A stretch of DNA of 32,093 nucleotides from Lachnospiraceae bacterium. GTDB lineage: Bacteria > Bacillota > Clostridia > Lachnospirales > Lachnospiraceae. The stretch lies in the NCBI GenBank assembly GCA_017612555.1, contig JAGAFR010000072.1, positions 1 through 32,093 of the forward strand, in the 5' to 3' direction. Positions 1-32,093 of the stretch are shown here, piece after piece. Under the pieces are notes generated by a model. That model had not been told where the DNA came from and did not search any database. It was given only the letters and a program-made list of their open reading frames with translations. The stretch's first letter is position 1, and each line of letters starts with the position of its first letter. A program made the position numbers and the translations under genes.

Positions 1-148
1 CCGCATTCTCGTTCATAAAAAAGACGACAATCGGAGAACGAAAGGGAAAAGACTCGAGATATTCTTTCGTTTCGTGGGCAAGATCGACATCAGGCGCAGG
101 AACTAACCTGCGCCGCCCCAAAACAAGCAAAACAATGCGGACTACTTT
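1..148 (-). other. Left-edge segment downstream of the C11 protease gene; gene content uncertain
   Basis: On the minus strand the frame of the C11 peptidase stays open for all 49 codons between its TGA stop and the left edge, but there is no ATG near its beginning. Only TTG codons at 130-128 and 121-119 could serve as starts. The segment also holds an 8-bp perfect stem-loop (GGCGCAGG, 6-nt loop, CCTGCGCC, 93-114) and a second inverted repeat, AACGAAAG at 37-44 with CTTTCGTT at 64-71. It could be the start of another minus-strand gene or a structured intergenic repeat. I cannot decide which from the sequence. Confidence 0.3.
93..114. repeat. Perfect 8-bp stem-loop after the C11 protease gene
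   Basis: GGCGCAGG (93-100), loop AACTAA, CCTGCGCC (107-114). It lies 35 nt beyond the protease stop codon. No T-run follows on either strand, so it is not a canonical intrinsic terminator. It may act as an mRNA 3'-end stabiliser or be part of a repeat element. Confidence 0.45.
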
Positions 149-2353
149 TCAAGGTGCAACGGACGTTATCTTCCCATTTTTGATCTGCATATAAATAGGG
201 TCGCCGGTATCCGTGTCGCCGAATATGCTTTCTATACTGAACATGTATAGGAAGGATGCGTTTTCGAAGCGGCTGTCTTCCATCTTCATTCCGTTTTTCC
301 ATGTGATCTCGGTAAGGGGTATCAGATCATCATCTTCTTTATCACTTTCAGGATCAAATACGTAAAACAGGAACTTGATCTTGTCGCCGTTTTTTAATTT
401 GCTTACGTCTCTTCCGCTGTGTCCGCTTTCTTCATCGGTACCATCGTATGCTCCAAGTATGCTGTAGTCTTCTTTTGAATAATCATATACCGCCTTCAGG
501 TATTTTTCTTCTCCGTTTAAGAGTATCGGTATCGTATACAGATTGTATTTTTCGTTCTCTTCGGTAAGTTCCGCATAGACATACTCGCCGCCTATCGTCA
601 TCCAGTACCCGTCAAACTGCTCGGTGAATTCTCCTTTGTCAAAATCACATGACAGGGAATTGTCGGAACCAAGATACACGTAGTTGCCGCTATCGGGTTC
701 TTCATAAAAGAGCATAAAATCAACGGCTGAAACATAGTCAAGACCTGATGTGATCTTCAGCCGGTAGCGTTTGTCATTACCCTGTTTCTGAGTGAACTTA
801 AGATTATAATCATCCTTCTTCACCGGCGAGAGATTGCTTATTGTTTCATAATAGTCTTCCGGTATTTCTTCATCGTAATCCGAGGCGATACTGTGTTCTC
901 CGTTAAAGTAGCTGTCATATTTACCTTCTGATGGGGTTTTCTTTGCATAAGCTTCCTGCCAGGCCTGTTCCCACTCTTTTGAATCCCAGTTGCCTTCCAG
1001 TATGCTTATATATTCAAGAAATGCGGTATTATCCGAGCAGGCCTTATAGCTCTCTATCTCATATTCATCCGTATCGTTCGGGTAGAATACGGACAGTCCG
1101 TTGGAGCCTGATCTCATGCTGCCATGCACATTATATTTGACTGCGTCACTAAGCGCTTTTTTAACGCTTTCCGCATTTTCATTGAGAACGCTGTCCGTAT
1201 TGCTGACAAGATCACCGAGATCGATGAGATTGGAATAACCCTGAGATTGGGAGTTGCTTCCGTAGCTTTCCGCCTTTGATGCTCCCTGGGAGACGGTTCG
1301 AAGGTCTGTCGTATTCGATGTGCACAGTACAAGCTCTCCGGAAAGGTTTTTGTAAGCAGATGACAGCGCAGGGATCTTTGTCAGATCCGTAACCGACAGA
1401 GTTATCATATCGTCACTACCCCAGTCCCTGCATTTTTCCTGGTAACAGTCTGCAATGCGTTTTCCGAGTTCAAGTCCGTCCATTGACGGATCGCTCTTTA
1501 AGTAACTTAATAACCCGGAATAGTCCCAGCTGGTGCCCGGGACATTCTCCTGCGATGCTACCATATAGTGTCCGTATCCATGCAGCATTTCCGCTGTTTC
1601 AAGAGATGCCATCAGACATGCGTCAAACCCTACTACCTCAAGCGGAACATCTGCTCCGGTAACAGCACTTTTGATCTCGGGAAGAGTGAGACAATCATCA
1701 TCAAACAATTCATCATAGCATACTCCTCCTGTAGATCCGCCGCCGTGATCCCAAAGTATCAGCATGTATCTGTCTGCCGGGTATTCTTTTGCGGACCAGG
1801 TGATAAAATCAGACAGGGTCTCGGGATCGCCCATCGATGCCAGAGGCTGCGTCTTTTCAAGCGTAATGGATTCTCCATCTATCTTGTAATAACCAAGACT
1901 CTTCGGATCTATATCCGTAGCATCGCCATAGTATTCGGAGTATTCTTTCAGATGCCATTCTTTGGCTCCTCCGGTCTCAACAAGAAAATTGACTTTATCC
2001 GAACTGTCTGTTTCCAGGACTTCAACAAGGCTGTCAGTTGCATGGGAACTTTCCGTTTCAAGATCCGAACCGCACAGATAGAACATTACCGTCCATGATT
2101 CAAAATTTCCGTCTGCCGCTTCATATGAAACCTGATCTTCATTTATATATTCGGTTTCATCATCATATTCATCGTAGTATTCATCATCATCTTCTTCGAT
2201 GAGCTGTGTTTCTTCCGAGACTGTTTCGTCCGTTTCCGAATCATCATCGCTGTATGCAAAATTAATGAGCAGGACCAGCAAAACGACAGCAATAACGATG
2301 CCTGCCAGTATCGAAAGAATAATTGTAAGTGCGACATTTGATTTTTTCTTCAT
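149..2353 (-). CDS. Membrane-anchored clostripain-family (C11) cysteine peptidase
   Basis: 734 residues. A short basic N-terminus precedes a single membrane helix (about 9-33), then a very acidic Asp/Glu/Tyr-rich linker (about 34-75), then the peptidase domain. The domain opens with the family-typical WTVMFYLCGSDLE (87-99). The catalytic dyad is visible as His203 in LWDHGGG and Cys246 in GFDACLMA, so the enzyme looks intact. C11 enzymes usually cleave after Arg or Lys and self-activate. The substrate here is unknown. The C-terminal ~300 residues are not recognisable to me and may form a beta-rich accessory domain. The expected topology puts the catalytic part outside the cell. The start is supported by a purine-rich GAGGAAAGG 7 nt upstream. 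The gene is divergent from the esterase operon at 2430. Confidence 0.9.
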   Translation of the reverse strand: MKKKSNVALTIILSILAGIVIAVVLLVLLINFAYSDDDSETDETVSEETQLIEEDDDEYYDEYDDETEYINEDQVSYEAADGNFESWTVMFYLCGSDLETESSHATDSLVEVLETDSSDKVNFLVETGGAKEWHLKEYSEYYGDATDIDPKSLGYYKIDGESITLEKTQPLASMGDPETLSDFITWSAKEYPADRYMLILWDHGGGSTGGVCYDELFDDDCLTLPEIKSAVTGADVPLEVVGFDACLMASLETAEMLHGYGHYMVASQENVPGTSWDYSGLLSYLKSDPSMDGLELGKRIADCYQEKCRDWGSDDMITLSVTDLTKIPALSSAYKNLSGELVLCTSNTTDLRTVSQGASKAESYGSNSQSQGYSNLIDLGDLVSNTDSVLNENAESVKKALSDAVKYNVHGSMRSGSNGLSVFYPNDTDEYEIESYKACSDNTAFLEYISILEGNWDSKEWEQAWQEAYAKKTPSEGKYDSYFNGEHSIASDYDEEIPEDYYETISNLSPVKKDDYNLKFTQKQGNDKRYRLKITSGLDYVSAVDFMLFYEEPDSGNYVYLGSDNSLSCDFDKGEFTEQFDGYWMTIGGEYVYAELTEENEKYNLYTIPILLNGEEKYLKAVYDYSKEDYSILGAYDGTDEESGHSGRDVSKLKNGDKIKFLFYVFDPESDKEDDDLIPLTEITWKNGMKMEDSRFENASFLYMFSIESIFGDTDTGDPIYMQIKNGKITSVAP

Positions 2354-2389
2354 GAACTATCCTTTCCTCAAGAGATAAGATGCGTCCCC

Positions 2390-2418
2390 TTGCCTTTGTG
2401 TATCATTTATTATAGGAT
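2390..2418 (+). promoter_or_regulatory. Putative promoter of the esterase-acyltransferase operon
   Basis: TTGCCT (2390-2395), a 17-bp spacer and TAGGAT (2413-2418) form a plausible sigma-A promoter. The start codon at 2430 lies only 11 nt beyond the -10, so the leader would be about 5 nt. A minus-strand TATAAT (2414-2409) overlaps it and could serve the divergent protease gene with an ~50-nt leader. Its -35 is poor. Confidence 0.35.
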
Positions 2419-2429
2419 AAAACAGAAGA

Positions 2430-3359
2430 ATGAGTAACGCAACACTAATGAAGGCTGTTAAGGCCGTTAATTTCATATCGGGAGAAGCGGTATCGGGACA
2501 GAAGCTCATGCGTCACCGGGCGGCGATGGAGCGCGCGGGCAGGATCGCACCGAAAGGCGATGTGGAGGTGAGCGAGTTTGCGGCAGGTAACATCGCATGT
2601 GAGGCGATACGACCCGAGTATGCGCACAATCCGGGATACGCGATATTGTATGTTCATGGCGGAGGCTATGTTTGCGGAGGTCTGTCATATGCAGGGATAC
2701 TTGCGTCAAAAATGGCAGTATCCACCGGATTTACGACGTACACATTTGATTACAGGCTTGCACCGGAACATCCGTATCCTTCTGCTCTTGAAGATGCGAT
2801 CGCAGTCTGGGATCATCTGACGTCGGGAAGATATCAGCCGGATCATGTGATTGTGGCGGGTGAATCCGCAGGCGGAAATCTGGCGCTGTGCCTTGCACAA
2901 AAGCTTGCGGCAGATAAAAGGCCCCTTCCTTTTCGTCTGATCCTTTTCAGTCCATGGACCGACATGACGGGTACGTCCGGATCCTATGAGACCAACAAAG
3001 AAGTCGATCCTATCCTTACCAAAGAGTATGTTGTAAATGCGGCAAAGGTATATATAGGAGATGCCGGGGATCCGTCGGATGCGAGATTTTCTCCGCTCTT
3101 CGGGGAACTGGGAAACCTTCCCGAAACATATATTATGGTCGGCAGGAATGAGATACTGCTCGATGACAGTGTGGGATTGTTTGATAATATCACTGATCAG
3201 GGCGGGACAGCTTATCTTGACATTGAAGAGAGCGGCTGGCATGTGTATCAGCAGATGCCCGTTCCCATAGCGTCACGCGCCATGAAGCGTATGTCGGCCT
3301 ATATCAGTTCGGGAGTTTACGGAGATAACATATGGGAAGTGACAACTGGTACAAAGTAG
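2430..3359 (+). CDS. Alpha/beta hydrolase, hormone-sensitive-lipase type esterase
   Basis: 309 residues with the HSL-family (alpha/beta hydrolase fold 3) signatures: oxyanion-hole HGGG at 76-79, nucleophile Ser146 in GESAGGN, and probable acid and base at Asp245 (ILLDDS) and His271 (GWHVYQ). It lacks a signal peptide, so it should act in the cytoplasm, hydrolysing short acyl or acetyl esters. It overlaps the next gene by 28 bp and heads a three-gene operon with a condensation-domain-like acyltransferase and a zinc-ribbon membrane protein. That context suggests ester turnover linked to the acyl transfer. The physiological ester is unknown. A Shine-Dalgarno sequence is weak, in line with a promoter placed very close to the start codon. 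Confidence 0.88.
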   Translation: MSNATLMKAVKAVNFISGEAVSGQKLMRHRAAMERAGRIAPKGDVEVSEFAAGNIACEAIRPEYAHNPGYAILYVHGGGYVCGGLSYAGILASKMAVSTGFTTYTFDYRLAPEHPYPSALEDAIAVWDHLTSGRYQPDHVIVAGESAGGNLALCLAQKLAADKRPLPFRLILFSPWTDMTGTSGSYETNKEVDPILTKEYVVNAAKVYIGDAGDPSDARFSPLFGELGNLPETYIMVGRNEILLDDSVGLFDNITDQGGTAYLDIEESGWHVYQQMPVPIASRAMKRMSAYISSGVYGDNIWEVTTGTK

Positions 3360-4582
3360 ATAACGTTGCAAAAGTATTCCTGGCAACGGTGACAAAGAGA
3401 GATCCGAAGACTCTCCGGGTCAGTTGCACTCTCAAGGAGGACATCGATCCCGAACTGCTACAGCAAGCCTTACTTTCCGCAATACAGGACAGACCGCAGT
3501 TTCAGATGAGGATCAGACGCGGACTGTTCTGGCATTACATGGAAAATACCGACATACTTCCCGAAGTGCATGAAGAATGCGACAGAGTATGTCCGCTTCT
3601 GTACATTCCGGCAAGAACGATGCTTCATTATCAGGTTACGTATTTCGGAAAGAGGATCAATCTTGATATGTTTCATGCACTGTCAGACGGGACAGGTGCA
3701 CTTGAGTTTTTGAACATCATTGTTCTTGATTATCTGAAGCTTCGCTACCCGGGACAGCTTGACCGGGTGACGATCCATTCCGGTGCATCGGCAGATGACC
3801 TCAGTCAGGACAGCTACAGACAGTTCTTTGGCAATATGGGACTGTCAGGAGTATCATCATTTCGAAAAGCATTTCGTCCTTCGGGATTAAAGCATCCATA
3901 TGATCAGTTACAGTTTTTTGAGATACGTATGCCGACAGATCAGATACTTCCGCGTGCCAAGGAACTTGGAGTATCACTTACAAGTTATGTCGGAGCATGC
4001 TGGATGATGGCGATCCGTGATGTGATGCCCCAGAGGAAGAAAAACATGCCTGTCACGATGACATTGCCGGTCAATCTTCGCAATTATTTTCCTTCACATA
4101 CATCGAGAAATTTTTTCAACAACGTAAGTGTCACGCACGTGTTTGACAAAGATATTTCCATTGAAGATCTGGCAGCGGAATTTGATGCTTCGCTTCGCAG
4201 TCAGCTCACGGAAGAAAACATCAAAAAACAGATGGACAATTTCGAGACTATGGAATACGTGGCGCCTATACGACCTGTTCCGCTTTTCATCAAACAGCTC
4301 GTAGTACGTCACGGCAAGAAGCTTGCCGACAGGAAAGTTACCATGGTACTGTCAAACCTCGGAAAGCTCACACCGCCCGAAGAGGTCGGAGAGAGGATCG
4401 ATAACTACAGTACTTTCTGCAGCAGTGAAAATCTGTTTACCACTATGTCGACGTTTGGGGGACAGCTCACTTTCGGTGTGTCATCACCGTATCAGAATAC
4501 GGGCGTCATCAAGAATTTTGTCAGAACACTGTCGCATGCAGGAGTGAGCATCACTGTATTTGCAACGGAGGTCATCGGATAA
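3332..4582 (+). CDS. Condensation-domain-like acyltransferase (COG4908 / alcohol acetyltransferase-like)
   Basis: 416 residues. The key motif is HALSDG at 115-120, matching the HxxxDG active site shared by chloramphenicol acetyltransferase, NRPS condensation domains, PapA acyltransferases and yeast-type alcohol acetyltransferases. His115 would be the general base. The length fits a single two-lobed condensation-like domain with no adenylation or carrier modules, so it probably uses an acyl-CoA or a free-standing acyl carrier. GGAG at 3321-3324, 7 nt before the ATG, supports the start inside the end of the esterase gene. The stop codon shares its last A with the next ATG (TAATG). No membrane segments are evident. 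Donor and acceptor cannot be read from the sequence. Confidence 0.75.
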   Translation: MGSDNWYKVDNVAKVFLATVTKRDPKTLRVSCTLKEDIDPELLQQALLSAIQDRPQFQMRIRRGLFWHYMENTDILPEVHEECDRVCPLLYIPARTMLHYQVTYFGKRINLDMFHALSDGTGALEFLNIIVLDYLKLRYPGQLDRVTIHSGASADDLSQDSYRQFFGNMGLSGVSSFRKAFRPSGLKHPYDQLQFFEIRMPTDQILPRAKELGVSLTSYVGACWMMAIRDVMPQRKKNMPVTMTLPVNLRNYFPSHTSRNFFNNVSVTHVFDKDISIEDLAAEFDASLRSQLTEENIKKQMDNFETMEYVAPIRPVPLFIKQLVVRHGKKLADRKVTMVLSNLGKLTPPEEVGERIDNYSTFCSSENLFTTMSTFGGQLTFGVSSPYQNTGVIKNFVRTLSHAGVSITVFATEVIG

Positions 4583-5250
4583 TGAAGACATGTCCATACT
4601 GCAATATATCCGTTGGGGGAGAGAGTCGGAAATGTCCCCTGTGTCAGAGCAAGTTGGCGGGAATCTCGGAAGGTGAGTATTTCCCGAGACAGAAGATGCT
4701 CCATCGCAGATCATTTTTGTATAAGCTCCAGCTGTTCATTGTCTGGATCGTTGTGATCGCTGCTCTCGGAGTTGATTTTCTCATGGGTGTGCGTATACCG
4801 CCGTCTTCGGATGTGCATTACAGCCTGATATTGTCGATGTGGCTGATAGCATTTGAATTTGCGATCATGCGCCAGTTCCGTAAGGGTACAGGCTCATCAA
4901 GGAGAGTCACGATGATGGTCATAATCATTCTGGGGCTTCTTACGGTTACATCATATTATTACGGGTTCTTCAGACTTACGACAGACTGGATAGCACCGTG
5001 TGCCATCACAGGTATGATGATCGCCAACTTTGTGTTGGCGATGATAGATAAGCGCGGCAATGCGATGGTCTATCTTCTGACCAATCTGCTCATAGGGATA
5101 CTGCCCTACATTGTCCTGTCGATCAGCCACAGGACCGCTTATATCACATGGATCATCTGTATGCTGATCAGTATCATATTGTTCGTGGGAGCGATAATCT
5201 TTAAAGGCAGGACTGTTGTGGGTGAGATCCAGCGCAGACTTAATGTGTAA
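4582..5250 (+). CDS. Zinc-ribbon multi-pass membrane protein (DUF6320-like)
   Basis: 222 residues. The N-terminus carries two CxxC pairs, Cys4/Cys7 and Cys18/Cys21, forming a small treble-clef or zinc-ribbon-like knuckle. About six hydrophobic helices follow from residue 47 to the end, with short loops. The start codon overlaps the acyltransferase stop by one base, so the two are almost certainly translated together. The domain order (zinc ribbon, then membrane) matches a family found with this hydrolase/acyltransferase pair in Lachnospiraceae, as far as I recall. Function is unknown. It could tether the two soluble enzymes to the membrane or transport the acylated product. Its 3' end overlaps the convergent lysozyme-like gene by 11 bp. 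Confidence 0.7.
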   Translation: MKTCPYCNISVGGESRKCPLCQSKLAGISEGEYFPRQKMLHRRSFLYKLQLFIVWIVVIAALGVDFLMGVRIPPSSDVHYSLILSMWLIAFEFAIMRQFRKGTGSSRRVTMMVIIILGLLTVTSYYYGFFRLTTDWIAPCAITGMMIANFVLAMIDKRGNAMVYLLTNLLIGILPYIVLSISHRTAYITWIICMLISIILFVGAIIFKGRTVVGEIQRRLNV

Positions 5251-5902
5251 ACCGTTCATAATAGTTCATTGCTTTATTGATCCGCTTTGACAGTCCCTGA
5301 TATTTATTGCCGTAGAATTCCGGGTACAGACCTCCCGTATACGTATCGGCCTTCTTTCCCGAATCGGTGATGCACCTCTCAAAGCCTGCGGTAAACTCAG
5401 CCGCGGCAGTATATGCGTCATCTGTTTCTTTAAGAAAATCATCAAGCCGGCATGCGATGGGATCTGCTCCCGACAGTTCATATATCGCAAAAGCAAGTTG
5501 GGAATCGATCGAGTTCCAGTTAAGCTTTTGTTCCCTGCAAAAATCTTTGAAGTGTTGCTGCCTGTCTCCGACATCATTCCACTGAAACAATCCGAGAGCA
5601 CCGCTTGACTCATTGACAGCAGACGGGTCAAAATCAGGTGATTCCACCGCAATATTACCCATGATACCGCAAGCTCCGGCAGGAGAATAACCCTCCTCTA
5701 TGAGTGTCCGGTATACTATCTCTTCTTTTTCCTCAAGCGGGATATCGGCAGGAGCGTCGATAGTGATGGAGACAACGCGGGGCTCCTTTTGCTCTTCCGC
5801 TCGCTTTCGTCCCCTGACGATCAGCACTATGGCAACAGTCACAAGTGCGATCACTGCAACGCCTGCCGCTATATATATGATGAGTTTACGCTTATCCAAC
5901 AT
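5240..5902 (-). CDS. Membrane-anchored lysozyme-like protein (phage-tail-lysozyme domain)
   Basis: 220 residues: a membrane anchor at about 7-29, a basic stop (RGRKR), a linker, then a domain from about 60 on that resembles phage tail lysozymes (Phage_lysozyme2). Features supporting this are GACGIMGNIAVES with the probable catalytic Glu87, and SSGALGLFQWND (99-110). Such domains cleave the glycan strands of peptidoglycan. With an N-terminal anchor the catalytic part should face the wall, implying a role in wall remodelling rather than phage lysis. No phage genes are nearby. There is no Shine-Dalgarno sequence. An extended -10 (TGG-TAGAAT) ends 7 nt before the ATG, so translation may start from a leaderless mRNA. 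Confidence 0.75.
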   Translation of the reverse strand: MLDKRKLIIYIAAGVAVIALVTVAIVLIVRGRKRAEEQKEPRVVSITIDAPADIPLEEKEEIVYRTLIEEGYSPAGACGIMGNIAVESPDFDPSAVNESSGALGLFQWNDVGDRQQHFKDFCREQKLNWNSIDSQLAFAIYELSGADPIACRLDDFLKETDDAYTAAAEFTAGFERCITDSGKKADTYTGGLYPEFYGNKYQGLSKRINKAMNYYERFTH

Positions 5903-5909
5903 GGTATAT

Positions 5910-5939
5910 ATTCTACCATTCTTTTACTGTATGTGCTAA
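5910..5939 (-). promoter_or_regulatory. Putative promoter of the lysozyme-like gene, giving a near-leaderless mRNA
   Basis: Reading the minus strand: TTAGCA (5939-5934), an 18-bp spacer and TAGAAT (5915-5910), with the extended -10 TGG just before it. The predicted transcription start falls at or next to the ATG at 5902. An inverted repeat ATGGTA/TACCAT (5901-5906, 5914-5919) spans the -10 and the start codon and could be an operator. Confidence 0.4.
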
Positions 5940-5942
5940 ACT
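5934..5942 (+). promoter_or_regulatory. Putative extended -10 of the hybrid histidine kinase gene
   Basis: TGC-TAAACT (5934-5942) could serve as an extended -10, giving a leader of about 24 nt that contains the GAGGAG ribosome-binding site (5963-5968). The bases overlap the -35 of the divergent lysozyme-like promoter, so the two genes could compete for polymerase. I find no -35 for this one. Confidence 0.25.
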
Positions 5943-5972
5943 TTAGGTAACTGATACCGACAGAGGAGATAC

Positions 5973-8468
5973 ATGACAAAGAAGATCAGATTAGTCCTTT
6001 CTATCATACTTCTGATAGTATTCGGGTATATCATCATAGGAGAGATCACATTTCCCGCAAATGTTCCGGTAAACGGATACATCTGCGATATTCTTCCGCA
6101 GGATAACTGGGTACGGATCCTGGATGACGGAACCCGGGAGGCATTTGCCGTGCCCGGAAGAACCGATTCGGATATCGTTCTGGAGACTACGCTTCCCGAT
6201 CCCCTTAACAAAGATTATTCAGTCCTGTGCTTTCGCGGCATGGATATGGACATATATATAAACGGCGAGCTTCGCGAGAGCTACCACACGACCGATTACA
6301 AGCTTCTCGGGGACAGGTCTGCGGAGTGCTACGTCGTTGTATCGTTGTATCCCGAAGACGCAGGCGGTGTTCTCCAAGTAGCATACGATTACAACTTCGG
6401 AATGGTGTATGAAGTATATATCGGTACAAGGATCGGTATACTGACATATCTGTTCAAACAGTTCGGTCTGGAACTGTTCGTCGGATTCGGTCTTCTTCTG
6501 CTCGGTCTTATATGTTTGATCGCCGCGGTGATCTACAAGTACATCCACAACAAATATCTGGAGATGGAGCATCTGTCGATAGGCGTTATCATAGGCGCTG
6601 TTTGGGTATTGTCCAACTCCATATTCAGGCAGCTCTACACACGAAACATATCTGTGATGTCGGATACGCCGTTTCTGATGGTAATGGTGATGCCGCTTCC
6701 GTTTCTTGTGTTCATCGATTCGCTTCAGAACGGACGATACCGCAAGATCATAGGGATCGCAGGGATCATAACCACCATCAATCTTATCATCAGTTCCGTA
6801 CTGTTTGTTGCAGGGATCGTTCCGCTCACGGACAGCTTCATAGCATCGGCGATCTGTGTACTGATCTCGATAGTTGCCATGGTAATCACTATCGTTCTTG
6901 ATATCAGGAGGCATCTGATCCGGTCATACATTTTCGTAGCCGTTGGATTTGCTGTGCTTGCTGTTGCGGCAGTCATTCAGATAACCGTTTATCAGTTCGC
7001 ACATAACGGGGTTTTCTCCGGACTCTTTATGGCTCTCGGTCTGTTCGGATTCATGATATGCTCGATCATCCACACGATCAAGCAGCTTATCGGTATAAGG
7101 CTTGAGGCGAATGAGCTTGTACACATCAACAAGGCAAAGGATGATTTTCTTGCCAATATGTCCCATGAGATCAGGACGCCGCTCAACGGTATACTCGGTA
7201 TGGATGAGATGATAATCAGGGACACGAAAGAAAGCAGGGTCAGGGACTATGCGCTGGAGATCAAGAGTGCGGGGAATACTCTGCTGTCCATCATCAATGA
7301 CATTCTTGACCTCAGCAAGATCGAGTCGGGCAACTTTGAGATCATCCCGGTTGAATACGGCATCGCTTCGGTACTCAACGATGTCCTGAACATAACAAGG
7401 ATCCGTGCTCAGAAGAAAGGTTTAAGGTATGATTTTGACGTTTCTCCCAACATTCCGTCGGTCCTTGGCGGAGATGAGATCAGGATACGCCAGGTGCTCC
7501 TTAATATAATCAATAACGCCATCAAGTACACTAACGAAGGAAGCGTCAGTGTATCCGTATCATCGGAGCCGGTCATGATGGGTAATTACATCAATCTTAT
7601 CGTGAAGGTTGCCGATACCGGTATCGGGATCAGGGAAGAGGACAAGGACAAGCTGTTCAAGAGCTTCCAGCGCCTTGATGAAAGGAAAAATCACAGTATC
7701 GAGGGTACCGGCCTGGGACTTCATATAACAAACCTTCTGCTGCAGATGATGGAAGGAAGCATTGAATTTGAAAGCGAGTATGGCAAAGGAAGTACATTTA
7801 CGATCAACGTGCAGCAAAAGGTCGTAAAGGCTACACCTATCGGAGACTTCTCCAAGGCGGTTCGGAATTACCTCAGTAATATAGAGATAGATGAAGTGGG
7901 ATTGTATGCACCGAATGCGAAGGTGCTCGTGGTAGATGACAATGAAATGAACCTGGATGTAATGGAAGGGCTGCTTCGCGACACGAAGATCCGGGCAGAA
8001 TACGTTGATTCGGGAGCAACCTGCATCGAAAAAGTAAAGAGTACGAAATATGACTGTATCCTTCTTGATCAGATGATGCCGGGAATGAGCGGTGAAGAGA
8101 CATTGTCGGAGATGAAGGAGCAGGGCATACTTGATGGTACACCCGTGATCGCGCTTACCGCTGATGCGATAATAGGAGCCCGCGAGAGCTACATTGAAAA
8201 AGGCTTTACGGATTACATCTCCAAGCCCGTCAAATACGAAGTGCTTGAAAATGTCCTCAAGACCTATATCCCGAAGGAGAAACAGCTTTCACCCAGCGGT
8301 GCCGATGAACTTCCCGTCATGCTCATATGGGGAGACGATCCCGAAAAGCTGAAACAGGAAAAGCTCCGCCTCGACGGGATATACAAATGCGTATGCGTTA
8401 CGGGACAGAGCGCAATGGACAGATATCTGGAAAAGCATACTCCGGATGGGATCTTACATATTTGCTAA
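5973..8468 (+). CDS. Hybrid sensor histidine kinase with 7TM sensor and receiver domain
   Basis: 831 residues. Helix 1 (about 5-23) is followed by an extracellular beta-rich segment to about 155, then seven hydrophobic helices to about 370. This resembles a 7TMR-DISM-type sensor. The kinase core follows: H-box NMSHEIRTPLNG with phospho-accepting His398, N-box around IINNAIKYTN, G1 DTGIGI and G2 GTGLGL. A receiver domain begins near 648 with the acidic pair in VLVVDDNEMN and acceptor Asp699 in LLDQMMPG. The last ~50 residues resemble the first half of a second receiver (beta1 to beta3) and stop before the acceptor Asp would be reached. GAGGAG 4 nt upstream supports the start. The ligand and the downstream regulator are not identifiable. 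The 3' end overlaps the convergent adenylation gene by 15 bp. Confidence 0.92.
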   Translation: MTKKIRLVLSIILLIVFGYIIIGEITFPANVPVNGYICDILPQDNWVRILDDGTREAFAVPGRTDSDIVLETTLPDPLNKDYSVLCFRGMDMDIYINGELRESYHTTDYKLLGDRSAECYVVVSLYPEDAGGVLQVAYDYNFGMVYEVYIGTRIGILTYLFKQFGLELFVGFGLLLLGLICLIAAVIYKYIHNKYLEMEHLSIGVIIGAVWVLSNSIFRQLYTRNISVMSDTPFLMVMVMPLPFLVFIDSLQNGRYRKIIGIAGIITTINLIISSVLFVAGIVPLTDSFIASAICVLISIVAMVITIVLDIRRHLIRSYIFVAVGFAVLAVAAVIQITVYQFAHNGVFSGLFMALGLFGFMICSIIHTIKQLIGIRLEANELVHINKAKDDFLANMSHEIRTPLNGILGMDEMIIRDTKESRVRDYALEIKSAGNTLLSIINDILDLSKIESGNFEIIPVEYGIASVLNDVLNITRIRAQKKGLRYDFDVSPNIPSVLGGDEIRIRQVLLNIINNAIKYTNEGSVSVSVSSEPVMMGNYINLIVKVADTGIGIREEDKDKLFKSFQRLDERKNHSIEGTGLGLHITNLLLQMMEGSIEFESEYGKGSTFTINVQQKVVKATPIGDFSKAVRNYLSNIEIDEVGLYAPNAKVLVVDDNEMNLDVMEGLLRDTKIRAEYVDSGATCIEKVKSTKYDCILLDQMMPGMSGEETLSEMKEQGILDGTPVIALTADAIIGARESYIEKGFTDYISKPVKYEVLENVLKTYIPKEKQLSPSGADELPVMLIWGDDPEKLKQEKLRLDGIYKCVCVTGQSAMDRYLEKHTPDGILHIC

Positions 8469-9977
8469 TGCGTTGCGGTCTATCTTTCCGTTTTTGTTTA
8501 TCGGAAATTCGGTAAGTTGAACTGTCTTACCGGGTATCATGAATTCAGGAAGCTTTTCTTTCAGTGAAAGAGAAAGGCTTTCTTTTTCTATATCGCCGGT
8601 ATAGTAGAGTATGATCTTCTTTTTCTTTTCGTCATACAGACAGCATGATCTTGAAACACCGTCGACCGCGGTTGCTGACAGCTCGATGTCGGCAAGTTCG
8701 ATACGCTGGCCCATATGTTTGATCTGATGATCCTTTCGGGAAGTGTAGTACAGAAGATGGGCGTCATCATATTTTCCCAGATCTCCCGTTCTGTATATAC
8801 GCTCGTAGTAGCAGTCATTGAGAGGATTCTGTACAAACGCTTCGGCTGTCCTGTCGGGATCCTTGTAATACCCGATCGCAAGACACGTTCCGGAAACGCA
8901 TATCTCACCCTCGATACCGGGCTCGGTGACAAGCTTATTATTTTCATCGAGCAAAAATACCTTTTCATTCTCAAACGGTATTCCGATAGGAATGACTTCA
9001 TCTTTGGCATATTCCCTGTCAATAACATGATATGTGCAATTGCAGGTGATCTCCGTGGGACCGTATAAGTTTATGTATGTAGCAGGTATGTGTGCCTGCC
9101 ACTTCTGAAGCTGCTTGACCGGCATGATCTCACCGCTGAACATAACGAGTCGTAATGAATCCGGAGTCCTGTAATCAAATCCGTTCATGATCGACACAAA
9201 ACACATTGCGGTAACTGCCCATATGATCACGGTCGTGCCGCCGTCACACAGGTAGTCCATGAGCTGTGTCGGGTTTGTAAAGTATTCTCTCGGGATGAGC
9301 CTTACCGTCGCACCCGTATACAGTCCCGAATAGATATCCTTGACCGATACGTCAAAATCAAAAGGTGCCTGATTGGCGATCACATCACTGCTCTTTATCC
9401 CGAATGTCTTTGTGAATATACTGATAAAATCGACCACCGAAGCATGGTTTACCGCTACACCTTTCGGTACTCCGGTGCTGCCGCTCGTAAAGTTCACATA
9501 CAGAGGAAGAGTATCATGAAACAGTGTGTGGGCTTTTGCCAGAGCATCTTCATCTATCGTAAGACCGTCAAGAAATGCAATGTCTGTAAGTTCCTCGATC
9601 ATAAGAGGGCTGCAGTTTTTTGCGATTCGAAGGAGTCGTTCTTTGTTCGCAGCATCTGTTACGATAACCGAAGGATCAACACGTTCTATGATGGAAAGAG
9701 CTCTCTCATCAGACTGCCTGATATCAACGAAGCAGTAGAATGCATTACAGTATGCTCCCGCGAACATGACGGAAAGTGCAGGGGTACATTTTTCCATATA
9801 AAAAAGGACAGACCCGCCTTGGCCTGTCATGTAACCTTCCGACAGGAAATGACTTGCGATCTTCCGACTGTTTTGAAGAAGCCTTTCAAATGTTACGGAA
9901 GATGTGGGATCCGAAAAAGCTGTCTTATCGGGAAAGGCTTTTGCGGAAGCCTCAAGCATTTCACATATACCGGTCAT
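8454..9977 (-). CDS. DltA-like amino-acid adenylation enzyme (stand-alone A domain)
   Basis: 507 residues, close to DltA length (about 500). Adenylation motifs are in order: A3 NFTSGSTGVPKG (162-173), A4 region NQAPFDFDVSVKDIY (202-215), A5 NLYGPTE (303-309), A7 YRTGDLGKYD (395-404) and A10 NKNGKIDR with catalytic Lys497. Such enzymes activate an amino acid as aminoacyl-AMP and load it on a carrier-protein thiol. In the position of the DltA Cys that helps select D-alanine (Cys269 in Bacillus cereus DltA) this protein has Ser281 in VMFSGEIMP, so the substrate may differ. There is no fused carrier domain and no carrier gene in the operon. I chose the ATG at 9977 because it overlaps the upstream stop (ATGA) with GGAGG upstream. 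A longer frame from 10064 adds 29 residues with no family similarity. Confidence 0.85.
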   Translation of the reverse strand: MTGICEMLEASAKAFPDKTAFSDPTSSVTFERLLQNSRKIASHFLSEGYMTGQGGSVLFYMEKCTPALSVMFAGAYCNAFYCFVDIRQSDERALSIIERVDPSVIVTDAANKERLLRIAKNCSPLMIEELTDIAFLDGLTIDEDALAKAHTLFHDTLPLYVNFTSGSTGVPKGVAVNHASVVDFISIFTKTFGIKSSDVIANQAPFDFDVSVKDIYSGLYTGATVRLIPREYFTNPTQLMDYLCDGGTTVIIWAVTAMCFVSIMNGFDYRTPDSLRLVMFSGEIMPVKQLQKWQAHIPATYINLYGPTEITCNCTYHVIDREYAKDEVIPIGIPFENEKVFLLDENNKLVTEPGIEGEICVSGTCLAIGYYKDPDRTAEAFVQNPLNDCYYERIYRTGDLGKYDDAHLLYYTSRKDHQIKHMGQRIELADIELSATAVDGVSRSCCLYDEKKKKIILYYTGDIEKESLSLSLKEKLPEFMIPGKTVQLTEFPINKNGKIDRNALANM

Positions 9978-11038
9978 TGATCGATCATTCCTCCGTTCCT
10001 TATTATCACGTCTGTCAGATACTCCGTTGAAGCTTTTTTGTACTGCCCGGATACATGCTCCCAATCGTAGAAGTATGCGTCGGGAAGTATATTGTGAAGC
10101 TGCGGATCATCCTCTGTATTATAATATATAAAACCTCTTTTTGATATAAAATCATCAAGATAATCGCTTACCTGTGCTATGTCGGCCCTGTATGATCCGT
10201 ACCTGTCATAGTAATCGGTCCTGTGGGGTGTCACTATGACAGAAAATGCAATGCCGTTATCACGGCAGTAGCTGCACATCTCGGCCAGCAGTGTCAGCTT
10301 GTCAGCGGATAACATATCCTGCGGGATATCAAGACTGTTCATGGAATCGATATCAGCTGTAAGGAGCGCTCTGTCATCATCCGTAAGATCTCCGGGAAGT
10401 CTGTTATACACAGGGGTATTAAGATCATATGCGATGTCGTATCCGAGGGGCTTGTGCTCGATAAGTCTTTTCCATCGTCTCCTGATATTTCCCGTGATAT
10501 TGCCCAGTCCGTTGATGTGTTCTTCCTCCCATGGGATCCAAATATTGACCGATCTTTCGGTATCGAGAATGCCCAAAGAGACCGTTTTATCGGTGTTGTA
10601 TTTAATTTCGTTGATGATACTTTTACAGAATGGGCTTGATGAATTGACTACGCGGTTGTACAGATGATCTATCCCGTCATAGCTTTCTGCACTTGCGGTA
10701 TCAAATGTCATGAGCAGGATCGCGTTCTTAATATTGTGATGACTTCCTGCCAGTTTGATATTCCGAAGGGAAACATACAGTCCCTGTGAAGGAGTGCACA
10801 TGTTAAATGCATGTGTTCCGACAGCTTCCGAAAACTCTGTATCCTCCATCATCTCACCGGCAGAGTTTCCCACAAAGACAGTGTCTATGTCTTTCGTGTG
10901 AGAATAGCGGCTGAGCATGTTTTCCGTTGCATTTTCATCCATCTCGAAGGAAGCGTTAAATACCATTACAAGACAGAGAAAAATCATAACGAACAAAAGG
11001 GATTTTAATATTCTTTTTATAACCTTAGAATGCTGCAT
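9974..11038 (-). CDS. DltD-like SGNH-type membrane-anchored protein
   Basis: 354 residues. An N-terminal anchor helix (about 11-28) is followed by an extracytoplasmic domain. Catalytic features of the DltD/SGNH group are visible: nucleophile Ser59 in FVGNSAGE and the C-terminal DxxH pair Asp325/His328 in YDWEHVSG. DltD proteins work outside the membrane with DltB in the last step of polymer D-alanylation. The gene lies between an MBOAT gene (14-bp overlap) and a DltA-like gene (ATGA overlap), so the three should be made together. AGGGG lies 8 nt before the start. It may hand the activated aminoacyl group from the MBOAT to its final acceptor. DltD itself is somewhat longer (about 420 residues), so this is a shorter relative. 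Confidence 0.75.
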   Translation of the reverse strand: MQHSKVIKRILKSLLFVMIFLCLVMVFNASFEMDENATENMLSRYSHTKDIDTVFVGNSAGEMMEDTEFSEAVGTHAFNMCTPSQGLYVSLRNIKLAGSHHNIKNAILLMTFDTASAESYDGIDHLYNRVVNSSSPFCKSIINEIKYNTDKTVSLGILDTERSVNIWIPWEEEHINGLGNITGNIRRRWKRLIEHKPLGYDIAYDLNTPVYNRLPGDLTDDDRALLTADIDSMNSLDIPQDMLSADKLTLLAEMCSYCRDNGIAFSVIVTPHRTDYYDRYGSYRADIAQVSDYLDDFISKRGFIYYNTEDDPQLHNILPDAYFYDWEHVSGQYKKASTEYLTDVIIRNGGMIDQ

Positions 11039-12581
11039 ACATGAATCCCCTTATTCCCGATGAAACAGAAAACGAATACAAAAGAAGAAACAGCAGCGAG
11101 AAGTATACAACCCATCTTTTGTAATATGCAAGTGAGCAGATATACCGGAGAGGTGACGAGCCCTTTTCCTTGAAAACACTGTTGGTTATCAGCAGCAGTA
11201 CTGCAATTGCGGCAGCTGAGAGCGCCTGTACGGAAGTAACGTTATCGGTAAACAGAGCCTTTGTCATTTCCAACCCCCCTGCCATATCAAAGTGCAGGAG
11301 GGTATTGATAAAGCAGCTGATGCCCACCTTTACCGGACCTATCACATCAAAGTATCCCGCAAAGACAACTATCATAAATGTCCTGATCACGCGAAATACA
11401 TGCATGCCTTTACTGTCCTGAGGAATATGCAGCAGTACGTTCAGTTTTGCAAACAACGGGGCCATTGCATCGGAAGCCGCTATGATGATTCCGTTATACA
11501 GACCCCACGCCAGGAAATGCTTTTCAGGTCCGTGCCATAATCCTACCAGAGCGAAAACAAGGAGGTTACTGATCCCTCCGGTAATACTTCTTCCTGCATG
11601 ATTTCCGAATCTTTTGCTGACAGCTTTAGTCATCCTGGATACAGGTGCTGTAGTTACGAACGGGAAGAAGACATAGTCTCTCATAAAGCTTCCCAGTGTG
11701 ATATGCCATCTGCGCCAGAATTCGGCAAGAGACGTTGCAAAGTAAGGCTGCCGGAAGTTCTCATTCATTTTGACTCCGAACAGCAGAGAGATCCCCATCG
11801 ACATATCGATACCGCCGGAAAAATCACAGTACTGTTGTATTGCAAAGGCAAAGGCACCAAGGAGCGCAAATGATCCCGGATATGCGGCTGAATTGTTATT
11901 AAGAGCCGACCTTACTATCGGAGCCAGAAGATCTGCTATCGCATATTTTTTTACAGCTCCGAACAGGAACATATAGACTGAGATCCGAAGATCCGGTGCA
12001 TGCATCCGGTATGTTTTGTACAGATCATCTTTTACAAGATCGTACCGGTTGATGGGTCCCTGGATCAGCTGGGGAAACCAGCACAGATACAGTGTGAGCT
12101 TGGCAGGATTCTTCTGTGGCTCGTATTTTTCACCGTATATATCAACTATGTAAGAGATCGCCTGAAGTGTGTAAAAGGAAATCCCAAGAGGCAGGGCTAT
12201 GGGATGCCCTGTAACAGGGAACAGGTATTTGACCACGGCCAGAAGTCCGAGATTGAATATGACTATAAAGGCCGTATAGATCATTTTTGTCCTGCGGCAT
12301 TTTTCTCGGGAAGCTTTCTTTTCCTCACGTGACAAACCTTCCTGCTGTCTGTATTTTTTATTTTTTTCCGTAAGCTGAAAAAGCAGCAGACCGCCGCTCC
12401 AGATTGTTATGGTTGATGCGATCAGGAATACGACCTTGATACCGGACAGATAGGTAAAGAAGAAAAGACTCGCAAGGAGTCTTACCACCCACTGGTATTT
12501 AGGGACCATTTCTCTTGCAAGGTCATGTATGAAAATGAAGAATATGATAAACAGAAAAAAATGCAGTGAGTAAAAAGCCAT
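11025..12581 (-). CDS. MBOAT-family membrane acyltransferase (DltB/AlgI-like)
   Basis: 518 residues with about 11 hydrophobic segments. The MBOAT signatures are present: FRQPYFATSLAEFWRRWHIT (276-295) with His293, and the invariant His350 in VGLWHGPEKHF. The conserved YCDFSGGIDMSMG (251-263) is typical of the DltB/AlgI branch. Such proteins take an acyl or aminoacyl group from a cytoplasmic carrier protein or CoA and move it across the membrane to an extracellular hydroxyl. One base separates it from the decarboxylase stop, and its own 3' end overlaps the DltD-like gene, so it is in the middle of one transcription unit. No strong ribosome-binding site is seen, and translation is probably coupled to the upstream gene. 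Confidence 0.9.
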   Translation of the reverse strand: MAFYSLHFFLFIIFFIFIHDLAREMVPKYQWVVRLLASLFFFTYLSGIKVVFLIASTITIWSGGLLLFQLTEKNKKYRQQEGLSREEKKASREKCRRTKMIYTAFIVIFNLGLLAVVKYLFPVTGHPIALPLGISFYTLQAISYIVDIYGEKYEPQKNPAKLTLYLCWFPQLIQGPINRYDLVKDDLYKTYRMHAPDLRISVYMFLFGAVKKYAIADLLAPIVRSALNNNSAAYPGSFALLGAFAFAIQQYCDFSGGIDMSMGISLLFGVKMNENFRQPYFATSLAEFWRRWHITLGSFMRDYVFFPFVTTAPVSRMTKAVSKRFGNHAGRSITGGISNLLVFALVGLWHGPEKHFLAWGLYNGIIIAASDAMAPLFAKLNVLLHIPQDSKGMHVFRVIRTFMIVVFAGYFDVIGPVKVGISCFINTLLHFDMAGGLEMTKALFTDNVTSVQALSAAAIAVLLLITNSVFKEKGSSPLRYICSLAYYKRWVVYFSLLFLLLYSFSVSSGIRGFMYAAF

Positions 12582-12582
12582 G

Positions 12583-13758
12583 TCAGTTGTCCGTTGTATT
12601 AATTATCCAGGATCCCATGCGGCTGCGCACTTCACACATGCTCCTTCCGTCATACATCAATACACTTGGGATGTCGCGTGAGAGGAACAGAGCCGGTGCT
12701 TCGGTTACGGAATATGCACCGATATTGCAGAACATGAGAATATCTCCGATAGCCGGGTCATTAAGAGGAAGTTCGCGGACAAGTACGTCGTTGACCGTGC
12801 ATAGTGAGCCGCATATTGTATATTTTTTCCCTCCTTCGCCGGGCGCATCAACAAACTTTCCGTTTCGCATCTGTTTGATGACGGGTATCTTCATTCCAAC
12901 CATCTGACCGAGATAATTGACGTGATTGATACCTCCGTCGACGATGATCCAGTTCACATCGGCAGACTTTTTGATATCGCATATCTGTGTCATATAATAT
13001 CCGCAGCTGCTGGCGATAAAGCGTCCCATTTCAACGGACAGCGTGCGCTCCTTTGACACTTTGCGAAGATCTTCTCTGATCTCGCGAAGAGGCAGGAGTG
13101 TATCGGAAAAATCCTCATCGATAAAGTACGGATGGGGAAGTCCCGGACCGTATTCAAGCATCGGAAGACTGCAGCCTGATCTCTTCTCAAGATCATTCAT
13201 GACAGTTGTCAGCTTATCAAGCTCAGCCTGTTTCTTTTTGGCTGATCTTCGTCCCGTTCCGGCAAAATAGTGAAGTCCCCGGATCGTAATATTTGAAGTT
13301 TTTTCTTTAAGGATAGATTCTATGTCTTCGATCGACATACCGAACTGATTGCCGCTTGTAAGACGCAGGATGACATTTACCTTCTTACCGGTCTTTTCTG
13401 CCATTTCGTTTATCAGATGAAAATGCCTTATCGATTCGGCGGTGAGGATGGCTGCTCCGTATACTATCGCTTCTTCGATATCCGCTGCATCCTTATGAAC
13501 ACCTGAATAGATGATCTTGTTTCCGGGAACTTTTTGATCTTTACAGATCATAAGCTCTCCGGGACTGCATACTTCCAGATAATCAACGAGAGGAAGGACG
13601 GTCGGTATCAGGAAAGGATTGGCTTTGATCGAGTAGCACAGTCTGATATCACCGAGTATCTTACGAATGTCTGTAACTCTGTCCGTAAGAACTGTCTCGT
13701 CGAACATGAAAGCCGGCGTATTATCCATGATCTGTTGAAAAGTGATCTGTTTACCCAT
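12583..13758 (-). CDS. Fold-III PLP-dependent decarboxylase (BtrK / exosortase-A-associated type)
   Basis: 391 residues from the ATG at 13758. The alanine-racemase-like barrel carries the PLP lysine Lys45 in CYSIKANP and the phosphate-binding GNQFGMS. The C-terminal beta domain has the catalytic Cys320 in CGSLCTVND. Diaminopimelate decarboxylases have CESGD there and a GAYxxSMSSNYN motif further on. This protein has GAYSVTEAPALFLSRD, closer to BtrK (which decarboxylates a glutamyl group bound to a carrier protein) and to the exosortase-A-associated decarboxylases. The gene is first in a dlt-like operon, so it probably makes or edits the aminoacyl unit. A longer frame begins at 13776, but that ATG overlaps the -10 TATAAT, so the start at 13758 fits a leaderless mRNA better. 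The substrate is unknown. Confidence 0.8.
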   Translation of the reverse strand: MGKQITFQQIMDNTPAFMFDETVLTDRVTDIRKILGDIRLCYSIKANPFLIPTVLPLVDYLEVCSPGELMICKDQKVPGNKIIYSGVHKDAADIEEAIVYGAAILTAESIRHFHLINEMAEKTGKKVNVILRLTSGNQFGMSIEDIESILKEKTSNITIRGLHYFAGTGRRSAKKKQAELDKLTTVMNDLEKRSGCSLPMLEYGPGLPHPYFIDEDFSDTLLPLREIREDLRKVSKERTLSVEMGRFIASSCGYYMTQICDIKKSADVNWIIVDGGINHVNYLGQMVGMKIPVIKQMRNGKFVDAPGEGGKKYTICGSLCTVNDVLVRELPLNDPAIGDILMFCNIGAYSVTEAPALFLSRDIPSVLMYDGRSMCEVRSRMGSWIINTTDN

Positions 13759-13767
13759 AACGTATAG

Positions 13768-13796
13768 ATTATACATTAATTGTACCCATCAATAAA
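13768..13796 (-). promoter_or_regulatory. Putative promoter of the dlt-like operon
   Basis: On the minus strand, TTTATT (13796-13791), a 17-bp spacer and a perfect TATAAT (13773-13768). The transcription start would fall near 13761, about 3 nt before the ATG at 13758, which has no Shine-Dalgarno sequence. It is back to back with the D,D-carboxypeptidase promoter within about 60 bp. Confidence 0.4.
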
Positions 13797-13803
13797 GTCA
13801 TTG

Positions 13804-13812
13804 TGGTAAAAT
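13804..13812 (+). promoter_or_regulatory. Putative extended -10 of the D,D-carboxypeptidase gene
   Basis: TGG-TAAAAT (13804-13812) ends 8 nt before the ATG at 13821. No well-placed -35 is seen, which extended -10 promoters can tolerate. The predicted transcript would start within about 2 nt of the start codon. Confidence 0.35.
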
Positions 13813-13820
13813 TATTCCAA

Positions 13821-15548
13821 ATGCGGATAAGTAGAACGATCTTGAAAATCATCGCAGCAGCAGTTGCTGCGTTCATATTGATCCCCCAAATGCCTGTTTA
13901 TGCGGTAGATACTACTCCGACAGAGGAGTACGCAACACAGTGGGAGAGCCGCAAAAGCCTGCCGGTAGAATCAAACACGATCGCCGGATGGCCTAAGGGC
14001 CCGGAGAACGGGTGTGAGTCTGCCATACTCATGGACGTGGAAACGGGGGCTATACTCTATTCCAAGAACATAAACGAACAACTGTATCCCGCCAGTACCA
14101 CCAAGATAATGACAGCTCTTCTTGTTGTTGAGAACTGTCATATGGATGAAGTGGTCACTTTTTCCGATGAGTCCATAGACAACACTGAGTGGGGATCATC
14201 GCGTATCGGTATCAAGAAGGGAGAACAGCTGACGGTTGAACAATGCCTGTACGGGCTTCTTCTCGGATCTGCGAATGAGGTGGCATATGCTCTTGCCGAG
14301 CATGTGGGCGGTGATCTCGAAAGCTTTGTCGGAATGATGAATGATCGCGCAGCGCAGCTCGGATGCACCAACACTCATTTTGTAAATGCCAGCGGTCTTC
14401 CGGATCCTGAGCACTATGTCAGTGCCCTCGACCTTGCAAAGATAGCAAAAGAATTCTTTTCCAACGAAACGCTTTGTATGATCTCCGGAAGTGCAAAGTA
14501 TGTGATCCCTACTACCAATCTGACAGATGAAGAAAGACCCCTCGAGAATCATCATAAGATGATACCCGGAAAGAAATATGCCTATGAAGGGATCATAGGA
14601 GGCAAAACAGGATTTACGACTGATGCCAGACAGACTCTCGTGACATGTGCACTTCGGGATGGAATGAAGCTTGTATGCGTTGTCATGAAGGATGAAAGTC
14701 CTTATCAGTTCACCGATACGGCGCAGCTTCTCGACTACGGATTTGCAAGTTTTGACAAATTGAACGTAGCGGAAAACGAGAACAGATACAATATAAAGTC
14801 TTCAGGATTTTTTCACACAGATCTTGATATACTGGGGAGCTCCCGCGATATACTCGCTCTTAACAAAAGCGGCAGCATCGTGATCCCCAAGGGAATGAAG
14901 TTTGAGGATGCTTCGGTTACTGTAGACTATGAACCGGGAGTAAAGAATGCTGTTGCGCGCCTTGATTATTACGTTGGAGATAACTATGTCGGAGGAACGA
15001 CTCTTGATTATGCCTCCGGCGAAAAACTGTTTGAGTTTGCCAACATAATCACCGATTCATCCAAGGATCAGCCGCAAAGCTACAAGCCCGATCACAAGAC
15101 AGTGTTCGTGACAGTATCGGATGTGGTCAAAAAGCTTTTCATAATAGTCGGCAGCCTGTTCCTTCTGATACTTCTGGTAGAGATAATCTTCCGCTTTATC
15201 AGAAGCGCACAAAGGGCCAAGTTGAAAAAGCGCAAGCGATACAAGAAGCGAAGCGAGAACCGGCGATACAACTACAAGAAGCGAAGCGAAAATAAACGCC
15301 GCAGGAATCCCGGGGAACAGATCAGCTCAAGGGATATGTATACCAAGCCGATATACAAGGAACTTCAGAAGCGCAGCGCCAGTGCTTCGGGTCAGGTAGC
15401 AGAGCCCGATTACGACGAGGATTATGAAGAGTATGACGAAGACTATGAACCATCCTATACCGAGGAGCAGATGGTAAAGGATTTCCCGGGGATGGAAGGA
15501 TACGGGATAGAACTGCTTCCGCTCGATCATCCTGATAGGTGGAAATAA
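13821..15548 (+). CDS. Serine-type D-alanyl-D-alanine carboxypeptidase with a long cytoplasmic tail
   Basis: 575 residues from the ATG at 13821 (a GTG at 13803 would add six). A signal peptide (about 1-28, ending near VYA) precedes an S11 penicillin-binding domain: Ser92 in PASTTKIM (SxxK), SAN in LLGSANEVA, and KTG in IGGKTGFT. It trims the terminal D-Ala from peptidoglycan stems outside the cell. After a PBP5-like C-terminal domain comes a true membrane helix (about 438-460), then a Lys/Arg-rich stretch with a duplicated YKKRSEN, and then an acidic Tyr/Asp/Glu-rich region. Family members normally end in an amphipathic helix, so the ~115-residue cytoplasmic tail is unusual. The gene is divergent from the dlt-like operon, and no Shine-Dalgarno sequence is visible. 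Confidence 0.92.
   Translation: MRISRTILKIIAAAVAAFILIPQMPVYAVDTTPTEEYATQWESRKSLPVESNTIAGWPKGPENGCESAILMDVETGAILYSKNINEQLYPASTTKIMTALLVVENCHMDEVVTFSDESIDNTEWGSSRIGIKKGEQLTVEQCLYGLLLGSANEVAYALAEHVGGDLESFVGMMNDRAAQLGCTNTHFVNASGLPDPEHYVSALDLAKIAKEFFSNETLCMISGSAKYVIPTTNLTDEERPLENHHKMIPGKKYAYEGIIGGKTGFTTDARQTLVTCALRDGMKLVCVVMKDESPYQFTDTAQLLDYGFASFDKLNVAENENRYNIKSSGFFHTDLDILGSSRDILALNKSGSIVIPKGMKFEDASVTVDYEPGVKNAVARLDYYVGDNYVGGTTLDYASGEKLFEFANIITDSSKDQPQSYKPDHKTVFVTVSDVVKKLFIIVGSLFLLILLVEIIFRFIRSAQRAKLKKRKRYKKRSENRRYNYKKRSENKRRRNPGEQISSRDMYTKPIYKELQKRSASASGQVAEPDYDEDYEEYDEDYEPSYTEEQMVKDFPGMEGYGIELLPLDHPDRWK
15240..15289 (+). repeat. Tandem 17-bp direct repeat inside the carboxypeptidase tail
   Basis: TACAAGAAGCGAAGCGA occurs at 15240-15256 and again, identically, at 15273-15289, a spacing of 33 bp or 11 codons. 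It duplicates the YKKRSEN peptide in the basic cytoplasmic segment. Confidence 0.8.
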
Positions 15549-15556
15549 TACATAAC

Positions 15557-15687
15557 GTCTAGTCATGAGTTGTTCCTGCCAAAACGCGCTCTCGCTCATT
15601 TCCGCACGTCGCGTTACTAGACTCGTGAAAAACCTCGTCAAGTAACAACGTGCTCCAAAGGTTTTGGCAGAAACACTCATGCTAGAC
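15557..15687. repeat. Long imperfect inverted-repeat element between the carboxypeptidase and pepT genes
   Basis: Arms at 15557-15585 and 15661-15687 (29 and 27 nt) are near-perfect reverse complements. Both carry GTCTAG and GCCAAAAC in one orientation. Nested inside is a second inverted repeat (15604-15618 with 15641-15653) around a 22-nt loop. The element fills almost the entire spacer, starting 8 nt after one stop codon and ending 15 nt before the pepT ATG. No T-run follows, so it is not an ordinary terminator. It may be a miniature repeat element or a structured intercistronic RNA. Confidence 0.7.
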
Positions 15688-15702
15688 TTAGAAGAAAGTT
15701 AC

Positions 15703-16926
15703 ATGAAAGCATATGAAAGATTTATAAAGTACATATCGATCAACACACAATCTGACGAGAACTCCGGTACCCACCCGAGTACCTCCGCTCAGTTTGAGCT
15801 TGCCAAGGTTCTTGTGGATGAGCTTCATGACATGGGAGTTGATGCATCGGTTGATGATAAGTGCTATGTTATGGCGCATCTTCCGGCAACGCCCGGATAC
15901 GAAGACCGCCCGACACTGGGATTCATCTCGCATATGGACTCCGCACCGGCATACAGCGGGGAAGGGATCAAACCGGTTTTTTGCGAAAATTATGACGGCG
16001 GTGATGTAACGTATCCCTGCGGGAAGGTTATGAAAGTGGCTGATTTTCCGTTCCTTAAAGATCTTGCAGGCGAGACTCTTATCACAAGTGACGGGACCAC
16101 GCTCCTTGCGGCGGATGACAAGGCAGGAGTTGCCGAGATCATGACGGCGATCTCTGTGATCACGGAAGAGAACAGAGCACATGGCCCCATCGCGATCGCT
16201 TTTACTCCGGATGAGGAGATCGGAGAGGGAGCTGACAATTTTGATGTGAAAGCTTTCGGAGCTGATTTTGCATATACCGTTGATGGCGGAGATGTGGGTC
16301 AGATTGAATACGAGAACTTCAATGCCGCTGACGCGAAGATAGAGATCACGGGAGTGTCGGTTCACCCGGGAAGTGCAAAGGATGTGATGATCAATGCACT
16401 GAATGTCGCACATGAGCTTCACGGGATGCTTCCGGAAGAGAAAAGGCCTGAGCATACCGAGGGTTATGAAGGATTTTTTCATCTTGTCGGTATGAGCGGA
16501 GACTGTTCCCGGGCAAAGCTTCACTATATAATCCGCGATCATGACAGGCAAAAGTTTGAAGAAATGAAGTCGTTCATGAAACACTGTGCAGACAGTATCA
16601 ATGAACGATATGGAAACGGTACCGTAGTTCTGACGCTTTCCGACAGCTATTACAACATGAAGGAAAGAATAGCGGATCACATGCATCTTATCAGGACGGC
16701 AGAGAAGGCCATAGAAGCAGTGGGTCTTAAGAGTACGGCGATCCCGATAAGGGGCGGCACGGACGGTGCAAGACTGTCATATATGGGACTTCCGTGTCCG
16801 AACCTTGGAACGGGAGGATTCAACTTTCACGGACCGTTTGAGTGTATAACCGTTGAACGCATGGACCGTGCGTGCGGCGTGATAGTTAATATAATTGAAG
16901 AATACGCGGAAAATGTGATACAATAA
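15703..16926 (+). CDS. pepT: Peptidase T (tripeptide aminopeptidase)
   Basis: 407 residues, matching the usual ~408. It is an M20-family dizinc aminopeptidase of the cytoplasm that removes the N-terminal residue from tripeptides. Visible metal and catalytic motifs are HMDSAP near 78-83, ADDKAG, TPDEEIGEG with the Glu pair, TVDGGD, and a late His in FNFHGPFE. VSVHPGSAKD marks the lid/dimerisation domain. I chose the ATG at 15703 because PepT proteins begin MKAYERxxxY. An upstream TTG at 15664 or ATG at 15679 would make part of an inverted repeat coding. The ribosome-binding site is weak (GAAGAAAG). It is the most conventional gene of this region. Confidence 0.95.
   Translation: MKAYERFIKYISINTQSDENSGTHPSTSAQFELAKVLVDELHDMGVDASVDDKCYVMAHLPATPGYEDRPTLGFISHMDSAPAYSGEGIKPVFCENYDGGDVTYPCGKVMKVADFPFLKDLAGETLITSDGTTLLAADDKAGVAEIMTAISVITEENRAHGPIAIAFTPDEEIGEGADNFDVKAFGADFAYTVDGGDVGQIEYENFNAADAKIEITGVSVHPGSAKDVMINALNVAHELHGMLPEEKRPEHTEGYEGFFHLVGMSGDCSRAKLHYIIRDHDRQKFEEMKSFMKHCADSINERYGNGTVVLTLSDSYYNMKERIADHMHLIRTAEKAIEAVGLKSTAIPIRGGTDGARLSYMGLPCPNLGTGGFNFHGPFECITVERMDRACGVIVNIIEEYAENVIQ
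16895..16924 (+). promoter_or_regulatory. Putative internal promoter for the flavoprotein gene
   Basis: TTGAAG (16895-16900), an 18-bp spacer and TACAAT (16919-16924) lie across the end of pepT. A transcript would start near 16931, about 4 nt before the ATG at 16935, which has no Shine-Dalgarno sequence. Confidence 0.4.
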
Positions 16927-16934
16927 ACGTTACT

Positions 16935-18128
16935 ATGAAATACCTGATACTCGGAGCAGGGCCTGCCGGCCTGACATTTGCAAATATGCTGCTTAGCAGC
17001 GGCGAAGATGACTTTCTTGTTATCGAGAAGGAGAACAGTGCCGGAGGACTGTGCAGGAGCTGCATGGTTGACGGAAGTCCATTCGATATCGGCGGCGGGC
17101 ATTTTCTGGATGTACGGGATCCTGACGTAACAAAGTTCGTGTTCGGGTTTCTGCATGAGGATGAATGGGACAGGTACGAGCGTGACTCGAGGATCGATCT
17201 GTACGGAGATATCATAGGAAGCCCTATCGAGGCTAATATATGGCAGCTGCCGGATAAGAAACAGGAGAGGTTCCTGCATCATATCGCTGAGGCCGGCTGC
17301 AACAGGGGCGAACCGATGCCCGAAAAGTTCACCGATTGGATCGAGTGGAAGCTGGGCCTGGCGATCGCCGAAGATTATATGCTTCCGTATAATCGCAAGA
17401 TGTTCGGTGAGGATCTTGACAGCCTTGGTACATACTGGTTGGAAAAGCTTCCCAACGTATCCTATGAAGAAACGAAACGTTCATGCGCCGAACACAGACC
17501 ATACGGGACGCAGCCCGGTCATGCGAAGTTCTTCTATCCTCACAGCTACGGATACGGAGAGGCATTTATCCGGATGGCATCAGCACTCGGAGATCGGATA
17601 CATTATAACGAGCCGGTCTTTTCGATCGATTACGACAACAGGATCGTAAACGGAAAATACAGTGCGGACAAAATAATCGTAACGATCCCTTGGACCGGTG
17701 TCAGAGAACATATCGGTCTGCCCGGTAAGCTTACGGACAGTATAGGAAAGCTTCGGTACAGTTCCGTAGTTATCGAATACGTTCCGGAAAACATGGACAC
17801 CAAGGCTCATTGGATATACTATCCGGATCCGAAACTGTCCTATCACAGGATACTTGTCCGGCATAACTTCTGTCCCGGTTCGAAAGGTTACTGGACCGAG
17901 ACGAACCTTACAAGGTTTGACGAGGATAAGGCTGCAGAAGAAGGCAGGACCTATTTTGTTAATGAATATGCATATCCTCTTAATACGATAGGAAAACAGG
18001 AGCTGATGAAGGAGCTCCTTGAATATACGGCATCGAAGAACATATACGGACTTGGCCGATGGGGTGAGTGGCAGCATTACAATTCGGATGTTGTTATTAG
18101 GAGAGCGATGGAGCTTTCAATAAATTAA
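16935..18128 (+). CDS. FAD-dependent oxidoreductase, protoporphyrinogen oxidase / UDP-galactopyranose mutase-like
   Basis: 397 residues. The N-terminus is a Rossmann FAD-binding motif, ILGAGPAGLTFA, followed at about 28-60 by VIEKENSAGGLCRS and FDIGGGHFL, as in amine oxidases and UDP-galactopyranose mutases. The middle contains YNRKMFGEDLDSLGTYWL, similar to the YNxKxW segment of UGM-like proteins. A C-terminal GLGRWGEW matches the second FAD-contacting motif of that group. There is no signal peptide. The gene precedes a GT-C membrane glycosyltransferase, so a role in making or altering a nucleotide sugar or lipid-linked sugar is plausible, but a true mutase assignment is not secure. Confidence 0.7.
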   Translation: MKYLILGAGPAGLTFANMLLSSGEDDFLVIEKENSAGGLCRSCMVDGSPFDIGGGHFLDVRDPDVTKFVFGFLHEDEWDRYERDSRIDLYGDIIGSPIEANIWQLPDKKQERFLHHIAEAGCNRGEPMPEKFTDWIEWKLGLAIAEDYMLPYNRKMFGEDLDSLGTYWLEKLPNVSYEETKRSCAEHRPYGTQPGHAKFFYPHSYGYGEAFIRMASALGDRIHYNEPVFSIDYDNRIVNGKYSADKIIVTIPWTGVREHIGLPGKLTDSIGKLRYSSVVIEYVPENMDTKAHWIYYPDPKLSYHRILVRHNFCPGSKGYWTETNLTRFDEDKAAEEGRTYFVNEYAYPLNTIGKQELMKELLEYTASKNIYGLGRWGEWQHYNSDVVIRRAMELSIN

Positions 18129-18216
18129 GGAGTGTCGCGCATTTGGATCGCCTGCGGCGATGGGCGCTCCACGTGTAGACAGGTTCTTCCCACTGCGTGG
18201 GCCCCTCCTATCTACA
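18129..18216. repeat. Two-hairpin structured element between flavoprotein and glycosyltransferase genes
   Basis: Hairpin 1: ATCGCC-TGC-GGCGAT (18147-18161), extended outward by GCGC (18137-18140, 18164-18167) and GGA/TCC. Hairpin 2: CCCAC-TGC-GTGGG (18189-18201) inside an outer stem AGG/CCT and TGTAGA/TCTACA (18174-18179, 18211-18216). Both have a TGC loop. No T-run follows. The architecture looks like an intergenic palindromic repeat. Confidence 0.6.
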
Positions 18217-18234
18217 GTTTGTGGTTTATAGATT

Positions 18235-19866
18235 ATGAGAAACATTAGAGAATACTTCAGCGAAGAGTTAAACAGATATAAGGTAAGTGCACTTCTAATT
18301 TTTATTGCAGTCATCACTGCACTTGCATGGCAGAGCGATGACAGTTATCACGCCTATATCATGGCGAAGAACCTCGTGGATGGAAACGGATTTGTATATA
18401 ACATAGGACAGAGGGCAACAGCGACAACTTGTCCGTTGTTCACGCTTGTTGTTGCGGCGGGATATTTTGTGATAAGGGATATGTTTTTTGTGTCTCTCCT
18501 TATCAACATCATATTCTCAAGTCTTGCTTTTTATATACTCGTGTGGGATTTTTGCAAGACCAGGCGTCAGATCATTGCCTGTCTGTTCGTCCTGATTGGA
18601 TCGGTGAGCTTCGTCAGTTATACGACATCGGGTCTTGAAAACAGCATGCTGTTCTTCCTCGGCGCATGCTATGCAAAAGTGTATTTTGCAAGCGAGAGAT
18701 ATAACACAAAGAAGATGTTCATACTGGCGATACTCGTAGCCCTCATCGCAATGACAAGGATGGATGCTGCGCTCATAGTCGCACCGATGTCGCTGTATGT
18801 GTACCTGACAAGACGTGACGGAGTGTCCTTCGGAAAAGCAGTATTTCTCGGGATCACCGGACTGATGCCGTTCGTTTTGTGGGAGCTTTTCTCAACGTTC
18901 TACTATGGATTTCCCGCCCCGAATACTGCGTATGCCAAGCTTGGCACTGATTTTCCGATCATGGATTATCTCGTAAGAGGGATGGGGTATTTTCTTAATG
19001 CGTTATTGTGCGATCCGGTGCTGCTCATAGTTCCGATCGCTGCGATCTTTGCAGCAATATACGTAAGAAAAGCACAGTACCTTTTGTTCATGACAGGCCC
19101 CATACTGTACGGGATCTATCTTCTGTACGTGGGCGGTGATTTTATGATGGGAAGGCATTTTACACTGTCGTTCTTTCTGTCACTTATATGCTACATGGAT
19201 ATCAAGAACCGTGAATTTTCGGTTCTCGGAAAAGGTGCATCATTCAATAAAAAATTTGTTATCGTGTCGGCGGCTGCCATCATATATACGGGCATCGCAC
19301 AGCCGGTCACGCAGCAGTTCACGTTCGGAAGGACTTTCGGATCCGCCATATCGGATGAGAGGGCAGGTTATTTTCAGACGTCGAGTCTGTTCAACAATCT
19401 GTATTCGCTCGTAAGGAACGGGCGGCTTTGCATCAGGGACACATGGAATGAAAACGGAGTTGATGAGATACGTGAAAATCACATGCCCGGGGGTATTCTT
19501 GAGAGCGTACCCGGTATCACGAAGTATTACAACAATGATCTTTATTTGAACGACCTGTATGCGCTGGGAGATCCGTTCCTGGCACATCTGCCTGCGGTAG
19601 TGGAGCCGGGCTGGAGGATAGGACATATGTGGAGGCAGGCACCGGAAGGATACTCCGATATGATACTGTTTTCATACACTCCCAATTCGATAAAAAATGA
19701 AGATGCCAGGGCGTACTACCGGATCATCGATGAGATAACAAGAGGTCCCCTGTTTGATAAAGACAGGATACAAAAGGTCATCGACATCAACCTTGGCAGA
19801 TACGATTACCTGATAGATAACTACAAGGCTACTCTTGATGAAAACCATAAACAGATAAACAAGTAA
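18235..19866 (+). CDS. GT-C-fold membrane glycosyltransferase
   Basis: 543 residues. A first helix (about 15-35) is followed by WQSDDSYHAYIMAKNLVDG, a loop with an acidic pair typical of GT-C enzymes that use polyprenyl-phosphate sugars. The following GFVYNIGQRATATTCPLFTL resembles the NxGERVEGYTxPLW stretch seen in AftB-like arabinofuranosyltransferases. About nine more hydrophobic helices run to about residue 390, and the last ~150 residues form a soluble domain likely outside the cell. The family adds sugars to envelope glycans or proteins on the outer face. Donor and acceptor are unknown. The gene follows a flavoprotein possibly involved in sugar metabolism, and no good ribosome-binding site is visible. 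Confidence 0.7.
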   Translation: MRNIREYFSEELNRYKVSALLIFIAVITALAWQSDDSYHAYIMAKNLVDGNGFVYNIGQRATATTCPLFTLVVAAGYFVIRDMFFVSLLINIIFSSLAFYILVWDFCKTRRQIIACLFVLIGSVSFVSYTTSGLENSMLFFLGACYAKVYFASERYNTKKMFILAILVALIAMTRMDAALIVAPMSLYVYLTRRDGVSFGKAVFLGITGLMPFVLWELFSTFYYGFPAPNTAYAKLGTDFPIMDYLVRGMGYFLNALLCDPVLLIVPIAAIFAAIYVRKAQYLLFMTGPILYGIYLLYVGGDFMMGRHFTLSFFLSLICYMDIKNREFSVLGKGASFNKKFVIVSAAAIIYTGIAQPVTQQFTFGRTFGSAISDERAGYFQTSSLFNNLYSLVRNGRLCIRDTWNENGVDEIRENHMPGGILESVPGITKYYNNDLYLNDLYALGDPFLAHLPAVVEPGWRIGHMWRQAPEGYSDMILFSYTPNSIKNEDARAYYRIIDEITRGPLFDKDRIQKVIDINLGRYDYLIDNYKATLDENHKQINK

Positions 19867-19878
19867 GGAGGAACGCAC

Positions 19879-20568
19879 ATGAAACTGTATCATTATCTTC
19901 TTTCGATCGTATTGATCCTGACGGGGTTGGTATTCCTTGTATACTCGGAGATAGAGGTCGAGTTCATCTGTATTGTGGCCGCGTGCGCATTTGCGGTCGC
20001 GGGTATTGCATCTGTCATTTCATACTTCGTAAGGGAAGCCGCGGAAAGCTTCTACCGGCTTGACCTGGTGCACGGTATAATGGCACTTTTCCTGGCGGTT
20101 GTGTTCGTCACGAAAAGGGAAGAGATCGCGGAATATTTTTCGATAATGATCGGATGTATTCTTGTTGCAAACGGAGTTGTAAAGCTTCAACACGCAGTTG
20201 ACATGAAAAGGATCGACAGGAAGATGAGAAAGGTGACGGAAACCTGGCTCATCGTTGTGATCTTTTCACTCTTAGTCATTGCAGCGGGAACCATCGCCAT
20301 ATATGCGCCGCCTTCGGAAGAAAGGACGCTGTTCGTATATTTTGGCATAGCCTTCGTTGTGGCAGGTATAACGGATATCTTTACTCAGTTTGTATTTAAC
20401 AGGAAAGTAAGATCATTCCATAAAGCGGCTGAAGAAGCATTGGAAGAAAAGATGGATTCGCAGACAGCAGCTCATCAGGCAGCAGACCCTCAGCCTGAAG
20501 AGGCTTCGGATAAAGTAGAAACAATCCCGGAGGAGATCGTATCGGATGCAGTTGATCCGGAAGCTTAA
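19879..20568 (+). CDS. HdeD-like (DUF308) membrane protein
   Basis: 229 residues with about six hydrophobic helices in pairs across residues 5-180, the usual HdeD/DUF308 pattern, then an acidic, soluble C-terminal tail rich in Glu and Ala. The Shine-Dalgarno sequence AAGGAGGA precedes the ATG at an ideal distance. The family is linked to acid resistance in Escherichia coli, but members in Firmicutes have no firm role. The end overlaps the next gene by 23 bp, placing it in front of the housekeeping block. Confidence 0.75.
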   Translation: MKLYHYLLSIVLILTGLVFLVYSEIEVEFICIVAACAFAVAGIASVISYFVREAAESFYRLDLVHGIMALFLAVVFVTKREEIAEYFSIMIGCILVANGVVKLQHAVDMKRIDRKMRKVTETWLIVVIFSLLVIAAGTIAIYAPPSEERTLFVYFGIAFVVAGITDIFTQFVFNRKVRSFHKAAEEALEEKMDSQTAAHQAADPQPEEASDKVETIPEEIVSDAVDPEA

Positions 20569-21982
20569 GGAAAAAAAGGACAGTAAGAATTATCCTTTTC
20601 ATATGCCGGGGCATAAAAGGATGCTCGCAGGCGATGAGCTCCTGGAGAGGATCTGCGGAATAGATGTCACGGAGACGGATGATCTTGATAATCTCCATGA
20701 TGCAAAAGGGATATTAAAGGAAGCACAGGAACATGCCGCAAAGGTGTTCGGAAGCGACGAGACATACTTTCTCGTAAACGGTTCGACGGGCGGAATTCTT
20801 GCAGCTATAAACGGAAGCGTTACGACAGGTGATGATATCGTGATCGCCGCTAACTGCCACAGATCGGTGTATAATGCAGCGATGCTTAGCGGCGCGACAT
20901 CGCACATCATCACGCCGGGGACCGAGACGTTCTGTGATATAAACGCGGGGATAACGGCAGCAGCCGTAGCAGCGGCCCTTAAGCAGTGTGACAGTGGAAA
21001 CAGAAAAGCAGTCGTCATCACGAGTCCTACTTATGAAGGCATAACAAGCGATATAAAAGCGATCGCGGATGTGTGTCATAAAGAGGGAGCGGTACTTATA
21101 GTCGATGCCGCACATGGAGCTCACCTTGGATTCTCGGAGTATTTTCCCGACAGTCCGATCGGCATCGCGGATGTAGTAGTAACTTCGGTTCACAAGACAC
21201 TTCCGGCGATGACGCAGACCGCTTTGATACATATAAAAAAAGACTGTCCAGCGAAGGATCGTATACGGCAGATGCTGTCGGTGTTCATGACATCAAGCCC
21301 GTCATATGTTCTGATGGCATCGATCGATTCGGTTGCTTATCTTCTGGAAGACAGAGGCCCGGAACTGTTTGCGGCATATGAAGCAAGGCTTGACCGGTTT
21401 TATGACATTGCAAAGAGTTTTAACAACCTTAGCATACTGTGCAGGGAAAAGCTGACGGATGCAGGTTCGGCGGATTTTGACAGAAGCAAGATCGTTGTGA
21501 GCGATCTGACGGGAAGTCTGACGGGAAGCAGCCTTTGCCGGATCCTTCATGATCAATATGATATCAGTATCGAAATGGCAGCCGATACCTATGTCATACT
21601 CATGACGAGCATTGCCGATACCGATGAAGGGTTTGACAGACTGATATCCGCGCTTTCCGACACAGACCGGATGCTTGAGGGCAAGCGATGCGAGAAGAAA
21701 CCTCGGGGCATCATAAAGAGGACGTTTGACAGGATCGCGATCGGACGCATAAAAGAAGTGCTGTTTGACGGCAGAAAGAGCGTTCCGATTGAAAAGGCGG
21801 AAGGGAAGACAGCAGCTGATTTTGTATCAATATATCCGCCCGGGATACCGGTGATTCTTCCCGGAGAAGTCATAACGAAAGAAAAGATAGAAACCGTAGT
21901 TGATGCGGTCAGATCCGGCCGTGACGTACCGGGACTTATAGACGGAGAGATAGCGGTAACATGGGAAAGATATTCTACCTGA
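20546..21982 (+). CDS. Orn/Lys/Arg decarboxylase family protein (YaaO-like)
   Basis: 478 residues, fold-I PLP enzyme. The N-terminal FHMPGHKR (about 14-21) is characteristic of the family, as is VDAAHGAHLGF (cofactor contact) and the SVHKTLPAMTQTA stretch with the PLP-binding lysine. A C-terminal PPGIPVILPGE matches the usual end domain. The gene sits at the head of a block matching yaaO-tmk-yaaQ-yaaR-holB of Bacillus subtilis, which supports a YaaO-type assignment. The substrate (lysine, arginine or ornithine) cannot be fixed from the sequence. GGAGGAG lies about 10 nt before the start inside the HdeD-like gene, and the end overlaps the next gene by 22 bp. Confidence 0.88.
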   Translation: MQLIRKLKEKKDSKNYPFHMPGHKRMLAGDELLERICGIDVTETDDLDNLHDAKGILKEAQEHAAKVFGSDETYFLVNGSTGGILAAINGSVTTGDDIVIAANCHRSVYNAAMLSGATSHIITPGTETFCDINAGITAAAVAAALKQCDSGNRKAVVITSPTYEGITSDIKAIADVCHKEGAVLIVDAAHGAHLGFSEYFPDSPIGIADVVVTSVHKTLPAMTQTALIHIKKDCPAKDRIRQMLSVFMTSSPSYVLMASIDSVAYLLEDRGPELFAAYEARLDRFYDIAKSFNNLSILCREKLTDAGSADFDRSKIVVSDLTGSLTGSSLCRILHDQYDISIEMAADTYVILMTSIADTDEGFDRLISALSDTDRMLEGKRCEKKPRGIIKRTFDRIAIGRIKEVLFDGRKSVPIEKAEGKTAADFVSIYPPGIPVILPGEVITKEKIETVVDAVRSGRDVPGLIDGEIAVTWERYST

Positions 21983-22557
21983 CGGGCAAGAGCTGTGCAG
22001 GTAAAGACAGTATATATAATGTGCTCATAAAAGATGAGGGATTAAACCTTCGTCCGGTCATTCGCTATACCACAAGGCCGATAAGGGACGGCGAGATCGA
22101 CGGAGTCACTTATCATTTTGTAGACATGGACGGATACAGATCATACAAAGAGTCCGGCAAGATCATCGAAGAGCAGGTGTATCATACCGTGTTCGGGGAC
22201 TGGTATTATTTTACCGTGGACGACGGGATGATAGATCTTGATAAGGACAGCTACCTTGCCATAGGAGTGCTCACTTCCTATGAAGGGACGAGAGATTACT
22301 TCGGAAAGGATTCAGTCCTTCCGATATACATAGAGCTTGATGACGGAGAGCGTCTTCAAAGGGCGCTTAACAGGGAAAGGCTTCCGGAGAACGGAAAGTA
22401 CGCGGAAATGTGTCGGAGATTTCTTGCCGATTCGGAAGATTTTCGCGAAGAACGGATAGAGGAGCTTGGTATCCCGAAGGAGTCCAGATTTGAAAATGAT
22501 GATCTGGATGAATGCGCGGGGAGGATCAGGACATGGATATTAAAGTCAATCAGGTAA
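21961..22557 (+). CDS. Guanylate-kinase-like P-loop kinase
   Basis: 198 residues. A P-loop, GKSCAGKD (9-16), is followed by [21 protein letters not shown] (36-56), which matches the guanylate-kinase GMP-binding region (TTRxxRxGExxGxxYxF). The residue after the P-loop lysine is Asp rather than the usual Ser/Thr, a GKD variant known from other nucleoside-monophosphate kinases. It occupies the position where tmk (thymidylate kinase) stands in Bacillus subtilis, overlapping both neighbours. It could phosphorylate GMP/dGMP or act on another nucleotide. The housekeeping guanylate kinase may be elsewhere. Confidence 0.75.
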
Positions 22558-22976
22558 TGCCTGCAACCCAGACAAATGATATGAACCAGACGAACGCACC
22601 GACAGATGATGCGTTCCGTTTCACGCTCATGAGCGCCATCGAGGAAGAGGGGCTTCAGGAACGCCTCGGACTCATGTATGAAGACATCACGATGCAGGGC
22701 AACAAGATCACCAAGCATATGGATGTCAAGGATATGAAGCGTTATCGCACGCTGATCAAAGAGTTCATGAATGAGATCGTCAACAGATCCCACAAGTTCT
22801 CGCGAGAGAACTTCCTTGACCGTAAGGGGCGTCACAGGGTGTACGGGATCATACGGCGTGTGGATGAGACGTTGGATGAGCTGGCGCAGGAACTGATGAA
22901 GGATGAGAAGGATCACCTCGCGATCCTCGCCAAGGTGGGCGAGATACGCGGACTGCTCCTGGATATTTTGACATAA
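22533..22976 (+). CDS. yaaR: YaaR family protein (DUF327)
   Basis: 147 residues, equal to the usual YaaR length. A helical protein with the family-typical [25 protein letters not shown] stretch (about 90-114) and many charged residues, with no membrane segment. Function is unknown in all members. It is placed as in Bacillus subtilis between the kinase and holB. I chose the ATG at 22533 because GGGGAGG lies 8 nt upstream. An in-frame ATG at 22512 has no ribosome-binding site. It overlaps the kinase gene by 25 bp. Confidence 0.88.
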
Positions 22977-23002
22977 ATGATACTCAGTTGTAGCCAAGCG
23001 AA

Positions 23003-23037
23003 CGATGTGAAAGTTTCTGAAGAAACTATTCACATCG
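23003..23037 (+). repeat. 15-bp stem-loop in the yaaR-holB spacer
   Basis: Left arm 23003-23017 and right arm 23022-23037 pair over 15 bp with a single bulged A and a TGAA loop. It starts 26 nt after the yaaR stop and ends 19 nt before the holB ATG. No T-run follows, so it may be an mRNA-processing or translational-control hairpin, or a repeat unit. Confidence 0.65.
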
Positions 23038-23056
23038 AGAACGTAACGGTAAAAAT

Positions 23057-24049
23057 ATGAAATTCAGCAACATCGTCGGACAATCGCATATCAAGGACCA
23101 TTTGCGGATCGCGATCACGTCGGGCAGGATCAGCCAGGCTTACCTGATCACGGGCGAGCGCATGCAGGGCAAGGAGTTCATCGCACGTATTTTTGCGAAT
23201 GCTCTCGTATGTGAGCATCCCGAGGACGGATTTGAACCTTGCGGCAAATGCAAATCCTGCATCCAGGCAGCGAGCGCAAACCACCCTGATATCATCACCG
23301 TAACGCATCAGAAGCCTAACACGATATCGGTCGATGACATAAGGGAGCAGATCGTATCCGATGCACAGGTTAAGCCTTACCAGAGCAAGTGGAAGATCTA
23401 TATCATGAACGAAGCGGAAAAGATGACACCGCAGGCGCAGAACGCCCTTCTCAAAACTCTTGAAGAGCCGCCGGAATACGTTGTCATTATGCTGCTCGCG
23501 ACGTCGGTCTCAACGATGCTTCCCACCATCATAAGCAGATGCGTTCAGCTCGATATGAGACCGGTAGAAGACGGTGTCGTAAAGCATCATCTGATGAATG
23601 AGGTACAGGTACCGGATTACAGAGCGGACATATGCACGGCCTTTGCAAGAGGTAATATAGGAAAAGCCAGGAACCTTGCGACCAGCGAGGATTTTGAAGA
23701 GATCAAGGAAGAGGCCGTCAGGATACTCAAGACCGTCAGAAAGATGGATATGTCAAAGCTCATCGAAACGCTTGTACAGATGACGGAATACAAACTGAGC
23801 GTGTATGATCTTCTCGATATAATGACCGTATGGTACAGAGATGTTCTGCTGTATAAAGCAACGATGGATGAGAGCTCACTCGTGTTCCGGGATGAAGTAG
23901 AGGCCATCATCAGGGAAGCGGAATATGACAGCTATGAAGGTATTGAAAAGATACTGCGAACGATAGATAAGACAAGGCAGAGACTACGGGCAAACGTGAA
24001 TTATGAGCTGGCAATGGAAATGCTGCTGCTTGCGATAAAGGAGAATTGA
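23057..24049 (+). CDS. holB: DNA polymerase III delta' subunit
   Basis: 330 residues, as in Bacillus subtilis HolB (329). It is part of the clamp loader that places the beta clamp on DNA. The N-terminus has the family FSNIVGQSHIKDHL, a degenerate P-loop GERMQGKE (as usual for delta', which does not hydrolyse ATP), the zinc motif CGKCKSC with a preceding Cys, and then NALLKTLEEPP and the SRC motif (ISRCVQ). The ribosome-binding site is weak. The spacer upstream holds a 15-bp hairpin. Only one base separates its stop from the ricT start. Confidence 0.93.
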   Translation: MKFSNIVGQSHIKDHLRIAITSGRISQAYLITGERMQGKEFIARIFANALVCEHPEDGFEPCGKCKSCIQAASANHPDIITVTHQKPNTISVDDIREQIVSDAQVKPYQSKWKIYIMNEAEKMTPQAQNALLKTLEEPPEYVVIMLLATSVSTMLPTIISRCVQLDMRPVEDGVVKHHLMNEVQVPDYRADICTAFARGNIGKARNLATSEDFEEIKEEAVRILKTVRKMDMSKLIETLVQMTEYKLSVYDLLDIMTVWYRDVLLYKATMDESSLVFRDEVEAIIREAEYDSYEGIEKILRTIDKTRQRLRANVNYELAMEMLLLAIKEN

Positions 24050-24050
24050 T

Positions 24051-24980
24051 ATGACAAGAGTTATAGGAGTCAGATTCAGAACGGCCGGAAAGATATATTA
24101 TTTCGGACCTAAGGATATCGAATTCAAGAGAGGTGACCACGTGATCGTGGAGACCGCAAGGGGTGTGGAGTACGGAACTGTTGTGCTTCCCAATATGGAT
24201 GTTGCGGATGAGAAGATCAACCAGCCTCTTAAAAACGTTATCCGTAAGGCTACGGGCGATGATGATGAAAGAGAAAAGAGAAACCGTGAAAAGGAAAAGG
24301 ACGCATACAAGATCTGTCTTGAGAAGATCCATAAGCACGGCCTGGAGATGAAGCTCATAAATGCGGAGTACACCTTCGACAACAATAAGGTACTGTTCTA
24401 TTTTACAGCAGACGGAAGAGTTGATTTCCGTGAACTTGTAAAGGACCTTGCGGGAGTGTTCAGGACCAGGATCGAGCTTCGTCAGGTAGGTGTCAGAGAT
24501 GAGACCAAGATACTCGGCGGAATGGGAATATGCGGTCGTCCTCTTTGCTGTCACGAGTACCTGGCTGATTTTGCACCCGTGTCCATCAAGATGGCCAAGG
24601 AACAGAATCTGTCGCTCAACCCCACGAAGATATCGGGAATATGCGGTCGCCTCATGTGCTGTCTGCAGAATGAAGCACAGGTATATGAAGAACAGGGAAG
24701 AAGACTTCCGAGGATCGGTGATACGGTCACCACTCCTGACGGAACAAAGGGTGAGGTCAGAGAGACGAATGTACTCAAGCAGCTCGTCAAGGTGGTTGTA
24801 GAGATCGATGATGAGAAGGAGCTGCGTGAATATCACGTTGATGAGCTCAAGTTCAAGTCGCGCCACAAGAAGGATCAGAAGAACAAGAAGTCCGATGAGG
24901 AGATCAAGGAAGAGCAGGAACTTGAAGAGCTTGAAAGATTAGAAAAGAAAGATGGAAAATCCAAACTGGACGACGATTGA
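24051..24980 (+). CDS. ricT: RicT/YaaT, PSP1-domain protein of the Y complex
   Basis: 309 residues. The PSP1 domain (about 1-180) begins IGVRFRTAGKIYYF, and two Cys clusters follow, CGRPLCC and CGRLMCC, which hold the iron-sulfur cluster of the RicA-RicF-RicT complex in Bacillus subtilis. This complex guides RNase Y and is required for biofilm formation and competence. The C-terminal ~50 residues are a charged coil rich in Lys/Glu. Good ribosome-binding site AAAGGAG. The next gene starts 29 bp before its end. Partners RicA and RicF are not in the window. Confidence 0.93.
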   Translation: MTRVIGVRFRTAGKIYYFGPKDIEFKRGDHVIVETARGVEYGTVVLPNMDVADEKINQPLKNVIRKATGDDDEREKRNREKEKDAYKICLEKIHKHGLEMKLINAEYTFDNNKVLFYFTADGRVDFRELVKDLAGVFRTRIELRQVGVRDETKILGGMGICGRPLCCHEYLADFAPVSIKMAKEQNLSLNPTKISGICGRLMCCLQNEAQVYEEQGRRLPRIGDTVTTPDGTKGEVRETNVLKQLVKVVVEIDDEKELREYHVDELKFKSRHKKDQKNKKSDEEIKEEQELEELERLEKKDGKSKLDDD

Positions 24981-25707
24981 ACTAAATGAAGGAGAACGGA
25001 TAGACGATCTCGAAAGGTGCGGATATAAGATAATCCAGAACACGGAGATGTTCTGCTTCGGAATGGATGCAGTGCTGCTGTCGGGATATGCCTTTGCCAA
25101 GAAGGGAGAAAAGATCCTGGACCTGTGTACGGGTAACGGTATAGTACCGATCCTGTTGGCTGCCAAGACGCAGGCAGAGAGGATCGTCGGCATAGAGATA
25201 CAGAAGCAGGCGGCCGATCTTGCCAAGAGGAGCGTTGCCGCAAACGGGCTCTCTGAGCGGGTCAACATCATCTGTGACGATATCAGGAATGCGGAGGATT
25301 ATCTGTCTGCGGGTATATTTGATGTGGTCACATGCAACCCGCCGTACATGATAAGCGATCACGGGATCAGAAATCCCGATTCGCCAAGAGCCATAGCCAG
25401 ACATGAGATAATGTGCACGTTTGATGATGTGGCAGCAGTCGCGGCAAGGATGCTGCGGCCGGGAGGAAGGCTTTTTCTGGTACACAGACCCTTCAGGCTC
25501 ACGGATATATTCGAGACACTTACGAAGCATAATCTTGAACCGAAAAGGATGAAGCTTGTGCATCCGTACGTGAACAAAGAACCGAACATGGTGCTCATCG
25601 AAGCGGATCTCGGAGCAAGACGAAGACTTACGGTGGAACGGCCGCTTATCGTATATGAGTCGCCGAACTGTTATACTAAGGAAATATATGATATATATGG
25701 TTATTGA
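24952..25707 (+). CDS. tRNA1(Val) adenine-N6 methyltransferase family protein (YabB/TrmN6)
   Basis: 251 residues. Rossmann methyltransferase: motif I ILDLCTGNGIVPILLA (about 53-68), a following acidic residue in GIEIQ, and the catalytic NPPY in VVTCNPPYM typical of N6-adenine methyltransferases acting on tRNA. It uses S-adenosylmethionine to modify A37 of tRNA-Val in Escherichia coli. The same place in Bacillus subtilis holds yabB, but yabA, which lies between yaaT and yabB there, is missing here. The start overlaps ricT by 29 bp, with AAGAAAG as ribosome-binding site. Confidence 0.9.
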   Translation: MENPNWTTIELNEGERIDDLERCGYKIIQNTEMFCFGMDAVLLSGYAFAKKGEKILDLCTGNGIVPILLAAKTQAERIVGIEIQKQAADLAKRSVAANGLSERVNIICDDIRNAEDYLSAGIFDVVTCNPPYMISDHGIRNPDSPRAIARHEIMCTFDDVAAVAARMLRPGGRLFLVHRPFRLTDIFETLTKHNLEPKRMKLVHPYVNKEPNMVLIEADLGARRRLTVERPLIVYESPNCYTKEIYDIYGY

Positions 25708-25709
25708 TC

Positions 25710-26582
25710 ATGAGTGATAGAAATGCAGGAACGCTTTATCTGTGCGCAACTCCCATAGGGAATCTGTCCGATATTTCGGAAAGAGTGCTGGAAACCCTCA
25801 GGAGTGTTGATGTGATCGCAGCAGAGGATACGCGCAACAGTATTAAGCTTCTGAATCATTTTGACATAAAAAAACCGCTTACGAGCTATCATGAATACAA
25901 CAGGTATGATAAGGCAAACGAGCTGATCGATATGATGCGGCAAGGTGCTGACGTGGCGGTCATCACGGATGCGGGAACTCCTGCGATATCGGATCCCGGT
26001 CAGGTACTTGCCGATATGTGCCATGCGGCCGGAATAACGGTCACTGCACTTCCGGGGCCGTGTGCACTTATCACGGCGCTTGCCATGTCGGGCATTGACA
26101 GCAGAAGGTTTGTTTTTGAAGGATTCCTTCCGCCGGATAAGAAAGAGAGGCGGCAGATCCTGGGCATGCTTGAAGACGAGATGCGGACTGTAGTAGTATA
26201 TGAGGCCCCCCACCACCTTCTTGCAACGCTGGAACAGCTGTACGAACACCTCGGTGATCGCAATATAGCGGTATGCAGGGAGCTGACCAAAAAGTTTGAA
26301 GAGGTAAAGCGAATGCGTCTTTGTGAGGCGATAGGGTTTTACAAAGCAAACGAACCGAGAGGCGAATTCGTACTCGTGATCGAGGGGAGATCTTCCGAGG
26401 AACTGATGAAAGAAAAAGAAGATAAGTTTCGCGCCATGGATCTTGAAGAGCATATGTCGATGTACGAGTCCCAAGGTATGGATCATAAAGAAGCAATGAA
26501 GATGGTCGCAGCAGACAGAGGAGTATCAAAAAGAGATATCTACAATCAATTGATCATAGAGAGTAATGGGAGGAGCAATTAA
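25710..26582 (+). CDS. rsmI: 16S rRNA (cytidine(1402)-2'-O)-methyltransferase
   Basis: 290 residues. The TP-methylase family motifs are in order: ATPIGNLSDIS near the start, AEDTRNSIKLLNHF, the glycine-rich VITDAGTPAISDPG, ALPGPCALITALAMSG, and FVFEGFLP. RsmI 2'-O-methylates C1402 in the 16S rRNA decoding centre. I chose ATG 25710 over an in-frame TTG at 25704, which overlaps the upstream stop. No Shine-Dalgarno sequence is visible. A TGA-TATATA extended -10-like sequence at 25689-25697 lies shortly before the start. The metG ribosome-binding site lies inside its last codons. Confidence 0.95.
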   Translation: MSDRNAGTLYLCATPIGNLSDISERVLETLRSVDVIAAEDTRNSIKLLNHFDIKKPLTSYHEYNRYDKANELIDMMRQGADVAVITDAGTPAISDPGQVLADMCHAAGITVTALPGPCALITALAMSGIDSRRFVFEGFLPPDKKERRQILGMLEDEMRTVVVYEAPHHLLATLEQLYEHLGDRNIAVCRELTKKFEEVKRMRLCEAIGFYKANEPRGEFVLVIEGRSSEELMKEKEDKFRAMDLEEHMSMYESQGMDHKEAMKMVAADRGVSKRDIYNQLIIESNGRSN

Positions 26583-26583
26583 C

Positions 26584-28194
26584 ATGGAGAGAGAAAAATA
26601 CTACATCACGACTGCGATAGCATATACTTCCGGTAAACCGCATATCGGAAACAGCTATGAGATAGTCATGGCTGACACGATCGCAAGGTTTAAAAAGCTT
26701 GAAGGATATGACGTGTGGTTCCAGACAGGTACCGACGAGCACGGTCAGAAGATCGAGGAAAAAGCAGCCGCTGCATCCATCACGCCCAAGGAATTTGTTG
26801 ACGGTGTGGCAGGTCAGATAAAGGATATCTGCGACAGCTTAAATGTCAGCTATGACCGTTTTATCAGAACTACCGATGCCGATCATGAGAAGCAGGTACA
26901 GAAGATATTCAGGAAACTGTACGATAAAGGCGATATATACAAAGGCTCTTACGAAGGAATGTACTGTACGCCCTGTGAATCGTTCTGGACGGAAAGTCAG
27001 CTTGTGGACGGCAAGTGTCCGGACTGCGGCAGGGAAGTAAAGCCTGCCAAGGAAGAAGCATACTTTTTCAAGATGAGCAAGTACGCCGACAGGCTGATCG
27101 AATACATCAACACACATCCGGAGTTCATCCAGCCGGTATCACGTAAGAACGAGATGATGAACAATTTCCTTCTTCCGGGACTTCAGGATCTGTGCGTCAG
27201 CCGTACATCATTCAAATGGGGAATACCGGTTGATTTTGATGATAAACATGTTGTATATGTGTGGCTTGATGCCCTGACCAACTATATAACCGGGATCGGA
27301 TATGACGCGGACGGAGATTCGACGGAGCAGTTTGAAAAGCTCTGGCCGGCAGACCTTCACCTTATCGGAAAGGATATCATAAGATTCCATACGATATACT
27401 GGCCGATATTCCTTATGAGTCTTGATCTTCCGATACCGAAGCAGGTGTTTGGACATCCCTGGCTCTTACAGGGCGGCGAGAAGATGAGTAAGTCAAGAGG
27501 TAACGTCATGTATGCTGATGATCTCATCAGACTGTTCGGTCTTGATGCGATCAGGTATTTTGTTCTTCATGAGATGCCTTATGACAATGACGGAACCATC
27601 ACATGGGAGCTTGTGACCGAGAGATATAATTCGGATCTTGCAAATATACTCGGTAATCTCGTAAATCGTACGATCTCGATGAGCAACAAGTACTTTGACG
27701 GATTTGTCAGCAGCACCGGAGCGACCGATCCCATCGATGACGATCTGAAGGCTGTATGTACGAGCGCTGCAGCAAAGACAAAAGAGAAGATGGATCAGAT
27801 GCGCATGGCCGATGCCGTAACAGAAGTGTTCAACATCTTCAGAAGATGCAACAAATACATCGATGAGACGGAGCCGTGGGTTCTTGCCAAGGACGAAGCA
27901 AACAGAAACAGGCTGTCGGAAGTGATGTATAATCTTGTTGAAGGAATATGTATCGGAGCCAATCTGTTGAAACCGTTTATGCCCGATACCGCGGACAAGA
28001 TCCTCATGATGCTTTACGGCACCGAAAGAGATTTTGATCTGCTGTCGGAGTTCGGAGTATACAGAAGCGGCACCAAGGTGACGGATGCACCCGAAGTGCT
28101 CTTTGCGAGAAAGAAACTGGAAGATATCATGGAAGAGGTGTCCAGGATACAGGAAGCACAGCGTAAGGAATTCGAAAAAGAACAGGAGGGATGA
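26584..28194 (+). CDS. metG: Methionyl-tRNA synthetase, short form
   Basis: 536 residues. Class-I synthetase with HIGN in KPHIGNSYEI (HIGH-type motif), a zinc knuckle CTPCESFW / CPDCGRE, the tRNA/Met pocket region and GEKMSKSRGN (KMSKS). It charges tRNA-Met in the cytoplasm. It ends after the anticodon-binding helical bundle and lacks the ~110-residue C-terminal tRNA-binding domain of Bacillus subtilis MetS (664 residues). GGGAGGAG 8 nt before the ATG at 26584 supports that start over an upstream in-frame ATG at 26566, which would overlap the ribosome-binding site. It is next to rsmI as in Bacillus. Confidence 0.96.
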   Translation: MEREKYYITTAIAYTSGKPHIGNSYEIVMADTIARFKKLEGYDVWFQTGTDEHGQKIEEKAAAASITPKEFVDGVAGQIKDICDSLNVSYDRFIRTTDADHEKQVQKIFRKLYDKGDIYKGSYEGMYCTPCESFWTESQLVDGKCPDCGREVKPAKEEAYFFKMSKYADRLIEYINTHPEFIQPVSRKNEMMNNFLLPGLQDLCVSRTSFKWGIPVDFDDKHVVYVWLDALTNYITGIGYDADGDSTEQFEKLWPADLHLIGKDIIRFHTIYWPIFLMSLDLPIPKQVFGHPWLLQGGEKMSKSRGNVMYADDLIRLFGLDAIRYFVLHEMPYDNDGTITWELVTERYNSDLANILGNLVNRTISMSNKYFDGFVSSTGATDPIDDDLKAVCTSAAAKTKEKMDQMRMADAVTEVFNIFRRCNKYIDETEPWVLAKDEANRNRLSEVMYNLVEGICIGANLLKPFMPDTADKILMMLYGTERDFDLLSEFGVYRSGTKVTDAPEVLFARKKLEDIMEEVSRIQEAQRKEFEKEQEG

Positions 28195-28196
28195 TT

Positions 28197-29174
28197 ATGA
28201 AAAAGCTAACCGCGATCATAACAGTTCTTGCACTTACAATAGGAATGACCGTGACCGCAGCGGCTTCCCAATCCATTACTTTTGATGAATCGGGAAACGG
28301 TACCGTTACGGTAACAAATGAAAAGAAAGGGTACCTCGCTCTCGGAGCGGATCTTACCGCCGACCAGAAGAAAACCGTACTGACACTTCTGGGCGTATCC
28401 GAAGCAGAGCTGGGAGACTACGATATAGTAACTGTCACGAATACCGAGGAGCATGCTGCACTTGATAAGTATATCGACTCTGCCGTCATAGGAAAAAGAT
28501 CACTGTCATCGGTTCTCGTTAAGCCTGCCGAAAAAGGACACGGTGTGGTTGTGACAACACATAACATCAACTACTGTACGACCAACATGTACAGAAACGC
28601 CCTTATCACGGCGGGAGTTACGGATGCCGAGATCACGGTTGCGGCACCGTCCCAGATTTCGGGAACGGCTGCTCTTATAGGAGCTTTAAAAGCATACGGA
28701 AACATGAGCGGCGTACAGGTCAGCGAGAAAGCTCTTGATACTGCGCTCAATGAACTTGTTACGACCGGTGAGATCAAGGAGGCCGTAGGATCCGATGATC
28801 AGGCTGAGGAGTTCATATCGTATATCAAGACGGTGGTAGCTACCAACGATCTTAATACGAAGGAAGAGATAGAAGCAGCTATCCGCAAGGGAATGGTTGA
28901 TCTTAATGTCAGCCTGTCGGATGAAGAGGTCGCTCAGACGGTAGATCTGATGATGAAAGTCAAAGCGATGGGCATTGATTACAAGGTCCTGGCGGAACAG
29001 GCCGATGATCTCTATGCAAAATACAAGGACGACATCAAGGCAGGAACGTTTGATATCAACAAAGTCAGTCTTGATGACCTTAATCTGACCAAGGTAGTGG
29101 GAGATGCGATAACCACTACCGTTAAGAATATCGGAAGCAGTATAGCGGGATTCTTTACGAGGCTGTTTAACTGA
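28197..29174 (+). CDS. DUF1002 (YpuA-like) secreted protein
   Basis: 325 residues. A signal peptide (about 1-24, ending AAAS) precedes a domain matching DUF1002: GYLALGADLTADQKKTVLTLLG, then VVVTTHNINYCTTNMYRNALITAG and AAPSQISGTAALIGALKAY. A helical C-terminal half follows. Role is unknown. Family members in Bacillus are linked to the cell envelope, partly via a regulator of envelope stress, but I would not assert that here. The AGGAGGG ribosome-binding site spaces best with the ATG at 28197. The ATG at 28191 abuts it directly. Its stop shares bases with the next start (TGATG). Confidence 0.85.
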   Translation: MKKLTAIITVLALTIGMTVTAAASQSITFDESGNGTVTVTNEKKGYLALGADLTADQKKTVLTLLGVSEAELGDYDIVTVTNTEEHAALDKYIDSAVIGKRSLSSVLVKPAEKGHGVVVTTHNINYCTTNMYRNALITAGVTDAEITVAAPSQISGTAALIGALKAYGNMSGVQVSEKALDTALNELVTTGEIKEAVGSDDQAEEFISYIKTVVATNDLNTKEEIEAAIRKGMVDLNVSLSDEEVAQTVDLMMKVKAMGIDYKVLAEQADDLYAKYKDDIKAGTFDINKVSLDDLNLTKVVGDAITTTVKNIGSSIAGFFTRLFN

Positions 29175-29638
29175 TGTACGAAGTCAAACCTCTTAAGAGA
29201 AAAGACTGGGATTTGGCCATGCAGCTTGCATGGGACACTTTTCTTGTGTATGAGGCGCCCGAGTATGAACCCGAAGGAGTGAAGAACTTTCATGAATTCG
29301 TAAAGGGCGATGAACTTAGGAGGATGTTTGCCGTAGGAGCATACAGGGCATGGGGCGCATTTGATAAAAATGATGTGATAGTGGGTGTGTTGGGAGTTCG
29401 CAACAACTGGCACATCTCACTTCTCTTTGTGGAGCCGACACTTCATCATCAGGGGATCGCAACATCGCTTCTTAAGAATGTCTTTTTTGAAGCGGCAGCG
29501 GACGGAGCAAAAGAGATGACGGTATTCTCCTCTCCGTTTGCGGTGGAGTTCTATCACAAGATGGGATTTACGGATACCGATCACGAAAAGACTGCGGACG
29601 GTATCAGATTCACACCGATGAAGATAGAACTGTTTTGA
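29174..29638 (+). CDS. GNAT-family N-acetyltransferase
   Basis: 154 residues. The N-acetyltransferase core is seen in ISLLFVEPTLHHQGIATSLLK (about 81-101), with the acetyl-CoA-binding QGIATSLL, and a later SSPFAVEFYHKMGF (about 118-131), the family's conserved C-terminal motif. The substrate is unknown. It overlaps the DUF1002 gene by one base (TGATG), so it is co-translated, and it ends the housekeeping transcription unit. Confidence 0.85.
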   Translation: MYEVKPLKRKDWDLAMQLAWDTFLVYEAPEYEPEGVKNFHEFVKGDELRRMFAVGAYRAWGAFDKNDVIVGVLGVRNNWHISLLFVEPTLHHQGIATSLLKNVFFEAAADGAKEMTVFSSPFAVEFYHKMGFTDTDHEKTADGIRFTPMKIELF

Positions 29639-29667
29639 TTGCTTTTTTCATGGTGCTTGGCTATAAT
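29639..29667 (+). promoter_or_regulatory. Sigma-A-type promoter of the DUF624-diguanylate cyclase operon
   Basis: TTGCTT (29639-29644), a 17-bp spacer and perfect TATAAT (29662-29667). It begins directly after the GNAT stop codon. The transcript would start near 29674, with a 29-nt leader that includes an AAGGA ribosome-binding site. It is the clearest promoter in the window. Confidence 0.65.
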
Positions 29668-29702
29668 GAGAAAGGTATGATTTTACCCGAAGGATTGAGA
29701 AA

Positions 29703-30353
29703 ATGAGTAGAGTATTCAACTTCGAGGGGCCGGTTTTTTCGTCTTTGTCCCGTCTTGCAGATCTGTTTTGGCTGAATCTGCTGTTCGTAGTCTGCTGCAT
29801 TCCGATCGTTACGATAGGTGCGGCAACAACAGCTCTTTATTATGTGACACTTAAGATGGTAAAGGACGAAGAAGGGTATATAACCAGATCCTTTTTCAGA
29901 TCCTTCAAGAGGAATTTTGCACAGGCAACGGTCATATGGGCAATGTTTCTGTTTGTGGCAACGATCCTGATGTTTGATTTTCGGATAGCCGGAGGCACTG
30001 ATGGAACAATGAACAATGTCATTGTCGTAGCTGTGTTCGTAATGGTCATAATCGTTGCGATGGTGCTCACATATGTGTTCCCGATCCTGTCCAAGTTCGA
30101 TAATACCGTTGTTAATACCGTCAAGAATGCATTTCTCATCAGCATCAGACACCTGCCGTATACGATACTTATGATCATCATATCGATCGTACCGGCAGTG
30201 CTCATATGGTTTTTCCCGGCACTTCTGATACTGGTGCTCATAATGTTTTCCGCGGTTGCTTATATCAATTCGAAGTTTTTAATTAAGATTTTTACTCTGT
30301 ATATGCCGAAGCAGGATACTGACTCGGCGGAGGAAGGTAATGGGCAAGTCTGA
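29703..30353 (+). CDS. YesL-type (DUF624) membrane protein
   Basis: 216 residues with five hydrophobic helices (near 24-45, 78-95, 103-125, 147-166 and 168-190). NLLFVVCCIPIVTIGAATTA (about 25-44) with the following TALYYVTLKMVKDEEGYI is diagnostic of the family. Members often accompany sugar-transport genes in Bacillus, but here it precedes a diguanylate cyclase and overlaps it by 14 bp. Function unknown. AAGGA upstream acts as the ribosome-binding site. Confidence 0.85.
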   Translation: MSRVFNFEGPVFSSLSRLADLFWLNLLFVVCCIPIVTIGAATTALYYVTLKMVKDEEGYITRSFFRSFKRNFAQATVIWAMFLFVATILMFDFRIAGGTDGTMNNVIVVAVFVMVIIVAMVLTYVFPILSKFDNTVVNTVKNAFLISIRHLPYTILMIIISIVPAVLIWFFPALLILVLIMFSAVAYINSKFLIKIFTLYMPKQDTDSAEEGNGQV

Positions 30354-31881
30354 TAAGAACAAGAATACGCTTACAGCGCAGTGGGTCATACCCACTCTTG
30401 TTCTGATGGTCTTTTTGATAGTCACTCTTATAGACTATAACAAGACGATGAAGGAGAACTCCAAGGACAGAGCTCTTGAGCGTGTCAGTCGTCAGGCGGT
30501 CTCCGTTGCCGGTTATTACAAGGGTCTTCACGAAGGATCCATTAATGTAGTGGATGCGATCGCAGACTACCTGATGGGCCAGAAAGACATATTCAGCAAG
30601 GAATCCGTAAACATCCTCAAGCACGTTGACGACCATTGCGGATTGATCGATGCTTACATCGTTAAGAGTAACGGAAATGCAGTTGATTCGTTCGGCAATT
30701 CATATGTGACCATAGACTCATCGGAAGAATTCAAATCACTACTTGGTCCCAAAGACAGTGACGCAGCGATCATAGATTCCAAGAACAGACCGGTACTGAT
30801 GGTATCGGCTCCGATCAGAAATGAGGACGAGTGGCGCGGCAATGTCATACTGGTATACAAAGCGGATCGTATAGCTAAGCAGATGGATACGACGGCATAC
30901 AGTTATGCACTCATATACGAGAACGGTATAGTGGGCGAAACATACGGTGCGGAATCGGGACTGTTTGTTGTCGGAGATAATATCAGGAAGAAAGTCGATG
31001 AAATGACGTTTGACGATGCCAATAAGAGTGCATTTCTTCAGAATCTTGAATCGGGAAGATCAGGAACAGTTCACGTCAACAACGGAAAAGGAATCAGCTG
31101 CTACATGTGCTATCAGCCGATAGGCAAGACCGGGGCAAGCATCGTGGTCACGGTTCAGGATAAGCAGATAACCAGAAGCATTAACGAAGAGAACGAGGAT
31201 ACAAGACAGATGATCATGAAGATCGTTGTATCCATCGGTATTTTCATCGCACTTATTATCGTGATCTATATCATCAATAGGGTAGCGTTCACCAAGGAGA
31301 GCATGGAGCTGCAGAACAAGGCAGAGACAGACCTTCTTACGGAACTGCTCAACAAGATATCCACCGAGAACAAGATCAAGGAATATCTTGCAGGTGAGGG
31401 AAGCGACAAGACGAGCATGATGTGCGTCCTTGATATAGATAACTTCAAGAAGATCAACGATACAATGGGTCATGCATTCGGTGACGAAGTTCTGGCTACG
31501 CTCGGTAAGAGGATCAGGACTGAGTTCCGTGTGACTGATATAATCGGACGTACCGGTGGTGACGAGTTCATCATCTTCCTTAAGGACCTGAAGGATGATG
31601 CGGTCATCGAACGCGAAGCAGGAAGAGTCGCAGGATTCTTCAAGGACTTCACGGTCGGAACATACACGAAGTACTCGCCCACGGCAAGTATCGGAGCCGC
31701 TATATTCCCGAGAGACGGAAGCGACTACGAGAGCATGTACAAGGCAGCAGATACCGCACTTTACAAAGCCAAGAAGCGCGGTAAGAACCAGCTTGCCTTC
31801 TTCAGTGAGACCACGGAAGAAGATAAGCTCGCAGCCGAGAACGCAAGCAAGCCGAAGCCGATCGACAGTGATAACGAATAA
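30340..31881 (+). CDS. Membrane diguanylate cyclase with extracellular sensor
   Basis: 513 residues. Helix 1 (about 12-31), an extracellular region of about 255 residues that looks Cache-like (with the repeating beta strands of the family, though I cannot name the exact one), helix 2 (about 290-313), then a GGDEF domain. RTGGDEF (404-410) has an intact active site. RVTD (397-400) five residues before it is the RxxD inhibitory site, so the enzyme should make c-di-GMP and be feedback-inhibited. LDIDNFKKINDTMGH is the metal and substrate segment. The tail after 490 is charged. GGAGGAAGG supports the start. A cytoplasmic c-di-GMP output would complement the c-di-GMP-independent kinase of region 1. 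Confidence 0.92.
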   Translation: MGKSDKNKNTLTAQWVIPTLVLMVFLIVTLIDYNKTMKENSKDRALERVSRQAVSVAGYYKGLHEGSINVVDAIADYLMGQKDIFSKESVNILKHVDDHCGLIDAYIVKSNGNAVDSFGNSYVTIDSSEEFKSLLGPKDSDAAIIDSKNRPVLMVSAPIRNEDEWRGNVILVYKADRIAKQMDTTAYSYALIYENGIVGETYGAESGLFVVGDNIRKKVDEMTFDDANKSAFLQNLESGRSGTVHVNNGKGISCYMCYQPIGKTGASIVVTVQDKQITRSINEENEDTRQMIMKIVVSIGIFIALIIVIYIINRVAFTKESMELQNKAETDLLTELLNKISTENKIKEYLAGEGSDKTSMMCVLDIDNFKKINDTMGHAFGDEVLATLGKRIRTEFRVTDIIGRTGGDEFIIFLKDLKDDAVIEREAGRVAGFFKDFTVGTYTKYSPTASIGAAIFPRDGSDYESMYKAADTALYKAKKRGKNQLAFFSETTEEDKLAAENASKPKPIDSDNE

Positions 31882-32076
31882 TAATCTGATATAGTCTAAT
31901 TCAAGCATAAGTTCATAAGATAATGATCACATCAGATCTCACATCAAATTTTTGAAGAAATCTCAAGAATCTATGCTTACCCACACATCAATTTAATAAG
32001 CAGGATTCTTGATACGAAAAGAGGCACTATTGCCCCTGTATTAAGATTCCTGCTCACATCTCAAAGGAGGGATCTT
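31882..32076 (+). promoter_or_regulatory. Structured 5' leader candidate before the right-edge gene
   Basis: A 195-nt spacer. Its main feature is a 17-bp stem, 31999-32015 with 32038-32054 (one mismatch, one G-T), with an inner GGCA-CTAT-TGCC hairpin, ending 11 nt before the AAAGGAGGG ribosome-binding site. The strand 32004-32011 (GATTCTTG) could instead pair with CAAGAATC at 31964-31971, an exclusive alternative. AAGCATA (31903-31909) can also pair with TATGCTT (31972-31978). I recognise no known riboswitch class, and no clear terminator follows the cyclase gene. Confidence 0.5.
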
Positions 32077-32093
32077 ATGACAGAAAATCGAGA
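32077..32093 (+). CDS. Start of a gene truncated by the right edge
   Basis: ATG at 32077 is preceded by a strong AAAGGAGGG ribosome-binding site at a suitable distance. Only five codons and two bases are visible (MTENR), far too few to name a product. The large hairpin just upstream suggests regulation at the leader. Confidence 0.6.

Follow-up and report, generated by a model that had tools for sequence, protein, structure and literature searches.

Surface charge and cationic-peptide resistance of Gram-positive bacteria are set by D-alanylation through the Dlt system (DltXABCD). In other O-acylation systems, of which PatA/PatB is an example, an MBOAT protein with a C-terminal FXYXXF motif works with a partner SGNH protein, and PatA uses acetyl-CoA. 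The motif is described as an acyl shuttle in passages of PMC12148441, according to which MBOAT/SGNH pathways other than Dlt have no carrier. Two antibiotic pathways decarboxylate an amino acid on a carrier protein: BtrK converts glutamyl carrier protein to GABA carrier protein in butirosin biosynthesis (PMC7857480), and vicenistatin biosynthesis joins an adenylating ligase for a dicarboxylic amino acid (VinN), a free-standing carrier (VinL) and a PLP decarboxylase (VinO) that acts on the carrier-bound 3-methylaspartyl group (PMC11284099). An AMP ligase is also paired with a fold-III PLP decarboxylase in the exosortase-A gene pair (TIGR03098 and TIGR03099).

The window analyzed here, positions 1–32,093 of contig JAGAFR010000072.1 of a Lachnospiraceae genome, contained four coupled minus-strand genes where the first-pass annotation had placed them. 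They encode a fold-III PLP decarboxylase (12583–13776; 397 aa, or 391 aa if the start is the ATG at 13758), a DltB-like MBOAT acyltransferase (11025–12581; 518 aa; PF03062), a DltD-like SGNH protein (9974–11038; 354 aa) and a DltA-like amino-acid adenylating ligase (8454–9977; 507 aa; PF00501). The decarboxylase ORF starts at 13776, the ATG previously taken as its start being internal, and the ligase ORF extends to a TTG at 10064, although the ATG at 9977 agrees with the starts in relatives. The decarboxylase and MBOAT genes are 1 base apart, MBOAT and SGNH overlap by 14 bases, and the SGNH stop and ligase start share a 4-base ATGA (9974–9977, minus strand), the site that holds a carrier gene in five genus-mates. 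A sensor-kinase gene runs convergently and shares 15 bases with the ligase gene at its stop. No carrier ORF fits any junction, as had been noted, and the order decarboxylase–MBOAT–SGNH–ligase is indeed unlike that of dltXABCD. The genes recur at about 55–77% identity in the closest genus-mates, which excludes a chance arrangement. The interpretation favored here, to which we give an even chance, is that the operon covers the activation and export steps of an envelope acylation system of five genes (ligase, decarboxylase, carrier, MBOAT and SGNH protein), which decarboxylates an acidic aminoacyl-carrier.

The decarboxylase carries the Orn/DAP/Arg-decarboxylase Pfam domains, and its best PDB match was BtrK in single-sequence, profile and fold searches. 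The lead was clear by profile (181.6 bits, followed by SbnH with 146.5 and DAP decarboxylase with 144.9) and narrow by single sequence or by fold, where BtrK (7ru7) ranked first with DAP decarboxylases close behind. The best NCBIfam match was TIGR03099 (174.3 bits, under the cut-off of 478.45), and TIGR01048 was also missed (140.1 bits vs 297.9); a separate LysA-like protein of the same genome reached 271.9 bits, just below the latter cut-off. Lys51 (codon 13624–13626, minus strand, within YSIKANPF), the PLP lysine expected for this family, is invariant in 12 aligned decarboxylases. Thr327 (codon 12796–12798, minus strand), next after the conserved Cys326, is Thr in 84 and Ser in 4 of 88 distinct decarboxylases (99 aligned minus 11 duplicates), and the equivalent residue is Glu in 11/13 other aligned homologues. 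Thr and Ser were found there in L031 and L032, the nearest homologues, which were placed in neither the decarboxylase group nor the LysA-type group; BtrK has Thr by pairwise alignment. The Cys-Glu and Tyr-Asn (YN) signatures of LysA-type enzymes are absent from the corresponding alignment columns. With BtrK leading the PDB matches and the LysA signatures missing, the proposal that this enzyme is closer to BtrK than to LysA was upheld. The EMGR motif fails to separate it from the LysA-like protein of the same genome.

Within 37 genomes of the genus, ligase and decarboxylase occurred together in 20, the decarboxylase only in 2 and the ligase only in 3 (p 1.8e-5, kinship ignored); both decarboxylase-only genomes have a contig that ends in or near that gene. 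Ligase and carrier also co-occurred in these genomes (p 5.9e-7, kinship ignored). The association anticipated for relatives thus held in 20/23 genus genomes with this ligase and was broken, an outcome named beforehand as counting against the proposal, in 3/23: no decarboxylase was found in G018 (98% complete), G042 and G043, despite an MBOAT, SGNH protein, ligase and carrier of this type and unchanged ligase pocket motifs, so the decarboxylase is dispensable or replaced in some lineages. Named records yielded 80 distinct decarboxylase loci, whose fetched stretches contained the ligase in 74, a carrier in 69, the MBOAT in 60 and the SGNH protein in 59; since the loci were chosen by their decarboxylase, these counts give its partner frequency and not that of the partners without it. 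Eleven of the 80 lie on the same contigs as genus genomes, and duplicates were removed from pooled counts. All five genes lay within 5.5 kb in 35 of the 47 loci with enough flank, and the ligase was immediately upstream of the decarboxylase in 61 of the 72 with room. Taxonomic labels of the records span several families of Bacillota, the Coriobacteriia and a single Treponema bin, and a decarboxylase of this type (E<=1e-70) was present in 2/298 other genomes of a phylum-wide sample, indicating a scattered distribution. These data bear on the idea that the decarboxylase belongs to the lysine pathway or to polyamine metabolism and is found in a D-alanylation operon by chance, as a passenger. Its absence from three genus-mates would fit, but the company of the ligase across records labelled as several families, the presence in this genome of both a separate LysA-like protein and a separate decarboxylase-free dlt operon, and a ligase pocket unlike that of dlt ligases make such an origin extremely improbable.

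The ligase is DltA/NRPS-like (TIGR01733, 290.3 bits) and fell under the cut-offs of the DltA model TIGR01734 (246.6 bits vs 559.85) and of TIGR03098 (165.4 vs 592.35). The genus's own decarboxylase-free dlt ligase also missed TIGR01734 (269.2), which shows that this cut-off is strict for the group. Lys213 (codon 9339–9341, minus strand), which we take to be position 239 of the pocket by NRPS convention, is Lys in 77/77 distinct ligases and Ile in 5/5 decarboxylase-free dlt ligases of the genus. Cys312 and Asn313 (codons 9039–9044, minus strand), presumably positions 330 and 331, are Cys-Asn in all 77 and Gly-Val in the same five. The full pocket, DVK[ST][VI]F[LVI]CN in 77/77, therefore differs as a block from the DAIS[VI]FIGV of the genus's dlt ligases (n=5). 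The 77 (87 minus 10 duplicates, with named-locus pieces under 400 aa left out) comprise 18 from genus loci and the window and 59 from named loci; 76 come from decarboxylase loci and one from G018. The pocket was kept in L057 and L059 at 43% and 42% identity to the window ligase, similar to the 42–44% of the dlt ligases. Two ligases from other families of the order (L111 and L112; pockets DSKSIFIVD and DAKSIFLGM) were set aside, and the 46% ligases of G045 and G049 were not counted as this type; of the fetched loci, L202 has a dlt pocket and L201 another one. The bulky Phe280 of dlt ligases is retained and Val and Cys are gained, so that the pocket looks small.

According to the favored interpretation, the substrate adenylated by the ligase would be a small amino acid with two carboxyl groups, Asp most probably, or else Glu; it would be activated at its side-chain carboxyl while Lys213 binds the remaining carboxylate. 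Adenylating enzymes of the ordinary kind use the alpha-carboxyl, and since loading there would leave no free alpha-carboxylate for the decarboxylase to remove, this counts against the mechanism; the carboxylate-binding residues of VinN are reported to lie elsewhere in the pocket than Lys213. An acidic amino acid might instead be loaded by its alpha-carboxyl, as in NRPSs, and exported as an aspartyl or glutamyl group, the decarboxylase being an accessory (e.g., for editing or for supply of a minor variant). A Lys at position 239 is also the mark of domains that alpha-activate Glu, and the pocket is unaltered in the three genus-mates that lack the decarboxylase; nevertheless, the presence of the decarboxylase in most genus genomes with this ligase, and the ligase directly upstream of it in most named loci, imply a tie tighter than an accessory role, and this alternative appears quite improbable. 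Loading of meso-diaminopimelate by one end, followed by removal of the other carboxylate and export of a lysyl group, would be satisfied by an ordinary alpha-activating ligase, because each end carries an alpha-amino acid. BtrK and the DAP decarboxylases belong to one clade of the fold (PMC7857480), and the window decarboxylase matches both. The small pocket, and a decarboxylase with neither Glu after Cys nor the YN signature, render this route very unlikely.

The best solved relatives of the MBOAT protein were DltB structures (6bug/8jem), and its His293 and His350 are invariant in 11 aligned sequences, although it scored under the NCBIfam DltB cut-off (151 vs 375). Its final six codons (11028–11045, minus strand), which overlap the SGNH gene start, encode FMYAAF and match the FXYXXF shuttle motif. 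Among the 67 distinct MBOAT tails of named loci, 56 had the exact motif and all 67 had the Tyr; the motif is fused to the MBOAT in the genus's dlt operons too. The SGNH protein had no Pfam match, no significant hit in a profile search of the PDB, and a score under the NCBIfam DltD cut-off (15.3 vs 150). Its AlphaFold model (pLDDT 80.5) matched SGNH esterases, PatB and DltD (6pfx) in Foldseek, with DltD ranked fourth, and DltD was not among the best 50 VIA-align matches; the model predicts an SGNH hydrolase fold on the DltD/PatB side. Ser59 and His328 are invariant in 18 aligned sequences. Both MBOAT His residues, the SGNH Ser and His and the FMYAAF tail are thus in place, in agreement with the export function originally proposed.

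A 75-aa DltC-like carrier gene lies between the SGNH and ligase genes in five genus-mates (L043, L044, L046, L047 and L199). The term carrier-less, used in the first-pass annotation, is therefore correct for the window locus and wrong for the system. Another contig of the same genome has a gene for a carrier of this subfamily (G000:C44:58638-58859), as the requirement for a carrier elsewhere had implied. This carrier was found with a profile of the relatives' carriers (E 1.3e-30) after Pfam PP-binding had passed over the subfamily, of which the four scanned operon carriers scored 16.3–17.1 bits vs a cut-off of 20.8; a carrier-motif regular-expression scan misses known carriers too. Under a larger profile, the C44 carrier and the dlt-type carrier on C30 were the only two in this genome at E<=1e-12. 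The C44 carrier is 66–72% identical to the five operon carriers, whereas its identity to the dlt-type carrier of this genome is 42%. It sits beside a second MBOAT/SGNH pair, with no ligase or decarboxylase beside it. Three carriers came out of the whole-genome PP-binding search, but all fall outside this subfamily: the first, probably AcpP, neighbors a plsX-like gene, the second, on C6, adjoins a ligase and a 475-aa protein that appeared condensation-like by eye, and the third, on C21, has a ligase no more than 3 kb away. The dlt-type C30 carrier might serve the window ligase instead, and the draft assembly (94 contigs, 89.7% complete) may lack yet another carrier gene. The earlier interpretation is partly supported: a suitable carrier is encoded elsewhere, the decarboxylase is BtrK-like, the association is wide and the export residues are kept, while the substrate, decarboxylation on the carrier and the acceptor polymer are still proposals.

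The usual layout of the system is ligase, decarboxylase and carrier plus MBOAT/SGNH, and the window locus is a split case. The order in G001 is 419-aa gene, ligase, decarboxylase and SGNH/MBOAT. A locus in G004 has the flanks of G001 but contains the carrier and lacks ligase and decarboxylase; C44 has the same core, and the window operon matches the full operon of G004 plus its flank. With the carrier at the matching locus of G004, the C44 carrier shares only 53% identity, so its history may be one of relocation or replacement and not of simple loss elsewhere.

From the gene content, synteny, conservation and motifs observed for the five-gene system we infer a substrate, an order of loading and decarboxylation, the use of a carrier in trans and an acceptor polymer. 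The ligase would load a holo carrier, most likely the C44-encoded one. A BtrK/VinO-like decarboxylase would then strip the alpha-carboxylate on the carrier, a step suggested by its association with the carrier, to leave an omega-aminoacyl thioester: beta-alanyl from Asp, which is favored and would suit the small pocket better, or possibly GABA from Glu. Decarboxylation may alternatively come first, with the enzyme releasing beta-Ala, GABA or a similar omega-amino acid in free form, which the ligase would load for export as above. IdnL3, the incednine PLP decarboxylase, is reported to act on free beta-glutamate, and the ligase pocket is kept in decarboxylase-less genomes, where another source could supply the product; however, BtrK, the nearest solved relative, takes a carrier-bound substrate, and the invariant pocket Lys suits a ligase that sees a carboxylate missing from the decarboxylated product. 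This order is considered unlikely. With decarboxylation on the carrier, the MBOAT would take the group across the membrane and hand it to the Tyr in the FMYAAF at its C-terminus, a putative stand-in for DltX, and the SGNH protein would attach it to an envelope polymer at a hydroxyl group. The second MBOAT/SGNH pair, on C44, may use the same loaded carrier. The product would be a positively charged ester, as in D-alanylation, with the amine further from the ester.

The system resembles Dlt in its DltA-like ligase, DltB-like MBOAT with both His residues, DltD-like SGNH protein, FXYXXF shuttle and DltC-like carrier (in relatives and on C44). It differs in the added PLP decarboxylase, the ligase pocket, the gene order, the fusion of the shuttle motif to the MBOAT, the missed DltA, DltB and DltD cut-offs and, in this genome, a carrier at a locus distant from the ligase. 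VinN-VinL-VinO supplies a polyketide synthase rather than an envelope exporter, and VinO is likened to the decarboxylase here through its described activity. BtrI-BtrK (with BtrJ) is linked through BtrK but belongs to a soluble antibiotic pathway, and BtrJ belongs to the ATP-grasp ligases rather than to the adenylating kind found in the window. PatA/PatB shares the MBOAT with C-terminal FXYXXF and its SGNH partner; in the window-type system, carrier and fused motif occur together. From the exosortase-A pair it is set apart by decarboxylase and ligase scores under both cut-offs.

No description of the operon was found in the open-licence papers searched (titles and abstract starts). It is possible, with a probability somewhat short of even, that the operon represents a widespread, undescribed omega-aminoacylation of gut and rumen bacterial envelopes with beta-alanyl or GABA esters, made by carrier-bound decarboxylation in parallel to D-alanylation, and that one activation module feeds two MBOAT/SGNH exporters via one distant carrier. 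If so, D-alanylation would have a chemically distinct aminoacyl counterpart, and part of the envelope chemistry of these commensals would so far have been missed. To our knowledge, carrier-bound decarboxylation is known only from antibiotic pathways, and here it would be joined to MBOAT–SGNH export. The greater distance between amine and carbonyl should make such an ester last longer than a D-alanyl ester at neutral pH. One sulfatase-family protein, presumably of the family of LtaS, and one partial glycerophosphotransferase match in this genome do not discriminate between polymers. In G006 and G016, the operon adjoins phosphonate-pathway genes.

The window genome was a 2.51 Mb draft in 94 contigs, 89.7% complete. 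Four coupled genes on the minus strand encoded, in order, a fold-III PLP decarboxylase (12583–13776), a DltB-like acyltransferase of the MBOAT family (11025–12581), a DltD-like SGNH protein (9974–11038) and a DltA-like ligase (8454–9977). The decarboxylase and MBOAT genes were one base apart, the MBOAT and SGNH genes overlapped by 14 bases, and the SGNH and ligase genes shared a 4-base ATGA overlap. These ORF coordinates and junctions bore out the first-pass annotation, which had described a four-gene minus-strand operon without space for a carrier gene. A divergent D-Ala-D-Ala carboxypeptidase gene lay on the upstream side, and a convergent hybrid sensor kinase gene on the downstream side overlapped the ligase stop by 15 bases. 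We regard the system as one form of MBOAT-SGNH envelope acylation; the splitting-off of its carrier is a particular trait of the window genome.

In the same operon of five genus-mates (G006, G004, G019, G016 and G052), a 75-aa carrier gene was located between the SGNH and ligase genes. The expected phosphopantetheine Ser was kept in this carrier group, as SFD or SMS, and was invariant in the 17 carriers aligned. All four operon carriers scanned scored below the Pfam PP-binding cut-off, so that the subfamily was overlooked in the first, Pfam-based genome search. A profile built from six carriers recovered two further carriers on other contigs of the window genome, C44:58638–58859 (E 1.3e-30) and C30:44361–44582 (E 1.0e-19), which were also the genome's sole matches to a 17-row carrier profile at E ≤ 1e-12. 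The C30 carrier belonged to a separate operon without a decarboxylase (ligase, carrier, MBOAT, DltD-like protein), and the C44 carrier was 66–72% identical to the five operon carriers versus 42% to the C30 carrier. The C44 gene was convergent to a second MBOAT/SGNH pair, and neither ligase nor decarboxylase was found near it in the 17 kb fetched. Separation also occurred in other genus-mates: the sole close carrier was on a different contig from the decarboxylase in G002 and G007, and several kilobases away from it in G024 and G048, adjoining an SGNH/MBOAT pair in G024. Elsewhere in the window genome, an AMP ligase, a 78-aa carrier and a 475-aa protein, condensation-like by eye, formed another carrier-based set (L004, contig C6, 9442–12667).

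Comparison with two genus-mates suggested how the locus may have come apart. In G001 the order was LepA, HemW (neighbour labels that we take to be correct), a 419-aa gene, ligase, decarboxylase, SGNH/MBOAT and a 1149-aa protein, with a carrier match after the decarboxylase that was flagged with an internal stop. The matching site in G004 (LepA 92%, HemW 69% and a 1144-aa protein 80% identical) contained a 422-aa gene, then a carrier, then an SGNH/MBOAT pair; ligase and decarboxylase were missing from it, and the single ligase and single decarboxylase of this type in G004 both sat in its other, complete operon. The C44 locus had the same core as this G004 site, and the window operon was collinear with the complete G004 operon, a correspondence that extended to the carboxypeptidase, PepT and FAD-protein genes. 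Reciprocal loss would explain this most simply: the C44 locus would have lost ligase and decarboxylase and the window operon its carrier, so that a single activation module would now supply two exporters, with the carrier used in trans. The C44 carrier was nearer to the operon carriers (66–72%) than to the carrier at the matching G004 locus (53%), and may thus be, judging from sequence, the operon's own carrier, moved or copied to C44.

Among 37 genus genomes, the decarboxylase was present in 22, the ligase of this type in 23 and the carrier of this type in 24. Ligase and decarboxylase occurred together in 20, the ligase without the decarboxylase in three, and the decarboxylase without the ligase in two (G008 and G023), whose contigs stop within or just past the decarboxylase region. 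Fisher p-values, uncorrected for kinship, were 1.8e-5 for decarboxylase and ligase, 9.1e-5 for decarboxylase and carrier, and 5.9e-7 for ligase and carrier. A scan of a species-genome collection gave at least 540 stretches encoding some relative of the decarboxylase, and the best 80 were fetched; their decarboxylases were all distinct, and 11 were on the same contigs as the genus genomes. These 80 loci, some cut by contig ends, held the ligase in 74 cases, the carrier in 69, the MBOAT in 60 and the SGNH protein in 59; being chosen by decarboxylase, they do not give the frequency of partner genes without it. Where a locus extended 4.5 kb or more to both sides (47 loci), all five genes fell within 5.5 kb in 35. 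The gene directly before the decarboxylase was the ligase in 61 of the 72 loci offering space for one, and the gene directly after it was a carrier in 58 of 76. Record titles among the 80 included Lachnospira, Butyrivibrio, Roseburia, Bulleidia, Solobacterium, Gemmiger, Olsenella, Tractidigestivibacter and one Treponema, labels that call for caution because many of the records are metagenome bins. The full set of five genes was seen in the records of three cultured commensals, Lachnospira multipara ATCC 19207 (L185), Gemmiger formicilis ATCC 27749 (L176) and Butyrivibrio sp. NC2002 (L157). When the phylum was sampled evenly, a decarboxylase of this type was found in 2 of 298 other genomes (E ≤ 1e-70).

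Nine specificity positions in the pocket of the ligase, whose numbering we assume, read DVK[ST][VI]F[LVI]CN in all 77 distinct ligases (76 from decarboxylase loci, one from G018, which lacks the decarboxylase), and DAIS[VI]FIGV in five ligases of genus dlt operons without a decarboxylase. Identity to the window ligase was 43% for the ligase L057 and 42% for L059, compared with 42–44% for the dlt ligases, yet both had the DVK..CN pocket, so the block change does not simply follow from overall similarity. With Asp209 presumably the usual amine-binding residue, the pocket suggests that Lys213 holds a carboxylate. Phe280 was retained, which would keep the pocket small and so favour Asp over Glu as the predicted substrate. 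In a dlt-like operon of G040 (L111, 5694–10903), an additional 264-aa protein was encoded between the ligase and carrier genes; the ligase pocket of this operon, DSKSIFIVD, likewise contained the Lys and ended in VD, resembling what we take to be a Glu code.

Among solved relatives of the decarboxylase, BtrK came first in three comparisons: single sequence (1.1e-23, against 1.7e-23 for an Aquifex DAP decarboxylase), profile (181.6 bits, against 146.5 for SbnH and 144.9 for a DAP decarboxylase) and fold (7ru7, E 6e-29, against 3.7e-28 for the next match). The reaction described for BtrK is the decarboxylation of a carrier-bound glutamyl group to carrier-bound GABA (PMC7857480). The residue after the conserved Cys was Thr or Ser in 88 of 88 distinct decarboxylases, as in BtrK, and these enzymes lacked the YN signature; 11 of 13 other homologues aligned had Glu after the Cys plus YN, and neither was present in L031 and L032, the nearest of the 13. 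Two of the 11 were checked against the LysA family (cut-off 297.9 bits): a G018 protein scored 370.6, and a protein on contig C52 of the window genome fell slightly below at 271.9. The VinN/VinL/VinO set is a close precedent for a ligase, carrier and PLP decarboxylase acting together, and there the carrier reportedly has to be loaded before decarboxylation can occur (PMC11284099).

Both MBOAT His residues were kept (invariant in 11 aligned), and the protein ended in FMYAAF, encoded by codons overlapping the SGNH gene start. In DltX and in some MBOATs, PatA among them, FXYXXF is described as an acyl-shuttle motif whose Tyr hands the acyl group on to the partner SGNH protein (PMC12148441). Among the best 80 of at least 540 loci, strict FXYXXF was found in 56 of 67 distinct MBOAT tails and the Tyr in all 67. 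The predicted SGNH structure matched SGNH esterases, PatB and DltD. The same source states that a carrier is absent from MBOAT/SGNH pathways other than Dlt (PMC12148441); in contrast to these, the window-type system combines a carrier with an MBOAT-fused shuttle motif, as do the genus dlt operons.

Of the readings, the whole chain from side-chain loading through to a polymer ester was the best supported. Asp (or Glu) would be loaded on the carrier through its side chain and decarboxylated there, and the resulting group would pass to the MBOAT Tyr, then to the SGNH Ser, and end as an ester on an envelope polymer. GABA thioesters tend to cyclise to the lactam, and the butirosin pathway protects its GABA unit; no protecting enzyme was apparent among the five conserved genes. 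Because of this tendency and the small pocket, beta-alanyl rather than GABA is favoured as the exported group. An obligate decarboxylase is hardest to reconcile with G018 (L104), G042 (L197) and G043 (L198), which kept MBOAT, SGNH protein, carrier and a ligase with the same pocket motifs, and in which no decarboxylase was found. Either the undecarboxylated amino acid is exported there, or another enzyme substitutes, or the gene escaped assembly in G042 and G043, whose genomes are 82% and 70% complete; this variant offers a natural comparison for the decarboxylase's contribution. D-Ser has been reported as an alternative dlt substrate (PMC12071552). Each component is already known; no description of the five-gene combination was found in the open-licence literature searched (titles and abstract starts).

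Neighbouring genes agreed with envelope decoration, since phosphonate and cytidylyltransferase genes of such kinds often serve surface glycans. A phosphonopyruvate decarboxylase gene lay directly upstream of the PLP decarboxylase in G006 (L043; 442.1 bits, cut-off 312.5), and a PEP mutase gene near it in G016 (L047; 415 bits, cut-off 319.55). The partner phosphonate gene was also present in each genome (identities 90% and 88%); in G006 the PEP mutase is a fragment, lying where the fetched stretch ends. Phosphonate and aminoacyl groups may decorate one and the same polymer in both. In G008, a glucose-1-phosphate cytidylyltransferase gene was upstream of the decarboxylase (382.8 bits, cut-off 300.25).

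Four loci labelled Coriobacteriia or bacterium OL-1 (L172–L174 and L180) had one ligase-decarboxylase-carrier core with at least two MBOAT pieces and 2–3 SGNH proteins; there it may be common for one activation module to serve several exporters. Further SGNH-MBOAT pairs, with MBOATs 47–49% identical to that of the window, were seen in G008 (L109, 2502–5098) and G019 (L110, 7133–9644); no ligase, carrier or decarboxylase was recognised around them in the fetched stretches, and they are possibly another customer of the loaded carrier. Within the window, 2430–5250 encoded consecutively an alpha/beta hydrolase, a PapA/alcohol-acetyltransferase-like protein and a DUF6320 protein. At 16935–19866, collinear with G004, an FAD amine-oxidoreductase-like protein was encoded together with a membrane protein that weakly matched arabinofuranosyltransferase, possibly another envelope glycan module.
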